A stretch of DNA of 64,000 nucleotides from positions 265,895 to 329,894 of the forward strand of contig DF820467.1 of the NCBI GenBank assembly GCA_000739535.1, read 5' to 3'. The first letter of the stretch is position 1, and each line of letters starts with the position of its first letter. Positions 1 through 64,000 of this stretch are shown here, piece by piece. The translations under genes were made by a program, and so were the position numbers. The DNA is from Candidatus Vecturithrix granuli. Lineage in GTDB: Bacteria > Moduliflexota > Moduliflexia > Moduliflexales > Moduliflexaceae. The notes below the pieces were generated by a model. The model saw only the letters and a program-made list of their open reading frames with translations, was not told the origin of the DNA and searched no databases.

Positions 1-345
1 CAGGAGATAAAAATCAATGATGTCGGTTTGTAAGCGTTCAAGCTGTTCATTGAAGTAACGGTCGAAATCTGCCGCCTCATTGATCAACCATGAGGGCATT
101 TTTGTGGCGAGTTTGACTTTTGCTCGATATGCACCTTTTAACGCCCTTCCGACAAAGGGTTCACTTTGTCCGTTATGATAGGAATAGGCGGTGTCAACAT
201 AGTTAACCCCATGTTCAATGGCATAATGTAACATCTGAGTCGCTTCTTTTTCGTCAATCGCGACATTTTTGGTTGGTAAGCGCATACAGCCGAATCCTAG
301 CGCAGAAACTTCCCAATCCAATGTTCCAAACTTACGATATTGCAT
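1..345 (-). CDS. Aldo/keto reductase, N-terminal part (runs off the window)
   Basis: The reverse strand reads an open frame from ATG at 345 to the window edge, about 115 residues beginning MQYRKFGTLDWEVSALGFG. Aldo/keto reductase features are visible: the GFGCMRLP strand/turn, the catalytic Asp and Tyr in DTAYSYHNG, and the catalytic Lys in LATKMP. By family knowledge it is an NAD(P)H-dependent carbonyl or sugar reductase of the cytoplasm with a TIM-barrel fold; the substrate cannot be told. A strong Shine-Dalgarno (TAAGGAG) lies just upstream of the start. It is co-directional with the GH4 glycosidase and MFS transporter behind it, suggesting a sugar-related role. The C-terminal two thirds lie outside the window. 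Confidence 0.85.
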   Translation of the reverse strand, partial: MQYRKFGTLDWEVSALGFGCMRLPTKNVAIDEKEATQMLHYAIEHGVNYVDTAYSYHNGQSEPFVGRALKGAYRAKVKLATKMPSWLINEAADFDRYFNEQLERLQTDIIDFYLL

Positions 346-363
346 AGATACATCTCCTTATTT

Positions 364-442
364 TTTGCCACAGAGACACAGAGAACACAGAGAAAATGTG
401 TACACGTGAATCTCCGTGTTCTCTGTGTCTCTGTGGCAAAAA
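364..442. repeat. Palindromic repeat, CACAGAGACACAGAG family, copy 1
   Basis: The arms TTTGCCACAGAGACACAGAG and its reverse complement enclose a short AT-rich centre. The same palindrome occurs at 3704-3790 and 60888-60966. This copy fills most of the gap between the GH4 gene and the aldo/keto reductase. Confidence 0.85.
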
Positions 443-453
443 TCATGGGATTT

Positions 454-1791
454 TTACCGAATGTACCCCAAATAGGGCTTTTGCAGGTCCAGAATCGTGT
501 CGAGCATTTGCTCTGCGCCACGCAGACTATCAACCTGTGGATCCACGAGCAGGGCTTGCAGCGCAAGTTCACGCGAACCGGCCAACGCGGCTTCAACCGT
601 CAGATCATGGGCGGCCACCTGATTGTTGAACAAACCGACAATTCCTTTGGGAAACTTTCCGAGTTTCACGCCCTGAACGCCTTGTTTACTGATAATGGCC
701 GGAACTTCCACGACGATATCAGAGGTTAAATTCTCAATGAAGCCGTCGTTCATCACATTCACCGCAAGTTCTTCATGCTGCGAATCGGTCAGGATGCCTT
801 CGATAATCGGAATCACTCGTTCAGTCCCTTCCGTGCCTTCAGGTCTGATTTCCGGAGTGTGCGTAAATGACCAGTCCTTGTACCAGTTATAAAAGTCAAT
901 AATGCCTTTATGATCGACCACACCCTGGGCCCATTGAATGTATTCGCCGAAATGGCTGTCAACAGTAATCGGCAGATAGCCGAAATGTTCTAAGATCGCT
1001 TTGATCAGCCAGCGGTCAGACCAGCGGCGGCCTTTGAATGTCGCCGGAATATCGGTTTGTTTGTGGGTCTCTCGCAGCCAATCCGTCAACTCCGGCAAGG
1101 TTTCAAGATAGGCCGCCGCCTTTTCCCGGATGTCCGGATAGGCGTCTTTCCCACTCGCTTTATACGTGGCTTTTAACAAAATTGTGAAATGATTCAACCC
1201 ACCGGATTTGGTCTCTAACTCCGCAAACGGCACGCCTAACATATTAGACAGAATCTCTGGCAAAGTCGCAATTTCATGGCATAATCCGGTAAAGCTTAAT
1301 CCGGGATATTTACGGTTGACCGCCAGACAGATCCGGCTCATCGGATTACTCAGATTAAAGACGTGCGCCTGGGGACAAATCCGTTGAATATCTTTACAAA
1401 TATCCAGAATCGGCGGAATAATGCGCAGTGAATGGAACAAGCCGCCGGGGCCTCCATTTTCGCCATACACCTGCCGGTTGCCGTATTGCTGTGGAATGCG
1501 CCAATCCTGTTCCCACAGTTCAAAGCGATTTCCGACTTCGATGGAAATAATGCAGAAGTCAGCATTTTTCAATGCCTTTTCCCTCGAAGTTGTAGCTTCG
1601 AGCTTGTAGGGTAAATTATGCGCCTGAATGTAGCGCTGCGTGATACTCTCAACCTGACCTAACCTGGCGGCGTTAATATCGTGCAACACCAGCGTACTGC
1701 CCGGTAACACCTTGCTTTTAAAAATATCGCCAAGCACATTAAATCCGAAAGTAGCGCTGCCTGCGCCGATTAACACAATTTTTGAACTCAT
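454..1791 (-). CDS. Glycoside hydrolase family 4 (alpha-glucosidase/galactosidase/glucuronidase type)
   Basis: A 445-residue protein, normal GH4 length. The N-terminal Rossmann motif IGAGSATFGFNVLGD would bind NAD; NPMSRICLAV and GLCHEIATLPE carry the Asn and Cys-His residues that bind substrate and a divalent metal. GH4 enzymes cleave glycosides by a redox elimination-addition mechanism needing NAD+ and Mn2+. The particular sugar (alpha-glucoside, galactoside or glucuronide) cannot be read here. I chose ATG 1791 (MSSKIVLIG), preceded by AGGAGA. The frame stays open to 1884, but that extension only translates a palindromic repeat. It lies between an aldo/keto reductase and an MFS transporter on the same strand. 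A second, divergent GH4 gene is at 40438-41778. Confidence 0.88.
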   Translation of the reverse strand: MSSKIVLIGAGSATFGFNVLGDIFKSKVLPGSTLVLHDINAARLGQVESITQRYIQAHNLPYKLEATTSREKALKNADFCIISIEVGNRFELWEQDWRIPQQYGNRQVYGENGGPGGLFHSLRIIPPILDICKDIQRICPQAHVFNLSNPMSRICLAVNRKYPGLSFTGLCHEIATLPEILSNMLGVPFAELETKSGGLNHFTILLKATYKASGKDAYPDIREKAAAYLETLPELTDWLRETHKQTDIPATFKGRRWSDRWLIKAILEHFGYLPITVDSHFGEYIQWAQGVVDHKGIIDFYNWYKDWSFTHTPEIRPEGTEGTERVIPIIEGILTDSQHEELAVNVMNDGFIENLTSDIVVEVPAIISKQGVQGVKLGKFPKGIVGLFNNQVAAHDLTVEAALAGSRELALQALLVDPQVDSLRGAEQMLDTILDLQKPYLGYIR

Positions 1792-1808
1792 ATCTCTTCT
1801 CCTGTGAA

Positions 1809-2042
1809 ATGTAGCGCGAAATTCCAGTTTCGCGCATCGTTGACAGCCGCGAAACTGGAGTTTCGCGCTACATCTGATGTTCATTGTGCCGGGTGAGCGT
1901 CAGCTCATGATAACTCTTTTGAAAATGTAGCGCGAAACTCCAGTTTCGCGCACCGTTGCTCCTACCGCGAAACTGGAGTTTCGCGGTACATTAGATGTTC
2001 ATTGTGCCGGGTGAGCGTCAGCTCATGATAACTCTTTTGAAA
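1809..2042. repeat. Tandem duplication of a palindrome-bearing block (CGCGAAACT family)
   Basis: Two adjacent units, about 1809-1924 and 1925-2042. Each has an inverted repeat with TGTAGCGCGAAACTCCAG arms, then a common tail containing ATTGTGCCGGGTGAGCGTC and ending in CTCTTTTGAAA. The palindrome recurs at 22608-22674, 50220-50286, 52345-52410 and as a half copy at 52191-52218. Read toward the GH4 gene, the first unit ends directly at that gene's Shine-Dalgarno sequence. Confidence 0.85.
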
Positions 2043-2049
2043 ATACCCA

Positions 2050-2159
2050 TACCGACAGACAGCCTTGTCTGTCGAGACTCTCTGCAGACAAGGCTGCCCG
2101 CAGGTACACGATCTGTTATCTCGGGAATTTCGAAGACTCTTTCCCGAAATAACAGAAAA
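2050..2159. repeat. Two further palindromes (AGACAAGGCTG type and TCTCGGGAAT type)
   Basis: At 2052-2106 the arms CAGACAGCCTTGTCTG and CAGACAAGGCTGCCCG form a hairpin; related copies lie at 50303-50366 and 57029-57113. At 2116-2159 TTATCTCGGGAATTTCG pairs with TTTCCCGAAATAACAG; relatives lie at 7383-7418, 12013-12053 and 38098-38140. Either could act as a transcript end for the MFS gene, whose stop codon abuts the second hairpin. Confidence 0.7.
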
Positions 2160-2160
2160 C

Positions 2161-3369
2161 TTAGCGAGTTTTGGCGAGAGTCTGCTGTTTCATGAGCCAA
2201 AACAGGGTAATGCAGACAATCACACAAAACAGGGTAATAATGCCAAATCCCAGGCGGATCGTGGTCCAATCGCTGAGCACGCCGATTAACCAGGGGCCGA
2301 GCATCCCGCCGAGTCCTGAAAAGGTAAATAACAGTCCTAAAATAGTGCCGATATTTTCCTGATGGAGTTCCGAAACCGTCGCGGTTAAAGTCGGAAACAC
2401 AATGGAGTAAAACAAACCAGACACCGGCAAAACAAACGCCAGGGACGAGGGGCCGAAGGTTCCGACCGCCACACACAGGATCGCGCCGAGAGCGGCAAAT
2501 ACCATGCTTTTGAGGTAGCCGATGCGCTCTACCACAAAACTTCCGACAAAGCGTCCGACGGTCATCATGCCAAAAAATAACGACAAAAACAGCGAACTGG
2601 TCATGACAGACTGGGCTTTCGCCTTTTGCAGAAATTCAACCATCCAGACGCCGGTGCCCAGTTCTGCCGCCACATAGAGCATCATAATGAAGTAAAACAC
2701 AGGCATATCGCCTGAAAACGCCGATTTTCCCACCTGTTTCCAATCAAAAGCAGATGTTGGTGCTGAAGATATTGAGAGAGGATATCGGGCCAACAGAAAA
2801 TAAACGAATAATACGACAACCAGGGGCAGACCGGAACGATAAATCGTGCGCCAGGATATAGCGGTCGAGAGCAAAAATCCGACATAAAACGGTACCAGCA
2901 TGGAGCCGACGCCATAGAAAAAATTGAGCAGATTCAGATACCGCCCTTTGTTCTGAGGATAGAGATCAACAATGATGAGATTCCCCCCGACTTCTAAGGA
3001 TCCCAGGGCCAGCCCTATGAAAAACATTGACGCTGTGAGCACACTAAAGGCGCTGAAACTGCTAAAGCCCAGAATGCCAACGACGAAACACCCACAGGAG
3101 ATAAAAATGACTGCTTTCTTCCCGATCATATCCGAAAGCGGGCCGACCAGGAAGGTCGCCAGGAAAAATCCCAGAGAAATCCCAAAGAGGATGGTACCTG
3201 CCTGACTATAACTCAAATGTAAGTCCTGAAGGATAGTGGGAAGCGTCGCCCCGGTCATATTGCCGATCCAGCCGAACAGAAAAAAGGCAAAAAAAGTGCC
3301 GTAGGCGATCATCTCTCGCGTTGAGGTTTTACGGATATTATGAGGTTTCCTGATTATCACTTGTTCCAT
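2161..3369 (-). CDS. MFS transporter, probably sugar or organic solute
   Basis: About 402 residues with twelve hydrophobic segments typical of the major facilitator superfamily. The signature loop between helices 2 and 3 is visible as GPLSDMIGKKAV, and helix-1 text reads FFAFFLFGWIGNMTGATLP. Inner-membrane secondary transporter; the substrate is not identifiable from sequence alone. The frame is open to 3465, but a promoter-like element lies at 3426-3453, so I prefer ATG 3369 (MEQVIIRKPH). Its neighbours, a GH4 glycosidase and an aldo/keto reductase, suggest uptake of a glycoside or sugar derivative. Repeat blocks separate it from the GH4 gene, so co-transcription is uncertain. Confidence 0.8.
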   Translation of the reverse strand: MEQVIIRKPHNIRKTSTREMIAYGTFFAFFLFGWIGNMTGATLPTILQDLHLSYSQAGTILFGISLGFFLATFLVGPLSDMIGKKAVIFISCGCFVVGILGFSSFSAFSVLTASMFFIGLALGSLEVGGNLIIVDLYPQNKGRYLNLLNFFYGVGSMLVPFYVGFLLSTAISWRTIYRSGLPLVVVLFVYFLLARYPLSISSAPTSAFDWKQVGKSAFSGDMPVFYFIMMLYVAAELGTGVWMVEFLQKAKAQSVMTSSLFLSLFFGMMTVGRFVGSFVVERIGYLKSMVFAALGAILCVAVGTFGPSSLAFVLPVSGLFYSIVFPTLTATVSELHQENIGTILGLLFTFSGLGGMLGPWLIGVLSDWTTIRLGFGIITLFCVIVCITLFWLMKQQTLAKTR

Positions 3370-3425
3370 ACATAGCTGCCAGATAGCAATTCCTGCATAT
3401 CTTTTTTCTGTAGTTCTGAGGTTGT

Positions 3426-3453
3426 TGTATATATGACACGCTGTGTTGTCCAA
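3426..3453 (-). promoter_or_regulatory. Possible sigma-70 promoter of the MFS gene
   Basis: Reading the reverse strand, TTGGAC (3453-3448) and TATACA (3431-3426) are spaced by 16 bp. It lies about 55 bp before the preferred ATG at 3369. A second TTGACA lies a little further upstream. This is a consensus match by eye only. Confidence 0.35.
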
Positions 3454-3480
3454 TTGCGACAACATCTTTTTGTCAAGAAA

Positions 3481-3515
3481 AAAACCGAGTTTCTTGAAGC
3501 AACCCGATTTTTTCT
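3481..3515. repeat. AAAACCGRGTTTTT-type hairpin, copy 1
   Basis: A short hairpin with A-rich and T-rich flanks, able to act as a bidirectional terminator. Relatives lie at 26131-26166, 29982-30015, 33011-33044 and 45357-45389. The 3370-3950 spacer otherwise holds the MFS promoter candidate and the palindrome at 3704-3790; I see no gene in it. Confidence 0.6.
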
Positions 3516-3703
3516 TGCCCGGAAACTTCTAAGAAACTTTTACCGAGGAAAATAAGCAACTCTGTTTCACCTGAAAAAACGCTCATAGTTTAACTGTGTC
3601 AAGTTTCAGAATTCCGAAGATAGTAAAACATGGCGTGATAAAACTACGCTAAAATCAATAATTGTTTGACAAAAAATGTAGACCCTCTGATAGTTCTCGT
3701 GAT

Positions 3704-3790
3704 TTTGCCACAGAGACACAGAGTACACAGAGATTCACGTGTATTCTCTTTATACATCTTCTCCGTGTGCTCTGTGCCTCTGTGGCAAAA
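3704..3790. repeat. Palindromic repeat, CACAGAGACACAGAG family, copy 2
   Basis: Inverted arms TTTTGCCACAGAGACACAGAG-like (3704-3725) and CTCTGTGCCTCTGTGGCAAAA-like (3770-3790) around a T-rich centre. It lies about 160 bp upstream of the helicase start. An open frame from 3666 through this repeat into the helicase is fortuitous. Confidence 0.85.
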
Positions 3791-3950
3791 AATATCGTTC
3801 AGTTTCGACATGATTTCACGGGAAATATCAAAGAACCAAAATGTATTCTTCGTAAAATTGAGGAATTGGGTATCCAAAGGAAAATTCTCCGCCAGGGGAA
3901 AATCGCCCGGTGAGCGCGGGGCGCGTGAGCAGACGTTAAACGAGGTTAGC

Positions 3951-6900
3951 ATGCCCAGAATTTATGACAATATTCAACATCACCTTTCCAGCGGACTTTC
4001 AGAGACGCTGCACGTGTCACAACGCTGCGATTTCTGCGTCGGATATTTCAATCTGCGCGGATGGCATGAAATTGCCGATCACATAGACGCCCTGGACGGC
4101 ATGACCGTTCTTGAAAATATAGGGCCAATCCATCGCTATTGCAGGCTGCTGGTCGGAATGCAAAAGCTGCCGGTTGAGATCTTGCGTGAGTCGTTTTTGC
4201 ACGATGAAACCTATCTGATTGACCAGGCCGAAATCGTTAAATTGAAAAAGAAACTGGCTTACGAGTTCAAAGAGCAGTTAACCATCGGCACGCCGAGCGA
4301 ACACGATGAAATCTATCTGCGCAAACTCAGTACCCAGTTACAAGCCGGGAAAGTCGTGGTGAAACTACATCTCAGGCATCACCTGCACGCCAAACTGTAT
4401 CTGGCATACAGCGATGACGTGCGCGTGCCGGTCGTCGGTTTTTTAGGCAGCAGCAACCTGACTCTGGCAGGGCTGGCGAAACAAGGCGAACTGAATATTG
4501 ATGTCATGGATCAGGACGCGGCCGATAAATTAGCGCAGTGGTTTGATGACCGCTGGAATGACAGCAAGTGTATTGACATCACGCAGGAATTAAGCCGGAT
4601 TATTGACGAAAGCTGGGCCGCAGACCGCCTGGTTGCGCCGTACCACATCTATCTGAACATCGCCTACCATCTTTCCCGAGAAGCGCGCGCCGGCATCAGC
4701 GAATATAAACTGCCCAAAGTGTTTCAACAGGAATTGCTGGAATTTCAGCAAAAAGCCGTGCTGATTGCGGCGCACCATCTGCACAAACGCGGCGGCGTGT
4801 TAATCGGGGATGTGGTGGGCCTGGGCAAAACCATCACGGCCACCGCCCTGGCCAAAATGTTTGAGGAAGATTTTTTTCTGGAAACCCTGATTTTGTGCCC
4901 TAAAAACCTCGTTGATATGTGGGAAGGATACGTACATAAATACCAATTGCACGCCAAAGTGCTTTCTCAGAGCATGGCGCAAAAGCTGCTGCCGACCTTA
5001 CGGCGTTACCGCATCGTCATCATTGATGAAAGCCACAATCTCAGAAATGACGAAGGCAGCCGTTACCGGGCGATTAGAGCCTATCTGGAAGAAAATGAGA
5101 GCAAAGTCATCCTGCTCACGGCGACTCCTTACAATAAATCCTACATTGACCTGTCAAATCAGTTACGGCTGTTTATTGCTGACGACAAAGACCTTGGCGT
5201 CAGTCCCGAACGCTACATTGAAAGTCTGGGCGGCCAGGCGCAGTTTAACGACAAACACACGGAGACCTTTATCCGCAGCATCAAAGCCTTTGAAAAAAGC
5301 CAGTTCTCCGACGACTGGCGCGAACTCATGCGGCTCTATCTGGTCAGAAGGACGCGCAGTTTTGTCAAAAATAACTACGCTGAACCGAAAACCGGTGCAG
5401 GGCGCAAATATCTCACCTTTTCAGATGGCATAAAATCCTATTTTCCCGACCGCTTGCCCAAAAAGGTTGAATACCCCTTTGATGCCCAGGATCAAAAAGA
5501 TCAGTATGCTCGCCTTTATGCTGAGACCGTTGTAGAGATGATCAACGGGCTGGAGTTGCCGCGCTACGGGCTGGGCAATTATATCAATCCCCAACCGACA
5601 GTACAGCCGAACGGCGCTGAAAAAGTCATCATCGCCAACCTGTCGCGCGCCGGGAAACGGCTCATGGGGTTTTGCCGCACCAACCTGTTCAAACGTCTGG
5701 AAAGCAGCGGCTATGCCTTTTTACTCTCCCTCGCACGCCACATTCTGCGCAACTTTGTGTTCGTGTATGCTATGCAGAATAGGCTGCCCTTCCCTATCGG
5801 CCAGAACCTCATTGCCAATCTGGATGATTTTATCGAGGATAACGACACCGATGGCGACGGCGATGACAACCGCATTGCTTTCATGCGCCGCGAGGAAGAA
5901 TATTTAGCGCAGGCCGAGCAAGTTTATACGCTGTTCACCGCGCAATACAAAAACAAGTTTGCGTGGATTCGCAGCGAACTGTTTGCGCCGGAGTTGAAAC
6001 ACGCGCTGCTGCGCGACAGCCGGACAATTATGAACATCCTGGCCCTGGCCGGAGCCTGGAATCCCTGCGAAGATCGCAAGCTTAACGCGCTTGCAGAACT
6101 GATCAACACCAGCCACAAAAAAGATAAAGTGCTCGTGTTCACACAATTTGCCGACACCGCCCGCTATCTTGATCAACAATTGCAGCAGCGCGGCGTCCAG
6201 AATCTTGCGTGTGTGACCGGCGACTGCGAGCATCCCACCGAGTACGCCCGGCGTTTCAGTCCGTTCAGTAACGACAGGCCGGAACTGGCAGGCAGCGCGC
6301 AGGAATTGCGCGTGCTGCTCACGACCGACGTGCTGAGTGAAGGCCAGAACCTGCAAGACGGACATATTATTGTCAATTATGATCTGCCCTGGGCGATTAT
6401 CCGCTTGATTCAGCGAGCCGGCCGCATGGACAGAATCGGACAAAAAGCGGATGCGATTGTGTGTTACTCGTTCCTGCCCGAAGATGGGGTTGAAAAAATC
6501 ATCAAATTACGCGGACGACTGACAGAACGCATCAAACAAAACGCCGAAGTCGTGGGGTCTGACGAAACCTTTTTTGACGGGGACCCGGTGAATATTCATG
6601 ACCTCTATAATGAAAAGGCCGGAATTTTCGATGAGGATGACGACGCCGAAGTGGACCTGGCCTCCTATGCCTACCAGATTTGGAAAAACGCCCTTGATCA
6701 TGACCCGTCGCTGTCGAAAACTATTCCGGATTTACCCAACGTCATCTATGCCACCAAAACCAATCCATTTGAACCGCATCAGGAAGGTGTGATTGTTTAT
6801 ACGCGCACCGCCGAAGACAACGATGTGCTGGCCTGGCTTGATACACAGCGCAATATGCTGACGCAATCGCAACTGACGATTTTGAAAGCGGCGGAGTGCG

Positions 6901-7310
6901 GGCCGGATACTGCTCCCCAGAACAAATTGAGCGATCACCACGCCATTGTCAAAACTGCGGTGGATTTAATCAGCAAAGAAGATGTGAGCGCCAGTAACGC
7001 GCTGGGCAAAAAAACCAGCGTCAAACATCGCGTATATATGCGGCTCGACCGCTATCTCAAAGAAAATGAGAACACGTTTTTTGTGACTGAGGAAATGAAA
7101 AGAGCGGTTGATGATATTTTCAAATACCCCTTGAAAGAATTTGCCCGCGACACGCTGAACCGGGAATTGAAAGCCGGTATTTCAGACGAGGTGCTCGCCA
7201 ATCTGGTGGTTTCCCTGCGCGACGACGACAAACTCTGCATCACCGAAAACGTCGAAAATATTAATCGTCTGCCGCAGATTATCTGCTCCCTGGGAATCAA
7301 AAATGTCTGA
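3951..7310 (+). CDS. PLD-domain SNF2/DEAD-family helicase, putative defence protein
   Basis: A 1119-residue protein. Residues about 20-190 resemble a phospholipase D-like nuclease domain: HLHAKLYLAY supplies the H-x-K motif, followed by GFLGSSNLTLAG. A superfamily 2 helicase core follows: Walker A VGLGKTITA near residue 289, IIDESHNLRN near 358, LLTATPYNKS near 390, and in the C-terminal lobe LTTDVLSEGQNLQ and QRAGRMDRIGQ near 820. All ATPase motifs look intact. ATG 3951 has a GAGGT Shine-Dalgarno; the upstream in-frame extension runs through a palindrome and is rejected. About 210 bp later on the same strand is a large Eco57I-type methyltransferase. By analogy with phage-defence and restriction loci, this pair probably discriminates and degrades unmodified DNA. 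The specific system is not one I can name. Confidence 0.85.
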   Translation: MPRIYDNIQHHLSSGLSETLHVSQRCDFCVGYFNLRGWHEIADHIDALDGMTVLENIGPIHRYCRLLVGMQKLPVEILRESFLHDETYLIDQAEIVKLKKKLAYEFKEQLTIGTPSEHDEIYLRKLSTQLQAGKVVVKLHLRHHLHAKLYLAYSDDVRVPVVGFLGSSNLTLAGLAKQGELNIDVMDQDAADKLAQWFDDRWNDSKCIDITQELSRIIDESWAADRLVAPYHIYLNIAYHLSREARAGISEYKLPKVFQQELLEFQQKAVLIAAHHLHKRGGVLIGDVVGLGKTITATALAKMFEEDFFLETLILCPKNLVDMWEGYVHKYQLHAKVLSQSMAQKLLPTLRRYRIVIIDESHNLRNDEGSRYRAIRAYLEENESKVILLTATPYNKSYIDLSNQLRLFIADDKDLGVSPERYIESLGGQAQFNDKHTETFIRSIKAFEKSQFSDDWRELMRLYLVRRTRSFVKNNYAEPKTGAGRKYLTFSDGIKSYFPDRLPKKVEYPFDAQDQKDQYARLYAETVVEMINGLELPRYGLGNYINPQPTVQPNGAEKVIIANLSRAGKRLMGFCRTNLFKRLESSGYAFLLSLARHILRNFVFVYAMQNRLPFPIGQNLIANLDDFIEDNDTDGDGDDNRIAFMRREEEYLAQAEQVYTLFTAQYKNKFAWIRSELFAPELKHALLRDSRTIMNILALAGAWNPCEDRKLNALAELINTSHKKDKVLVFTQFADTARYLDQQLQQRGVQNLACVTGDCEHPTEYARRFSPFSNDRPELAGSAQELRVLLTTDVLSEGQNLQDGHIIVNYDLPWAIIRLIQRAGRMDRIGQKADAIVCYSFLPEDGVEKIIKLRGRLTERIKQNAEVVGSDETFFDGDPVNIHDLYNEKAGIFDEDDDAEVDLASYAYQIWKNALDHDPSLSKTIPDLPNVIYATKTNPFEPHQEGVIVYTRTAEDNDVLAWLDTQRNMLTQSQLTILKAAECGPDTAPQNKLSDHHAIVKTAVDLISKEDVSASNALGKKTSVKHRVYMRLDRYLKENENTFFVTEEMKRAVDDIFKYPLKEFARDTLNRELKAGISDEVLANLVVSLRDDDKLCITENVENINRLPQIICSLGIKNV

Positions 7311-7382
7311 ACCTCTGATTGAAACTGATGAGATTGATTTCCCTGGATAAGAAGATATCAACTCGATATTTAAGGTTTTGAG

Positions 7383-7518
7383 TTGTTTCGGGAATGAGGG
7401 ACGAAATTCCCGAAAAGGTTTGTAGTAGCCGCTTTAGCGGCGTGCTGAAACTACAGGGATTTCACATAACCAGGAATAAAAAATCCTTGCTTATGAGGAA
7501 TCCTTGTAGTTTCACAGG
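7383..7518. repeat. Three palindromes between helicase and methyltransferase
   Basis: 7383-7418 is a TTTCGGGAAT hairpin. About 7424-7450 is GTAGTAGCCGCTTTAGCGGC, a relative of 40366-40417. 7446-7518 pairs GAAACTACAGGGATT with AATCCTTGTAGTTTC. The last ends in CACAGGAGA, which is the Shine-Dalgarno of the methyltransferase. Relatives of the third lie at 46942-47019 and 52263-52343. Confidence 0.75.
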
Positions 7519-7524
7519 AGAACT

Positions 7525-10500
7525 ATGGCGATTGCAAAAGATGTTTTTGCGCAGTTCATCAAAGCATTTCAATTCAGAGAAGTGTTCAATGAAATGGGCT
7601 GGAACAATGACCGCTCGAAACAAACGCTGGTGGTTGACGGCGCGCGCTATACGCTCACCGGCGTTGCGGAAAAACGCGGGTTTCGGATTTTCACCTGTAC
7701 GCCGGCCGACGGCGCCGCCCTGCCTGACCGCCTGACGCGCAAGCAAATCGAGGGCAAAGTTACGAAACTGTTTCAGGAACATCTGATTATTTTTATTGAC
7801 GCGGCGCAGCAGGAGCAAATCTGGCAGTTGGCGGTGCGCAAAGCTGGCAGCCCGACCAGGATCAGCGAAACGCGCTACAGCCTCGCGCAAGACCCGCAGT
7901 TGTTGTATCAACGCGCCAGCGGCCTGTTTTTTACGCTGGATGAAGAGGAACACGTAACGATCATTGACGTGACCACGCGGGTAGCTGAGAATTTCCAGCA
8001 GAACAACGAAAAAGTCACGAAAAAGTTCTATGAACGCTTCAAAAAACAGCACGCTGCCTTCCTGAAATTCATTCAAGGCATTGATGACAACATGCGCCGC
8101 GATTGGTACGCCTCGCTCATGCTCAACCGCCTGATGTTCTGCTATTTCATTCAGAAAAAGGGCTTTTTGGACAATAATACGAATTACCTGCAAACGAAAC
8201 TCCGCGCGTGTCAGGCCAGAAAAGGCCAGAACGCTTTTTATTCGTTTTACCGGAATTTTCTGTTGGCCCTGTTCCATCAGGGCTTAGGCGCGCCGCAGCG
8301 CGACGAGCAGCTTGAGGTGGAACTCGGCCAGATTCCCTATTTGAACGGCGGCTTGTTTGACGAACACGAGATTGAAAAGACCTTTCCCAAAATCCAGATT
8401 GCGGATCAAGCCTTTGAAGCGTTGTTTGATTTTTTTGACGAGTACGAATGGCATCTGGATACGCGCGCCGCGGCTTCCGGCCGCGACATAAATCCTGATG
8501 TCATCGGCTACATCTTTGAAAAATATATCAACGACCGCGCGCAGATGGGCGCGTACTACACCAAAGAAGACATCACGGACTACATCAGCAAAAACTGTGT
8601 GATTCCCTGGCTGTTCGATGAAGTCAAACGGCAGTATCCGGCTGCGTTCGCGGCCGATGGCTGGCTGTGGTTCATGTTCAGGCACAGCGGCGATGAGTAT
8701 CTTTACGACGCCGTGAAATATGGTATTCCTGAACCCTCAACCCTCACCCCCAACCCCTCTCCCAGAGGGCGAGGGGAGGTGGGAGAGACAGACCTGTTTG
8801 CCGATCTGCCGCCGGAGATTTTACAAGGCTTTGATCCGGAACTCGAACAGAAAATTGTGGATGGCAGCGGCCCCTGGCTCTGGGAACTGCGCAAAAGCTG
8901 GAACAGGTCTGCGCCAGCGGACATCGCGCTGCCGACCGAAACCTACCGCGAACTGATCGAACGGCGCAGGCGTTACGCCGAGATTACAGCGAAAATCGCC
9001 AACGGCGAAATCCATGCGATCAATGACTTTATCACCTATAACCTCAATATCCGCCAGTTTGCCCAGGATGTGATTGAAACCACCGCCGATGCTGAGTTCG
9101 TCAAGCAGTTCTATAAAGCCCTGAACCGCATCACGATTCTTGACCCCACCTGCGGCTCTGGCGCGTTTCTGTTCGCCGCGCTCAATATCCTCGAACCGCT
9201 GTATGAAGCCTGCATTCACAGAATGAAAAATTTTATTGATGAAGAGGAAATGAACCACAGAGGCCCGCAGATTGCCACAGATCAGAAACAGGGGAAAACA
9301 CACTACAAATTCTTTGAGGAGGTGTTGCGGCAGGTCAATGCGCCGGAACATCCGAATTTGCAGTATTTCATATACAAGAGCATTATCCTGAACAATCTTT
9401 ACGGCGTGGACATCATGAACGAGGCGGTGGAAATCGCCAAACTGCGGCTGTTTTTGAAACTGGCGGCGACAGTTGACGCAGACTACCGCAAACCGAATTT
9501 AGGGCTTGAGCCGCTGCCGGATGTGGATTTCAACATCCGCGCCGGGAATACGCTTGTGGGCTATGCGACCGAAACGCAACTCAATGAGGCGTTTGTCGGA
9601 AGATTCGATTTTGATAATGACGCCGGAAGGATCAAAGAACAGTGCGACATCGTGGCCCGCGCCTTTGCGCGTTATAAGGAAATCCAGCTTGCCGGCCGCG
9701 CGGAGTTTGCGGATTTCAAACAGGCCAAAGACGACCTGAACCGCCGCCTGGCGCACCTGACGGACAAACTGAACGCGCTGCTGCACAAGCAGCACTACGC
9801 GCACATTCCTTACGAGCACTGGCAGGCCGCGCACCAACCCTTGCACTGGTTCGCGGAGTTTTATGAGATTATCCACGCTCGCGGCGGCTTTGATGCGATT
9901 ATCGGCAATCCGCCTTATGTGGAATATAGTAAGACAAAGAAAACATACCAATTAAAAGCTAATGCTTATGAATCTGAATCAGCAGGGAATCTCTATGCTT
10001 TATGTTTTGAGAGAAGTTTAGCAATTCAAAGAATAGATGGATGGATCGGGATGATCGTGCAGCAACCAATTGTATCAACCCAAAGAATGGAGGTTGTAAG
10101 GAAAATTTTATTGCAAAACTCAAAAATTGTTCTATCCAGTACTTTTGATGATAGGCCAAGTAAATTATTTGATGGAATGCATCATGCTCGTATGGCAGTG
10201 TTGATTGCTCAGAAGACCCACAAGCAAGAAAATATAAATTTAGTAGATTTGTATGTTACACGATATAATAAATGGTACAAGGAAGAGTCTTCTATAGTTT
10301 TTGAAATCTTGAATTATATAAAAAGTGAGCATCATCTAAAACTTAATGTTTTTCCTAAAATGGGTTCTGTTCTTGAAAATACAATGATTGCCCAATTAGT
10401 CTCAATTCCTACTTTTTTAGCGTATTGGAGAACAAATCGTGAAGCCAATTATCAAATTTATTATAAAATAACTGGTGTTGGACATTGGTTTACCATAACA

Positions 10501-10974
10501 GTGCGTCCTCCACGATTTTTCCGAGAAGGCATAGAATCTTCTTCTACCAGAGAAAATACTATAACGTTTACAAACCAACAGATTAGAGATCAAGCATTTA
10601 CTCTCATGAATAGTTCGTTATTTTACTGGTTTTATCAAGTTAGAACAAATTGTCGAGACTTCAATCCATCAGATTACAAAACCTTTCCAATTCCAGATAA
10701 TCTTGATTCAGAGGATTTTTCATCTTTATCACAAAAGTTACAAGAAAGCATAGATTCTTCAAGTACATTTATCAATATAACTCATCAAAAAACTGGAGAG
10801 ATAAAATTAGAACAATTCAGACCTCGTGAAGCGAAGCCTATTATAGACGAAATCGATACCGTTTTAGCCCAGCATTACGGCTTCAGCCAGGCCGAACTGG
10901 ATTTCATCATCAATTACGACATCAAATACCGCCTGGGCAAGGAACTACGCAGCGCAGAGGAGGAAGGCGCATGA
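7525..10974 (+). CDS. Eco57I-type DNA adenine methyltransferase / restriction-modification enzyme
   Basis: A 1149-residue protein. After an N-terminal region of unknown role come YYTKEDITDYISKN near residue 345, AdoMet-binding motif I LDPTCGSGAFLFAA near 540, and catalytic motif IV AIIGNPPYVEYS near 795. NPPY is typical of N6-adenine methylation of DNA. The region after motif IV, about 9920-10830, should hold the target-recognition domain; it is markedly AT-rich and codon-shifted relative to both flanks. A palindrome-derived peptide, TLTPNPSPRGRGE, lies in frame near residues 405-420. The start ATG 7525 has AGGAGA. It follows the PLD-SNF2 helicase, and the two likely form one modification-dependent defence module. 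Whether it also contains a nuclease is unclear; I see no certain PD-(D/E)xK site. Confidence 0.85.
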   Translation: MAIAKDVFAQFIKAFQFREVFNEMGWNNDRSKQTLVVDGARYTLTGVAEKRGFRIFTCTPADGAALPDRLTRKQIEGKVTKLFQEHLIIFIDAAQQEQIWQLAVRKAGSPTRISETRYSLAQDPQLLYQRASGLFFTLDEEEHVTIIDVTTRVAENFQQNNEKVTKKFYERFKKQHAAFLKFIQGIDDNMRRDWYASLMLNRLMFCYFIQKKGFLDNNTNYLQTKLRACQARKGQNAFYSFYRNFLLALFHQGLGAPQRDEQLEVELGQIPYLNGGLFDEHEIEKTFPKIQIADQAFEALFDFFDEYEWHLDTRAAASGRDINPDVIGYIFEKYINDRAQMGAYYTKEDITDYISKNCVIPWLFDEVKRQYPAAFAADGWLWFMFRHSGDEYLYDAVKYGIPEPSTLTPNPSPRGRGEVGETDLFADLPPEILQGFDPELEQKIVDGSGPWLWELRKSWNRSAPADIALPTETYRELIERRRRYAEITAKIANGEIHAINDFITYNLNIRQFAQDVIETTADAEFVKQFYKALNRITILDPTCGSGAFLFAALNILEPLYEACIHRMKNFIDEEEMNHRGPQIATDQKQGKTHYKFFEEVLRQVNAPEHPNLQYFIYKSIILNNLYGVDIMNEAVEIAKLRLFLKLAATVDADYRKPNLGLEPLPDVDFNIRAGNTLVGYATETQLNEAFVGRFDFDNDAGRIKEQCDIVARAFARYKEIQLAGRAEFADFKQAKDDLNRRLAHLTDKLNALLHKQHYAHIPYEHWQAAHQPLHWFAEFYEIIHARGGFDAIIGNPPYVEYSKTKKTYQLKANAYESESAGNLYALCFERSLAIQRIDGWIGMIVQQPIVSTQRMEVVRKILLQNSKIVLSSTFDDRPSKLFDGMHHARMAVLIAQKTHKQENINLVDLYVTRYNKWYKEESSIVFEILNYIKSEHHLKLNVFPKMGSVLENTMIAQLVSIPTFLAYWRTNREANYQIYYKITGVGHWFTITVRPPRFFREGIESSSTRENTITFTNQQIRDQAFTLMNSSLFYWFYQVRTNCRDFNPSDYKTFPIPDNLDSEDFSSLSQKLQESIDSSSTFINITHQKTGEIKLEQFRPREAKPIIDEIDTVLAQHYGFSQAELDFIINYDIKYRLGKELRSAEEEGA
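8741..8785. repeat. In-frame palindrome inside the methyltransferase gene
   Basis: The block ACCCCCAACCCCTCTCCCAG followed by AGGGCGAGGGGAGGTGGG is a hairpin inside the coding frame. It adds roughly 15 residues without breaking it. Its peptide (PNPSPRGRGE) is recognisable as a dispersed-repeat translation product seen in many repeat-rich bacterial genomes. Confidence 0.65.
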
Positions 10975-11206
10975 ACAACGCCAGTGCATTTTTTATTGAC
11001 AATTGCCAGCGAGAACTTCATATTATCATAAGGAAATGATGAAGAATAATTTCGTTTGACTTCTCTCGCAAAGCCCGCAAAGACGCAAAGCCCTTGAGAA
11101 TGAGTTCTTTGCGAGCTTGGCGGGCTTTGCGAGAAAAATGGTGATCGAGTACGGAATGACATAAACCTGACACTTTTTCCGGGGAAACCGGATGGAGGGA
11201 TCGGAT
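10975..11206 (+). other. Spacer with a 22-codon frame and a palindrome
   Basis: An ATG at 10971 overlaps the methyltransferase stop as ATGA and opens a frame of only 22 codons (MNNASAFFIDNCQRELH...) ending at 11039. The overlap suggests a third gene once followed, now lost or interrupted. The rest of the spacer is the palindrome at 11063-11137 (CTCGCAAAGCCCGC arms, relative of 41816-41890) and the leader of the antitoxin gene. No function can be given to the short frame. Confidence 0.3.
11063..11137. repeat. CTCGCAAAGCCCGC palindrome, copy 1
   Basis: Arms TCTCGCAAAGCCCGCAAAG and CTTGGCGGGCTTTGCGAGA close on a centre containing CTTTGCGAG-related text. A second copy is at 41816-41890 in the sugar cluster. 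Confidence 0.8.
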
Positions 11207-11512
11207 ATGCTCACAACGGGACATGCCACAACCCGCATCGAACTTGATCTTCCGAGCGATGTCTTGTTTGCCCTGAGAAGCTTTGGACAGCCTGGCGTCA
11301 TCCGACAAAAGGTTAAAACGGCTCTGGCGCTTTTGTTATTCCAGGAAGATGCCATCTCGCTTGGAAAAGCTGCGGACGTTGCTGACATGAGTTACGGACA
11401 ATTTCTTGATGTGCTGCAAGCGCACGGTATTGCCGCCTATGATTACACCGAACAGGCGTTCGCGTGGGATAACGAAGCTGTGGCGGCCTATCAGCAGGCG
11501 GTGCAGTCATGA
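11207..11512 (+). CDS. UPF0175 family antitoxin
   Basis: 101 residues. The central block ISLGKAADVADMSYGQFLDVL and following QAHGIAAYDYT match the UPF0175 helix-turn-helix-like family, known as the small partner of DUF3368/PIN toxins. The predicted role is DNA binding and neutralisation of the nuclease encoded next. An upstream in-frame ATG exists at 11192, but GGAGGG lies at proper spacing before ATG 11207. The stop overlaps the toxin start by four bases (ATGA), implying translational coupling. The promoter lies in the palindrome-containing spacer and was not resolved. Confidence 0.8.
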   Translation: MLTTGHATTRIELDLPSDVLFALRSFGQPGVIRQKVKTALALLLFQEDAISLGKAADVADMSYGQFLDVLQAHGIAAYDYTEQAFAWDNEAVAAYQQAVQS

Positions 11513-12000
11513 CAGCCTTTCGCGTTGTTGTGGATAGCAGTTGCATTATCGGACTGACGCACATTGGCCTCTTTGATCGACTGCCGGATATTTTTCAGGA
11601 TGTCTCCATTCCTGAATGCGTCTATCATGAGGTCGTGGTAAACGGAAAAGGCAGACCAGGAGCGGATGAGACGGCAAAAGCTGTTCACGCTGGCTGGCTT
11701 GTCCAACGGTCGGTGCAAGATAAGCTGGCAGTTGACGCCTTGCTCGCCAACCTCAGCCGGGGAGAGGCCGAGGTCATTATTCTGGCGAAAGAATTAGCAT
11801 GTGATTACGCACTCATTGATGAGAAAATCGCCCGAAATATTGCGGCTCTTCTCGGCGTTAAAACGACAGGGGTGCTCGGCGTGATGAATATGGCAATTCT
11901 GGCCGGTATTCCGGTTCAGAAAAAATGCGCTCTTGACACATTGCGCCGCGTTGGTTTCCGCATAAGTGAGCACCTCTACCAAGACTTGCTAAAACTCTAA
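11509..12000 (+). CDS. DUF3368 PIN-domain ribonuclease toxin
   Basis: 163 residues with a PIN-like fold. The first acidic residue is in VVDSSCIIGL, the second in GEAEVIILAKEL, the third in YALIDEKIARN, and the DUF3368 tail KTTGVLGVMNMAILAGIP is followed by VGFRISEHLYQDLL. PIN toxins are Mg2+-dependent RNases acting on RNA in the cytoplasm. The start overlaps the UPF0175 antitoxin by ATGA, the usual arrangement of this toxin-antitoxin class. All acidic positions I can identify are present, so it should be active. Its position just after the helicase-methyltransferase pair is consistent with a small defence or stabilisation island. Confidence 0.8.
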   Translation: MTAFRVVVDSSCIIGLTHIGLFDRLPDIFQDVSIPECVYHEVVVNGKGRPGADETAKAVHAGWLVQRSVQDKLAVDALLANLSRGEAEVIILAKELACDYALIDEKIARNIAALLGVKTTGVLGVMNMAILAGIPVQKKCALDTLRRVGFRISEHLYQDLLKL

Positions 12001-12012
12001 GTGTTGGTATTG

Positions 12013-12053
12013 AGTTGTTTCGAGAATTTCGAAGACTTATTCCCGAAACAACA
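12013..12053. repeat. TTTCGRGAAT hairpin
   Basis: GTTGTTTCGAGAATTTCG pairs with TTCCCGAAACAAC across a short loop. It lies 12 bp after the toxin stop and may serve as a transcript end. Same family as 2116-2159, 7383-7418 and 38098-38140. Confidence 0.7.
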
Positions 12054-12150
12054 AATTTCGGAAATGAGGTTGACCCATTCATAGTTTCACCTTCAGGCGG
12101 AAAACTCGCTCAAGTGAGAACTATGAACCGGGTGAATGCGGAGGGGGAGC

Positions 12151-12618
12151 ATGATCGCGGCAGCGCACGGCAACCGGGAACTGCTTGCTGTCCCGAAAAC
12201 CGCCTTTTTGTGCAGCCGGCAGGTGCCGGCCGCGGCGGTGTTGAAGTGCTATGACTGGGCGATTGCGCAGCGCGACGCCGGCCGCTGCGTCATCAGCGGC
12301 TTTCATTCCCAAATCGAACGCGATGTGTTTCATTACTTGCTGGCCGGCACTCAGCCGGTCATCATGGCCCTGGCGCGGGGTTTGAAAACGCGCATCGAGC
12401 CGGAACTGCGCGCCGCGCTTGCAGCCGGACGATTGTTGATTGTGACCCCCTTTGACAGCGAGGTCAGGCGCGTCACCGCTGAAACCGCCGCTGCGCGTAA
12501 TCGCTTGATGCTCGCCCTGGCGGACGACGTGGTGGTCGGCTACGCGCGCGCCGGCGGTATGCTGGCCAGCCTGATCGAGGAAATCACAGATAAGAAGATT
12601 TATCGGATTGTAGTATAA
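12151..12618 (+). CDS. SLOG/DprA-like Rossmann protein
   Basis: 155 residues. The order of motifs resembles the SLOG superfamily that includes DprA/Smf: AFLCSRQVPAAAVLK, RCVISGFHSQIERDV, GTQPVIMALARG, LIVTPFDSEVRRVTAETAAARN and the glycine-rich DDVVVGYARAGG. Such folds bind nucleotides or single-stranded DNA; short stand-alone members have no firm function. GGAGG at 12140 suits ATG 12151; another ATG at 12136 is possible. High GC and a strong purine-rich leader set it apart from the toxin gene before it. A role in defence signalling is conceivable from the neighbourhood but not shown. Confidence 0.55.
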   Translation: MIAAAHGNRELLAVPKTAFLCSRQVPAAAVLKCYDWAIAQRDAGRCVISGFHSQIERDVFHYLLAGTQPVIMALARGLKTRIEPELRAALAAGRLLIVTPFDSEVRRVTAETAAARNRLMLALADDVVVGYARAGGMLASLIEEITDKKIYRIVV

Positions 12619-12636
12619 AAAGCATTAGGCGGCAGA

Positions 12637-12738
12637 TATAGCAATTCTAAATCATTTGCCACATGCCACTTCGACTCCGCTCAGTGACCGGGCGGCTGTC
12701 GAGCGGGGTCGAGACACAACTAATTTAGGATCGCTATA
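12637..12738. mobile_element. MITE-like element with TATAGCRATYCTAAAT ends
   Basis: Terminal inverted repeats TATAGCAATTCTAAAT (12637-12652) and its near reverse complement (12723-12738) enclose a second palindrome based on TTCGACTCCGCTCAG/CTGTCGAGCGGGGTCGA. About 102 bp, no coding capacity. The remaining 12739-12949 spacer holds only the leader of the ABC binding-protein gene. Confidence 0.6.
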
Positions 12739-12949
12739 ACTCGTTTGTAGTTCTCGCTTTTCGGAAGCCTCGCGTCATTTACGTCACTGCCAGATTTTAA
12801 AACATCAAGAAAACTTCATAACCCTCTCTATCTTTCATCATTCATTTGATGCACTTTTTACTTGACAGAAGGGAGAAGCCGTCTCATACGCAATTACGTC
12901 GAAATATGAGGAACAATTCCCCAAAAATAATCAACAAAGGAGAAGAGTT

Positions 12950-14182
12950 ATGAAAAAAGCTGTTCTGTTAGTACTGTCTTGCATGCTGATTGCTTCGTTC
13001 GCCTGGGCAGAGGATGTGACGATTGAGTTTATCCAGTGGTGGGCCCCGGAACTTCCGGAAGGTTCGTTCCGTGCGATTATGGATGAGTTTGAAGCTCAGA
13101 ACCCTGGAATTAAAGTGGAACTGATCAGTGGGCCGTATTCGAATACCCGCGATCAGATTGTGGCTGGCGCTGCGACCGGGACGCTCAGTGATGTTGTTGG
13201 TTTAGACGGCGCATGGGTGAATGACCTGGCAAAGCAGGGCGCGATTGCTGCGCTTGATGATTTGATGGCTTCTACCAATTTTGACGCCAGTCAGGTTGCA
13301 GCGATCATTAAGCTGGATGGCAAGAGCTATATGTTTCCGGTGGCCTCCTTCGTCTATCCTATCTTCATCAATCTTGACCTGCTCAAGGCCGCCGGTATCG
13401 AGAATCCGCCGGCAAACAGAACTGAATTTGTCGAAGCGGCAAGAAAGCTGACCGATCCGGCGAAGAATCAATATGGCTGGGTACTTCCGCTTTCCCTGCA
13501 GACGCCTAATGGCGTCCAGAATGATGTCATGTCGTGGGTGTGGGCCTCTGGCGGAAGCATGCTCAAAGACGGCAAACCTGATCTGACGAATGAAAATGTG
13601 ATCAGCGCCCTGAAATTTATCGAATCCATGTATAAAGAAGGCTTGATTTCTCCGGGATCCTTTGCAAAGCAAGAGCAGGATAAGGTCGAGGAATTTGTGA
13701 ATGGCCGCATTGGTATGATGGTTGATACCCTCGCCCACATCAACATGATCCGCGACCGAAATCCAGATCTGAAGTTCACGATTTCCGATTTTCCGGCGGT
13801 TGATGGTTATACCGGTCGCAAGGGCCTGCCGTATGCGGCCTGGGGCATCGGCATCAGTGAGAACAGCGAACACAAAGCAGAGGCCTGGAAACTGGTCTCT
13901 TATTTGATGAGCGCTGAGGTCAACAGCAAGCTCGTCTCTATTGCCAATGCTTTCCCCGGCAATATCCATGCAAAGCCTGACTTTGTTGTTGCTGATGAAC
14001 TGTTTGGTAAGGGATTTGAGATTTTCCAGGCTGGCTATCTTGCCAACGAATTTGTTGGTCTTCCTGTCGCCGAGGAACTGATGAGAATGTTCGACGAAGA
14101 GATTCAAAAAATGCTTGAAGGCCAGCAGACCGCCGAAGAGGCTGCTGCAAAAGCTCAGGCCAAGTGGGAAGCTGAGTTCTAA
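12950..14182 (+). CDS. Sugar ABC transporter substrate-binding protein
   Basis: 410 residues starting with a signal peptide of about 20 residues (MKKAVLLVLSCMLIASF, cleavage near AWA-ED), so exported to the periplasm. The mature part has the family 1 extracellular solute-binding layout: IEFIQWWAPELPEG, then AQNPGIKVELISGPYS, then VAGAATGTLSDVVGLDG. Two MalF/MalG-type permeases follow (14554, 15475), so this is the binding component of a carbohydrate importer. No ATPase gene is present, so a shared MsmK-type ATPase elsewhere is likely. Shine-Dalgarno AAAGGAG precedes ATG 12950. A terminator-bearing duplication separates it from the permeases, which would favour excess binding protein. Confidence 0.9.
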   Translation: MKKAVLLVLSCMLIASFAWAEDVTIEFIQWWAPELPEGSFRAIMDEFEAQNPGIKVELISGPYSNTRDQIVAGAATGTLSDVVGLDGAWVNDLAKQGAIAALDDLMASTNFDASQVAAIIKLDGKSYMFPVASFVYPIFINLDLLKAAGIENPPANRTEFVEAARKLTDPAKNQYGWVLPLSLQTPNGVQNDVMSWVWASGGSMLKDGKPDLTNENVISALKFIESMYKEGLISPGSFAKQEQDKVEEFVNGRIGMMVDTLAHINMIRDRNPDLKFTISDFPAVDGYTGRKGLPYAAWGIGISENSEHKAEAWKLVSYLMSAEVNSKLVSIANAFPGNIHAKPDFVVADELFGKGFEIFQAGYLANEFVGLPVAEELMRMFDEEIQKMLEGQQTAEEAAAKAQAKWEAEF

Positions 14183-14383
14183 AGTATGAGCGGCGCAATA
14201 AATTGTATTGCGCCGCCTTTATGAAACACATCTGGTAGTCCCGCCCTACGCGGCGGCAATGACACTAAAGTATGAGCGGCGCAATAAATTGTATTGCGCC
14301 GCCTTTATGAAGCACATCTGGTAGTCCCGCCCTACGCGGCGGCAATGACACCGATAAACCCGCCACGTAGGGCGGGACTACCA
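14181..14383 (+). repeat. Tandem 86-bp duplication with terminator hairpins plus palindrome
   Basis: Two near-identical units start at 14181 and 14267. Each holds the stem GCGGCGCAATA/TATTGCGCCGC (14190-14216 and 14276-14302) followed by CTTTAT, then TGGTAGTCCCGCCCTACG. The second unit runs into the inverse arm CGTAGGGCGGGACTACCA, closing a palindrome at 14319-14383. The rest of 14384-14553 contains no gene I can support; a 86-codon frame at 14294 merely reads through these repeats. Confidence 0.85.
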
Positions 14384-14553
14384 GGCATTGTTGATGGGTA
14401 CTTATTTCCGAAATGCTGTACTAATACACTGTTTTACAAATACGTCACCAGGAGTGCATCATGTGTGATGATGCATCGCTTGCCGCAAAAACGGATTTTT
14501 TGCGATCCAAGAAAGTTCAGAAAATTTATTCATAATCATTTAGAAAGGACATA

Positions 14554-15471
14554 ATGGCATTTTTTCAACCGGACACAGCCCTTCCTCTGATTTCGTACAA
14601 GGCCCGGCGAGCGATGGCGCCCTATATCTATCTGGCGCCGACCATTCTTCTTCTGGCGATTCTCATGCTCTTTCCCATCATCACTGTTATCCGCTATTCC
14701 CTTTTAGACAACGTGATCATGAACAAGCATCCGGTTTTCGTCGGTCTGCAGAATTACAAATCCGTCCTGGCAAACGAGACTTTCAGGATCTCCGTAGGAA
14801 ACACCCTGTATTTTACTATCATGAGCGTCATCTTCCATTTATTGATCGGTCTGTCGTTTGCCCTGTTATTGAATTCGAAGCTCATCAATAGTAAGATCAG
14901 AAGTCTTCTGAGAGTGTTTTACATCATGCCCTGGGTGTTTACGGCGACCATCGTCGCAATTATCTGGCGTTTGTTGCTGAACCCGGTCGGAGTGATCAAC
15001 TATATTTTAACGACCCTGAACATCACGAGCAGCAATATCGAGTGGCTTGCATCGGCGAACACCGCGCTTCACGCGGTGACGTTCATCAATATCTGGGCCG
15101 GATATCCTTTCTATATGGTCAGTCTGCTCGCAGGTCTTCAGGGGGTGCCCGGTGAACTGTATGAAGCCTCCATCATTGACGGGGCCAATGAATTTCAGAA
15201 ATTCTGGTATATCACGATTCCGCATCTTGTGCCGATTATTATCAGCATCGCCATGCTCGACTTCATCTGGACCATGCAGGTGTTCCCCCTCATCTGGATG
15301 ACCACGGGCGGCGGCCCTATTCGGGCAACCGAAATGCTGAGCACTTTTACGTATAAACTTGCATTCAGCACCTACAAGTTTTCACTCGCCTCGGCAAGCG
15401 CGGTGATCATCCTTTTATTATCCATGAGCGTGGCATTGTTCTACGTCAGACATCAGAAAGCGAGAGAATAG
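14554..15471 (+). CDS. Sugar ABC transporter permease, MalF type
   Basis: 305 residues with six predicted membrane helices. The cytoplasmic EAA loop reads ELYEASIIDGANEFQKFWY followed by ITIPHLVP, the docking site for the transport ATPase. Inner-membrane half of a carbohydrate importer together with the next gene, three bases downstream. AAAGGAC precedes ATG 14554. The binding-protein gene lies 371 bp upstream behind duplicated terminators. The substrate is unknown; no catabolic enzyme is adjacent on this strand. Confidence 0.88.
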   Translation: MAFFQPDTALPLISYKARRAMAPYIYLAPTILLLAILMLFPIITVIRYSLLDNVIMNKHPVFVGLQNYKSVLANETFRISVGNTLYFTIMSVIFHLLIGLSFALLLNSKLINSKIRSLLRVFYIMPWVFTATIVAIIWRLLLNPVGVINYILTTLNITSSNIEWLASANTALHAVTFINIWAGYPFYMVSLLAGLQGVPGELYEASIIDGANEFQKFWYITIPHLVPIIISIAMLDFIWTMQVFPLIWMTTGGGPIRATEMLSTFTYKLAFSTYKFSLASASAVIILLLSMSVALFYVRHQKARE

Positions 15472-15474
15472 CGC

Positions 15475-16320
15475 ATGATCAAATCAATCAAAGCCAAAAA
15501 CAGCATTCTTGCCATCTTGACCTACGCAGGGCTGGCAATCGGACTGGTGTATGCAAGCTTCCCTGTCCTGTGGATGCTTTCCTGCTCCATCAAATCCAAC
15601 ACGGAGATTTTCTCCATCCCGCCAAAACTGCTGCCGAGAGTATTCACCCTGAAGGCTTATGATGCCATTTTCAGTAGTCCGATGAAGGTGAGATTCTTTC
15701 TCAACAGTTATTTTGTGGCGATTGCAGTCACCCTTCTGACACTGCTTGTTTCTATTCTGGGAGGATACAGCTTCAGCCGGTATGCCTTCAAATTGAAGAA
15801 GCCGTTGAATCTCTTCATCATCAGCACCCAGACGGTGCCGCCGATTACGCTCCTGATTCCGTATTTCGGGCTTGTGGTAGCCTTCAAGATGTACGACACC
15901 TATTTCGCATTGATCTTTACGTATATGGTGTTCACCTTGCCCTACGCAATCCTGATGATGACCGGATATTTCAATACCCTGCCCAGGGAACTTGACGAAG
16001 CGGTGATGGTTGACGGGGGTTCGAGCTTCTGCGCCCTCTGGCGCGTGCTTGTACCCGTGTCGCTCCCCGGCATCGTCGCCACTGGCGTCTATACTTTCTT
16101 GCTCTGCTGGAATGAATTTCTCTTTGCGCTGACGCTCACCAAGACGACCAAGATGCGAACGGTCCCGATCGGCATCCAACAACTCATGGGGCAACATGCC
16201 TATGAATGGAATGAGATGATGGCGATGAGTTTGCTAGGGTCGCTGCCCATCCTGATTATGTACCTGGTCGCCCAGCGGCATTTCCTGGCCGGGATGACCG
16301 CCGGTTCGGTGAAGAGTTGA
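15475..16320 (+). CDS. Sugar ABC transporter permease, MalG type
   Basis: 281 residues, six membrane helices, EAA loop ELDEAVMVDGGSSFCALWR followed by VLVPVSLPG. Partner of the MalF-type permease three bases upstream. With the binding protein at 12950 it forms a CUT1-class carbohydrate importer. No ATP-binding subunit follows; the next gene is convergent. The short 49-bp convergent spacer shows no clear terminator. Confidence 0.88.
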   Translation: MIKSIKAKNSILAILTYAGLAIGLVYASFPVLWMLSCSIKSNTEIFSIPPKLLPRVFTLKAYDAIFSSPMKVRFFLNSYFVAIAVTLLTLLVSILGGYSFSRYAFKLKKPLNLFIISTQTVPPITLLIPYFGLVVAFKMYDTYFALIFTYMVFTLPYAILMMTGYFNTLPRELDEAVMVDGGSSFCALWRVLVPVSLPGIVATGVYTFLLCWNEFLFALTLTKTTKMRTVPIGIQQLMGQHAYEWNEMMAMSLLGSLPILIMYLVAQRHFLAGMTAGSVKS

Positions 16321-16369
16321 GATGATTTCGGAGTTCGCGATGACCGGTCATGGCGAAACCGACTCCTGT

Positions 16370-17791
16370 TCAATTTCTCAGTTCCTCTTGCCCGAAACGG
16401 ATCATTTCGTCAAGAATCCGATCCACATCCTCACCTGTTGTGCGTAAATTCATGAAACAAGCGCGGAGACAAAATTTTCCCTTCACCTCTGCCCGGCCCA
16501 GGAACGCGATCCCTTCGGACAGCAGTCGGGCAAGCACGCGCTCATTCTGTGAGTCTGTGAGATTGCGACAGCGGACACACACCGCATTCAACGTGACCGG
16601 GGCCATGAGTTCCAATTCTGGTTCGGCCTGACTTCGTTCTCCCATATATGCGGCAAGATCACACAGATTATCGATCGCCTTCGCATACGTTTTTCGTCCG
16701 TAGGCCCGTAATGACCACCATACCTTCAGCGCCTTAAAACTCCGTGACAGTTGGGGGCCATATTCCGCATAGTTGAGAAAGTCGGTATCAGACACCATCG
16801 AAAGATAGCTTGGGATGAAACTGTATGTTGACCGCATGTCTTCAGCGCGGCGGACAAGCACACATCCGGCCTCCAGAGAAGTGAAAAGGAATTTGTGAGG
16901 ATCGAGTGACAATGAATGCGCGCGGCCTGCTGGTAACAATTGGGCGCGCATCCGTTCGCTGAGAATCGCCAGAGCGCCATACGCCCCGTCAATGTGAAGC
17001 CACAGATGTTCCTCTCCACAAAAATTTGCCAGAGCATCAAGCGGATCAATTGCCCCCGTTGTAACGGTTCCGGCTGAACCAACCACACAAAACGGGCTAA
17101 AACCCTCACGACGGTCTCGTAAGACGGCTTCTTTGAGGAGGTCCATACGTATCCGAAACTGTGGGTCACACGGGATGTGACAGACATGATTCAGCCCAAG
17201 TCCAAGAATCACAGCCGCTTTGTCAACGCTATTATGTACTTGCTCTGAAACATAGAGTCGCAGCGGTGAGGTCCTCCCCTGAATTCCTTCCGTTCTGGCG
17301 GAATTTCCGAGATATGTGTCACGAGCTGCCGCGAGAGCCGTCAAATTCGCCATAGAGCCTCCGCTGGTGATGATGCCTCCGCTGCCTTTGGGAAATGAGA
17401 ATAATTCGTGAAACCAGGAAATGACGCGCTGCTCAATGGCATTTGCCGCCGGTGAGAGCGTCCAGAGATTACAATTCTGGTTGAGGGTGCTTGCCAGGGC
17501 CTCGGCAAACGCTGAGATGCCATTCGATGAAGGAAGTACGTAAGGAAGAAAGCGCGGATGCGCCACGTGGGTAGAATTTGGCACAACAACCTCTCGGAAT
17601 TCTTGAAACAGTTCCTCAAGCGTTTTTCCCTCTTCAGGAAAGGGTTCAGTCAGGATCGCTTGCATGGCGTCTCGATTAATCTGAGGAAACACGGATTGGT
17701 TCGAGAGATCAATTTCATAGTTCGCCAGAAGTTCTCCCAGGAGACGACCTGCCTTACGGTGTGTTTCGGGATCGAACAAAAGTTCATTCAT
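16370..17791 (-). CDS. Pyridoxal-5'-phosphate group II amino-acid decarboxylase
   Basis: 473 residues, the usual length for the aromatic-amino-acid/glutamate decarboxylase family. Visible marks are GSAGTVTTGAIDPLDAL, HIDGAYGALA with the Asp that contacts the pyridine nitrogen, and SLDPHKFLF with the PLP-binding lysine. The predicted reaction is CO2 release from an L-amino acid to give an amine; the substrate (Tyr, Trp, Asp or Glu) cannot be assigned. Cytoplasmic. ATG 17791 has AGGAGA upstream. It stands alone between a convergent sugar transporter and a small lipoprotein, so physiology cannot be deduced from context. Confidence 0.88.
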   Translation of the reverse strand: MNELLFDPETHRKAGRLLGELLANYEIDLSNQSVFPQINRDAMQAILTEPFPEEGKTLEELFQEFREVVVPNSTHVAHPRFLPYVLPSSNGISAFAEALASTLNQNCNLWTLSPAANAIEQRVISWFHELFSFPKGSGGIITSGGSMANLTALAAARDTYLGNSARTEGIQGRTSPLRLYVSEQVHNSVDKAAVILGLGLNHVCHIPCDPQFRIRMDLLKEAVLRDRREGFSPFCVVGSAGTVTTGAIDPLDALANFCGEEHLWLHIDGAYGALAILSERMRAQLLPAGRAHSLSLDPHKFLFTSLEAGCVLVRRAEDMRSTYSFIPSYLSMVSDTDFLNYAEYGPQLSRSFKALKVWWSLRAYGRKTYAKAIDNLCDLAAYMGERSQAEPELELMAPVTLNAVCVRCRNLTDSQNERVLARLLSEGIAFLGRAEVKGKFCLRACFMNLRTTGEDVDRILDEMIRFGQEELRN

Positions 17792-17988
17792 AGCACAGTT
17801 CTCCTCAATGATATCAAGTTATTACTGTCATCAAACCAGCAGCCTAACGCCATTTTCAGGTGGTTTAATACGATGTGGTCTCCGGTTCACGAACAGGCGA
17901 ACTATTCCTCTCCCCTGATTGAAAATTTGTCCACTTTATTTTATACTATCAATAGACATATCCGAATGATTCATGCCATCTTAAATTC

Positions 17989-18330
17989 CTAATAATACCC
18001 ATAACATTTCCAACCAGTCTCAGGCATATAATCACAATGGTTCATGCCTGGTTGTTCATAACTGAACCGTAACCGGTAACTTTCCTCTGTGATGTTATAC
18101 AAAATTGGATAACCGTGAACCTCTTCCGGAATCCCCTCAATATACTCAGGAATCAAGACATCCAATGTATCCGGATAGCTCCGATTCTCCTGGTGATAGC
18201 GTTCGAGTGCCTCAATAATCGGCTGACAGACTGCGTATCCGTGTTCTGCTTTTTTTCCTTCTCCAGGAGCAGGACAGGCCTGTAGCACCAAACACGCTAT
18301 ACATAGGGAGAGGCATCGAATAAGAGGCAT
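17989..18330 (-). CDS. Small secreted lipoprotein of unknown function
   Basis: 113 residues beginning MPLIRCLSLCIACLVLQAC, a lipoprotein signal with the lipobox Leu-Gln-Ala-Cys. The mature part, with YAVCQPIIEALERYHQ and NRSYPDTLDVLIPEYI, recalls the globular part of pseudopilin-like lipoproteins. An ATG is also available at 18378, but AGAGG suits 18330. The C-terminus is rich in Tyr and Cys. I do not recognise a specific function. The start region of the decarboxylase lies 197 bp away with no obvious link. Confidence 0.6.
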   Translation of the reverse strand: MPLIRCLSLCIACLVLQACPAPGEGKKAEHGYAVCQPIIEALERYHQENRSYPDTLDVLIPEYIEGIPEEVHGYPILYNITEESYRLRFSYEQPGMNHCDYMPETGWKCYGYY

Positions 18331-18512
18331 GTGTTGCCTCTGTCCATTTCGATTCGCGCTGTTATCGCTGTGTTTCATGGATCTATCGTCGTCTCCTGCG
18401 CCGTTAAAAGATGAAGCGATGGTGAGTCGTCCCACTTCACGAGCGGCGGACGAGATCAGGCTCACCTTTGGAAGACGGGCGCACTTTTTGACGTCATACT
18501 CCCTGGAACAAA

Positions 18513-18548
18513 GCGAAGCCCCACCGTCCGGTGCAAGTGGGGATTCGC
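18513..18548 (-). terminator. Hairpin downstream of GAPDH
   Basis: GCGAAGCCCCACC and GTGGGGATTCGC form a stem with a nine-base loop, 17 bp past the GAPDH stop on its strand. The following T-run is weak, so termination is plausible rather than certain. Confidence 0.45.
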
Positions 18549-18564
18549 TTTCAGAAGCAATGGA

Positions 18565-19563
18565 CTAAACAGCCAATCGAGCAGCGGCCTCTGCCAGTTG
18601 ATGAGCGTATCCCATCTCATTGTCATACCAGGCCGCGACAGAAACCAGGGTGCCATCAAGTACTTGTATCAGCGGCAAATCCACGATGGACGAATGCGGG
18701 TCGCCAATGATCCGTGCCGATGCCCACTCATCTTCCAACACTGTCATAATCCCTTTGAGCGGTGCAGTCATGGCCGCGTTTCGGAAAGTCTGCTTGACCT
18801 CTTCGGCTGTTGTTGCCCGTTCCACCACGACATTGAGTTCCGCAATACTCCCCGTCCGCACCGGCACACGGTAGGCTTTACCTGTGATTTTGAGATTGGG
18901 CCAGATAAAACTGAGTGCCTTTGCGGCGCCGGAGGAGGATGGAATAATGTTCTCGGCCGCCGCCCAGGAGTCGCGCCGATCACGCATAGGCTGGTCGGTC
19001 AGCGATTGGGTATTGGTATAAGCATGGATCGATGAAAAAAAGCCGGTCTTAATACCGAAATTCTCGATCAAGACTTTGACGACCGAGGCTAGCGCGTTAG
19101 TCGTACAGCTTGCCATACTGATGAGATGATGCTTTTCCGGATCAAACTGGTCAAGATTGATGCCGGGTAAGAGTACCGCGTCACACTCTTGCAAGGATTT
19201 ACTGGGGGCGCTCACCAGGACACGTTTGGCGCCGCGCTCAAAGTGAGCCTGAGCGCCACTCCTGGTTGTCGCCCGACCAGTGCAATCTATCACCAATTCG
19301 ACGCCTAACCCGGCCCAGTCTGGCAAGGATTGGCTTGTATCAACGAATTTGATTTCACGGCCGCCAATCAGGAATTTATCCCCGGCCACTTTGACTTCTT
19401 CAGGCCAACGGGCGTAATTGGTATCTGCTTCAAAAAGGGCGGCCAGGGTTGATACATCTTTGATGTCGGAGATCGAGACCGGAACAAATAACCCTTGTTT
19501 TAACGCTGATTTGAGCGTTGAACGGCCAATACGGCCAAAACCATGAATCGCTATTTTTTTCAT
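18565..19563 (-). CDS. gap: Glyceraldehyde-3-phosphate dehydrogenase, type I
   Basis: 332 residues. The NAD-binding start KKIAIHGFGRIGRSTLK and the catalytic segment SMASCTTNALASVVKVL with active-site Cys are clear. DQPMRDRRDSWAAAENIIPS and YRVPVRTGSIAELNVVVE continue the catalytic domain. It oxidises glyceraldehyde 3-phosphate to 1,3-bisphosphoglycerate in glycolysis, or the reverse in gluconeogenesis. GGAGG supports ATG 19563 rather than the ATG at 19575. It is monocistronic, with a hairpin behind it. The usual phosphoglycerate kinase neighbour is absent, and the sequence is somewhat divergent, so an accessory or paralogous GAPDH is possible. Confidence 0.85.
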   Translation of the reverse strand: MKKIAIHGFGRIGRSTLKSALKQGLFVPVSISDIKDVSTLAALFEADTNYARWPEEVKVAGDKFLIGGREIKFVDTSQSLPDWAGLGVELVIDCTGRATTRSGAQAHFERGAKRVLVSAPSKSLQECDAVLLPGINLDQFDPEKHHLISMASCTTNALASVVKVLIENFGIKTGFFSSIHAYTNTQSLTDQPMRDRRDSWAAAENIIPSSSGAAKALSFIWPNLKITGKAYRVPVRTGSIAELNVVVERATTAEEVKQTFRNAAMTAPLKGIMTVLEDEWASARIIGDPHSSIVDLPLIQVLDGTLVSVAAWYDNEMGYAHQLAEAAARLAV

Positions 19564-19652
19564 GCGAACCTCCAAATGTATAAGTTTAATGTTGTTATTT
19601 TAACCCCAGGCTTTTCGTCCTGCACTTAAAGAAATACCACATTTCTTATCCT

Positions 19653-20078
19653 TTATGGCACGTTAGGAAGTGCCGTTTTCCCTTGCATGAGAAGCATTTG
19701 CTGTTGTTCAATTGCTTGAACAAATCGTGTTGCTTCATCAAATTGTGTTTTGGCTTGTTCGTAAGTCAGGCTCTGAAAATCCTGATAATCATGAACCTGC
19801 CGGCTGTCAAATGCCGTATGAGCAATGGTACTCAATTGTTTCTCACAAATACCGGTTTTGACAAAGTACTGATCAAAATACGAGATGACGCCAGTATGTC
19901 TGCGACTATCGAGACCCACTAGCGCAAGCAATGCTCGGATCGCATTAAAGATGGCATAATACGATCGATTGATACTCCCATCATACTCATGATTCTTCAG
20001 GAGTAACTCAGCTTGCCGTAAGACATCTTTGGCCTTGTTCAGGCGATGTCGCGATAAATCATGCGCGTAGTCTATCAT
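19653..20078 (-). CDS. HEPN-domain protein (toxin or partner of MNT)
   Basis: 141 residues. The text RLNKAKDVLRQAELLL and DGSINRSYYAIFNAIRALL is characteristic of the HEPN family that pairs with minimal nucleotidyltransferases. HEPN proteins are often RNases whose activity is blocked by nucleotidylation. A canonical R-x4-6-H site is not obvious; SRRHTG is the nearest candidate. The start ATG 20078 overlaps the stop of the MNT gene by four bases, so the two are co-translated. It likely forms a HEPN/MNT toxin-antitoxin module. Confidence 0.8.
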   Translation of the reverse strand: MIDYAHDLSRHRLNKAKDVLRQAELLLKNHEYDGSINRSYYAIFNAIRALLALVGLDSRRHTGVISYFDQYFVKTGICEKQLSTIAHTAFDSRQVHDYQDFQSLTYEQAKTQFDEATRFVQAIEQQQMLLMQGKTALPNVP

Positions 20079-20449
20079 AATTGAATCCCTTGTTGAATAA
20101 TATCCCGATAGAATAATGTGTGATAATATTGGTTCTTTTCCCACGCAGAAATATCCTGAACAATAGGAGAAATATACAGATCATATTTCAAGGAATAGTC
20201 TGCCGCTAATCCACTGACTTGACGCTGAAGATCGTGGGTGAAATGGTTGACAATAATTAAAATATCAATATCTGATTGGGGCGTCTGTCTATTCGTGGCA
20301 TACGAACCAAACAGATATTCTGCCCTGATATTCTCGTGCAGCAATTGTTTCGTGTCGTTGGCAAAACTTCGAATTATCTGAGCAATCTGCGGTTGAATAT
20401 GCGCGGGGAGTGCTGGCAAATATGCTGCATCAGATTGTTGTGTTTTCAT
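20075..20449 (-). CDS. Minimal nucleotidyltransferase (MNT), antitoxin of the HEPN pair
   Basis: 124 residues. The polymerase-beta-like signature is complete: LFGSYATNRQTPQSDIDILI gives GS-x10-D-x-D with both metal-binding aspartates. In known HEPN/MNT systems this enzyme transfers AMP to the HEPN toxin. The start ATG 20449 has AAGGGA at good spacing; the frame open to 20554 lacks such support. The promoter region contains a perfect 16-bp palindrome (20471-20486) that could be an autoregulatory operator. Confidence 0.82.
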   Translation of the reverse strand: MKTQQSDAAYLPALPAHIQPQIAQIIRSFANDTKQLLHENIRAEYLFGSYATNRQTPQSDIDILIIVNHFTHDLQRQVSGLAADYSLKYDLYISPIVQDISAWEKNQYYHTLFYRDIIQQGIQL

Positions 20450-20470
20450 CGGATATGTTCCCTTGTGTAT

Positions 20471-20486
20471 GAACACCATGGTGTTC
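20471..20486. promoter_or_regulatory. Perfect palindrome upstream of the MNT/HEPN operon
   Basis: GAACACCATGGTGTTC is its own reverse complement and lies about 20 bp before the MNT start codon. A TTGAAA that could be a -35 element lies just upstream on the reverse strand. Position and symmetry suit an operator; binding is inferred. Confidence 0.4.
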
Positions 20487-20570
20487 GTGTTTTTCAAAAG
20501 TATGCATACGAACTCGTGATTAAGCGTCATAAGTGTGACGTGTTTGCTTGACATCGAACATTCTTTTTTC

Positions 20571-20684
20571 GGTAGTGGTTACATAGTAAGTGATGCCCGC
20601 TCGTTGAGCGAAGTCGAAACGAGCCGTCCACTGTTCCCTTCGACTTCGCTCAGGGAACGCATCACTTACCATGTAACCACTACC
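20571..20684. mobile_element. 114-bp palindromic MITE, copy A, with 8-bp target duplication
   Basis: The ends GGTAGTGGTTACATAGTAAG and its near reverse complement enclose a nested palindrome based on TTCGACTTCGCTCAG. The element is flanked by CTTTTTTC at 20563-20570 and 20685-20692, a direct target duplication. No coding capacity. The flanking sequence resembles 37980-38090, which lacks the element. The remaining 20693-20820 spacer shows no gene. Confidence 0.75.
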
Positions 20685-20820
20685 CTTTTTTCAAACGACT
20701 TTCTCGTGTTGTCAAGAAAATTTCCGAAAAAATGCGGTGTGTGCAGCCGGGAAGAATCTGGCACGTGTCAAGACCGGATTATTCAAGAATCCGATCTTGA
20801 CATCCCGAGCGGTTTGACGC

Positions 20821-22587
20821 TTATTCCTCTAAATCCGTCAGGTTTTTAGGCAGTTCTTGCAAGAATTGCGGAGCAATGGCGTAAACGGTGGCGTCAGCAT
20901 CGAGCTTTGCATACCGGTTCTCCTGCCCTTCCACGGCTTTTCCGATAAGCAAGACGAGCAGTTCCTTATCTGAATCTCGCAGAGTGATCCTGACTTCCGG
21001 CTTAACTAAGCCATACTTATTCAGATCAGCGTCCGGTTCGTCGAGTTTTTGGGTAAACTCCAGTTCATTCAGATCGTAGAGCAGGTTATTCACCTTGAAA
21101 AATGCAACTTTCTTTTGCTCCGGTTCGGTCGCCTTCCAATCATCCCCGTCTTTCTCCAGGGACAGCTTCTGATCCGCATACGTCAGTTGAATTTGCTCGA
21201 CCTGGGCGCGATCAAAGGACAGAATCTTCTTGTAGCGCAAATCGAACGCAGTTTTGTGCAGTTGGGCCAGCGTATCGGCTTTGACAAGTACCACTGAGTT
21301 CTGGTTACCCAGTTTTGCGTAAATACCGATATTTGCCTGATCAGGGGATCCTAAAAGCAACTCATGCGGCGTTTCCTGATCTTTTTGCCACAGGCGGATC
21401 GTGAAGGGCGGCGCAGCCAGGCCATACTGCGCCAGATTCTCGGGCGTATCGCTGACAAATTGCTGCACCGTCGTGGCTCCGGCGTTTGATAATAGCTGTT
21501 GCACTTTCGCGCCATCGGCTTTGAGGTTTTCCGGCTGGGTAATCTGCCACTCCTCTTCAGATTCGCGTTCTAAGACAATGGTTTCCCCCTGCGAGGCCAG
21601 TTCGATTTTCTGAATATCAGGGTTTTTGAAGGCAAACAAGGTCTTATCGCGCAAATCATTTACGTTTTTGGGGAATTCGTCGAGGATGGTCGCGTCAACC
21701 AGAAATACATTTTCCGCGCCTTCATGTTTGGCATAGACGCCATCTCCGCTCTCATTTTTCTGGCCCAGGAACAAGGTTTTCTGGCTCTTATCCTCGCCCA
21801 CAAATAAGGATAATGTCGCGGTTGGCTGATCCAGGCCGTATTGCGCTAAATCCTCGACCTTTTCTGCGGTAAAGGCTTTGATGGAGGAACTCGTGATTTT
21901 GGATAGCAGCGCATTCATTTTCGCCGTATCGGCCTGATAGTTTTGAGGCACCACGATTTGCCACTTTGCGTCATTTTGTTCCAATTCAACGCTTGGGTGA
22001 GCTTCGGAAGGCAGCGTCAAAATGGCTTTTTTCACCTGATCCGGCGCAAAGGCCAGAATCGTTTTATCGCGTAGATCATACATGCTCTTATCCAGACCAG
22101 TTTTTACCAGAGAATTGACGATCACCACCTTCTCCTGGTTGTCCACACGAGCATAAAAACCGGAAGCCGTGGGCGTCTCATTGCCAATCGCCAGTTGCAT
22201 CGGGCTGCTTCCTTCCTGTCCTTTGGCGATGACGACGAGTTGCGGCTGATCCAAACCAAATTCTTGATCCTGAGACTTGTCTTCTGCAACCGTTTTCTGC
22301 TGCTCAACCTTCACAAAATCTGTTACCAGTCGTTTTACAGCCTCTACATCGGTGGAGGCTTCGACCGGTTGCAGCATTTTCCAGGTCTCCTCCTGTTTTT
22401 TAAGCACAATTTCTTCATTCTGGCGTTTTATGCTGATTTCCTGAAGCGCTTCTTCGGTCGTACTAAATACCTTTTTGGCCGCTTCTTCTTGCGCCTGCTG
22501 TTTTTCGGAAAGATTGACGCGGGTGTAATAATACCCGCCCATCAATACCAATATGATGAATAAGATGATTGTTTTCTTAATACTCAT
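20821..22587 (-). CDS. DUF4340 protein of the Gld-type ABC operon
   Basis: 588 residues. An N-terminal anchor (KKTIILFIILVLMGGYYYT) precedes about three repeats of a DUF4340 unit. Each has the pattern LAQYGLxxP, LxLG, YAK, VxLV and DLRxKxIL, with W near the centre (residues about 100-240, 245-385, 385-530). Such proteins accompany GldA/F/G-like ABC complexes; the biochemical role is unknown. The repeats suggest an extracytoplasmic, membrane-tethered beta-rich protein. ATG 22587 has AGGAGA, derived from the end of a palindrome. It is the last gene of the minus-strand operon starting at 26078. Confidence 0.8.
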   Translation of the reverse strand: MSIKKTIILFIILVLMGGYYYTRVNLSEKQQAQEEAAKKVFSTTEEALQEISIKRQNEEIVLKKQEETWKMLQPVEASTDVEAVKRLVTDFVKVEQQKTVAEDKSQDQEFGLDQPQLVVIAKGQEGSSPMQLAIGNETPTASGFYARVDNQEKVVIVNSLVKTGLDKSMYDLRDKTILAFAPDQVKKAILTLPSEAHPSVELEQNDAKWQIVVPQNYQADTAKMNALLSKITSSSIKAFTAEKVEDLAQYGLDQPTATLSLFVGEDKSQKTLFLGQKNESGDGVYAKHEGAENVFLVDATILDEFPKNVNDLRDKTLFAFKNPDIQKIELASQGETIVLERESEEEWQITQPENLKADGAKVQQLLSNAGATTVQQFVSDTPENLAQYGLAAPPFTIRLWQKDQETPHELLLGSPDQANIGIYAKLGNQNSVVLVKADTLAQLHKTAFDLRYKKILSFDRAQVEQIQLTYADQKLSLEKDGDDWKATEPEQKKVAFFKVNNLLYDLNELEFTQKLDEPDADLNKYGLVKPEVRITLRDSDKELLVLLIGKAVEGQENRYAKLDADATVYAIAPQFLQELPKNLTDLEE

Positions 22588-22607
22588 AGTATTTTTCTCC
22601 TGTGAAA

Positions 22608-22674
22608 ATGTAGCGCGAAACTCCAGTTTCGCGCACCATTCATCCGCTCGCGAAACTGGAGTTTCGCGCTACAT
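22608..22674. repeat. CGCGAAACT palindrome inside the Gld operon
   Basis: Arms TGTAGCGCGAAACTCCAG and reverse complement, between the GldG-like and DUF4340 genes. Read in the gene direction, it is followed at once by TTTTCACAGGAGA, the Shine-Dalgarno of the DUF4340 gene. Same family as 1809-2042. Confidence 0.85.
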
Positions 22675-22684
22675 TGCTGTTTAT

Positions 22685-24310
22685 TTATTGCGTGGATTTT
22701 TTGCGATTCATATACACCATCATACCGGTTCCAATAACCAGAAGCGGCAGAAAAACGACTGAGAGGAAGAAGGCAAATCTTCCCTGGCCGGCGGTGAGAA
22801 TCAGCGGCGCGGTTTCAGGATCTTTGGCGCGAATCGCAATCAAATCCTTTTCTTCTGCCATCCAGCTCACGGTATTCAAGAACAAATCGCTGTTGCCCGA
22901 TAACCCCAGATAGGTGTTGCTGGCAAAGTCTGAGTCGCCAAATACGACCAACCGACCTTGTTGGGACTGCGAAGCCTCTGTCGGATTCTCTGGAGCGTCG
23001 GGCTGTTCAGCATTCTGACTGAGATCACGCGTAATGACCACTGCTAAAGGCACTGGCCCCTGGAGATCAAGGCCCTCATTAAATTCAACTGCACCCCCCT
23101 GGAGTTCCTGTTTGTTGGTTTCGGCCCAGCTTTGCGGACTGCTGGTCGCCAGGACCGTGCCGCTGATACCTTGCGGAAGTTGTTCCTCAAGCCGAATTGA
23201 CCGCGCTACCGGGTAAAAGGTAGCAATATTAAAATTCTCGGTAATCGGATGCTGCGTGTAGGCCGAGGCCACCGGCATCTCATACCCGCCGCCGAACACC
23301 CGGCTGAAGGTATCAATAATCATATCATCCCCCACGATGACGCCATAGGTTTTTAAAAAGGGCGTCATGCCGGGCGATTGATCCGGATCGAGCAGAAACA
23401 ACACATTGCCGCCTTTGTTAATATAGGCTTTTAAAGATTCTTCTTCGGCTGGCACTAAATCTTTCTGCAAGCCAGCAATAATCAATAAGGTTGCATCCTC
23501 AGGCACGGCTTGCTGCTGCATCAGCAAAAGATCTTTCACCACATAATTTTCCTTTTCAATGGCTTGTTTAACCTGACTATATCCATGTTCGCCGACATCA
23601 TCCAGGCTGCGCTCGCCATGGCCTTTGAGAAAATAGACCACTTTTTGTTCGTCGCGAATCACTTTAACCAGAGCATTGGTCAGGTTTTCTTCGGTCAATT
23701 CGGTGATTTTTTCATGTTTTGCCTTGGTTTCCAGCACAATCGTGCCATAAGTTTTGATGTCATAGCTCTTTGCCCGTCCCGGATTTTTATCAGGATCGAT
23801 AAATTCGTAGGAGATGTGGGCAGACAGGCGTTTATACTGCTGCAACAGATCGTTAGCAGCTTCACGGTCGCCCTGATCCAGACTGAAAAACGCCATAATA
23901 TTCACATCTTTTTCAAGGGTGTTCAGAATTTTTTTGGTTTGCTCTGACAGGGTAAAGCGTTTATTGCGCGTCAGATCGAAACGCACGCTATGCTGGCTGG
24001 AAATGGCTTCTACAAAGATGGCGATCCCTAACACCACGAAAATCATGATGGTCACGTTCGTTCCATATTTGACCGACCGCTTCGAGAATTGCGCCAGAAT
24101 ATGTTTGAAATCGCCAACCAGATAGATCAATACGCCAATAAAGCCCACAATGGCAAAAAATGCGGCTAATGCGCCAAAGCGCATTTGTACGAGCCAGGTT
24201 GCGCCGCTCAACGCCAGACAAATTAATCCGGCCAGTCCGACATAGCCGATATAACGTTCTACTAAGAGATTTTTTCCAAGTAGTATAAGCTGCTCTTTTG
24301 AAAGTTTCAT
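22685..24310 (-). CDS. gldG: GldG-like auxiliary protein of an ABC transporter
   Basis: 541 residues. Two membrane helices near the N-terminus plus one near residue 85-105, a long extracytoplasmic domain, and a C-terminal helix before the NRKKSTQ end. DLTRNKRFTLSEQTKKILNTL and the YFLKGHGERSLDDVGEHGY block are typical of the GldG/ABC-type auxiliary family. In Bacteroidota GldF/G and GldA were linked to gliding; in other phyla the function is undefined. GGAGG precedes ATG 24310. It is flanked by the permease (24329-25099) and the DUF4340 gene, all co-directional with short spacers. Confidence 0.82.
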   Translation of the reverse strand: MKLSKEQLILLGKNLLVERYIGYVGLAGLICLALSGATWLVQMRFGALAAFFAIVGFIGVLIYLVGDFKHILAQFSKRSVKYGTNVTIMIFVVLGIAIFVEAISSQHSVRFDLTRNKRFTLSEQTKKILNTLEKDVNIMAFFSLDQGDREAANDLLQQYKRLSAHISYEFIDPDKNPGRAKSYDIKTYGTIVLETKAKHEKITELTEENLTNALVKVIRDEQKVVYFLKGHGERSLDDVGEHGYSQVKQAIEKENYVVKDLLLMQQQAVPEDATLLIIAGLQKDLVPAEEESLKAYINKGGNVLFLLDPDQSPGMTPFLKTYGVIVGDDMIIDTFSRVFGGGYEMPVASAYTQHPITENFNIATFYPVARSIRLEEQLPQGISGTVLATSSPQSWAETNKQELQGGAVEFNEGLDLQGPVPLAVVITRDLSQNAEQPDAPENPTEASQSQQGRLVVFGDSDFASNTYLGLSGNSDLFLNTVSWMAEEKDLIAIRAKDPETAPLILTAGQGRFAFFLSVVFLPLLVIGTGMMVYMNRKKSTQ

Positions 24311-24328
24311 GTTGGTTTCCTCCTGCTG

Positions 24329-25099
24329 TTATCCACGCCACTTGTTCGATTCCAATGCGCGTATGGTCAAAAAGAGACAGAAGACGGTCACGTTCAGATA
24401 ATAAATGACATCCCGTGTATCAATAATACCCTTACTGAAGGTATCAAAATGTTCTAAGAGGGAGAGATGGCTCAGGATGCCGCCCAGAACCGGGCCAGCG
24501 GTTTGCGCTGAAAAGCCGATGAGCCAGAAAATCAACAGCGCGCCAAAGGAGATCACGGCGGCCACAATTTGATTCGAGGTGAGCGACGACGCCAGGAGGC
24601 CAAAGGCAATGAATGCGCTGCCCATCAGCAGCAATCCGAGGTAACTGGCAAGCAGGGCGCCAAATTCGATTGGGGCAAAAAAGCCAAGGAAAACAGGATA
24701 CACCAATGTCAAGCCTAACATGATCGCAAACACAAGCAGGCAGGCAAAAAATTTACCGAGCACAGTCTCAATATCGCGGATCGGATAGGTCAGCAAAAGT
24801 TCAAAGGTACCGTTTTTCTTTTCTTCGGCCAGCAGTCGCATCGTGAGCAGCGGCATCATTAACAACATAATGATGCTGGTATTGCCAAACAAGGGACGAA
24901 AAATGCCGTCGGTCATGTTTAACCCCTGAGCGAGATAGGGATTGCGCATGGCGTTGAAACTAATCATGATGTAAAACGATAAAATATTCTGGAAAAAGTA
25001 TCCGGAAATCGCCACAAAAATCGTGATGACCACATACGCAATCGGCGAATAAAAATATGACTTGAGTTCTTTTTTCCAGATTGCCATAAAGTTTCTCAT
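24329..25099 (-). CDS. gldF: ABC transporter permease, GldF-like
   Basis: 256 residues with six membrane segments. The N-terminus FMAIWKKELKSYFYSPIAYV is characteristic of ABC-2-type permeases with a cytoplasmic coupling helix. RLLAEEKKNGTFELLLTYPI is the conserved ABC-2 loop. It pairs with the ATPase 25 bp upstream and the GldG-like protein 18 bp downstream. ATG 25099 with AAGGAGG is preferred over 25138, which would overlap the ATPase gene. An export or membrane-tethering role is likely; the cargo is unknown. Confidence 0.82.
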   Translation of the reverse strand: MRNFMAIWKKELKSYFYSPIAYVVITIFVAISGYFFQNILSFYIMISFNAMRNPYLAQGLNMTDGIFRPLFGNTSIIMLLMMPLLTMRLLAEEKKNGTFELLLTYPIRDIETVLGKFFACLLVFAIMLGLTLVYPVFLGFFAPIEFGALLASYLGLLLMGSAFIAFGLLASSLTSNQIVAAVISFGALLIFWLIGFSAQTAGPVLGGILSHLSLLEHFDTFSKGIIDTRDVIYYLNVTVFCLFLTIRALESNKWRG

Positions 25100-25124
25100 T
25101 GTGTATGTTCCTCCTTCTTGTGAG

Positions 25125-26078
25125 TTAACCCTCAGCAATAGCCTGCTCTTCTGTCACCAGTTGGACAAAGACATCTTCCAGGCTCATTTCAGCGGTCCGC
25201 AGTTCCAGCAAGCCCCAATGATGGTTTGCCGTCGCGGCCGCTAATTGGCGGCGGACATCCTGATCTTTCTCGGAGTCAATCTGATAACGGAAGATTTGAT
25301 CGCTGATCTGTTCAAGCTGCTCAACGCCGAGCACCCCTGGCACTTCTCGCAAAGCTTTCTGCACATCATCAACTGGTCCATCAACTTCCATGAGGACGCG
25401 GCTGGATTTCTGCATCCGCGAGGTTAAGTTTTCAGTGGTATCTACCGCCACAATTTTGCCCCGATTGAGAATAATCACTTTCTGGCAGATCATGCTCACT
25501 TCAGGGAGAATGTGCGTGGAAAGAATGATTGTCTTTTCTTTGGCAAGCTCTTTAATCAATTCGCGGATTTCGATAATCTGAGCCGGATCCAGTCCGGTAG
25601 TTGGTTCATCCAGGATAAGGACATCCGGTTCGCCAATCAAGGCTTGCGCCAGGCCAACCCGCTGGCGGAAGCCTTTTGACAGGTGTCCGATTAAACGGCG
25701 GCGAACCCCCTGAATGCCGCAGCGTTCAATTGCAGCGTCAACCTGCGCCGTTTTCTGCGCTTTTGCCACTCCCTTCACTTCAGCGACAAATTGCAAAAAA
25801 CTCGTCACATCCATATCACGATATAAGGGCACATCTTCGGGCAGATAGCCGATGCGTTTGCGAACTTCTAAAGATTGGTTAAACACATCAAAACCGGCGA
25901 CCGATGCTTTACCGCTCGTGGCAGGCATAAATCCGGTCAGAATCCGCATGGTTGTGGTTTTTCCGGCACCATTCGGGCCGAGAAACCCAGTGATCTCACC
26001 TTGTTGAATGGAAAATGAGACTTCTTGAATGGCCGGAATCGCGCCGTAAAATTTACTCAAGTTCTCTACGTGAATCAT
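25125..26078 (-). CDS. gldA: ABC transporter ATP-binding protein, GldA-like
   Basis: 317 residues. Walker A GPNGAGKTTT, signature LSKGFRQRVGLAQAL, Walker B VLILDEPTTGLDP and the switch His in STHILPE are all intact. An extra C-terminal domain of about 90 residues after residue 220 is usual for this subfamily. It energises the GldF/GldG-like membrane partners encoded behind it. GGAGG precedes ATG 26078. It is the first gene of a four-gene minus-strand operon ending at 20821. Confidence 0.85.
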   Translation of the reverse strand: MIHVENLSKFYGAIPAIQEVSFSIQQGEITGFLGPNGAGKTTTMRILTGFMPATSGKASVAGFDVFNQSLEVRKRIGYLPEDVPLYRDMDVTSFLQFVAEVKGVAKAQKTAQVDAAIERCGIQGVRRRLIGHLSKGFRQRVGLAQALIGEPDVLILDEPTTGLDPAQIIEIRELIKELAKEKTIILSTHILPEVSMICQKVIILNRGKIVAVDTTENLTSRMQKSSRVLMEVDGPVDDVQKALREVPGVLGVEQLEQISDQIFRYQIDSEKDQDVRRQLAAATANHHWGLLELRTAEMSLEDVFVQLVTEEQAIAEG

Positions 26079-26130
26079 AAGATAATATCCTCCTCATCAG
26101 TACATCACTCAGATCGCATTGCAAACAGGA

Positions 26131-26166
26131 AAAAACCGAGTTTTTGAAAAAAACTCGGTTTTGAGT
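26131..26166. repeat. AAAACCGAGTTTTT hairpin, copy 2
   Basis: AAAAAACCGAGTTTTTG pairs with AAAAACTCGGTTTT. It lies in the 5' leader region of the Gld operon on the other strand. Same family as 3481-3515, 29982-30015, 33011-33044 and 45357-45389. Confidence 0.7.
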
Positions 26167-26406
26167 TTCACTTCCAGATTATTTTACAAAAATCATGCCA
26201 GATATAGGCAGAACAAGGGAAATCCTTATCTTTGTTCTATGCAGGCCAGCGTAATTTGAAGGAGTCAAGCAGAAATTCATGCCTGATTTCAGGCATTCAG
26301 ATAGCGATTATGTTTGTAATATATTATAAATAAATCAGTTGGAGTTTTTGAGGATGAAATCAGGTGATTACCTCATTTCAGGTATAAGCAGAACGATGAA
26401 AACCGG

Positions 26407-26510
26407 AGTGCAAAAGTTCTACTTTTGCGTGTCAACTTTTCAGCAAACCCTCTCTTGTGAAAGTAGAACTTTTGCACTCCAAACTGAAAGTAGAACTTTC
26501 ATACTCCGAT
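26407..26510. repeat. AAAGTAGAACTTTTGC inverted repeats
   Basis: GGAGTGCAAAAGTTCTACTT and its inverse arm about 60 bp later form a palindrome, followed by a third half copy with GAAAGTAGAACTTTCATAC. A relative lies at 48010-48060. The 26079-26931 spacer between the Gld operon and the TRAP operon holds this, the hairpin at 26131 and the regulatory direct repeats at 26605-26742; no gene is apparent. Confidence 0.7.
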
Positions 26511-26604
26511 ACTGACAACTTTTATTCATTTTTATTTGCCGTGCCTATAATTCTCCAAATACCCCGAAAGAACTTCTATCTTCCGACTTCCTGAAGATCG
26601 TAAG

Positions 26605-26746
26605 GTAAAAAATTGTTACCGATGTCAAAAATTGCCTCTTTCAATGAGAGAAATCTTGCAATTTACTTTTTAACAGGGGTATTCAGAAAAGAACAACGCA
26701 TAAAAAGTAAAAAATTGTTACCAATGTCAAAAACCGTCTCTTGACA
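26605..26746 (+). promoter_or_regulatory. Paired 36-bp direct repeats and -35 element before the TRAP operon
   Basis: Two 36-bp direct repeats, 26605-26640 and 26707-26742, share GTAAAAAATTGTTACC then RATGTCAAAAA and CTCTT, with about four mismatches and a 102-bp offset. The second ends on TTGACA (26741-26746), a good -35; a weak -10 (TATGTA) follows at 26763. The arrangement suggests a regulator binding twice, once against the promoter. The binding protein is not known; the convergent AraC-type regulator at 30035-32755 is a candidate. Confidence 0.45.
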
Positions 26747-26931
26747 ATTTTGTGAATTCCGTTATGTATTACGATATGAATTTTACATAGTGATTAATAA
26801 TCATTTTTTCGTAAAAAGGGGGTGAGGCGTGCGAAAGTGAGAAAGCGCATTTCTGTTGAAGTGTATTGTCGCATCATGCAACTCGAATTATTATGAAAAT
26901 TTTTTATCACACTGTAAAAGGAGAACATCTT

Positions 26932-27921
26932 ATGAAAAAGTCTGTGATTCTTGCTGTTATGTTTGCTTTTATCCTGACAGTATCATCCGGCGCATTCGCC
27001 GAAATCACACTCACTGTCGCTGAAATCCATCCGGAAGACTATCCTACGACAAAAGGCCTGTTTAAGTTCGCTGAACTGGTAAAAGAACGTTCAAATGGCG
27101 AGATTGTGATTGATGTCAAATTTGGCGGCGTGCTCGGACAGGGCGAAAAAGAAGTTGTGGAACAGGTGCAGTTCGGCGCACTGGATATGGCTCGCATCAG
27201 CATTTCCCCGGTGACGGAATTTGTGCCGGCACTGGAAGCTTTTGGCCTGCCGTATATCTGGAAAAGTCAGGAAAGTATGTGGAAGGTCTTGAAAGGCGAC
27301 ATTGGCGCCAGATTGTTAAAAGAGGTCGAAAATTATAAATTTTATGGTTTATGCTATTATGAATCTGGGGCGCGCTCATTTTACAACTCAAAAAGAGAAA
27401 TCACAAAAGTAGAAGACCTGAAAGGGTTGAAAATCAGGGTGCAATCCAGCCAATTAATGCTTGATCTGGTTAATGTCCTGGGGGCAAATGCCACGCCAAT
27501 CGCCTTTGGCGAAGTGTATGATGCCATCAGCAAAGGCGTTGTTGACGGCGCCGAGAATAACTGGCCTTCTTATGAATCTACTGCCCACTATGAAGTCGCA
27601 AAATTCTACACGTTAGATATGCACACGCGTGTTCCTGAAATTCTGATTGCTTCAAAAATTGCCTTCGATAAGAAGTTGACCCCGGAACAAATTGCTCTGG
27701 TGATGCAGGCGGCGCAAGATACTCAGGATTACGTCATTGAGAAATGGAATGAACGGGTGGAAGCCTCTAAAAAGATTGTTCTGGATAGCGGCGGCGTCAC
27801 CGTGACAGAGTTAACCCCGGAAGCTTTTAACGGTTTTGTACAAGCGGTACAGCCATTATATGAAAAATACGGAGCCAAACATAAAGCGATTATTGATGAA
27901 ATCCGGGCCGCACAAGAGTAA
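26932..27921 (+). CDS. dctP: TRAP transporter substrate-binding protein, DctP family
   Basis: 329 residues starting with a signal peptide (MKKSVILAVMFAFILTVSS, cleavage near AFA-EI). DctP marks include FAELVKERSNGEIVIDVKF, the conserved substrate Arg region in DLKGLKIRVQSS and GEVYDAISKGVVDGAENN. It binds a carboxylate-type solute in the periplasm and delivers it to the DctQM membrane pair. AAAGGAG precedes ATG 26932; the frame open from 26866 has no such support. A strong hairpin follows before dctQ, typical of higher expression of the binding protein. The substrate is unknown. Confidence 0.9.
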   Translation: MKKSVILAVMFAFILTVSSGAFAEITLTVAEIHPEDYPTTKGLFKFAELVKERSNGEIVIDVKFGGVLGQGEKEVVEQVQFGALDMARISISPVTEFVPALEAFGLPYIWKSQESMWKVLKGDIGARLLKEVENYKFYGLCYYESGARSFYNSKREITKVEDLKGLKIRVQSSQLMLDLVNVLGANATPIAFGEVYDAISKGVVDGAENNWPSYESTAHYEVAKFYTLDMHTRVPEILIASKIAFDKKLTPEQIALVMQAAQDTQDYVIEKWNERVEASKKIVLDSGGVTVTELTPEAFNGFVQAVQPLYEKYGAKHKAIIDEIRAAQE

Positions 27922-27935
27922 GATCTGAGACCGAT

Positions 27936-27968
27936 AACGATGCCATCTTGTCCCAGGATGGCATCGTT
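27936..27968 (+). terminator. Intra-operon hairpin between dctP and dctQ
   Basis: AACGATGCCATC and GATGGCATCGTT form a perfect 12-bp stem with a nine-base loop, 14 bp after the dctP stop. The weak T-run suggests partial termination or mRNA stabilisation that keeps binding-protein expression above permease expression. Confidence 0.65.
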
Positions 27969-27988
27969 GCTTTCAGGGTAGGCGCGTT

Positions 27989-28510
27989 ATGCAACACGTT
28001 GTCAAGATTATTCGCGGTATCTTTAGCGTCATCGAAAAAGTCTTTGAAGTCATCTCCATGGTCATGTTAGTCGCCATGACTGTGATTATCTGTTACCAGG
28101 TGTTCTTGCGCTATCTCTTCAATTCCTCGCCTTCATGGGCAGAAGAAATTTCGCTGGTGCTGCTCATCTGGTTTGGGATTTTAAGTATTCCGATCGGAGT
28201 GAAACTGCACCTGCATATAGGGATTGAGTATCTCTTCAATCGCTTTCCGAAACGGATACAGTGGATCGTGTCGCGCATGATTTATTTTTTGATCGCGGCG
28301 TTTGGTCTGGTAATGATTGTCGCGGGCATTGAGTTAGTCGAGTTTATGGCGATGTCAACTTTACCAGCGACAAAACTTCCGAGCGCGGTCAAATATGCGG
28401 TGATCCCACTTGCGGGCTTAACGTTAATCTACAATGCCTTAGAACTCTTTTTTGTTTCTTATACAACGTATGTAGAACAAGGGGATGCAACGGTTGATAT
28501 CCCTATGTAA
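27989..28510 (+). CDS. dctQ: TRAP transporter small permease, DctQ family
   Basis: 173 residues with four membrane helices. The typical block ICYQVFLRYLFNSSPSWAEE followed by ISLVLLIWFGIL is present. It is the small inner-membrane subunit pairing with DctM for sodium- or proton-driven solute uptake. It lies 67 bp behind dctP, across a hairpin, and 116 bp before dctM. Confidence 0.88.
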   Translation: MQHVVKIIRGIFSVIEKVFEVISMVMLVAMTVIICYQVFLRYLFNSSPSWAEEISLVLLIWFGILSIPIGVKLHLHIGIEYLFNRFPKRIQWIVSRMIYFLIAAFGLVMIVAGIELVEFMAMSTLPATKLPSAVKYAVIPLAGLTLIYNALELFFVSYTTYVEQGDATVDIPM

Positions 28511-28626
28511 CCAGGATTTTTTTGCGATACGGTGAAGAATTACTTCACCAGGGACTGTCAGGGAGATGAAGACAGATATGCGTTGTGTTGGCTGCTGACT
28601 TCTCCTTCCTGGAGTTGAAATGACGT

Positions 28627-29961
28627 ATGCATGCAGATCCATTAGGGATTACCCTTCTTGTCGGGACATTTTTTCTGCTCTTATCGTTGCGGACTCCTGT
28701 AGCGTTTGCGCTGGGAATCCCAACGGTGCTCACCGCATGGTATCTTGGCCTCCCGCTCATGATAGTGGCGCAGCAAATGGCCAAAGGGTTGAATTCCTTT
28801 TCATTGATGGCCATTCCGTTTTTTATTCTGGCCGGACAATTGATGGGGGTTGGGGGGATTTCGCAGCGAATTATTGATATGTCGAATGTCTTTGTCGGCA
28901 GAATTCGCGGCGGATTGGCCATGGTGAATATTTTAGCCTCCATGTTCTTCGGGGGCATCTCCGGATCATCAGTGGCAGATACATCATCAATCGGCTCAAT
29001 TTTGATTCCCATTATGCGAAAAGCCGGGTATGATAATGATTTTTCTGTGGCGGTCACGATTACCTCGTCGGTGCAGGGGGTGTTGATTCCTCCCAGCCAT
29101 AATGTGATTATTTATGCGCTGGCTGCCGGTTGGGTCTCGGTGACTATTAATGGTGTGACCCGGCAGCTTTCCCTCTCAATTGCCAAACTCTTTTTGGCAG
29201 GGGTCATTCCGGGGATCTTTTTGGGAATTACGCTGATGATGATCTCTTACTATATGTCGGTGAAACGCAATTACCCGAAAGAGCCGCCAGTGAGTTTTCG
29301 AGAAGGCCTACAAAAGATCGCTGATGGATTCTTTGGCGTGATGACGGCGGTGATTATTATCGGCGGCGTACTGACAGGCGTGTTTACAGCCACGGAATCG
29401 GCGGCAATTGCTGTCGCATATGCGTTTCTGGTCACCTGGCTTATTTATCATGAAATCAACTGGAAGAATATCAAAAGCGTACTGTATGAATCGCTCAAAA
29501 CCTTAGCGATTGTGGCAGCCCTGATTACAACCTCGAGCGCGTACGGCTACATGATGACGCGGCTCGATATTCCCCGGCTGGTCACCGAGAGTTTGATCAG
29601 TTTAACGGATAATCGCTATGTGATCTTTTTCATTGTGAACATGATCCTGCTGTTCCTGGGGATGATCATGGATATGTCGCCGCTTATCCTGATTACCACG
29701 CCGATTCTGCTGCCGGTCGTGGCCAATTTTGGCATGGATCCGCACCATTTTGGCATTGTGATGATGCTGAATCTGGGCATCGGGTTATTAACGCCCCCGG
29801 TCGGGTCAACCTTATTTGTGGGGTGTGCTATCGGGCGCATCAAAATTGAAGACATGGTGAAGCCAATGATCCCGTTTTATGTCACGATGATTATTACGCT
29901 CATGCTCATTACCTATATCCCCCAAATATCGCTCTGGCTGCCGAGCTTGTTAGGGAGGTAG
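28627..29961 (+). CDS. dctM: TRAP transporter large permease, DctM family
   Basis: 444 residues with about twelve membrane segments. LASMFFGGISGSSVADTSSI and IGSILIPIM match the conserved DctM/SiaM core, as does LNLGIGLLTPPVGSTLF near the C-terminus. Channel-forming secondary transport subunit of the TRAP system. ATG 28627 is 12 bp after a GGAG; another ATG at 28620 is out of frame. A symmetrical hairpin follows the stop and separates it from a convergent regulator gene. Confidence 0.9.
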   Translation: MHADPLGITLLVGTFFLLLSLRTPVAFALGIPTVLTAWYLGLPLMIVAQQMAKGLNSFSLMAIPFFILAGQLMGVGGISQRIIDMSNVFVGRIRGGLAMVNILASMFFGGISGSSVADTSSIGSILIPIMRKAGYDNDFSVAVTITSSVQGVLIPPSHNVIIYALAAGWVSVTINGVTRQLSLSIAKLFLAGVIPGIFLGITLMMISYYMSVKRNYPKEPPVSFREGLQKIADGFFGVMTAVIIIGGVLTGVFTATESAAIAVAYAFLVTWLIYHEINWKNIKSVLYESLKTLAIVAALITTSSAYGYMMTRLDIPRLVTESLISLTDNRYVIFFIVNMILLFLGMIMDMSPLILITTPILLPVVANFGMDPHHFGIVMMLNLGIGLLTPPVGSTLFVGCAIGRIKIEDMVKPMIPFYVTMIITLMLITYIPQISLWLPSLLGR

Positions 29962-29981
29962 CGATGCAACATTATGTAACA

Positions 29982-30015
29982 AAAAAACCGGGTTTTTTGA
30001 AAAAACCCGGTTTTT
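29982..30015. terminator. Bidirectional terminator between dctM and the AraC-type regulator
   Basis: AAAAACCGGGTTTTTT and AAAAAACCCGGTTTTT form a strong stem with U-tracts in both directions between two convergent genes. The same hairpin family occurs at four other places in the window. Confidence 0.75.
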
Positions 30016-30034
30016 AGCAGGGAAAAATCTGTTC

Positions 30035-32755
30035 CTATACTTCTACATTTGAGAGTGCGCGTTTGCGATAGGTGCCGGGCGTGACCCCTTCCAACCGTTT
30101 AAATGTACGGATAAATGTAGCTTTGCCTGAGAACCCTACCTGAATTCCCACCTCATCAATTTTTTCCTGGGGTTGAGCCAGGAGCAGGTTTTTGGCGATT
30201 TTGATGCGTAACATCGCCAGATATTCAACGTAATTCATGCCGGTTTGTTCTTTAAAATAGCGACTGAGATAACTCGAATTCAAGTTAAAGGCTTCGGCCA
30301 GGCTGTCTAATGAAATGTTTGGATTCGCGTAATGGCGTTCAAGATATCGGAAAAGTTTTTTGGTGAGCGCATCAGCCTGTTGTTGTCGATCTCTGGCATA
30401 CAACATCAACAATTGGCGAAAGACTTCATTTAAACGTTCTTGAAATTCCTGAATGGTTTCAGGCTTTGCGACTCGAAAGGTCTGCAATAACGGTGATTCG
30501 CTGATGCTCATATCCTGGACCGGCGACTGGGCCAGAATTTTCCCAACCGTTTGTAAGAAATGGTGATAGAGCGCAAGTAGCTTCTGATAACTCGACTGTT
30601 CCAGGGCATTTTGTTCAAGAATCTCCTGAAGCAGATAGTGCACCTGCGAAGATTGTCCGGCAATCACGGCGGTCATTAACTGCTGCTCTTTTTCGAACGG
30701 AAAGTAGTAGATCAAGGCATCGCGTTTGTGTTGTTCCGCATCGGCTGCAAAGAGAAGCTGAACCGTCCCGCTATTCTGTCGGGTCAGAAGTGACTGCTGC
30801 GCTTTATCATACGAGCTGTGTAAATCTTCAGGAGCATTGACAATATTACCGATTCCAACCGCGAGCCGGTAATGACACTCCTCCAAAACAGATGTGCTCC
30901 GGGAAACCAGATATGTGCAAAGTGATCGCACCTGAGTTTCGTCATCGAAGTTCAGAATCAAACCGGCTTCAGTATCCGTCAAATGAATAAATATCCCGGC
31001 GAGCGGAATCTCGCGGGTATAATCTTCATACAGGCGCGTCAAACTGAATAGCATGTTTTTGGCTGATATGCCTGATTTGATGGCAGATGGCATCACTGGA
31101 TCTGCTGGCAGCAATTTAATCAATACCACACAAAAACAGGGGGCATTCCAGGTTTCTTGAACAGTCGCCGGAATACTCGCTGGAGATGTTACGGAAGGAG
31201 TCCCTAACAGTAAAGCTTTCATGGAGTAGCGCAGCGTATCTTCCTGAAGCTGGCGGTTTAACGAGAGAATTTCTAAATAGGCTTGTTCTAACGACGCCTG
31301 CGCTTGTTTTTGCGAAGTAATATCGCGGGAGATACCAAAGGTGCCGATAAGCTGACCATGTTCATCGCGCAACGGCATTTTGGTGATAAGCGCCCAACGC
31401 ACACTGCTGTCTTGCTGCGGAATCGGCAATTCCCGATCCAGAATCGGTTCGCCGCTGCGGAGAATATTTTGTTCCTGATCGAGTGTCATCTGCGCCAGAG
31501 CTGCGGGCAGCAGGTCGAAATCGGTCTTGCCGATTTCTTCATCCGGATCCGCAAATCCATAACTCGCAGCATGAGCTTTATTAGCCCTGGTAATGCGACC
31601 ATCACAATCTTTAAAATAAATCTTATCTGGTACAGTGTCCATAAAGGTGTCAAGAATATATTTTTCACGCGCTAGCTCAGCCGTCCGTTCCTCAACCCGC
31701 TGTTCCAATTCTGCATTCAATTGTTGCAGCGCTTCCTGAGCGCGAGTTCGTTCAGCAACTTCTTGTTGAATTTTTTCAAAATTTTCGCGCAATTGTACCG
31801 CCATAGTCTGAAAGGCATTCCCTAAGACGTCATGGGCTGATTCCGGCTGTACCTCCTGCTGTAAATTGCCGCTGGCTATCGAGGTGGCGGCGTTGGCCAG
31901 GCGATCAAGATAGGCGGTCATACGCTGAAACGCCATACCCAGGACATCTTGCTGCGAACGCGGGAGAATATGGCGGCGCAGATCGCCGGTCGAGATCGTT
32001 GTCGCCACTTCTGCGACATTACAGAAATAGACTGAAATCCGGTGAAAGGCCGACGTCAGAATCGTGATTTCATCGCCCTGTTCCGGCGGTTCCGGAATAT
32101 CCACCAGATTGCCGGCCGCCAGTTGCTGACCCAGGAATACCAGATTCTGAACCGGTTTTGTGAGCAGCACGTGCATCAGGAAGGAAATCATCATAAACGC
32201 CAGAAATAAGAACACCACAAAAAGGACGATGGATTGCAGCAGGACCCGTTGCGTTTTTTCATCAACCACACTTTTGGGGACGCCAATATCAACTGTCGCC
32301 AGATACGCTTTCGATGCGCCGAAGACTGGGACCAGCGTATGAAACAGATCGCCATCCAGGATCGTCATCTGTTTCTGGTGTTGCAGGTATTCGCGTAAGA
32401 TAGGGCTTTGAACCGGGGTATGCCACAAGGCGTCGTTATTGTGCGGACCTATCGTACCCGTCTCATCAATAACGGCAAAATGGGTCACGTTCTTGTCTTT
32501 GTTTAAAGCATACAACTTAATGCACCGCAAAGCCAGCGGAGGAAACATGTCGCGGATTCGATGCAGGCCCAGGCTTTGCATCTTGGTGATTTCATTGATA
32601 ATATCTTGCGCCAGGGCTTCAGAACGCCAGGTTAACGCTTCCAGATAATCTTGCCTCAAATCGTGAATATGAATTAACGTGCTGGTACCCAGGACAACAA
32701 AAATAATTACTCCCACCGACAATAGAATTTTCGTGCGTAAACGAATACCTTTCAT
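30035..32755 (-). CDS. Membrane-bound AraC-family regulator with HAMP and PAS domains
   Basis: 906 residues. Two membrane helices (about 8-28 and 190-215) enclose an extracytoplasmic sensor. Three HAMP-like segments follow in series (LAAGNLVDIPEPPEQGDE, ISTGDLRRHILPRSQQD, IASGNLQQEVQPESAHD), then a coiled coil, a PAS domain (FMDTVPDKIYFKDCDGRI to IGTFGISRDIT) and a YesN-like middle region. The C-terminal AraC DNA-binding domain ends with VGIQVGFSGKATFIRTFKR. No kinase domain is seen, so it appears to couple an external signal directly to DNA binding. It converges on the DctPQM operon and probably controls it. ATG 32755 is 150 bp from a divergent palindromic promoter region. Confidence 0.82.
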   Translation of the reverse strand: MKGIRLRTKILLSVGVIIFVVLGTSTLIHIHDLRQDYLEALTWRSEALAQDIINEITKMQSLGLHRIRDMFPPLALRCIKLYALNKDKNVTHFAVIDETGTIGPHNNDALWHTPVQSPILREYLQHQKQMTILDGDLFHTLVPVFGASKAYLATVDIGVPKSVVDEKTQRVLLQSIVLFVVFLFLAFMMISFLMHVLLTKPVQNLVFLGQQLAAGNLVDIPEPPEQGDEITILTSAFHRISVYFCNVAEVATTISTGDLRRHILPRSQQDVLGMAFQRMTAYLDRLANAATSIASGNLQQEVQPESAHDVLGNAFQTMAVQLRENFEKIQQEVAERTRAQEALQQLNAELEQRVEERTAELAREKYILDTFMDTVPDKIYFKDCDGRITRANKAHAASYGFADPDEEIGKTDFDLLPAALAQMTLDQEQNILRSGEPILDRELPIPQQDSSVRWALITKMPLRDEHGQLIGTFGISRDITSQKQAQASLEQAYLEILSLNRQLQEDTLRYSMKALLLGTPSVTSPASIPATVQETWNAPCFCVVLIKLLPADPVMPSAIKSGISAKNMLFSLTRLYEDYTREIPLAGIFIHLTDTEAGLILNFDDETQVRSLCTYLVSRSTSVLEECHYRLAVGIGNIVNAPEDLHSSYDKAQQSLLTRQNSGTVQLLFAADAEQHKRDALIYYFPFEKEQQLMTAVIAGQSSQVHYLLQEILEQNALEQSSYQKLLALYHHFLQTVGKILAQSPVQDMSISESPLLQTFRVAKPETIQEFQERLNEVFRQLLMLYARDRQQQADALTKKLFRYLERHYANPNISLDSLAEAFNLNSSYLSRYFKEQTGMNYVEYLAMLRIKIAKNLLLAQPQEKIDEVGIQVGFSGKATFIRTFKRLEGVTPGTYRKRALSNVEV

Positions 32756-32905
32756 AGATTTTCCTTGTCACATTAGGCAACAACGAATTAAAGGAATCAA
32801 CGGATAACATGGAGACACACGTTGGTTCCTTCAATCTGCTGTTGCTGTACGGAAGTCTCAAATTTTTCAATGTACGCTGCACACGTTCTCATGCAAGAAA
32901 TAATT

Positions 32906-32961
32906 CTGTCAATTTTCTTTACAAGAAATTATTGACAGGGTATAGGCATTTTGCTTATAGA
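32906..32961. promoter_or_regulatory. Divergent promoter region with palindromic operator
   Basis: A long imperfect palindrome at 32906-32938 has CTGTCAAT/ATTGACAG outer arms and TTCTT/AAGAA inner arms. It places a TTGACA on each strand. Rightward, TTGACA (32932-32937) and TATAGA (32956-32961) are 18 bp apart, about 100 bp before the TPR gene. Leftward, the -10 is not clear. The symmetry between two divergent genes suggests a shared operator. Confidence 0.4.
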
Positions 32962-33010
32962 TCTTATTTTTAAAATATTCGCACACTTTTGGTGATGAAT
33001 CTGATGAAAC

Positions 33011-33044
33011 AGAAAAACCGGGTTTCTTGAAGAACCCCGGTTTT
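33011..33044. repeat. AAAACCGGGTTTCTT hairpin in the TPR gene leader
   Basis: AAAAACCGGGTTTCTTG pairs with AAGAACCCCGGTTTTT, ending about 15 bp before the first ATG at 33060. An ATG in the hairpin arm (33027) extends the frame but is judged not to be the start. The 32756-33059 spacer otherwise holds the divergent promoter region. Confidence 0.7.
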
Positions 33045-33059
33045 TGGAATGCTCGAAAC

Positions 33060-34250
33060 ATGATGAAACGGACTTTTTTGACGACGCTCTGGATATGGCT
33101 TCTGCTCTCAATGCCGGTATTGGCGATGGAACAGCGTTGGATTGATGATCTGAATCAACGTTTTCCCGGAATTGGCTATGAATTTCGAGAAGCCGTTCAA
33201 CAAAAACTTGCACAGCATGGCGGCGACCTGAGCGCCGAAGAATTGATTGAGAAATTACTTGCCAGCCCTGAGTATGCCCCTGATGCAATTACAAACGCCA
33301 GAACCTTCGGATTGCACAGTGAATTGATGTTGTTATATCCGGCCCTGGGGAAATATCAGGATGCGCTGCGCGAGGCGAAACTCCTGCGGGATTTTGTGAT
33401 GCAGTATTCTGCCGAGGATCTCAAAGTGCTGCAGACCTTTCGCGGGGTCTATGCGGAATTATTGATTATTAACGAAGAGTATGAGCAGGCGCTTCAGGAA
33501 ATTGAAGCCGTGATCGCCCTGAACCCTGAAGAAGAAGGGAATTATCTTGGGCGTGGGGTCATTGCCGTCAAATTAGGGCAATTCGAACAGGCCATGCAGG
33601 ATTTGGCTATCCTGATTCAAACTCCGGAGGCCGAACAGCATGCGCAAGAACTGTTTGTCTTTCTCATGCAGCACCGCCAGAAATTTCAAAAAGCGCGGGT
33701 GCAACCTAATACCATGATTGATGTGATGCTCAAAGAGCTTGAACCGGAATCCGCGCCTCATATTCGGATTCCTTCGCAACTTGAGACAGCCAATACCTCC
33801 CCATCCTCGCCAGAACAACCGGACCAACAAACAACAGCCCGTGCTGAAACCACGGATCAAGATTCTCCTGCTGAACCTTTTCTGAAAAACGAGTCCGAAC
33901 CGCTGACAAGTTTGACTCGGCTTAACGCTGAACAGATAGCGCAGCGGCTTGGGACGCCGCTGGCAGAAAATGAGAGTGAACAAACTATTGATCGCGATTA
34001 TACCTATCAGGATCAGACCTTGACGATTAGTTTTGATAAGGAGAAACATCAGATTCTCTCGTTTCAGATGTTTTTTCTGCCCTTAGTTGATGAAACCACG
34101 GCATTTGCCCGGATGGGAGTGCTTCGCCGGGATTTGCCGCCAACAATTGCCACTGACATGTTAAAAGTCTGGAATACGTACGGCCCATTTTCAAAAGTCC
34201 GGCTCTCATTGAATGAAGGTCAGGTCATTGCGATGATAGTCGAACCCTGA
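33060..34250 (+). CDS. Exported TPR-repeat protein of unknown function
   Basis: 396 residues. A signal peptide (KRTFLTTLWIWLLLSMPVL, cleavage near AMA/LA) points to export. Residues about 100-200 carry tetratricopeptide repeats, e.g. YEQALQEIEAVIALNPEEEG and GRGVIAVKLGQFEQAMQDL. A Ser/Pro/Gln-rich linker follows (about 240-290), then a C-terminal beta-rich domain of about 110 residues with DETTAFARMGVLRRDLPP. TPR proteins mediate protein contacts; no specific role is recognisable. A promoter candidate lies at 32932-32961. The small gene at 34259 follows nine bases later and may be co-transcribed. Confidence 0.65.
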   Translation: MMKRTFLTTLWIWLLLSMPVLAMEQRWIDDLNQRFPGIGYEFREAVQQKLAQHGGDLSAEELIEKLLASPEYAPDAITNARTFGLHSELMLLYPALGKYQDALREAKLLRDFVMQYSAEDLKVLQTFRGVYAELLIINEEYEQALQEIEAVIALNPEEEGNYLGRGVIAVKLGQFEQAMQDLAILIQTPEAEQHAQELFVFLMQHRQKFQKARVQPNTMIDVMLKELEPESAPHIRIPSQLETANTSPSSPEQPDQQTTARAETTDQDSPAEPFLKNESEPLTSLTRLNAEQIAQRLGTPLAENESEQTIDRDYTYQDQTLTISFDKEKHQILSFQMFFLPLVDETTAFARMGVLRRDLPPTIATDMLKVWNTYGPFSKVRLSLNEGQVIAMIVEP

Positions 34251-34258
34251 GCGTTGTT

Positions 34259-34519
34259 ATGCAAATTCTTCGTCAACAGCATCAAAAAACTCGAGAACAC
34301 TTGAAAACACTATTTATGGATGTCCTTCGTTCCTATGGAATTGATTCTATGATAAGATGGAATGGTTTTGAATTCGAGGGTAAAACCACAGGCACTCGCA
34401 TTCGCGGGGAAATTTCTCATGATGAAATCCTGGTGGAAATTTCCGGCTGGTTTGAACGCCTCGCCGCCCAAAAACTCCGGGAAGGCTGGAATGAATTGGT
34501 GATGAAGGGGCTTGTCTAA
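34259..34519 (+). CDS. Small protein, possibly polyhydroxyalkanoate-system-like
   Basis: 86 residues, rich in charge, no signal peptide. The order of motifs (QKTREHLKTLFMDVLRSYG, GFEFEGKTTGTRIRGEI, DEILVEISGWFERLAAQKL) recalls the short PHA granule-region family, but the similarity is weak. It begins nine bases after the TPR gene stop, suggesting one transcript. Function unassigned. The following 34520-34692 spacer contains nothing I can support. Confidence 0.5.
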   Translation: MQILRQQHQKTREHLKTLFMDVLRSYGIDSMIRWNGFEFEGKTTGTRIRGEISHDEILVEISGWFERLAAQKLREGWNELVMKGLV

Positions 34520-34692
34520 AGAAGCGCGTTAATCGTCAGCCTGGCGATACGCACAAGAGCTTAATGGTCATGCTTCAGCGCAAGGAAAAGGCGGGCACAA
34601 CCAAAGTTACAGGAACAGCAGCGAACATTTTCACCTGTCTTTTCAAAATTGTCATAGCAACCGGTGTAAGGGTTGTTCGAAATCGCCATCTT

Positions 34693-35631
34693 CTATTTTC
34701 CAACAAAAAATGTAAATTTCGCTTGCTGTTCCTTTTTGAAGGTAATTTTTTCCTTATCTATGTGTTCTCTTGGGGCCGGTATGTCATAAAAACGGCTGAG
34801 TTCCTCCCAATCGTGATCTCGAATTGTCACAACTTCGTGAAGATACATCGAGACCCATACCGGGCCAATTTTCGAATTCGATTCTTCCTGGGCTAAATGA
34901 TCCTTCGTAATCTGCACGTAGTTTTCATCAAGATCAAACCCAATATAGTTTCTTCCAAGTCTCTTGGCGGCAATTGCCGTCGTTCCTGTTCCAATAAATG
35001 GATCGAGAACGAGATCGCCTTCATCCGTTGACATGAGAATAATCCGCTCTAAAAGATGAATCGGAAGCTGACAGGGATGGTTGTCGCGATATTTATTATG
35101 CTTGATGCGATGAATATCCGTCCAGACATCAGAGACTAAGGGCCCGAACGGGTGCAATCCGGCTTTTTTTCCTCCGTAATCTTTCAGTAAATACCCACAT
35201 TTACGACAGCGTTTATGAGAATAACGAATCTCATAATATTTATTGGCTTTAATATTTTTGACATAATATAAAATGCCATAATGCGATGGTTGAAGCGATT
35301 TCCCCATCGGCGCAGTCGGAGCATCCCAGGCAATCCAATGTCGAAAGGTCGCAATCTCATTCAGAAACGCGGCATAATATGTTAACCATTTCGGAATATT
35401 ATGCAGAAAAATTGACCCCGTTGGTTTGGTCACGCGCACCATTTCCCGAATCCATTCCTGACACCAGGCCAGATATTCTTGAACATGCCGTTTATCTTTA
35501 TAGTGGCTATATTTTTTTTGCAAATTAAACGGCGGGTCTGCAAACGTGATGTCAACGCTTTCACTGGAAATCTGTTTGAACAACTTCAAACAATCGCCCT
35601 GCGTAATGGTATTAATGTACTCTTCTGTCAT
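34693..35631 (-). CDS. Type II DNA methyltransferase, beta class (N4-C or N6-A)
   Basis: 312 residues. Catalytic motif IV ADPPFNLQKKYS comes first (residue about 30) and AdoMet-binding motif I LDPFIGTGTTAIAAKRLG lies near residue 215, the order of beta-class methyltransferases. A zinc-knuckle-like CRKCGY is also present. ATG 35631 (MTEEYINTITQGD) overlaps the end of the endonuclease gene by 20 bp. It is one of two methyltransferases flanking that endonuclease and should protect one strand or half of an asymmetric site. The whole system is AT-rich relative to its surroundings, suggesting acquisition. Confidence 0.85.
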   Translation of the reverse strand: MTEEYINTITQGDCLKLFKQISSESVDITFADPPFNLQKKYSHYKDKRHVQEYLAWCQEWIREMVRVTKPTGSIFLHNIPKWLTYYAAFLNEIATFRHWIAWDAPTAPMGKSLQPSHYGILYYVKNIKANKYYEIRYSHKRCRKCGYLLKDYGGKKAGLHPFGPLVSDVWTDIHRIKHNKYRDNHPCQLPIHLLERIILMSTDEGDLVLDPFIGTGTTAIAAKRLGRNYIGFDLDENYVQITKDHLAQEESNSKIGPVWVSMYLHEVVTIRDHDWEELSRFYDIPAPREHIDKEKITFKKEQQAKFTFFVGK

Positions 35632-36610
35632 AAGCCATCTCTTCCAGTACAAATCGTTCAAATCGTTTCAATTCGTCTTGATGAAAAGTAAACACCTCAT
35701 CATACGCTGACACCATCCGCTTTAAATCGCCTTTCCTGACGTACCATCCGATTCCATCTACAAATCCGATAAATTTGGCATGGGGATAATGGGTTTTGAT
35801 TAACGCGCCAACGGAAATTTCTGTTTTCGATTTATCTCCCTGTCCCGATGATGTTGTCGCAAGAAAAGAACTTTCAGCAATAATACGAGGATGAGCTTTG
35901 TTTGGAATAATAAAATCCATTGTGCGCTTCGTGTAAGGCGCATTATCAATCAACTCGGACAAATCCCCTTTTTCACAGTCAGTATTCAAGTCTTTCAAAA
36001 TAGCTTCAATCAACACCTCTGGATTATTAGGCTTCTTGCCGACATACGACCCTTTCTCTTTATATCGAATCAAGGTATCAATCATTTCCGGAAGTTCGAA
36101 TTTCAATTTCAAGATGCTCAATTTTTTCAGTTCAAACAGAGGAATGGTTTTCGCCAAAAAAGGCACTGTGGCCCCTTCAAAAAAGAGGTTGACTAATCCT
36201 TTTCGAAAGAATTCATTCTTTTTCAGCAGAGACAAAATTTGCGTATCAGACCATTCCTGAATTCCTTCTCCTGTGGATTCTTCAGCTTCGTTAATCCAAT
36301 GCGATTTATAGACAACATTGTTCAGTTCAGGATCATCAACTACCCGGATAATAGTTGTCAACCGTTTGAGATATTCATTGGAAAACCCTGTCAATGCCAA
36401 TAATGCTCGTAAACCATGTTCTTTTTGAACAAGCAGATCCTCAAATAACTGCTTGTGAAGGCCAGAGGTTTCAATCTTGTTCTTGAGCACTAACAGAGTT
36501 TCTTTGATGGAGTTGAGATACCCTTCATATTGCTCTTCAAAGGCTGGATTGAAAAAATAAAACGTATTTTTCTCAATAATCGTTGCAAATTTTTCTTCTG
36601 GTGCTCTCAT
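35612..36610 (-). CDS. Type II restriction endonuclease (PD-(D/E)xK-like)
   Basis: 332 residues. The C-terminal third carries KRTMDFIIPNKAHPRIIAES followed by SSGQGDKSKTEISVGALIK. This resembles the core of DpnII-like and related restriction enzymes, with Asp of TMDF and Glu of IIAES as probable metal ligands. It lies between two methyltransferase genes with overlaps or short gaps, the strongest evidence for its role. It should cut unmethylated DNA at the site both methyltransferases protect; the site is not predictable here. GAGGAAC supports ATG 36610. Confidence 0.7.
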   Translation of the reverse strand: MRAPEEKFATIIEKNTFYFFNPAFEEQYEGYLNSIKETLLVLKNKIETSGLHKQLFEDLLVQKEHGLRALLALTGFSNEYLKRLTTIIRVVDDPELNNVVYKSHWINEAEESTGEGIQEWSDTQILSLLKKNEFFRKGLVNLFFEGATVPFLAKTIPLFELKKLSILKLKFELPEMIDTLIRYKEKGSYVGKKPNNPEVLIEAILKDLNTDCEKGDLSELIDNAPYTKRTMDFIIPNKAHPRIIAESSFLATTSSGQGDKSKTEISVGALIKTHYPHAKFIGFVDGIGWYVRKGDLKRMVSAYDEVFTFHQDELKRFERFVLEEMAYDRRVH

Positions 36611-36617
36611 AAGTTCC

Positions 36618-37862
36618 TCATGGCGTGACTTTTTGAAAGAACAGGACATACTCATCTTTCATCGTATTTCTCATGCCTTTAATCGGTTTAAGAATACTTT
36701 TCACTAAGGGCATCCCTAATTTTTTACATTCATCAATAATTGTTTGTTCTAAACGTATCCCTCCGGTTTGATTCGTATTTGAACCAATAATCATGACAAA
36801 ATATTTCCCTGGTTTTAGAACTCTATAAATTTCGCCACACACGATAGCCATATCGCGAAAATAATTGTTTAACCGTTCTTGTTTATTTTTTCCGATTAAA
36901 CCGATCATATGAGAACGTAATGTTGAGATATTATATCCGAAATACTGTAATTGCGATTCGTCATTTTTAGCATAATCAATCGCAAAAGAGTAAGGGGGAG
37001 AGGTAATCACACCATCAACGGTATTATCTCCGAGTTCTATTTGTAATGCGTTGGAATTTGATAAAATAACGACATTTCCTATGTCATGTTGAGAAAAATG
37101 GGGATTCTCTAAAAAATTCTTTACGGTTCCAATATAACGTGCTAGTACTTTTTCAAACAATTGTTGATGTGTTGATGTGGTCACTCGCTTTGAATATCCC
37201 ATCGCATCGAGAAAAGCCAGTAATGCCAGGTGATACACTTTTAATTTTTCAGGATCGTCAATTTTTTTAAACTGTTCGGCTATATTATCAACATGAAAAA
37301 AATGAAATAAAGATTCAGCTTTGCCCTGTAGATGTTCTATCAGGTTTTTTTGTAACGTTAATGCTTCAAATTTTGTTTGCGTCATAAATTGGCAAAATGG
37401 ACTAATATCAACAGCAAAAGAATGAATTCCCATGAGAGCAGCTTCAATATTTGTTGTTCCACTCCCACACATTGGATCCAAAATAGTTTCCCCTTCTTGA
37501 ATGCCAAGAATATTTAACAGCCCCTTAATGAGTTGGGGATGAAACTTACCGCGATAGGGGAATAAGGAATGCGTGGCATATCCAGTTGAAAATTGACTAT
37601 CTTCAAAATATGATTTTGTTTTGGCTGAGCGATTTTCTGAAATAACCTGAGCCTGGTGAGCATATAATAAAAAATGTTTCGTCGGTTGTCCACTGATCAT
37701 TTTAAAAAACGCACTTCTCTTTATGAGCTGTTCTTGAGGCAAAATAGCATATTCTAAATTTGCCATTTCCATTTCAAACAGCTCATTTACCGAAGAAAAC
37801 AATTCGGTATCGTCGCCAAATAATTTTTGAGCAATAGTAGGAAATGAGTAAAATGTATTCAT
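36618..37862 (-). CDS. DNA methyltransferase with TSPPY motif (N4-cytosine type)
   Basis: 414 residues. AdoMet-binding motif I ILDPMCGSGTTNIEAALMG precedes catalytic motif IV VITSPPYSFAIDYAKN. S/TPPY usually indicates N4-cytosine methylation. The end GMRNTMKDEYVLFFQ is typical of DNA methylases. First gene of the three-gene minus-strand restriction-modification operon; the endonuclease starts eight bases later. No strong Shine-Dalgarno is seen before ATG 37862; an alternative start is 37886. AT-rich composition again suggests a transferred unit. Confidence 0.82.
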   Translation of the reverse strand: MNTFYSFPTIAQKLFGDDTELFSSVNELFEMEMANLEYAILPQEQLIKRSAFFKMISGQPTKHFLLYAHQAQVISENRSAKTKSYFEDSQFSTGYATHSLFPYRGKFHPQLIKGLLNILGIQEGETILDPMCGSGTTNIEAALMGIHSFAVDISPFCQFMTQTKFEALTLQKNLIEHLQGKAESLFHFFHVDNIAEQFKKIDDPEKLKVYHLALLAFLDAMGYSKRVTTSTHQQLFEKVLARYIGTVKNFLENPHFSQHDIGNVVILSNSNALQIELGDNTVDGVITSPPYSFAIDYAKNDESQLQYFGYNISTLRSHMIGLIGKNKQERLNNYFRDMAIVCGEIYRVLKPGKYFVMIIGSNTNQTGGIRLEQTIIDECKKLGMPLVKSILKPIKGMRNTMKDEYVLFFQKVTP

Positions 37863-37929
37863 GACAAGACAATATGGAATACACATCGAGGATAGTAAAG
37901 AAAAATTTTGTTAAAACAACAGATTAGTT

Positions 37930-38140
37930 TTAGAAGGATGTCAAAGACCTTATTCGTATCTTATCCTTCTGAGCGGATTAAGCTTTATATTCGTGACGTG
38001 TTTATTTGACGCCAAACAATTCTTTTTAAACGTTTTTCGCACGTTGCCAAAAAAATTTCCGAAAAAAAATACAGCGTGATTCAGGCAGGAGAATCTGCGT
38101 TGTTTCGGGAATGAAGCGAAGCGGATTGCCCGAAACAACG
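37930..38140. repeat. Spacer with hairpins and a diverged copy of the 20530-20760 sequence
   Basis: Contains a hairpin AGAAGGAT/ATCCTTCT (about 37931-37972) and the TTTCGGGAAT palindrome at 38098-38140. Between them 37985-38090 (GTGACGTGTTTATTTGACG ... AAAATTTCCGAAAAAAAATA) is clearly related to 20533-20735, but without the 114-bp element present there. No gene is apparent. Confidence 0.6.
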
Positions 38141-38157
38141 CGAGCATTACAACATGT

Positions 38158-39222
38158 TTACGGCCGCCAACTATCGTAATTCGGATGATCTGGCGTTATT
38201 GGCAAGGTCACGTCCCGGCTGGTTTGTGCGGAATAATAGATGGCGGTGATCAGTTCTAAGGATGCGCGGGCGTCAGCGAGCGTGACCGGGAGTTCAGTGT
38301 TGTGTTGGAGAGCTTCATGGAACAGGGCAAATTGTCTGACAAACTTCTCAGGTTGCGGCATAAACCGCGCCAGCGCGTCATTGATTCGTTCAGTCATCTC
38401 AGGCGTATCGCCGGTAAAACTCCAGGGATCGCAAGTATTACGATAGGCTTCGTGATTGCTTTCCGCTGTGAATCCCTGGAAACAAAAGCGATGACGGGTG
38501 ATTTCAACCGCAGAACCGGTGGTCACGGCTAAGGACGCGAGCGAGCCGTCGGCCATTTCCAGCGCGGCGCACATACAATCTTCGGTTTCAATCAGATTGA
38601 CTTTCGTAGCTGTTCTTGCAAACACGCTTTTGACGGGACCAAGCACGTAATACAGGATGTCGTGGGCATGAATCGCCAAGGTCACCAATGCGCCGCCCAA
38701 TTCAGTCGCCCATTTTCCGCGCCAGGGCACGGCATAATAGGCGGCTTTGCGCCTCCACGCCGTTTCAACGGTCGTCAAATAGGCCGGACCTGCGAGTCCC
38801 TGCTCAATTAAATATTTCAACTTCTGAACGCCATGCCCAAAGCGGTATTGAAAAATTGGCATGACTCGCTTCCCTGAACGGGACTCAGCCGTAAGCAGTT
38901 GGTCAATTTCTTGCAGCGATCCGGCTGCCGGTTTTTCACAGATCACGTGTTTTCCAGCATTCAAGGCCTCTAATGTCTGCGAAGCGTGTAAGTACGAGGG
39001 AGTGCAAATATCAATCAGATCGAGGTCATCCCGCTGGCAAAGTACGGAAAAATCCGTAAAAACCTGGGGAATCTGATAACGGGCAGCTATTTCGCGGACT
39101 TTGTTTTCATCAATATCGCACAGCGCGGCGACCTCAAATTGTTCCGGTAATTCACGATAGGCGTCAACATGCTGAGCACCGATCCCGACGCCCGCCACGC
39201 CAACGCGTAATGTTTTATTCAT
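38158..39222 (-). CDS. Gfo/Idh/MocA family oxidoreductase 1
   Basis: 354 residues. Rossmann start TLRVGVAGVGIGAQHVDAY, then the family signature VICEKPAAGSLQEID with the catalytic Lys of EKP and, further on, the HDILYYVLG segment with a catalytic His. NAD(P)-dependent dehydrogenase acting on sugars, inositols or glycosides in the cytoplasm. Last gene of the minus-strand glycoside cluster that begins at 45130. ATG 39222 (MNKTLRVGV) is chosen; the frame extends with a GTG into a palindrome. It follows another member of the same family, so the two may act in sequence in an oxidation-reduction route. Confidence 0.85.
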   Translation of the reverse strand: MNKTLRVGVAGVGIGAQHVDAYRELPEQFEVAALCDIDENKVREIAARYQIPQVFTDFSVLCQRDDLDLIDICTPSYLHASQTLEALNAGKHVICEKPAAGSLQEIDQLLTAESRSGKRVMPIFQYRFGHGVQKLKYLIEQGLAGPAYLTTVETAWRRKAAYYAVPWRGKWATELGGALVTLAIHAHDILYYVLGPVKSVFARTATKVNLIETEDCMCAALEMADGSLASLAVTTGSAVEITRHRFCFQGFTAESNHEAYRNTCDPWSFTGDTPEMTERINDALARFMPQPEKFVRQFALFHEALQHNTELPVTLADARASLELITAIYYSAQTSRDVTLPITPDHPNYDSWRP

Positions 39223-39237
39223 ATAACCACAAAGCAC

Positions 39238-39312
39238 TACAACGGATTGAAGAATGGAACGGATTTCTTTTGCAAATCCGTTCCATTCTTCAATCCGTTG
39301 TAGTGCTTGATA
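39238..39312. repeat. ACTACAACGGATTGAAG palindrome, copy 1
   Basis: CACTACAACGGATTGAAGAA and its reverse complement enclose ACGGATTTC...AAATCCGT. Relatives occur at 49328-49372 (half), 54522-54665, 58926-59007, 59944-60031 and a right half at 52880-52905. Confidence 0.8.
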
Positions 39313-39315
39313 GTA

Positions 39316-40335
39316 TTAAAGGTTTCCGAGCCTTTGAGCCTGAAGTTGAGCTTGAAGCGCCAGTTCAGAAGCCAGGAAACAGTGATGTTGAGACATTGCG
39401 GTTTCTGTTCGATGCAGAATATCATTCAGTAAATCCCTGCCATAGGGCAAATCTACGGCATTACAGTCAAGATAACGAATCTCTTTGTGGTCAACCAGGA
39501 ACAGGTGATTTTCGCCCGGACGTCCGGCGACATCGCAATATTTGCGCAATTCGATATAACCCTCAGTGCCCAGGATTGTTAAGCGGCCATCGCCCCAGGT
39601 GTTCAGACCGTTGGGGGTGTACCAATCAACCCGGATATAGCCGCTGCCACAGTTTCCGCGTACTAACACTTCGCCGAAATCCTCTAATTCGGGATATTGC
39701 GGATACTTATAGTTCGCGGTGTGTGAAGCGACAACCTCAGCCTCAGTGGAATTGGTAAAAAAGAGAAACTGATCGAATTGGTGCGAAGCAATATCCGTGA
39801 TGATGCCGCCATATTGTTGGCGCCGGAAAAACCAGTCCGGACGTTCCGTCAGCCGGATACGGTGCGGCCCAAGTCCGACGGTCTGAACGACTTTGCCAAT
39901 CGCGCCAGCCTTGACAAGTTCTCCGGCTTTGACAGTGGCTCGGTTTTCAAAACGTTCGCTGAAACAGATCGAATAGATGCGCCCGGTTTCAGCCTGAACC
40001 TTGCGCGCTTCCTTCAATTGTTCCAGCGTGGTGAAACCGGGTTTATCGCTCATGAAGTCTTTACCGTAACGCATGACCCGGATGCCAAGCGGCGCGCGTT
40101 CGCACGGAATCGCGGCGCTTATAATCAGGTGAATGGAGGGATCTTCTAAAATCGCCTCCATACTCTGCGCCTGTCGAGCCTGCGGATAATTCGGCGCAAA
40201 TTGCGCAATCAATTCCGGCTCTTTGGCGTAAAATACGACAAATTCGGCTCCTGCACGCAATAACAGATTGACCTGGCCGTAAATATGGGGGTGATTCAAG
40301 CCAATCACCGAAAAACGAATGGTCGGTTGAGCCAT
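39316..40335 (-). CDS. Gfo/Idh/MocA family oxidoreductase 2
   Basis: 339 residues. The Rossmann region RFSVIGLNHPHIYGQVNLL is slightly atypical. It continues with MSDKPGFTTLEQLKEARKV, where the usual EKP Lys is in DKP, and DIASHQFDQFLFF with a candidate catalytic His. Probable NAD(P)-dependent sugar or polyol dehydrogenase. GAGGAGGGAA precedes ATG 40335. Located between a sister oxidoreductase and a GH4 enzyme, it probably works on the sugar released by the importer-fed glycosidase. Confidence 0.82.
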   Translation of the reverse strand: MAQPTIRFSVIGLNHPHIYGQVNLLLRAGAEFVVFYAKEPELIAQFAPNYPQARQAQSMEAILEDPSIHLIISAAIPCERAPLGIRVMRYGKDFMSDKPGFTTLEQLKEARKVQAETGRIYSICFSERFENRATVKAGELVKAGAIGKVVQTVGLGPHRIRLTERPDWFFRRQQYGGIITDIASHQFDQFLFFTNSTEAEVVASHTANYKYPQYPELEDFGEVLVRGNCGSGYIRVDWYTPNGLNTWGDGRLTILGTEGYIELRKYCDVAGRPGENHLFLVDHKEIRYLDCNAVDLPYGRDLLNDILHRTETAMSQHHCFLASELALQAQLQAQRLGNL

Positions 40336-40365
40336 TCTTTCCCTCCTCTTTTGAAAATACCCGTT

Positions 40366-40417
40366 CGTAGTAAACGCTTCAGCGTTTCTTCACGCCGCTG
40401 AAGCGGCTACTACGAGC
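40366..40417. repeat. GTAGTAGCCGCTTCAGCGG palindrome
   Basis: CGTAGTAAACGCTTCAGCG pairs with CGCTGAAGCGGCTACTACG. A relative half copy lies at about 7424-7450. Sits in the spacer before the oxidoreductase 2 gene. Confidence 0.7.
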
Positions 40418-40437
40418 CTGATTTTTCTCCTCAATGT

Positions 40438-41778
40438 TTAAATCGCCGGATTTCCCATGAATTCAGGTCCCATAAATTTTTCATTTGCGACGAGCAGTTC
40501 GTCAAGCATCGGCCCGGCCGTTTCAGGATCGCGCACTAATGGATCGGTTGTTAACGCAGCCAGGGCAGATTCACGTTTTCCGGTTAAGGCAGCCTCAACG
40601 ATCAGTTCCTGGCGGGCCACATGCGGAGCAACCGCACTATAGGCCGGATGCGGAAGCGTTCCTACCGACAAAGGATGCACCCCCAGACTATTGATATGGG
40701 CCAGACATTCGACCGTTGCCTCACGGGGTAAATTGTCAATTTGCCCTATGTTGGGAACGTTCACGATAAATTGTCCGGACGTTCCTCTGCTTAAAGCGGC
40801 CATGACGGACGCCATTTGTTCATGCGACATCTGAAATTCTTCTGAGGCCCCGTCAAGAAATCCTTCAATGCGTTTGCGACGCTGGCGAACTAATTCCTCA
40901 CGATGAGCAATCGTGGTCAAAACCACGCCGTAGCGATCTCCGTGATTGGTCTCATCAGTCAGAATTCCTGAGAAAAATTCGGCGACATGCCGGTCGCCGG
41001 AACCAAACAAAATTCCGAGTTTCTCAAACAATGAAAATTTCACTGCCAGACGATCTTTGAAAATATCGCTAATATCCGGAATATGTTCTTGTGCAAATTT
41101 AAACACACCATGTTCTGCTAACCAGGAGCGCAGCAATGAGTACCCATCCTGACCGTTCACACGAAAATTCAAAATAATCGGCAGATGATTGATGCCTGCC
41201 ACCTCGAAGGTAATTGCCTCTTTTGCAACATTGAACAAGGGGGCCAGATGACGCTGACGGAAGATATCAACTTCGTGACACAATCCGATTGTTCGAATGC
41301 GTGTGGCGCGAGTCACGCTGCGGCAAATAGTCGTCATCGGATTCGTGAGGTTGAGCAGCCAGGCATTGGGGCATAATTGCTCCATTTCGCGGGCGATCTG
41401 CACGGCAAAGGGAATATGGCGCAAGCCGCGCGCCAGTCCTCCCGGCCCGACAGTGTCGCCGACGGATTGATAAATCCCGTAGCGTGCCGGGATGTCCAGA
41501 TCGTAACACATCGCCGCAAGACCGCCGATTGAGACGCACAAAATCACAAAATCTGCGTCGCGCAGGCCTTCGCCGCGATCAAGAGCAGAGTGAATTGTGA
41601 GATTGCCGTTTAACTGCAAGACAACCTGTTTGCTGGCACGCGTCAAAAGTTCAAGCGCCTCGGCGTCAATATCGTGAAGTACCACTTCTGCACCGGCCAA
41701 TGCAGGCGTCAAAGCCATATCAGCCACCAGCATCGGCGTCCATTGCACACTCCCGCCGCCAATAAATGCAATTTTCAT
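40438..41778 (-). CDS. Glycoside hydrolase family 4, second copy
   Basis: 446 residues. NAD-binding start MKIAFIGGGSVQWTPMLVAD, NLTNPMTTICRSV and GLCHEVDIFRQRHLA with the metal-binding Cys-His, plus AGINHLPIILNFRV, are all GH4 marks. The reaction requires NAD+ and a divalent metal and cleaves an alpha-linked (or uronide) glycoside. AAGGAG precedes ATG 41778. It is encoded behind the ABC importer genes and before two oxidoreductases, which argues for an intracellular role on the imported oligosaccharide. Distinct in sequence from the first GH4 gene at 454-1791. Confidence 0.87.
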   Translation of the reverse strand: MKIAFIGGGSVQWTPMLVADMALTPALAGAEVVLHDIDAEALELLTRASKQVVLQLNGNLTIHSALDRGEGLRDADFVILCVSIGGLAAMCYDLDIPARYGIYQSVGDTVGPGGLARGLRHIPFAVQIAREMEQLCPNAWLLNLTNPMTTICRSVTRATRIRTIGLCHEVDIFRQRHLAPLFNVAKEAITFEVAGINHLPIILNFRVNGQDGYSLLRSWLAEHGVFKFAQEHIPDISDIFKDRLAVKFSLFEKLGILFGSGDRHVAEFFSGILTDETNHGDRYGVVLTTIAHREELVRQRRKRIEGFLDGASEEFQMSHEQMASVMAALSRGTSGQFIVNVPNIGQIDNLPREATVECLAHINSLGVHPLSVGTLPHPAYSAVAPHVARQELIVEAALTGKRESALAALTTDPLVRDPETAGPMLDELLVANEKFMGPEFMGNPAI

Positions 41779-41815
41779 AGTATTCTCCTTAAGTAATGAT
41801 CAATAATTTTTTCAG

Positions 41816-41890
41816 TTTCTCGCAAAGCCCGCCAAGTTCGCAAAGAACGGATATGCAAAAACTTTGCGTCTTTGCGGGCTTTGCGAGAGA
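41816..41890. repeat. CTCGCAAAGCCCGC palindrome, copy 2
   Basis: TTTCTCGCAAAGCCCGCC and GCGGGCTTTGCGAGAGAAA form the outer arms. Same family as 11063-11137. Lies between GH4 and permease genes within the operon. Confidence 0.8.
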
Positions 41891-41905
41891 AATCCTTGTA
41901 GTTAC

Positions 41906-42793
41906 TTATCCTTTCAGTCCGCTCGTGCTAATGCCTTCCACAATATATTTTTGAAAGAGCACAAAGATAACAAAGACCGGGACAAGCGAGAGACTTGACA
42001 TGGCAAAAATCGCGCCCCAGTCAGTGGCCGACGAAGGATCAGCGTAGGTGCGCAGGGCCATGGAAATGGTGTATAATTTCGGATCATTCAAATAAATCAG
42101 GGGTGTCATAAAATCTTCCCAGGTCCAGTAAAAGGCAAAAATTGCGGCTGTAATCAGCGCCGGTTGAATGAGCGGCAGGATGATTTTAAAAAAAATTCCG
42201 GACATGCTGCATCCATCAATTTCGGCCGCTTCATCTAATTCCTTTGGAATCCCTCGAATAAATTGCACCATTAGAAAAATGAAAAAGGGATGCCCGAAAA
42301 ATTTCGGGATGAGCAACGGTCTAAAGCTATTCAACCAGCCCAGTTTGCTGAACATGATATACTGAGGAATCAGTAAGACCTGGGGCGGCAGCATGATTGT
42401 CAGCAGCATGACCGTAAACCAAAATTTTCGTCCTAAAAAATCTATTCTGGCAAAGGAGTATGCGATAAATGCCGATGAAGCCACCGACGCAATCGTGGTC
42501 ACGCCGGCATAGACAAAGGAATTCTTAAAAAAGGTCGCAAAGGTGATGCCGCCAAACCCTTGCCAGCCATTGACATAATTCTTGAACGTCAGCGTTTTCG
42601 GGATGAGTGAAGCGGCCTGAGTCCAGATTTCATCCGCACTCTTTAACGAACTGGCAAAAAGCCAGAGGATGGGGTAAATCATGATAAAACCGAGCACGCC
42701 GACCGCGAGATGATACAGGGCTGTACGCATCCGCTTTCTTCGCGCTTGTGATGATTTATATTCCAACGAATGAGTTGCGGCGGGATAGTCCAT
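41906..42793 (-). CDS. Sugar ABC transporter permease, MalG type (second importer)
   Basis: 295 residues, six membrane helices. The EAA loop reads ELDEAAEIDGCSMSGIFFK followed by IILPLIQPA. Inner-membrane subunit of a CUT1 carbohydrate importer with the MalF-type permease, whose stop lies six bases upstream. GGAGGGGAG precedes ATG 42793. No ATPase is encoded in the cluster. Confidence 0.88.
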   Translation of the reverse strand: MDYPAATHSLEYKSSQARRKRMRTALYHLAVGVLGFIMIYPILWLFASSLKSADEIWTQAASLIPKTLTFKNYVNGWQGFGGITFATFFKNSFVYAGVTTIASVASSAFIAYSFARIDFLGRKFWFTVMLLTIMLPPQVLLIPQYIMFSKLGWLNSFRPLLIPKFFGHPFFIFLMVQFIRGIPKELDEAAEIDGCSMSGIFFKIILPLIQPALITAAIFAFYWTWEDFMTPLIYLNDPKLYTISMALRTYADPSSATDWGAIFAMSSLSLVPVFVIFVLFQKYIVEGISTSGLKG

Positions 42794-42799
42794 GGAAAT

Positions 42800-43759
42800 C
42801 TACTCCCCTCCTTTTGATTCGTAAAATACCCAGTATTGCGACGATTTAAAGATGAGAGCCGTAAAAAAGGCAATAATCAATAACAACATCCACGCCATAG
42901 CTGAGCCGTATCCCATCTGAAACGTCTCAAAAGCGCGGCGATACAGATAGAGCGAATATAACAATGTGGTATCCAACGGCGCGCCAGTGCCGCTTGTGAT
43001 AATAAAAGCCTGTGTGAAGACCATAAACCCAGCAATAATCTGCATCACAAGATTGAATAAGATGACCGGGGTGAGCATCGGAATCGTAATATGGGCAAAT
43101 TGGGACCATCGTGCGGCGCCATCAATCGAAGCGGATTCATATAATTCGGTCGGAATTTGTTTCAATCCGGCCAGAAAAATCAGCATTGGAGAGCCAAATT
43201 GCCAGGCTGCCAGCAGAATCAAAGTCCAGATCGCTGTTCTGGGATCTCCTAACCATGCGAGGCCGGGAATGCCAAAGAGGGCGAGCAAAAAATTGATCAA
43301 GCCGTTCGGGCCAAAGATTTCACGCCACATGACAGCGACTGCGACGCTGCCTCCGACAATGGAAGGCGCGTAATACATCGCTCGATAGACGGGCACCAGC
43401 CTCCGTCCGGTATTTAACAGCATCGCAACGATCAGGGCAAACACGAGGCGTAAGGGAATCGCGGTGAAGACATAATAGAAGGTGGCCCGCATTGACCGCC
43501 AGAATCGCCGGTCATGGAATAACATTTTATCAAAATTCTCGAACCCGATCCAGTTCGGCAGCGTTAAAATGTCATATTGGGTAAAGGCTAAAAATAATGA
43601 GGCCAGAATCGGCAGCAGCGTAAAGACAAAAAACCCTATTAACCAGGGGGATAAAAATAGATAACCCGCACCATTGTGTCTGCGTCTGAATCGCTTTGGT
43701 TTCTTAGAGAGCCTCGAGGAAGTTGCTTGCACAGGCGTTTCAGATACCATTGTTCGCAT
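42800..43759 (-). CDS. Sugar ABC transporter permease, MalF type (second importer)
   Basis: 319 residues with six membrane helices and the EAA loop ELYESASIDGAARWSQFAH followed by ITIPMLTP. A basic N-terminal extension (SKKPKRFRRRHNG) precedes helix 1. AAGGGGG supports ATG 43759. Lies 69 bp behind the binding-protein gene and partners the MalG-type permease. Confidence 0.88.
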   Translation of the reverse strand: MRTMVSETPVQATSSRLSKKPKRFRRRHNGAGYLFLSPWLIGFFVFTLLPILASLFLAFTQYDILTLPNWIGFENFDKMLFHDRRFWRSMRATFYYVFTAIPLRLVFALIVAMLLNTGRRLVPVYRAMYYAPSIVGGSVAVAVMWREIFGPNGLINFLLALFGIPGLAWLGDPRTAIWTLILLAAWQFGSPMLIFLAGLKQIPTELYESASIDGAARWSQFAHITIPMLTPVILFNLVMQIIAGFMVFTQAFIITSGTGAPLDTTLLYSLYLYRRAFETFQMGYGSAMAWMLLLIIAFFTALIFKSSQYWVFYESKGGE

Positions 43760-43828
43760 CGTGTACCCCCTTCATTCGACAAGAAGCCATTATAAAACAT
43801 GGCTTCTTGCCGGGCATACGATTATGAG

Positions 43829-45130
43829 TTATTTGGCCAGAATCTCATTTGCCATTTCTCTAAGAACTTTGACTCCTTCTTCGGGCGATATCTGCTCAAA
43901 ACATACCGGATCAACAAATTCCGGCCACCAGACGTTATGAACAATGTCACTGTGTCCGACCGGATCAGGCGGCGGAACCGGACTGCTGTCTTTTTCAGCC
44001 CTGGCGACATACTCAAACATCTCAAGCTGCGCTTTGCCTAACAGCGGTTTTAAGGCTTCCTGAACCACTGAAGAGATTGGCACGCCGCGTTCGGCAAAGA
44101 GAACTTTGTTGGCTTCGACCGAATTCGTAAAGTAATCTATGAACATTGCTGATTCTTTGGGATGTTTTGTTTGTGATGTGATTGAGAGAAATTGGGAGGG
44201 TTTGATGTAGTTTTGAGATTGTCCACCCTCCGGACGAGGCTGATTGATCAATCGAAAATTCCGATCTTCTCCGGCCGCAGTCTGTACCGCAACAATCTGG
44301 TTACTCCAGAAGCTTGACATCGCGGATTTTCCTGTCACGATCGGCAGAGATTCAACCCCCTGATTTTCATAATTGCCAGCGACTTCTTCGGCGCGGGTCG
44401 GGAGCACTCCGGATTTTTGCAAACGGATGAGCATGTTATAATAGTCAATTAAGGGCTGGTCATCCGTATATCCCAAAGACTTGCCATCCTCCGCATACGC
44501 CCATTGTCCGTAACCGAGATAGAGCGATTTCCAGAACTGTTCGTTCGTTAATCCGGGGTCCATGCCCCAAATCCCTAATTTCTCATGCAGTTCGGTCGCA
44601 ATTTTTTCAAATTCCGGCCAGGTCCAATTCTCCCGCGGCAATTCCATGCCTGCTTTTTTGAACGCATCCAGATCCAGAGCAAAAGCATGGGAGTTATTGC
44701 CCAGATTGACAGCATATAGTTTTCCGCCGATCCGTCCGCCTTCCAATGCCGCTTCGGTAACGTTGCTGAAATCCAGCACGCCGGATTCGACGAATTCATC
44801 TAAGGGATAGAGCAAATCCCGCGACACCCATTCATCCAGTCTGGCGTAATCTTGCTGGATAATATCCGGCAAATTCCCGCCGGCCGCCTGAGTGGCTAAC
44901 TTGGTCCAGTGGTCGTTCCAGCCGGACGGTTCATACGTAATCTTGATATTCGAATGTTCCTGCATGAACATCTCAATCACTTTGATTGTCCGTTCGTGCC
45001 GGCTCTGCGATCCCCACCAGGCAATCCGCAGTTCAATCTGATCTTCTGCTGATACTGGGGTAATTTCCAACAGAATCGGCAGAGTAAAGATCATAAGCAT
45101 CACCAAAAAACTCCACAACTTTTTCATCAT
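43829..45130 (-). CDS. Sugar ABC transporter substrate-binding protein (second importer)
   Basis: 433 residues. The signal peptide (MKKLWSFLVMLMIFTLPILL, cleavage near VSA-ED) directs it to the periplasm. ELRIAWWGSQSRHERTIKV, SNIKITYEPSGWNDHWTKL and NLPDIIQQDYARLDEW are typical of family 1 oligosaccharide-binding proteins. First gene of the minus-strand glycoside cluster, with promoter TTCACC-17-TATAAT at 45163-45191 and Shine-Dalgarno GGAGG. A LacI regulator is encoded divergently 284 bp away. Ligand unknown; the GH4 gene in the operon suggests an alpha-glycoside or related oligosaccharide. Confidence 0.88.
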   Translation of the reverse strand: MMKKLWSFLVMLMIFTLPILLEITPVSAEDQIELRIAWWGSQSRHERTIKVIEMFMQEHSNIKITYEPSGWNDHWTKLATQAAGGNLPDIIQQDYARLDEWVSRDLLYPLDEFVESGVLDFSNVTEAALEGGRIGGKLYAVNLGNNSHAFALDLDAFKKAGMELPRENWTWPEFEKIATELHEKLGIWGMDPGLTNEQFWKSLYLGYGQWAYAEDGKSLGYTDDQPLIDYYNMLIRLQKSGVLPTRAEEVAGNYENQGVESLPIVTGKSAMSSFWSNQIVAVQTAAGEDRNFRLINQPRPEGGQSQNYIKPSQFLSITSQTKHPKESAMFIDYFTNSVEANKVLFAERGVPISSVVQEALKPLLGKAQLEMFEYVARAEKDSSPVPPPDPVGHSDIVHNVWWPEFVDPVCFEQISPEEGVKVLREMANEILAK

Positions 45131-45162
45131 AACATCCCTCCCGGTGAAAAGTAACACATAAC

Positions 45163-45191
45163 ATTATACGACATTGGAACATTGAGGTGAA
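45163..45191 (-). promoter_or_regulatory. Sigma-70 promoter of the glycoside cluster
   Basis: On the reverse strand, TTCACC (45191-45186) and a perfect TATAAT (45168-45163) are 17 bp apart, about 30 bp before ATG 45130. The adjacent AT-rich divergent region (45195-45300) would be the place for LacI operators; I do not see a convincing symmetrical site. Confidence 0.5.
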
Positions 45192-45356
45192 TATCATGTT
45201 ATTGTCAAGCAATTTTTCGTAAAGTTTTACATGTTTTCAGAAAAAAATCGTTTTTTATCGTAAAAGCCGTGAAATTTTTCTTGCTATTTTTATTCCATTG
45301 CAATATTTGACTCTTAAGAATTGTCTATGCAACTATGCCCTGAGTTGTAGTAAATA

Positions 45357-45389
45357 AAAACCGGGGTTTTTGAAAAAACCCGGTTTTTA
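45357..45389. repeat. AAAACCGGGGTTTTT hairpin upstream of the LacI gene
   Basis: AAAAACCGGGGTTTTTG pairs with AAAAAACCCGGTTTTT, about 25 bp before the LacI start codon and in its likely leader. Same family as 29982-30015. The start codon has no clear Shine-Dalgarno. Confidence 0.7.
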
Positions 45390-45413
45390 AAAAATTAAAA
45401 CAGATCATTTTAT

Positions 45414-46442
45414 ATGTCCAAAGAGAAGTCAAAACCCACATTAGAAGAGATAGCGGCTTTGTCCGAAGTGTCTGTAGCGACCGTTTCCCGCGTGATCAAT
45501 AGCTCCAGCCCGGTCAGCAAAGATCTGGAACTGCGGGTCAAACATGCCATGCAAGAACTCGGATTTGAACCAAAACAGTCAAAAGTTCGGACAAGACCTT
45601 ATGTCATCGCCTTTATCATTCCTGATCTGATGAATCCTGCATTAACAGCAGTAACCATGGCGGCCCAGGAAGAAGCGGAAAAACTCGATTTGTGTTTAGT
45701 TGTTTTTACTGTCACTGAAAAACCCGGACGCCAAAGACAAAACCTCCAATTGTTGAAACATTTTTCTTTTGATGGGGTAATTATGCTGCATGGTCAAATT
45801 GAGCCGGATGATCTACTGGAAGAATTCCATCTGCACGATGTTCCGATTGTCGTACTGGGGAAAATGGTCAATTCCCCGCACGTGCATTGCATTAATACCG
45901 ATCGCGCCAATGGCATGTATCAGGCCGCTAAATATCTGATCAGCCTCAACCATACAGAGATTGGCTATTTATCCGGCCCGCCGGAATGGGAACTCTCGCA
46001 AGTCAGATTACAAGGGATTCAGCGCGCGCTCAGCGAAGAGGGACTGACACTCAACCCGAAATTTCATCGCTGGTGTTTTCCCACCATTGAGTGGGGCTTT
46101 CAGGTCACAAGCAGCATCCTGCGCCTGCCTGCCTACCCTACAGCCATTATTGCATTTAATGATCTGCTCGCAATCGGAACCTTACACGCCATTCGCACGT
46201 TTGGCCTGACTGTTCCGGACGATATTTCCGTGGTGGGATTTGACGACATCTACCTGACGCCCCATACGAATCCTCCTTTAACCACCATCTCCCAGCCTCA
46301 ACACCGGGTCGGACAACTAGCAATCGAAAAAATTTATAACAGTTTAAATGGCTATGAAACCGATATGGGTGGATTCACGCTCCTGGAATGTCCGCTAGTC
46401 GTGCGTGAATCCACCGCGCCGCGTAAGACGAAAATTTCCTGA
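45414..46442 (+). CDS. LacI-family transcriptional regulator
   Basis: 342 residues. The N-terminal helix-turn-helix TLEEIAALSEVSVATVSRVI followed by NSSSPVSKDLELRVKHAM is canonical LacI. The effector domain reads like periplasmic sugar-binding folds, with PTAIIAFNDLLAIGTLHAI and DDISVVGFDDIYLTPHTNPP. It is divergent from the ABC/GH4/oxidoreductase operon and probably represses it until an inducing sugar binds. Cytoplasmic. No clear Shine-Dalgarno precedes ATG 45414; a hairpin sits in the leader. Confidence 0.88.
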   Translation: MSKEKSKPTLEEIAALSEVSVATVSRVINSSSPVSKDLELRVKHAMQELGFEPKQSKVRTRPYVIAFIIPDLMNPALTAVTMAAQEEAEKLDLCLVVFTVTEKPGRQRQNLQLLKHFSFDGVIMLHGQIEPDDLLEEFHLHDVPIVVLGKMVNSPHVHCINTDRANGMYQAAKYLISLNHTEIGYLSGPPEWELSQVRLQGIQRALSEEGLTLNPKFHRWCFPTIEWGFQVTSSILRLPAYPTAIIAFNDLLAIGTLHAIRTFGLTVPDDISVVGFDDIYLTPHTNPPLTTISQPQHRVGQLAIEKIYNSLNGYETDMGGFTLLECPLVVRESTAPRKTKIS

Positions 46443-46481
46443 AACCGAATAGAGGGTTCTGACGCCTTCCTGATCATGCAC

Positions 46482-46640
46482 TTACGGCTGAACGAATGCG
46501 CTTAAATCCTCTACAGGCGCATGATAACCTGCTTGAATCATCTGCGTCAACCATGTATTCCCCTCTTCCAGAGAACACAGGCGGCGTTCGACCGCTAACA
46601 CTAAACAGCCAGTTGACCCTGATAGCCGATTTTTGATCGT
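46482..46640 (-). pseudogene. C-terminal relic of a DUF3368 PIN toxin
   Basis: On the reverse strand an open frame without a usable start reads KNRLSGSTGCLVLAVERRLC then LTQMIQAGYHAPVEDLSAFV and a stop at 46482. It aligns by eye with the tail of the intact DUF3368 protein here (TTGVLGVMNMAILAG ... VGFRISEHLYQDLL). The catalytic N-terminal portion is missing. It appears to be the remnant of a toxin gene. Confidence 0.4.
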
Positions 46641-46689
46641 ATTGACATTCTGTTGACGATCTGTTGACGGAAGGAGTATATTATAATTC

Positions 46690-46815
46690 TATAATGGACT
46701 GTTATGATTGGCTGATCGTCGTAACCATAGATTGAAAGAATATATCCTGCGGACGTTTCCTGTCAAGTAAATCTTGCAGGATGGTTGCTATGTTCACCTT
46801 CGGGTGTCTAACATG
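46690..46815 (+). ncRNA. Candidate structured RNA downstream of TATAAT motifs
   Basis: Two TATAAT hexamers (46682-46687, 46690-46695) follow a cluster of TTGACA/TTGACG motifs. Downstream, ATCCTGC (46744-46750) pairs with GCAGGAT (46776-46782). ATGTT-CACC-TTCG-GGTG-tct-AACAT (46790-46814) forms a UUCG-tetraloop hairpin. No reading frame covers it. I do not recognise a known RNA family; the remainder of 46816-46941 shows nothing. Confidence 0.2.
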
Positions 46816-46941
46816 CTCGAAGAAGAGGTGCTGAGAACGCCATGAATGTCGTGTAAACAAACATCCAGAAATCCCTTTTTATGCCACATTCACGAAATTT
46901 TTTTATAAGAACTTTCATGAGCTTGCGCTTGTCTATCGTCA

Positions 46942-47019
46942 TGAAACTACAGGAAGGGTGATAAGCAAGAATGGTTCTGAACTCGAGTTCCTGCTTATTC
47001 CTAATCCCTGTAGTTTCAC
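46942..47019. repeat. GAAACTACAGG palindrome with downstream Shine-Dalgarno
   Basis: TGAAACTACAGGAAGGGTGA and inverse CCCTGTAGTTTCA enclose AAGCAAGAATGG...CCTGCTTATTC. It ends in CAGGAGGAG, the ribosome-binding site of the gene at 47034. Relatives lie at 7446-7518 and 52263-52343. Confidence 0.75.
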
Positions 47020-47033
47020 AGGAGGAGTCCACT

Positions 47034-47870
47034 ATGAGTATCACAGTTTTTTATCATCGTATATGTCAGTGGTCAGTGATCGGGGTGCTGCTGCTGATCA
47101 TGGTCAGTGTGTTGGTTCCGGTCGTGACGAGAGCCCAACAAACAACGCCGGCATCTGAGGGAGTCATCGTCAACAAAATCGAAGACCTGGTCGGCATCTG
47201 GGAATCACAACACGGGGACAGCGGCGCGAAAGCCTATAGGCAGTATGAAGCCAATGGAACGATCCGGGAGGCTTACTCGCTCGACAACCTGCAAACTTCG
47301 CCACTTCATATAGGACATGTCTGGTTTGAGAACAATGTGTACTGTCAGAAAAACGACCATCCGCTTGCCCCTGATTCTCCGGGAAAATATGAGGTGCGGA
47401 TCCACAAAGCCAAAGGCATGCCTGACCGTCTGTCTTTCCGCGTGATTGATGATGCGGACAAATTTCGTGTTAAAGACTTTACAGCCGGAATGACGCGTGT
47501 GGAGCCAGCGCTTCAGACAACAGGTGAAATTGTCACTCGGATCGAAGTTCTGGTCGGTCTTTGGAAAACGCATTTTCGGGGAATAGAAGCTTATATGCAA
47601 TACGCGCCGGATGGGACTTACTGGTTGGCTTACAATCGTGAGAACCTGCAAAGTTTCCCGTTGGTCGCCGGAAGAGTTTGGTTTGAAGGGAGCGTTTATT
47701 ATCAACAAGATCAGGGGGGTGGATATCCGTCTCCATATACTGGAAAATATGAAGTTCTGATCCAAAAAGAAGGAGACGTACCGGTCCATCTGGTGTTCCG
47801 CGTGATTGACGATCCAGAAAAAACCCGCGTCAAAGACCTGACGGCCGGCATGACACGCGTCGAACCATGA
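47034..47870 (+). CDS. Exported protein with two tandem copies of an unknown domain
   Basis: 278 residues. An N-terminal hydrophobic segment (WSVIGVLLLIMVSVLVPVV) with likely cleavage after TRA implies export. The mature part is a duplication: KIEDLVGIWESQHGD ... AYRQYEANGTIREAYSLDNL ... GKYEVRIHKAKG ... LSFRVIDDADKFRVKDFTAG is repeated about 125 residues later as RIEVLVGLWKTHFRG ... AYMQYAPDGTYWLAYNRENL ... GKYEVLIQKEGD ... LVFRVIDDPEKTRVKDLTAG. The pattern (VGxW, G-x-Y near the strand ends) resembles lipocalin-like beta barrels, but no named family is recognised. GGAGGAG precedes ATG 47034. Confidence 0.65.
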   Translation: MSITVFYHRICQWSVIGVLLLIMVSVLVPVVTRAQQTTPASEGVIVNKIEDLVGIWESQHGDSGAKAYRQYEANGTIREAYSLDNLQTSPLHIGHVWFENNVYCQKNDHPLAPDSPGKYEVRIHKAKGMPDRLSFRVIDDADKFRVKDFTAGMTRVEPALQTTGEIVTRIEVLVGLWKTHFRGIEAYMQYAPDGTYWLAYNRENLQSFPLVAGRVWFEGSVYYQQDQGGGYPSPYTGKYEVLIQKEGDVPVHLVFRVIDDPEKTRVKDLTAGMTRVEP

Positions 47871-48009
47871 GGAGAATGGAGAACTGGCGTGTTGGAGGGA
47901 TGGACATCTTTCGGTATCTCTCTACTCCCAGAAACTTGTATCACGATAATGCCAGTATTTCAGAGGAACGGAACGTGAAAAATTTGTACTTGTAAATAAT
48001 TCCTTGCTG

Positions 48010-48060
48010 GAGTGCGAAAGTTCTACTTTCGCGTGTGCCACGCACGAAAGTAGAACAGCA
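48010..48060. repeat. GAAAGTTCTACTTTCG palindrome
   Basis: GTGCGAAAGTTCTACTTTCG and CGAAAGTAGAAC form a hairpin, related to 26407-26510. Located in a 592-bp gene-free spacer (47871-48462), which also carries a terminator (48136) and a long inverted repeat (48208). Confidence 0.7.
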
Positions 48061-48135
48061 GCACAGAAATATTTACAGCAACAAAAATTCTTTGTTATCG
48101 CATATTATCACGTACCGAATTGCGAATGGAAGGCA

Positions 48136-48173
48136 AGAAGGCTCCATCTCTCAGGTGGAGCCTTCTTTTTTTT
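48136..48173 (+). terminator. Rho-independent terminator without an obvious gene in front
   Basis: AGAAGGCTCCA and TGGAGCCTTCT form an 11-bp stem followed by nine T. It lies 266 bp past the exported duplicated-domain gene. Either that transcript has a long 3' end, or an unannotated short RNA ends here. Confidence 0.75.
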
Positions 48174-48207
48174 CACATTGCCTAGTCAGGATTCTTTCTT
48201 GATAATT

Positions 48208-48352
48208 ATTTAGCCACGAAGTGACGCGAAGGAACCCAGAGGCCACGTGTTGTAGAGATGATATTGTCTATGCTTTGATTTTGCTCAACAGTTTGGGAAC
48301 TCCTCTTTCAAAACACTTCGTGATTCTTTGTGTTTCTTCGTGGCTAAATAAT
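48208..48352. repeat. 145-bp inverted repeat with TATTTAGCCACGAAG ends
   Basis: TTATTTAGCCACGAAGTGAC at the left and CTTCGTGGCTAAATAA at the right are inverted, with further inner pairing around GTGACGCGAAGGA/TTTGTGTTTCTTCG. The interior shows no protein-like frame. A palindromic, probably mobilisable element. Confidence 0.6.
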
Positions 48353-48462
48353 TACCTTTATTTGTTATATTGCTTCGGATTCACATTTGTTTCAGTTTCT
48401 GCTTGACTTCTCAGACGGTATGAGAATACCAGAACATATAAAAACAGCGATGGAGATCAAAA

Positions 48463-49320
48463 ATGCTTGATGGACATATTCATATTTTAGATGGTTGCCA
48501 GGATCGCGAGAAGTTTTTGGACAAACTGTACCAGGCTGAAATGCAAGGGGGACTCCTGATTTCGCGTCCTCCTGCCTCATTTGCGACGATTGCTCCTGCT
48601 GCTCCGGCGGCTGAGCGGTTAGAAAATCTTTTGTACTGGTGTGAGGCCGGGCCGGATCTTTATCCGTTTTATTGGATCGACCCGCTCGAAGAAGATGCCC
48701 TCACTCAGGTTGAGATGGCGTCTCAGTCGGGCGTCATGGGGTTCAAAGTCATCTGCGACCGCTATTATGCGGGCGATACACGGGTTCTGCCCATCTTTCA
48801 GGCCATTGCCGCGCTCGATCGGCCGATTCTGTTTCATTCCGGCATTCTGTGGGATGGAAAGCCGTCCTCACAGTATAACCGTCCACTCGCCTTCGAAAGT
48901 TTACTCCAGGTGCAAGGACTGTGCTTTGCGCTTGCTCATGTTGCCTGGCCCTGGTGTGACGAACTTATCGCGATGTATGGCAAGTTTTTAAACGCCCAGG
49001 TCGGCAATCCGGAGTTAATGGTTGAAATGTTTATTGATTTGACTCCCGGAACTCCGCCGATTTACCGCCGCCAGGCCTTAGTCAATCTTTTTAGTGTGGG
49101 GTACGACGTGCAGCACAACGCCATCTTTGGCAGTGATTGCAACGCCAATGAGTATAACACAGCCTGGACGCAACAATGGATTGAACACGACCACGCAATT
49201 TTTAAAGAGCTTGACCTTTCTGAGGATGTCATCGCCAATATCTATACTGAAAATCTGAAACGCTTTGTCGGCATCTCGACCAGGAAGATTGAACGAGAAT
49301 TGCCTAAACCAGGGGAATAG
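48463..49320 (+). CDS. Amidohydrolase-2 type metal-dependent hydrolase
   Basis: 285 residues. The start MLDGHIHILDG carries the H-x-H metal motif. LDRPILFHSG supplies another likely His, ALAHVAWPWCDE a third, and NAIFGSDCNANEY the C-terminal Asp of the TIM-barrel amidohydrolase fold. DVIANIYTENLKRFVG is the usual tail. The predicted role is hydrolysis or decarboxylation of a small ring or ester substrate; the reaction is unknown. A GGAG precedes ATG 48463. Single gene, convergent with the CBM9-like gene. Confidence 0.75.
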   Translation: MLDGHIHILDGCQDREKFLDKLYQAEMQGGLLISRPPASFATIAPAAPAAERLENLLYWCEAGPDLYPFYWIDPLEEDALTQVEMASQSGVMGFKVICDRYYAGDTRVLPIFQAIAALDRPILFHSGILWDGKPSSQYNRPLAFESLLQVQGLCFALAHVAWPWCDELIAMYGKFLNAQVGNPELMVEMFIDLTPGTPPIYRRQALVNLFSVGYDVQHNAIFGSDCNANEYNTAWTQQWIEHDHAIFKELDLSEDVIANIYTENLKRFVGISTRKIERELPKPGE

Positions 49321-49327
49321 ATGTCAA

Positions 49328-49372
49328 ACACTACAACGAATGAAAGAACGAAACGGATTTGTTCTTTATATC
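49328..49372. repeat. Half copy of the ACTACAACG repeat family
   Basis: CACTACAACGAATGAAAGAA with CGAAACGGATTTGTTC matches the left arm of the family at 39238, 54522 and 58926. No right arm follows. It lies between two convergent genes. Confidence 0.55.
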
Positions 49373-49373
49373 C

Positions 49374-50048
49374 TTATAAGCCGAATTCCAGGATTCCGAA
49401 GTATTTCGGCTGGTGGAAATTGAGGGCTTCCCCAATCGGCGACCAACTGACCCAGTGCGGATGAGAGCAATGATCCGCGCATTTGAAGAAATTCCCGCGC
49501 CAGGTTGTTCCCGCTGCTTGGTGCAAAGGTACCAGATACGCTTCCAGCAACGCAAAGGGAATATTGTATTCCAAATACCAGGTCATTGGAGTCGTGATTT
49601 CTTCTGTAATTGGCCCGGGGATAGAATGAAACATGGTCATATTCTGCGTCAGTTCTTTGGGAACCGACGTATATTTTTCAAAGCCGTCGGCAGTGCGCGT
49701 TGCATCTTCGATATAATAGAGCAGCATTGTGCCGATGCAATTGATTTCAAAGTTCAAATACCCCTTGTGTGGGTCAGGCTGCACGAAGAATTCGACGCAG
49801 CTATCCTGGCACACAAGTTCCTGATAGCCGGTATGCACCGCCCGCACATACTGATCATCAACGCGAAACAGCACGTAGAGATTGTTATCATCATACAAGA
49901 CTTTTGCCTGAGTCTGCGGATGGTGATTGCTGCTTTGCGGATGAAAGTGCTCAACCTGTAGCGTTTCGGCCTGCCGCCAGATCGGACTGTCCCACTCTCC
50001 TGCAAAAGATGGCTTTGCCTCGGTTTTATGAATGATATATTTCATCAT
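49374..50048 (-). CDS. Carbohydrate-binding family 9-like protein
   Basis: 224 residues. The blocks FAGEWDSPIWRQAETLQV, AKVLYDDNNLYVLFRVDDQY, QDSCVEFFVQPDP and YLNFEINCIGTMLLYY follow the CBM9-like beta-sandwich family, found both on xylanases and as stand-alone proteins. No signal peptide is visible, so it may be cytoplasmic, unlike extracellular CBM9 modules. Carbohydrate binding is inferred from the family only. Convergent with the amidohydrolase. Confidence 0.75.
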   Translation of the reverse strand: MMKYIIHKTEAKPSFAGEWDSPIWRQAETLQVEHFHPQSSNHHPQTQAKVLYDDNNLYVLFRVDDQYVRAVHTGYQELVCQDSCVEFFVQPDPHKGYLNFEINCIGTMLLYYIEDATRTADGFEKYTSVPKELTQNMTMFHSIPGPITEEITTPMTWYLEYNIPFALLEAYLVPLHQAAGTTWRGNFFKCADHCSHPHWVSWSPIGEALNFHQPKYFGILEFGL

Positions 50049-50219
50049 CGTCGGTTTTCCCAGGTTTGATTCAAATGTTTTCGAGAGTCTTCAATGAATA
50101 CCTGAACATTGTCTGTTGCCAGATGTCAAGCAAAATATTGAGGGTGATAATTGCAAAACTCAGCCCTGAGCATAAAAGTTCTTGACAAGCAGAATAACGC
50201 GGTATGTACTCCTATGAAA

Positions 50220-50366
50220 ATGTAGCGCGAAACTCCAGTTTCGCGGGCAGATGAATGGTGCGCGAAACTGGAATTTCGCGCTACATCTCATTTTCATTAC
50301 CGATGAACAACCTTGTTCGTCGATCTACCTGGCATCTGGCGAACAAGGCTGTTCGCCAGTACGATT
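50220..50366. repeat. CGCGAAACT palindrome followed by GAACAAGGCTGTTCG palindrome
   Basis: 50220-50286 carries the TGTAGCGCGAAACTCCAG arms. 50303-50366 pairs ATGAACAACCTTGTTCGTCG with GCGAACAAGGCTGTTCGCC. Both fill the leader of the response-regulator gene. The rest of the 50049-50392 spacer has a TTGACA near 50184 but no convincing promoter spacing. Confidence 0.8.
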
Positions 50367-50392
50367 GAGTATGCTTTCAGGAGGAACATGAC

Positions 50393-51934
50393 ATGGCAAC
50401 ACAGACAGGAACCGTTCTGGTCGTGGATGATGATTTTACGAACCGCACCTTGCTTGCTGCGAGTCTGGAAGATCAGGGCTACTCAGTGGAAATGGCAGAA
50501 GATGGCCTGCAAGCTCTGGAGCAGCTTCGCGCTCAAAGTTTTGATGCCGTGTTGTTAGATTTGTTGATGCCGGGCATGGATGGCTTCGAGGTGCTTAAAT
50601 GGATCAAGGCCAATGAGCGGCTTCAACATCTGCCGGTGATCATCATCTCGGTCGTAGAAGATATTCAAAGCGTGGTACGCTGCATTGAAATGGGCGCAAC
50701 CGATTATCTCCCCAAACCCTTTGACCCGGTGCTGTTACAAGCGCGTCTCAACGCTTCTCTGGCCGCGAAACGCTTACACGACCAGGAACACGAATACCTG
50801 CGCAACGTCACCCTGCTCACCGACGCTGCGGCTGCAGTTGAAGAGGAGACCTTCAGCCCCGACAGTCTGGCAGAGGTCGCAGCCCGCCCTGACGCCTTAG
50901 GACAGTTAGCGTGTGTCTTTCAAAACATGGCCAGTGAGGTGCATGCCCGCCAGCAATATCTGCAGCATCAGGTGCAGGCCGCCAGCAAAGACCGCTACAA
51001 ATTCGGCCCCATTATCGGCAAGAGTCCGGCCATGCAAGCCGTGTATGAACAGATCGTGAATGTTGCGGCCACTGAGTCTAATGTGCTAATCTGCGGTGAA
51101 TCAGGAACCGGGAAGGAATTGGTCGCTCGCACTATCCACAACCTCAGCCATCGCAAAGCCAAGGAATTTGTGGCTGTGAACTGCGGGGCGGTTCCCGAAG
51201 CGTTGTTTGAAAGCGAGTTTTTCGGATATCGCAAAGGCGCGTTTACCGGGGCGCTGATGGATAAACAAGGCTATTTTGACCGCGCTCACAAAGGCACGTT
51301 GTTCCTGGATGAAGTCGGGGAATTGCACCCCTCGATGCAGGTCAAATTATTACGTGCGCTGCAAGACAAAGAATATAGCGCGCTGGGAGATGCGGCCACA
51401 AAAAGCGTTGATGTACGCATTATCTCGGCTACAAACAGAGATATGCTCGAACAACTGCACCAGGGCGCGATTCGCAAAGATTTCTTTTACCGCATTCGGG
51501 TGATTGTGATCACTCTGCCTCCCTTACGCGACCGGAAAGAAGATATTCCCTTGTTGATCGATGCGTTCCTGAAGGAATACGGCGACAACCGCGATTGTAC
51601 GACCCTGTCCCCTCATCTTGTCACGGCCCTCTGCTCCTATCATTGGCCCGGAAATATTCGGGAACTCCAAAACGAACTCCAACGCTATGTGGTCGAACAA
51701 CGCCTGGAATTTATCGGCGATTATCATGGCGAAGGCGTTGAACCGCCTCTTGTGCCAGCCAGCGATGCCGGGGTAGACGGGCGAAGTCTGCGTGAACTTG
51801 TCGAAGCTTTTGAAAAACAGGTGATTGCCAGGGTACAGGAACAAAACCAGGGGCATACAGACCAGACCGCAGCCATATTGAAGATCCCGCTCAGAACCCT
51901 CTATGGCAAAATCAAAAAATATCACCTGCGCTGA
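50393..51934 (+). CDS. NtrC-type sigma-54-dependent response regulator
   Basis: 513 residues in three domains. The receiver (residues 1-125) has VVDDDF, phospho-acceptor Asp in DAVLLDLLMPGMDG and Lys in YLPKPFDP. The AAA+ domain (about 195-430) has GESGTGKELVARTIHN, the sigma-54 contact loop GAFTGA, GTLFLDEVGE and arginine-finger region. The C-terminal Fis-type helix-turn-helix is QTAAILKIPLRTLYGKIKK. All motifs look functional. It would activate sigma-54 promoters after phosphorylation; a cognate kinase is not adjacent. Symmetrical sites TTGC-N8-GCAA begin 18 bp after its stop, before a sigma-54 promoter, and recur before a second one at 56921. It probably controls the nucleotidase paralogues downstream. 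GGAGGA precedes ATG 50393. Confidence 0.9.
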   Translation: MATQTGTVLVVDDDFTNRTLLAASLEDQGYSVEMAEDGLQALEQLRAQSFDAVLLDLLMPGMDGFEVLKWIKANERLQHLPVIIISVVEDIQSVVRCIEMGATDYLPKPFDPVLLQARLNASLAAKRLHDQEHEYLRNVTLLTDAAAAVEEETFSPDSLAEVAARPDALGQLACVFQNMASEVHARQQYLQHQVQAASKDRYKFGPIIGKSPAMQAVYEQIVNVAATESNVLICGESGTGKELVARTIHNLSHRKAKEFVAVNCGAVPEALFESEFFGYRKGAFTGALMDKQGYFDRAHKGTLFLDEVGELHPSMQVKLLRALQDKEYSALGDAATKSVDVRIISATNRDMLEQLHQGAIRKDFFYRIRVIVITLPPLRDRKEDIPLLIDAFLKEYGDNRDCTTLSPHLVTALCSYHWPGNIRELQNELQRYVVEQRLEFIGDYHGEGVEPPLVPASDAGVDGRSLRELVEAFEKQVIARVQEQNQGHTDQTAAILKIPLRTLYGKIKKYHLR

Positions 51935-51951
51935 TCAGAATTCACAGAAAA

Positions 51952-52056
51952 TTGCTAAAATCTGCAATCTGGCTGTTTTGAGCAAAATAGCCAGTTTCTC
52001 CCATATCGTAAGTTTTTTCAGGAATGAAGATGCGAAAATTTTGCCATTTCCTGCAA
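51952..52056 (+). promoter_or_regulatory. Two inverted-repeat enhancer candidates, TTGC-N8-GCAA
   Basis: Sites at 51952-51967 and 52041-52056 (the second extended to TTTTGC-N8-GCAAAA). They lie 199 and 110 bp upstream of the -12 element of the sigma-54 promoter at 52145. Between them a hairpin CTGGCTGTTTTG/CAAAATAGCCAG (51969-51994) may end the response-regulator transcript. The repeated symmetry and spacing match upstream activator sites of NtrC-type regulators. Confidence 0.55.
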
Positions 52057-52144
52057 AAATTCAATGACCTCGCTTTCATCTATTATGATTCTTGTTTCTC
52101 GTAACTTCAAAATAAACAAAGAGTTAACTTCTATTCAGACCTGT

Positions 52145-52160
52145 TGGCACACCCCTTGCA
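52145..52160 (+). promoter_or_regulatory. Sigma-54 promoter 1
   Basis: TGGCACACCCCTTGCA fits the -24/-12 consensus (TGGCAC-N5-TTGCA) with exact spacing. It precedes the lectin/nucleotidase region. The leader behind it (52161-52429) holds palindromes rather than a conserved gene. A matching element lies at 56921-56936. Confidence 0.7.
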
Positions 52161-52190
52161 TTAATTATATATGAAAATATAACGTTTTGA

Positions 52191-52410
52191 TGCGCGAAAC
52201 TGGAGTTTCGCGCTACATTTTCAAAGGAGCTCTTATGAAGCTCAGGCTCGTCCATCAGCATAAAACTACAAGGATGTTGTGTAGGAAGGATTCCTGGCGG
52301 CGAATTGGTCGGCGTGACATCGAACCCTATCCTTGTAGTTTCAGATGTACCGCGAAACTCCAGTTTCGCGGCTGTCAACGAAGGCGCGAAACTCCAGTTT
52401 CGCGCTACAT
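52191..52410. repeat. Nested repeat cluster in the lectin leader
   Basis: 52191-52218 is a half copy of the CGCGAAACT palindrome, ending before AAAGGAG and an ATG at 52235. 52263-52343 is an AAAACTACAAGG/CCTTGTAGTTTC palindrome. 52345-52410 is a full CGCGAAACT copy ending before AGAGGAGG and ATG 52430. The 52235 frame (MKLRLVHQHK...) translates mostly repeat sequence and is not taken as a gene. Confidence 0.75.
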
Positions 52411-52429
52411 TTTCAGAGGAGGAAGCGTT

Positions 52430-52925
52430 ATGAAAAATTCAGCCTATATTTTTAGCAAGAGATATCAGACAATTTGGATCTGCGCTGCACTTGCGATAGG
52501 ATGCCTGTTTATGCTGGCGCATCCGGCCGCGGCAGAATCGGACAATGCGAACGCGCGGCTTATTGCGGACTGATCCGGCAGTAGAGGGGGGGCAACCGGA
52601 GCATGTTGGAAAAATCGTGATTGCCAAAGAATGGATGAAGGCAGAGGCTTCTCCCTCTTCGACATGTGATGATCCGAATCGAATTTCAAATCCTCACAAT
52701 GGTCATTGTTATCAGAAAATTACGACGCCAATGACCTGGCATGCCGCAAAAGATTATTGCGAAAGCTTAGGAGGATATTTAGCGACAGTGACTTCTCAAG
52801 AAGAAAGAGATTTTGTCTATCGCCACTTCAAAGATGCAAAGCATTTTTTGTGGATTGGCGGTACTGATGAGGCCGACTGTTTTATTCTCAAATCCGGTGT
52901 AGTTACCAAAAGGAGGCTATCATGA
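52430..52925 (+). pseudogene. Exported C-type lectin domain protein, frameshifted and truncated
   Basis: The first frame (52430-52573) gives a signal peptide, IWICAALAIGCLFMLAHPAAA, and stops after 47 codons. A second frame then reads a C-type lectin-like start: CDDPNRISNPHNGHCYQK, TWHAAKDYCESLGGYLATVTS and HFLWIGGTDE. After WIGGTDEADC the domain ends in the right half of the ACTACAACG repeat (TTCTCAAATCCGGTGTAG). The second half of the fold, including the WND/calcium region and last Cys, is missing. The gene has therefore both a frameshift and a repeat-associated 3' loss. Shine-Dalgarno AGAGGAGG at 52415. Confidence 0.65.
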
Positions 52926-54514
52926 AACGCTCAAAAATTTTTATTCGTCTCATTGTTTTTGTCTCTATCGTCTGCGTTCTGTTCAGTGCAACGACAGCTT
53001 TTGCCAAAATCTATCATCTCACCATTCTGCACAATAGCGATCATCACGGGCATTTTACGAAATTTTCCTGGAATGGCATACCGGATGTCGGGGGCATGGC
53101 AGCGAGATCGACGCTCATCAATATCGTGCGGGCCGAAGTTGAGAAGGCTGGCGGACATGTCCTGCTCCTTTCGGGAGGGGATGTGAATATCGGAGTTCCG
53201 GAATCCGATTTACTGGATGCCGAGCCTGATTTTAAATTGATGAACCTGCTAGGGTATGATGCGATGGTACTTGGGAATCATGAATTTGATAAAGCTCTTG
53301 ACGTGTTGATGAAACAGCGCGAATGGGCAGGATTTCCGTTTCTGGCAGCCAATGTTGTCAAAAAGGGAACGGGCGAACCGCTTGTCGATCCCTATATTAT
53401 CAAAGAGCTTGATGGGTTAAAAGTCGCTATTTTCGGATTAACGATGGAAGAAACGAAGATCCTTGCGTTACCGCAACCGCTCGAAACGTTGGAAATTAGA
53501 AGCGTCATTGAAACATCTCAGGAACTTGTCCCGAAACTCCGGGCACAGGCAGATGTGGTAATCGCTCTCAGCCACATCGGATTCTATGAAACTTCAGGAG
53601 CGGGCTATCGCACTCCAGGGGACTTGAAATTAGCGCAAGAAGTTCCCGGCATAGCTGTGATCGTTGGGGGACAATCAGGCACAGTACTTGAAGAACCGGA
53701 AATCATCGGAAATACTCTCATCGTCCATGCTGGCGAATATGGACTCTATGTCGGACGATTGGATTTGACGATTGACAGTGATACGGATGACATCACAGAA
53801 TATACGTACAAACTCCTTCCTGTGAATCTGAAAAGGCAGGTCACCTATCATGATATATCCTATTACATGTATGTTGACAACGGCTATGTCGAAGATTCCG
53901 AAGTCCTTGAGTTCATTCACCCCTATCTTGAACAAACGGCTGAACTCCTCTCACAGCCGGCTGGAGAAGCATTAGTTCAACTTGTCGGTGACAAAAAGAT
54001 CATCCGATCGCAGGAGACGAATCTGGCAAATTTTGTGACCGACAGTATGCGGGCCAAAACCGGGGCAGAGATCGCCTTCTGTAACGCTGGTGGAATTCGA
54101 GCAGATATTGCGGCAGGTCCTATCGCGTATCGGGATGTTTTGAAAGTCCTCCCTTTCGGAAATACCCTTGTGCTATTGGACATGACAGGCGAGCAGATTA
54201 GAGACGTGCTCGACTATGCGGCCACGATTAAACCTGGCAATGGGGGATTTCTTCACGCCTCAGGTCTGACATGGACGAACAATAGAGGCATCCCTGAGCA
54301 GGGGATGATTGGAGGGAAGCCAATTGAGTCGGAGAACATGTATAAAGTGGTCATCAATAATTTCCTGGCTGCCGGAGGAGACGGATATACGATGTTCAAA
54401 GAAGCCCCGCAATATGACACCGGCTTTACGGATGCCTCTGCTTTGCGGGAATATATTATGAAAGCGGGCAAAGTCGCACCCAAAGTCGAAGGGCGGCTGA
54501 CGATTATTGAGTGA
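52922..54514 (+). CDS. Exported bifunctional metallophosphatase/5'-nucleotidase
   Basis: 530 residues. Signal peptide FIRLIVFVSIVCVLFSATTA (cleavage near AFA). The metallophosphatase domain has LTILHNSDHHGHF (metal Asp and His), LLLSGGDVNIG, MVLGNHEFDKAL and IALSHIGFYE. The 5'-nucleotidase C-terminal domain has ETNLANFVTDSMR, FCNAGGIRADI and FLAAGGDGYTMF. The lineup is complete, so it should hydrolyse nucleotides or related phosphoesters in the periplasm. ATG 52922 has AAAGGAGG supplied by the repeat in front of it. Intact founder of a three-copy tandem family (also 54682, 57203). Probably expressed from the sigma-54 promoter at 52145. Confidence 0.88.
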   Translation: MKRSKIFIRLIVFVSIVCVLFSATTAFAKIYHLTILHNSDHHGHFTKFSWNGIPDVGGMAARSTLINIVRAEVEKAGGHVLLLSGGDVNIGVPESDLLDAEPDFKLMNLLGYDAMVLGNHEFDKALDVLMKQREWAGFPFLAANVVKKGTGEPLVDPYIIKELDGLKVAIFGLTMEETKILALPQPLETLEIRSVIETSQELVPKLRAQADVVIALSHIGFYETSGAGYRTPGDLKLAQEVPGIAVIVGGQSGTVLEEPEIIGNTLIVHAGEYGLYVGRLDLTIDSDTDDITEYTYKLLPVNLKRQVTYHDISYYMYVDNGYVEDSEVLEFIHPYLEQTAELLSQPAGEALVQLVGDKKIIRSQETNLANFVTDSMRAKTGAEIAFCNAGGIRADIAAGPIAYRDVLKVLPFGNTLVLLDMTGEQIRDVLDYAATIKPGNGGFLHASGLTWTNNRGIPEQGMIGGKPIESENMYKVVINNFLAAGGDGYTMFKEAPQYDTGFTDASALREYIMKAGKVAPKVEGRLTIIE

Positions 54515-54521
54515 AGGAACT

Positions 54522-54665
54522 ACAACGAATTTGGAAGTGGAATGGATTGAAGAAGAGGATAGTCGTGACAATCAGAAAAAGACTACATCGGATTTGAGAA
54601 TGGAACGAATTGGAGAAGGGGACAGTGGTTTTATCCGTTCCATTCTCAAATCCGATGTAGTTACC
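54522..54665. repeat. ACTACAACGAATTTGGAA palindrome, long copy
   Basis: Left arm ACTACAACGAATTTGGAAG, right arm TTCTCAAATCCGATGTAGT, with an internal repeat of the GAATGGAACGAATTGGAGAA motif. The right arm continues into TACCAAAAGGAGG, the Shine-Dalgarno of the next paralogue at 54682. The same right arm and Shine-Dalgarno precede the first paralogue at 52922. Confidence 0.75.
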
Positions 54666-54681
54666 AAAAGGAGGCTACATC

Positions 54682-55974
54682 ATGAAATTCACAAAAACAT
54701 CATTTAGTGCCATTGTATTTATCGCTGTTGTCTGTCTTTTTCTGAGTCCAACCATCAGCCTTGCCAAAATCTACCATCTGACCATTCTGCACACCAACAC
54801 TCATAGTGGACATTTTCTGAAATTTGATGAATATCCTGTTCACGACATTCGAGGTATGGCGGCCAGATCGACCCTCGTGAATATCGTGCGGGCTGAGGTC
54901 GAAGAAGCGGGCGGACATGTCTTGCTTCTCTCCGCCGGCGATGTCAATATTGGCACTCCGGAATCAGATTTACTTTATGCTGAGCCAGATTTCAAATTGA
55001 TGAACATGCTTGGCTATGACGCCATGGCGATTGGCAACTTTGATCTCCACCACCCTCCTGAGGTATTGATGCAACAGCAGGAATGGGCAGGATTTCCTTT
55101 CCTTTCAGCCAATGTCGTGAAAAAGGAAGCAGGAGAAATTCTCGTCGACCCGTATATCGTGAAAGAATATGATGGGTTACACGTTGCCATTTTCGGTTTA
55201 ACGGTGGAACAGGCTGATTTTACTTCGAAACATGGAGGAATGTTTGAGAGCAGAAGCGTGATCGAAACAGCGAAAAAACTTGTCCCGCAATTAAGACAAA
55301 AGGCCGATATTGTCATTGCGCTCACTCATATAGGGCATATAATAGAATCAGGTGGCAGCTATCGGACGCCAGGCGACATCCAATTAGCCGAAGAGGTCAC
55401 TGAAATCGACGTCATTGTCGGTGGAGAAACGAATACAATCTTTACAGGACTCAAAGCTATCGGGAACACGCTGCTCGTTAATCCCGGTATGTATGGGCGC
55501 TATGTAGGAAGATTGGATCTGACGATTGACAGCGAGCGCAGAAAAAAGTTAGCGACTATACCTATACACTCATTCCGGTCAACTTAAAAAAACAGGTGAC
55601 ATATAAGGGGAAATCATACTATATGTATCTTGAGCAAGGATATGTTGAAGACCCTGCCGTTTTGGATTTCATTCAGCCTTATCTGGATCAACCTGAACGA
55701 AGTGGGATGGTTCATACGTCAGGCTTAACCTGGACCGTCAAAAAAGGCATCCCGGAACAGGTGATGGTAGGAAACGCTCCTATCGAGTTAGAGAGAGTGT
55801 ATAAAGTTGTCACGACGAGTTACATAGCTGCTGGTAGACCTCACTATGTGGCTTTTGAAAATATTCCGCAATATGACACCGGATTTACAGATGCTTCGAT
55901 GCTGCGGGAATACATTTATGAAACTCGGCACAGTCGCGCCCAAAGTCGAAGGACGGTTGAGGATTATTGAGTAA
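54682..55974 (+). pseudogene. Second metallophosphatase/5'-nucleotidase paralogue, inactivated
   Basis: Starts with signal peptide FSAIVFIAVVCLFLSPTISL and follows the first paralogue closely to about residue 290. Catalytic positions are already changed: LTILHTNTHSGHF lacks the Asp-His pair and AIGNFDLHH replaces GNHEFD. At 55545-55560 a run of A shifts the frame; the new frame continues YTYTLIPVNLKKQ. About 95 residues, including ETNLANFVTDS and NAGGIRADI, are deleted near 55697. A second shift near 55917 leads back to KVEGRLRIIE and TAA 55974. It is dead as an enzyme. A truncated 301-residue product could still be made. Confidence 0.8.
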
Positions 55975-56062
55975 AGGGAGAACGAAGTAATGTTAACCTG
56001 ATTTCCAGCTACGCAGTAACAAAAAGTTCTATTCGTAATTTCGTTTTCTTCGAAACAATTGC

Positions 56063-56091
56063 TTGACAAGCCAGATAACAGTTCCTATTCT
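56063..56091 (+). promoter_or_regulatory. Sigma-70 promoter before the small gene pair
   Basis: TTGACA (56063-56068) and TATTCT (56086-56091) with 17-bp spacing, about 50 bp before ATG 56143. The 55975-56142 spacer contains nothing else I can support. Confidence 0.5.
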
Positions 56092-56142
56092 CAAATTGTT
56101 CGATGAGGTACGGATGTTAACGCAAAAAGAGCACTCATTCCT

Positions 56143-56382
56143 ATGGATTTTGAAGTTGTCGGGGACATAGCTTATATTGAGACAATTGCTGTCAGCGGCT
56201 CTATTCGTGAAGTCGCTCGACTACGAAAACGCTACGGTCCCGGTCGGTGGAGAAAATGCAAAGGATTTGCGATGGTGCGTCTTTTCCCGGATGATATGCT
56301 CTGCAAAGCTGAAATACATTGGTATGAAGCCCATGGTATCGGGAAAAAAGAAATGAAAATTAAACGTATTGTGGATGATTAA
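56143..56382 (+). CDS. Small conserved-looking protein, possible toxin-antitoxin member
   Basis: 79 residues: MDFEVVGDIAYIETIAVSGS, then IREVARLRKRYGPGRWRKCK and ELHWYEAHGIG-like HWYEAHGIGKKEMKIKRIVD. The basic, compact composition resembles a widely dispersed small family often found in pairs; I do not know its function. Three bases separate it from the next small gene, and a good promoter precedes it. A toxin-antitoxin-like role is conceivable from size and pairing only. Confidence 0.6.
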   Translation: MDFEVVGDIAYIETIAVSGSIREVARLRKRYGPGRWRKCKGFAMVRLFPDDMLCKAEIHWYEAHGIGKKEMKIKRIVDD

Positions 56383-56385
56383 ACG

Positions 56386-56619
56386 ATGAAACAGGATGAT
56401 GGAGAAATGCTATTTGCTGTGTGTATTCATAATGAAGGCTATCCGGCGTCATTAGAACTATGGAAGCTCTACCAGGTTATTGCTGATCCTCAGGCTGATA
56501 AATATCACCGAATACGGATTATTGACGAATCTGGCGAAGATTATCTGTATCCGGTTGCCTATTTTGTGCCGATCGAGGTGCCGGAAGCTGTGCAGCGCGC
56601 CTTTTCTGTCGCGGCTTAA
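56386..56619 (+). CDS. Small conserved-looking partner protein
   Basis: 77 residues: FAVCIHNEGYPASLELWKLY, then RIRIIDESGEDYLYPVAYFV. Acidic. The sequence resembles a small family common in repeat-rich genomes (an N-E-G-Y, then I-D-E-S-G-E-D-Y-L-Y-P pattern) with no assigned activity. It is coupled to the preceding 79-residue gene. Function unassigned. Confidence 0.6.
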   Translation: MKQDDGEMLFAVCIHNEGYPASLELWKLYQVIADPQADKYHRIRIIDESGEDYLYPVAYFVPIEVPEAVQRAFSVAA

Positions 56620-56715
56620 CGAGATTTCGACGGACAGGGCTGTCGCTCGGTACGCCTATTTACATGTGGAGTTGCGAAGCCGCCCGTTGTTTTTCTTCCT
56701 TATGGGTAAACCATT

Positions 56716-56830
56716 TTGCTAAATTTTGCAATTTTGCGGGTTTTTGCACAATCGATCCCATGCTGGACTTTCATCGTCTATAAAGCTGTTTCGAATGATC
56801 GTTGAAGATTATCATTGCCATTTTTAGCAA
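56716..56830 (+). promoter_or_regulatory. Three TTGC-N8-GCAA enhancer candidates before sigma-54 promoter 2
   Basis: Sites at 56716-56731 (exact), 56734-56749 (TTGC-N8-GCAC, one mismatch) and 56815-56830 (exact). The proximal one centres 112 bp upstream of the -12 element of 56921, the distal ones 193 and 211 bp. These distances parallel 110 and 199 bp in the 51952-52160 region. The 56620-57202 spacer has no gene. Confidence 0.55.
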
Positions 56831-56920
56831 ATTTTCCCCTTTTCCTTCTCACATTCCACCATCTCATAAACGACCATAGCTAGAATGAATATCCAGAGTT
56901 AAAGTACATAACAGGTGTGT

Positions 56921-56936
56921 TGGCATCCCTCTTGCA
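56921..56936 (+). promoter_or_regulatory. Sigma-54 promoter 2
   Basis: TGGCATCCCTCTTGCA fits the -24/-12 consensus with exact GG-to-GC spacing. It lies about 270 bp before the third nucleotidase paralogue, with a palindrome in the leader. It shares TTGG-CA-CCC-TTGCA layout with promoter 1 at 52145. Confidence 0.68.
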
Positions 56937-57028
56937 AATATACAGAGTCATTCAGGTCTGAATGTTGATAAGTTGCTTGCTGGTGCAATATATTCGTTTT
57001 ACAAATGGAGTCATTATTTAGATGTACT

Positions 57029-57113
57029 AGCCGAACAGCCTTGTGCGCCGCAAGAGAACACGCGGTTTTTCAATACCTTTCGTCAAACAAAGCTGTTTGA
57101 CGGTACGTGGAGC
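57029..57113. repeat. GAACAGCCTTG / CAAACAAAGCTGTTTG repeat in the leader
   Basis: CCGAACAGCCTTGTGCGCC and CAAACAAAGCTGTTTGACGG are imperfect relatives of the hairpins at 2052-2106 and 50303-50366. A short fragment (GACGGACAGGGCTGTCGC) lies at 56630-56648. Confidence 0.5.
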
Positions 57114-57202
57114 TAAATGATTACAATTATTTTATGTTTTTTCGAGAGTTTTTTATTGAAAAGAATAAAGATTAAAGATAACAAGTCGTTTATAAGGAGG
57201 AT

Positions 57203-58923
57203 ATGATGATGAAAGCTTTCAAAACATCATTCAGAGTTATTGTGTTCGTCGCTGTTGTCTGTCTTTTTCTTTGTCCAACTACCAGCCTTGCCAAAATCTA
57301 CTATTTGACCATCCTGCACACCAACGATCATCATGGACATTTTCTCAAGTTTTCGCCATTCAACAACCCGGATGTCGGCGGCATGGCGGCGCGTTCGACT
57401 TTGGTAAATATTGTGCGGGCCGAGATTGAAGACGCGGGCGGACACGTGCTGCTTCTCTCGGCGGGCAATGTGAATATTGGGGTAGTGGTATCCTGTACAT
57501 GATGCACGTTCCCTGAGCGAAGTCGAAGGGAACGCCTGCGTGCTCGTCTCGACTCCGCTCGACGACCGGTCATCATGTACAAGGTAGCCAATACTTATTG
57601 GCATTCCTGAATCGGACTTGTTGCACGCGGAGCCGGATTTCAAATTGATGAAGATGTTAGGGTACGACGCCATGACATTGGGCGATCTTGAATTTACCGG
57701 CCCGCGTGAGATATTAATGCAGCAGCGCGAGTGGGCGGGGTTTCCGTTCCTCTCTGCCAATGTGATCAAGAAACAGACCGGCGAACTGCTTGTCGATCGC
57801 TATATCATCAAAGAGTTCGATGGATTACAAGTTGCGATCTTTGGTTTGACACTGGAGGAAATTTCGGTCCTCGGCGACCATGGATATATCGGGGATCTGG
57901 AGTTCAGGAGTGTGATCGAAACAGCGCAAGACCTCGTGCCGAAATTGAGAGCGGAAGCGGATCTGGTGATTGGCCTGCCCCATATCGGCTGTCATGAAAC
58001 TGCTGGCGTTGGCTATCGTAACCCCGGGTGATGTGAAACTCGCCAAAGAAGTCCCTGGCATTGATGTGATCATTGGCGGACAATCGCGCACAGTCCTTCA
58101 AGAAGCTCTCTGCGTTGGAAATACGCTGATTGTTCAGGCCAGTGAATATGGTATGTATATCGGTCGCTTGGATTTGACGATTGACAGTGAAACCGATAGT
58201 ATCACGGAATACACATACAAGCTTCTTCCTGTTAATCTGAAAACAGCAGTGGAATATCAGGGGAAATCTTATTACATGTACGCTGACAAGGGCTATGCGG
58301 AAGATCCCGAAGTCCTCGAATTCATTCAACCCTATTTAGCGCAAGTTGATGAGATCCTCTCACAGCCAGTAGGGGAAGCGCTGGTGAACCTCGACGGCGA
58401 CCGGGACGCGATCTGGTATCGGGAAACGAATCTGGCGAATCTGGTGACCGATAGTATGCGGGTCAAAACCGGAGCTGAAATCGCGGTTCAAAACGTGGGC
58501 GGCTTTCGCGCCGGGATTGCCGCAGGGCCTATAACTTACCGCGATATTTTGACCGTGCTGCCTTTTGGGGATCGACTTGTACTGCTGGATATGACCGGTG
58601 AACAGGTGATGGAAGTCCTGAGCTATGCAGCCACCGTGAAACCCGGAGCCGGAACTTTTCTGCATGCCTCAGGGTTGACATGGACGAATAACAAAGGTAT
58701 CCCTGAACAGGTGATGGTAAACGGCGCGCCGATTGATCTCGAGCGCATGTACAAAGTAGCGACCAGTGATTTTTTGGCGCGCGGCGGCGACCGCTACACA
58801 ATGTTCACAGACGCCCCACAATATGATCTCGGGTTCACCCTTGCCTCTGGCCTGCGAGAATATATCATGAAAAAAGGCAAAGTCGCGCCCAAAGTGGAGG
58901 GACGGTTGACAATAATTGAGTGA
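57203..58923 (+). pseudogene. Third metallophosphatase/5'-nucleotidase paralogue, split by a MITE and a frameshift
   Basis: Three ATGs (57203, 57206, 57209) follow AAGGAGG. The signal peptide and LTILHTNDHHGHF are intact. After GNVNIG the frame is broken by a 114-115 bp palindromic element (57481-57595) plus a TATTGG duplication; removing 121 bp rejoins VNIG with IPESDLL in frame. The metal motif GNHEF is replaced by GDLEF. A one-base insertion near 58031 (after VGYRNPG) breaks the frame again; the remainder (58032-58923) matches paralogue 1 to the stop, with NVGGFRAGI in place of NAGGIRADI. Not functional as it stands, though its promoter region (sigma-54, 56921) is well kept. Confidence 0.85.
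57481..57595. mobile_element. Palindromic MITE, copy B, inside the third nucleotidase
   Basis: Ends GGTAGTGGTATCCTGTACAT and, inverted, AGTATTGGCTACCTTGTACA. The interior has GTTCCCTGAGCGAAGTCG and TCGACTCCGCTCGA palindromic cores, as in copy A. TATTGG occurs at 57475-57480 and 57596-57601, the target duplication. Length about 115 bp. It resembles copy A in the GGTAGTGG terminus. Confidence 0.75.
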
Positions 58924-59158
58924 GAAACTACAACGAATTTGGAAATGGAACGAATTGAAGAAGGGGCCAATGGTTTTATCCATTTCATTCTTCAATCCGT
59001 TGTAGGTCATCAAGTCGACGGGCGATGATTATTGAATGAAGGGAAATCTTTATAACTATAATCAACTGATAGCATGGAAGATTTTATGAAAGTCCTTGGT
59101 GGATGCTAAATACAGAGAGGTCACAATTGACAAAAGAAGAACCATTTATTATGGTATA
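58914..59158. repeat. Duplicated block, copy 1 (nucleotidase tail, palindrome, promoter)
   Basis: From ATTGAGTGAGAAACTACAAC to TATGGTATA, about 245 bp. It comprises the last codons of the third paralogue, an ACTACAACG palindrome (58926-59007) and the sequence ATAATCAACTGATAGCATGG through a promoter. Copy 2 lies at 59933-60180 with about 90 percent identity by eye. Confidence 0.8.
59127..59155 (+). promoter_or_regulatory. Sigma-70 promoter of the BrnT-like/CopG-type pair
   Basis: TTGACA (59127-59132) and TATGGT (59150-59155), 17 bp apart, about 48 bp before ATG 59203. The same promoter is duplicated at 60149-60177. Confidence 0.6.
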
Positions 59159-59202
59159 GGTAGTGGGTACTCAAATATTCTACCAATTAAACGGAGTTGA
59201 AG

Positions 59203-59608
59203 ATGTACATCAATGATATTATCTGGCTTGAACACGTTGTTGAGAAGATCGAGTCCAAACATCACGTTTCTCCGGAAGAAGTTGAAGAAGTCTTTTACAA
59301 CAGACCCCAATATAGAAAAGCCCAAAAAGGCAAATTTGAAGGTGAAGATTTATACTACGCTTATGGACAAACAGATAGTGGTCGCTATATGTTTATAGTG
59401 TTTATTTGTAATGACACAGAAGGTTATGGACACGCTCTCCGGAGTGCGCAAGCTCTGCTTGCGCGGCCAAAGCAGAGCTTTGGCACTCCGAAAAATGTCC
59501 ATAACCTTGTATGTCAATACATTTATTTACAAGAAAACATGCGACGCTTTCATCGTAAGTGCGCGAGATATGGACAAGAAAGAAAGGAGAAGATATGCCA
59601 AAAAATAA
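59203..59608 (+). pseudogene. BrnT-like toxin gene disrupted by a 114-bp MITE
   Basis: The start MYINDIIWLEHVVEKIESKH followed by VSPEEVEEVFYNRPQYRK and RYMFIVFI is a BrnT-family (ribonuclease toxin) N-terminus. Its expected end, DAFIVSARDMDKKERRRYAK, lies in another frame after an insertion. Deleting 59408-59528 (element plus one target copy, 121 bp) restores a continuous 94-residue frame, with FIVFIYKKTCDAFIVSARD across the junction and a stop at 59606-59608. The ATG has ACGGAG. The stop would overlap the antitoxin start, as in intact pairs. As it stands, the frame continues through the element to 59730 and lacks the real C-terminus. Confidence 0.85.
59408..59521. mobile_element. Palindromic MITE, copy C, inside the toxin gene
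   Basis: Inverted ends GTAATGACACAGAAGGTTAT and, inverted, GTATTGACATACAAGGTTAT enclose the hairpin GGAGTGCGCAAGCTCTGC...GCAGAGCTTTGGCACTCC. The 7-bp duplication TTTATTT occurs at 59401-59407 and 59522-59528. Length 114 bp, equal to copy A; the terminal sequence differs, so it may be another subfamily. Confidence 0.75.
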
Positions 59609-59870
59609 AGTTCAAATTCCCGAACAATTTACGTCTATTGAAGAGATTCAAGATTTTTGGGATGTCCATTCAACCGCTGATTACTGGGAGGAGATGGAAG
59701 ACGTGGATATGCAACTCTCTCCTGAGTTGAAATCAAAACTTGAGCTCAAAAAATTGTATAGGTTACTTGGTCTTTCGAAACAACAGATTGCCAGTATTGA
59801 GGAGAAAGCAAACGTCGAAAATATTGATAGCAGGCGGTTAATTACTCAATGGGTTTTGGAACGTGTGTAA
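59595..59870 (+). CDS. CopG-type antitoxin (partner of the BrnT-like toxin)
   Basis: 91 residues. SIEEIQDFWDVHSTADYWEE is the signature N-terminus of CopG-type antitoxins of type II systems (fWDxHdxtDYwee). The tail has LLGLSKQQIASIEEKANVEN. It would bind the toxin and the operon promoter. Shine-Dalgarno AAAGGAG precedes ATG 59595; the frame open from 59559 is the toxin's coding overlap. Its toxin is inactivated by a MITE, leaving an antitoxin without a functional partner. Confidence 0.8.
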   Translation: MPKNKVQIPEQFTSIEEIQDFWDVHSTADYWEEMEDVDMQLSPELKSKLELKKLYRLLGLSKQQIASIEEKANVENIDSRRLITQWVLERV

Positions 59871-59932
59871 TTCGGGCATGTTGCCAAATTCCCAGGTGTT
59901 CATCATCCCGCTCCTGATGCCGATTGAGGATT

Positions 59933-60180
59933 ATTGAGTGAGAAACTACAACGAATTTGGAAATGGAACAGATTAAAGAAGGGGACAGTGGTTTTATCCG
60001 TTCCATTCTTCAATCCGTTGTAGGTCATTAAGTCGAAGGACGATTGAGGATTATTGAGTGAAAGGAAATCTTTGTAGCTATAATCAACTGATAACATGGA
60101 AGATCTTATGAAAGTCCTTGGTGGATGCTAAATACAGAGAGGTAACAATTGACAAAGGCAGAACCACTTATTATGGTATA
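59933..60180. repeat. Duplicated block, copy 2
   Basis: Begins ATTGAGTGAGAAACTAC, carries the ACTACAACG palindrome (59944-60031), a partial extra nucleotidase tail (CGAAGGACGATTGAGGATT) and the ATAATCAACTGATAACATGG region through TATGGTATA. It is separated from copy 1 by the BrnT-like/CopG-type pair and supplies a promoter to the next gene pair. Confidence 0.8.
60149..60177 (+). promoter_or_regulatory. Duplicated sigma-70 promoter
   Basis: TTGACA (60149-60154) and TATGGT (60172-60177) at 17 bp. It is the second copy of the promoter at 59127. It would serve the antitoxin gene at 60282, about 100 bp downstream. Confidence 0.5.
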
Positions 60181-60281
60181 TGTAGTAAGAAAAAACGAAT
60201 CTTCTCTCTATTGATGAGCATGCTAAATACAGAAGTTTCCCCCAAGAAACTTCAAAAATATTAAGGAACAGGGAAAACTGT

Positions 60282-60542
60282 ATGGGATCATTAACTACAA
60301 AAACAAGTCCAGCGCCCGCTGATATTAGTACGGCAGAAGCATTTTATCGAGTATTCTGCGCCTTGTCGAAATCTGATCGTCTTGCTATCGCCAGGTATAT
60401 TTTACAGGATATAGACGTTCGGCAACAACTTGAGCATTTAGAAATCCCCAATGACGTGACGCTGAAAGCGTTTGCTGAAGAGAGATCCGGGATGCCGGTA
60501 TTTGAAACAATTCAAGAATTACAAAAGGATCTATTGTCGTGA
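60282..60542 (+). CDS. Probable antitoxin of a RelE/ParE-type system
   Basis: 86 residues: AEAFYRVFCALSKSDRLAIA, RYILQDIDVRQQLEHL and FAEERSGMPVFETIQELQKD. The size, acidic tail and four-base overlap of its stop with a GTG-started downstream frame are typical of antitoxin genes. I do not recognise the exact family. The start ATG 60282 has a weak purine-rich leader. Its downstream partner appears truncated (next entry). Confidence 0.6.
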   Translation: MGSLTTKTSPAPADISTAEAFYRVFCALSKSDRLAIARYILQDIDVRQQLEHLEIPNDVTLKAFAEERSGMPVFETIQELQKDLLS

Positions 60543-60839
60543 AATACCGGATTCGGAGAACTGCACAGGTTCTCATGCCGATTTGTTTCGATAAGAATGT
60601 GAAAGTATCTTACCGAAAACTTAACGGAAAGGGGATGATAACACTACACATCTCAATCTATTAGCCATGAAGTCGCTTGCATAGAACCGTCGGATTGGAT
60701 CTGGGAAATCCCTTCATGTCATGACCTCTGGTTTGTTTCCGGAATAGAAAACCTCAAAGCTATCGCGATTGTTGAAAGTCCTGTGTACTTTCGCCGGCGG
60801 AAAATATTTGTGCTAGAAAATTTCCTTGAGAAGGTATAA
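60539..60839 (+). pseudogene. Degraded toxin gene and a second remnant frame
   Basis: A GTG at 60539 overlapping the antitoxin stop opens VKYRIRRTAQVLMPICFDKN then VKVSYRKLNGKG, a RelE-like N-terminus, and ends at 60667 after 42 codons. A different frame then reads HEVACIEPSDWIWEIPSCHD, LWFVSGIENLKAIAIVESPV, FRRRKIFVLENFLEKV and stops at 60837. The second frame has protein-like composition but no start codon in context. Together they suggest remnants of one or two genes; the families are uncertain. Confidence 0.35.
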
Positions 60840-60887
60840 CCATCTTTTCCAGATGGATCTGCGGTTGCCCAAAATTCCCTATGGTCT

Positions 60888-60966
60888 TTTGCCACAGAGA
60901 CACAGAGCGCACTGAGGATTCTTTTTTGAAAGGTTTTTCTCTGTGTCCTCTGTGTCTCTGTGGCAA
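60888..60966. repeat. CACAGAGACACAGAG palindrome, copy 3
   Basis: TTTTGCCACAGAGACACAGA and TCTGTGTCTCTGTGGCAA arms around a T-rich loop. It ends 14 bp before the hybrid-kinase start codon, which has no visible Shine-Dalgarno. Confidence 0.85.
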
Positions 60967-60979
60967 GATGTAGTATAGT

Positions 60980-63900
60980 ATGCTCATGAAAACACGCTCG
61001 ACTTATAACCACTGTTCATTCTGGGCAAAAATTGGGGGTCTGGTTCTCCTTTATAGCGTGATGCTCTTACCACCCCTCTACGCCCAACATGTCGAGTCTA
61101 TTCCGATTGAACAGGGCTTTGCGCAGCGGTCTGTTGTCTGTATCTTTCAGGATAGCCGCGGATTTCTGTGGTTTGGCACAAAAAACGGACTCAGTCGTTA
61201 TGACGGCTACAACTTCATCATTTTTCGTCATGATCCTGAAAATCCCCGGAGTTTGAGTCATAATCATGTGACCTCCATCTATGAAGATGCTTCCGGCGAC
61301 CTCTGGATCGGCACGAATGGCGGGGGATTGAATAGATTTGAGCGCGAACAGGAATATTTCAGCTCTTATCAGGCTGATCCTGACGACCCCCGCAGTTTGA
61401 GCGACAATAGAGTGTTTGCCGTGCATGGCGACCAATCAGGGTCACTCTGGATCGGAACCTTGCGCGGCTTAAATAAACTTGATCTGAAAAAGATAGACTC
61501 CGGGAGTCTCGGAGACTCCCGGAGTCTTAATAACTTTCTGCTCTACCAGGCTGACCCCGGTGATTCCTATAGCTTTCACAACCGGGTGTTTGCGCTGTAT
61601 GAAGATCCTGCGGGCGCATTCTGGATTGGTACGCAAGGCGGCTTAAAACAATTTGATCGGGGAACAGGCCGCTATATTGATTACCAGACCGATCCGGTGT
61701 ATGTGATCTATGAAGATCAAGCCGAAAATTTCTGGCTGGGCGCGATCAGCGGTTTAAAGAAATTTGACCGGAAAAGCGGCCAATTCATCCATTTTCACTG
61801 TGACTCAATCTCATCGCTCTATGAGGATCGCACAGGCGTCTTGTGGATTGGTACGAGCAGCGGCTTGATGCAATTCTCTCTTCAGACCGAACAATTTCTC
61901 GCGGACCAGCCTTCTGCTGATGCGCTGCTTCAGAGTCTGACCGACAACGAAGTGCTGGCAATGTACGCCGATCGTTCCGGCGTGCTCTGGATCGGCTCTC
62001 GTACCGGTATCAAAAAAGTAACGCAGGAAACCGAGCATTTTCTGCATTATGTCCACGATCCTGAAAATCCTGAAAGTTTGAGTCACAATGAGATCACTAC
62101 CGTATATGCAGATCGTGCGGGAATGATCTGGATCGGAACAGCGTACGGCATGCTGAACCGCTTTGATCCGCAAACCGGAAAATTTCGGCATTATCAGGTT
62201 GAACAAGTTGATCCCTATAGCCAGGCGAAAATGAGAATTACGTCAATCTATGAAGATCAATCCGGGGCGTTCTGGATCGGCACCCAGGGGGAATCCGGAG
62301 GGAAACGCGCCGGACTCAAAAAGCTTGTCCTGAGCCCTGCCCTGAGCGATGTCGAAGGGGAAGTCGAAGGGTTTGACCCCATAACGGAACAATTTACCCC
62401 CTATTACAGCGACCCAAAGGATCCAAACGGCTTGAGTGAGAATAATGTGACGGCCATCTCTGCCGACCATGCCGGAATGCTCTGGATCGGTACGTTTGGC
62501 GGCGGTCTCAACCGGTTCGACCCAACCACAGAACAATTTCTCCGCTTCCAAAATGACCCCAACAATCCCAACAGCTTGAGTAATGATAATATCACCACAA
62601 TCTATGAAGACAGCGCCAACGTGCTTTGGATCGGCACATTTGGCGGCGGCCTCGACCAACTTGTCCTGAGCGAAGTCGAAGGGCTAGATCGTAATACGCA
62701 GCAATTCACCCATTTCCGGAACGATCCTGCTGATTCCTATAGTTTGAGTTATAACTGGGTCAACTCCATTTATGAAGACCGGTCAGGGACGCTCTGGATC
62801 AGTACTGGCAATGGTCTCAACAAACTTGTTCCTTCGACTGGCTCAGGACAAGCTCTGAGCGGAGTCGAAGGGTTTAATCGAACGAATAAAAGTTTCATCC
62901 GTTACACCCAGAAAGATGGATTGCCCTACAATTCGGTGTACGGGATCCTGGAAGATCCGCAGGGAAAACTCTGGCTCAGCACGCCGAACGGATTGTCACG
63001 ATTTAACCCGCAAACAGAGATCTTTCGAAATTATGACAAGGAGAATGGGCTGCAGGTGCTGCGTTTTAGCCAGGGAGCGTACGCGAAGAGTCAAAGCGGT
63101 GAAATGTTTTTCGGCGGGGTCAATGGATTTGTCAGGTTTTCGCCAGCCCATAACGCACACAAACCTCCGATTGTGCTGACGGATTTTCAAATTTTCAATA
63201 AATCGGTGCGGGTAGGCGCTGATGCGGCAGAAGATGATTCACCCCTGAAAAAGGCGATTACAGAGGCCCAAAATATTGTGTTATCCTATAAAGCAAGCGT
63301 CTTTTCTTTTGAATTTGCCGCTTTGGATTACACTCTGCCGGAAAAGAATCAATACGCCTACATAATGGAGGGCTTTGATAAGGAGTGGGGATACTCCGGG
63401 ACGCGACGGGTGGCGACCTATACCAATCTGCCGGCCGGGGAGTATCTCTTCAAAGCCAAAGGCTCGAATAACGATGAGATCTGGAATGAAGAAGGCGTGT
63501 CAGTCAAGCTCACCATTCTCCCTCCATTCTGGGAAACCCTGTGGTTTCGGGCGCTCATGGTGTTGGGAATTTTAGGAGCAGCGATTAGTATCTTTGAGAT
63601 GCGGGTACATTCAATGAAAAAACGACAAAACATGCTTGAAGGACAGGTCAGGGAACGCACGGCCGAATTAGAATTACAAAAAGAAGCGGCAGAGACGGCC
63701 AACCGGGCCAAAAGCACGTTCCTGGCGACCATGAGTCACGAGATCCGCACCCCGATGAACGGTGTAATCGGCATGACCAATCTGCTCCTGGATACCGAAC
63801 TCACCCTGCATCAGCGAGAATTTGCCGAAACTATCCGTAATAGCGGCGAAGCCTTGCTGTCCATTATCAATGATATTCTTGATTTCTCCAAGATCGAAGC

Positions 63901-64000
63901 CGGAAAATTCGATTTAGAATATCATCCCCTGAATGTGCGCGACTGTGTGGAGAGCGCGTTGGACCTGATTGCGAGCAAAGCTGCTGAAAAAGGATTGGAG
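60980..64000 (+). CDS. Hybrid two-component sensor with Reg_prop beta-propeller (5' part)
   Basis: 1007 codons to the window edge. A membrane/signal segment ([17 protein letters not shown]) precedes about a dozen propeller blades with the LWIGT-GGLNRFD pattern (e.g. [31 protein letters not shown]). A Y_Y_Y domain follows ([20 protein letters not shown]), a membrane helix ([19 protein letters not shown]), then a coiled coil and the HisKA dimerisation helix with phospho-acceptor His in [18 protein letters not shown]. This layout matches hybrid two-component systems that sense extracellular or periplasmic polysaccharides. The catalytic ATPase and any receiver domain lie beyond the edge. Four palindrome-derived peptides sit in blade loops (61496-61526, 62324-62371, 62660-62683, 62825-62872). 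ATG 60980 is the first in frame; ATG 60986 is also possible. Confidence 0.88.
61496..61526. repeat. In-frame palindrome in a propeller loop (GACTCCGGGAGTC)
   Basis: GACTCCGGGAGTCTCGGAGA followed by CTCCCGGAGTC is almost perfectly palindromic. It translates as [10 protein letters not shown] within a blade without breaking the frame. Confidence 0.6.
62324..62872. repeat. Three in-frame CTTGTCCTGAGCGAAGTCGA repeats in propeller blades
   Basis: Copies at 62324-62371, 62660-62683 and 62825-62872 follow the same blade position (after L-K-K, L-D-Q or L-N-K). They encode [26 protein letters not shown] and [17 protein letters not shown], before the usual D/N-x-x-T-x-x-F continuation. The core TTCGACTTCGCTCAG is the same palindrome that occurs inside the MITEs at 20571 and 57481. 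Confidence 0.75.

Follow-up and report, generated by a model that had tools for sequence, protein, structure and literature searches.

In the window, by which we mean the whole 64,000-nucleotide stretch of Candidatus Vecturithrix granuli DNA analysed here, the gene for an NtrC-type regulator (50393-51934, forward strand) ends 17 bp before an inverted repeat of the form TTGC-N8-GCAA, located upstream of a sigma-54 promoter. The question raised by this locus is whether the repeat is the site of the adjacent regulator and, if so, which promoters are served by it. The regulator carries a receiver domain (PF00072, E 7.5e-32), which places it in the two-component subgroup, a sigma-54-interacting AAA+ domain (PF00158, E 3.5e-67) with the GAFTGA loop, and at residues 470-510 a Fis-type C-terminal helix-turn-helix (PF02954, HTH_8, E 1.6e-7) with the recognition helix PLRTLYGK. 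By these domains it is an NtrC-family enhancer-binding protein, for which DNA binding and promoter activation are predicted. None of the named NCBIfam equivalog cut-offs was reached: the scores were 395.9 bits for AtoC (NF008469, cut-off 714), 359 for ZraR (760), 357 for NtrC (559) and 332 for the PEP-CTERM response regulator (503). These four, all among the best NCBIfam scores, share the order of receiver, AAA+ and Fis-type domains with the regulator and differ from it in their targets. The host genome carries one rpoN gene, as judged from a single Sigma54_DBD gene. A Reg_prop/Y_Y_Y-type hybrid histidine kinase, with HisKA, two receivers and Hpt, starts at 60980 on the forward strand and continues past the window end (64000) to about 65731; this kinase may be the partner of the regulator's receiver domain.

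Two forward-strand sigma-54 promoters, each with the -24 GG and -12 GC elements at N10 spacing, were located within the window. Promoter 1 (TGGCAC-N5-TTGCA, 52145-52160) is preceded by a distal dyad, TTGCTAAAATCTGCAA, at 51952-51967 and a proximal dyad, TTGCCATTTCCTGCAA, at 52041-52056, and promoter 2 (TGGCAT-N5-TTGCA, 56921-56936) by TTGCTAAATTTTGCAA at 56716-56731 and TTGCCATTTTTAGCAA at 56815-56830, all four being exact copies of TTGC-N8-GCAA; an additional site with one mismatch lies at 56734. The dyad centres lie about 96 bp and about 167-197 bp upstream of the -24 element of each promoter. The sequence-only reading had listed the same five sites and both promoters, had placed the sites 110 and 112 bp (proximal) and 199, 193 and 211 bp (distal) from the -12 element, and had noted before the first site a regulator with GAFTGA and a Fis-type domain; on all these points it was accurate. 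As a bare motif, TTGC-N8-GCAA occurred five times in the window against 2.24 expected, a count reached in 9 of 100 shuffles, and the match at 56973, downstream of promoter 2, is probably due to chance. Palindrome-like repeats of another type, CGCGAAACT[CC/GG]AGTTTCGCG, are present in several copies across the window (for instance at 52187-52420 and 50200-50290), including the leader behind promoter 1.

Pattern searches were extended to the whole genome of 8.38 Mb. The bare motif was found 228 times, no more often than by chance, and the promoter pattern TGGCA-N6-TTGC 202 times, against 38 in the control. When TTGC-N8-GCAA was required to lie 74-104 bp upstream of this promoter pattern, exactly three cases were detected, all in the window's cluster, against none in the control and about 0.17 expected by our own arithmetic (202 promoters × 31 positions × 228/8.38 Mb). 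Thus, the dyad itself stands at background frequency, but its placement before sigma-54 promoters, for which a background frequency had been named as refuting the proposal, is enriched. No such placement was observed in three relatives devoid of the regulator, and the exact regulator was kept in none of the relatives examined.

The third case turns what had been described as a two-promoter regulon into one of three promoters. Promoter 3 is located at window-equivalent position 65961 (C17:331855; L071:5856), 2 kb beyond the window end, and the hybrid kinase gene lies between it and promoter 2. Its proximal dyad, TTTGCCATTTATTGCAAA, starts 104 bp upstream, and the gap between proximal dyad and promoter is 88, 90 and 87 bp for promoters 1, 2 and 3, respectively. 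The distal site of promoter 3, GTGCAGATTTTAGCAA, has one mismatch to TTGC-N8-GCAA, and its reverse complement, TTGCTAAAATCTGCAC, is one base off the distal site of promoter 1. Upstream regions of the three promoters align chiefly at the dyads and the promoter, the flanks differing while the sites stay alike; given this partial similarity, the three may not be fully independent, and they may be derived from one another. A one-mismatch search with TTGCCATTT-N3-GCAA gave no convincing extra member of the regulon.

The targets had been proposed to be a tandem family of exported phosphatases/nucleotidases and a lectin. The intact gene of this family (52922-54514) encodes an exported protein with the Metallophos and 5_nucleotid_C domains also found in the UshA 5'-nucleotidase; since both domains are present but the best match, UshA (NF007109), gave 462.6 bits against a cut-off of 600, we call it UshA-like only. 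The second copy (54682-55971) is frameshifted and partly deleted, the third (57203-58923) is frameshifted, and the C-type lectin (52545-52925) is a remnant of half a domain with a signal peptide upstream in another frame, all being on the forward strand. The lectin and two of the three nucleotidase copies therefore look broken. Assembly errors are possible, the genome being a draft for which contamination is estimated at 10.75%. Behind promoter 3 are different genes, encoding an exported protein of no known family, a CHAT-domain protein, a VWA/FGE-sulfatase-like protein and a weakly GAF-like protein. The proposed target set thus has to be narrowed. A similar N-terminus (MHVHSFQH...ERSRM) was seen in the proteins of L071:10480-11181 and L057:5457-6008, each of whose genes follows a promoter linked to a different sister regulator.

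The regulator is one of a series. In a phylogenetic tree, it forms a clade with its paralogues from this genome, three regulators of a second genus and one of Desulfobacterales HSG2, supported at 100/100; L057 and L062 had been removed from this tree by Walker-motif trimming, and L066 fell outside the clade. Profile scores separated the clade within G001-G003 and HSG2, members giving at least 491 bits and others at most 382, and no member was detected in the two genomes of the order's other family. Most clade regulators adjoin a sigma-54 promoter with two dyads in similar geometry, each with a different half-site: TTGC for the window's regulator, TGYCA for L059, CGGCC for L056, CGGWC for L060, GTCT for L063, TATC for L064 and TGCA for L065 (L058 and L062 being left out of this assignment). 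A de novo double-dyad score was judged against 400 dinucleotide-preserving shuffles of each region; 12 of the 15 clade-linked promoters were significant, versus 7 of 40 further sigma-54-like promoters from this genome (Fisher p 3e-5), the 15 being not all independent because they include the window regulator's three promoters and orthologous pairs, and some having been first spotted by eye before the score existed. At 40 loci of other activators, few promoters were found nearby and a significant dyad pair at none, indicating that not every activator shows this pattern. Within the clade, at least five promoters with dyads of the form TGYCA-N4-TGRCA, spread over 27 kb (L059 and L238; C20:584637-611905), seem to belong to the L059 regulator. 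The clade regulator at L057:6330-8072 has GTFTSA in place of GAFTGA, and may not activate the sigma-54 polymerase in the usual way. Among the control promoters, the sigma-54-like one of L270 (C15:148744) is accompanied by a strong pair of CTACA-N9-TGTAG dyads, which may be bound by a different activator.

Orthologues of two sister regulators occur in another genus, with the sites kept there, once in trans. The orthologues L065 and L069, from two genera, both adjoin TRAP-transporter-like genes (named by sequence likeness) and both have sites of the TGCAA-N3-TTGCA type. L067, the orthologue of L061, has citrate-lyase-like and tripartite-transporter-like neighbours and GGACATTTTGTCC sites, while L061 itself has no adjacent promoter in the window's genome. 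Search of this genome for the L067 site yielded three copies of the GGACATTTTGTCC type upstream of a sigma-54 promoter at L209:6690 (C19:58690, minus strand), with citrate-lyase-like genes some kilobases downstream and a dyad score of 33.7 versus 20.3 (0/100 shuffles). The promoter is probably controlled in trans by L061, which is encoded on a different contig. The pattern GGACA-N4-GTCC plus promoter had given no match, as the proximal sister site is AGAC, and a looser pattern then found the targets.

Taken together, the genome-wide uniqueness of the placed dyad and the rule that clade regulators lie beside their own dyad pair make it probable that TTGC-N8-GCAA is the private upstream activating sequence of the regulator encoded at 50393-51934, driving three promoters. 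The pairing of regulator and site, put forward by the sequence-only reading, is thus well supported, direct binding being something we infer. The dyads could instead be owned by a different member of the clade, for instance the L059 regulator, alone or jointly with the adjacent regulator: the recognition helix of L059, PLRTLYRK, is one residue apart from that of the window's regulator, and the L059 half-site TGYCA also fits the TTGCCA found on the left side of every proximal dyad. The C at position 4, however, is present in all 16 half-sites of L059 and absent from the other half of every site of the cluster, and TTGC is almost invariant among these sites (12/12 at three positions and 11/12 at the fourth); moreover, the sites of L059 itself are on another contig, beside L059. 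We regard this assignment as unlikely.

Somewhat less likely still is an unrelated dimeric factor, a repressor or activator of another family, with some other activator serving the promoters. Inverted repeats of 16-bp span are used by many factor families, and binding by the regulator is predicted rather than observed; yet the position of the dyads relative to the -24 element fits the clade-wide anatomy, and the site is unique to the sigma-54 promoters of this cluster. Chance, by which AT-rich spacer DNA would yield TTGC-N8-GCAA near promoter-like sequences, agrees with the background frequency of the bare motif, but is largely refuted by the three co-occurrences described above and by their nearly fixed spacing. 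The dyad scores of the single promoters are modest, but each of the three reached a shuffle p of 0.012-0.027, and we consider chance highly improbable.

If the dyads do belong to the adjacent regulator, its Fis-type helix-turn-helix dimer would recognise TTGC-N8-GCAA, and the two dyads upstream of each -24 element would load the activator. The receiver domain would have to be activated first, the nearby hybrid kinase being a candidate source. The AAA+ domain would contact sigma-54 RNA polymerase via DNA looping, and three promoters would be opened, two of them before the nucleotidase genes and one before the CHAT-domain and VWA/FGE-sulfatase-like genes.

The wider distribution of this arrangement was examined around HSG2, where 117 of 291 genomes encode related activators. 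Sixty loci were analysed, giving 42 promoters within 3 kb of a regulator, and in this independent set 26 of the 42 carried significant dyad pairs, mostly 165-216 bp after the regulator stop codon and starting near -170 and -100. Promoter 1 of the window fits this layout (211 bp, -193 and -104). Similarity of the recognition helices was correlated with that of the half-sites (Mantel r 0.41, p 0.0006 for the HSG2 set; 0.26, p 0.0008 overall), and shared descent contributes to this correlation. A two-residue code, in which residue y specifies position 7 and R2 position 6, held for the first ten regulators, with p values of 0.008 and 0.022, the best of 20 tests and uncorrected. Predictions noted beforehand were only partly borne out: G at position 6 was observed in 14 of 15 cases, yet is nearly universal at that position, and T was found for y = Y in 9 of 11 versus 7 of 14 for y = F, a weak discrimination. 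In addition, the sites of L393 and L374, with the helices PRRTFFRK and SRRTFFRK, differ. In an alanine scan of LuxO, Ser423 and Tyr426 were essential (PMC11407668); in our own alignment, these align with the two code positions. For L342-L398, the genes behind the promoters look mostly metabolic by the first residues of their products (FAD-dependent oxidoreductases, for example), in contrast to the window's genome, where such genes are for transporters and exported enzymes. It is conceivable, though we hold it with some doubt, that the window's regulator belongs to a cross-lineage radiation with fixed promoter anatomy and private half-sites, partly readable from a few residues of the recognition helix. 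The partial protein-to-DNA code is kept as a tentative reading only, given its weak discrimination and the differing sites of L393 and L374.

Among the systems already described, the Vibrio proteins LuxO and SypG are likewise sigma-54 activators with a receiver and a Fis-type helix-turn-helix, related to each other and with different but partly overlapping sites (PMC10162802, PMC11407668). The LuxO site, TTGCAWWWTGCAA, has TTGC/GCAA ends and is present in two copies about 100 bp upstream (PMC10162802, PMC11407668). Its half-site is the nearest to that of the window's regulator, but the spacer between TTGC and GCAA is 5 in LuxO (PMC10162802) and 8 at every site of the cluster, none of which has the LuxO form TTGCA-N3-TGCAA. 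The regulator scored 309.9 bits against the LuxO cut-off of 800 (NF041946), and the targets of the two differ. In Desulfovibrio (PMC4641369) and Clostridiales (PMC6615313), activator genes lie beside their own sigma-54 promoters, each with a private palindrome and a small regulon. The window system shares the activator beside its promoter, the private palindrome and the small regulon size with these regulons (PMC4641369, PMC6615313). Motif similarity reportedly did not always track that of the DNA-binding domain there (PMC4641369, PMC6615313), whereas it does so to some extent within the window's clade. TTGC-N8-GCAA was not encountered in the main text of either paper, nor was a published activator site of this form found in the open-licence literature.

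Private palindromic sites beside activators are thus already established, and the regulator described here probably adds one more, with a paralogue series behind it. It offers a concrete and testable three-promoter regulon for an unstudied lineage, and, with several dozen regulator-promoter pairs located, a family of activators with a common layout and differing DNA addresses. With these paralogues one can ask how the specificity of Fis-type activators shifts after duplication without cross-talk, a question beyond the reach of single regulons, and the clade is well suited, as a natural series, to the study of how such switch proteins read DNA.
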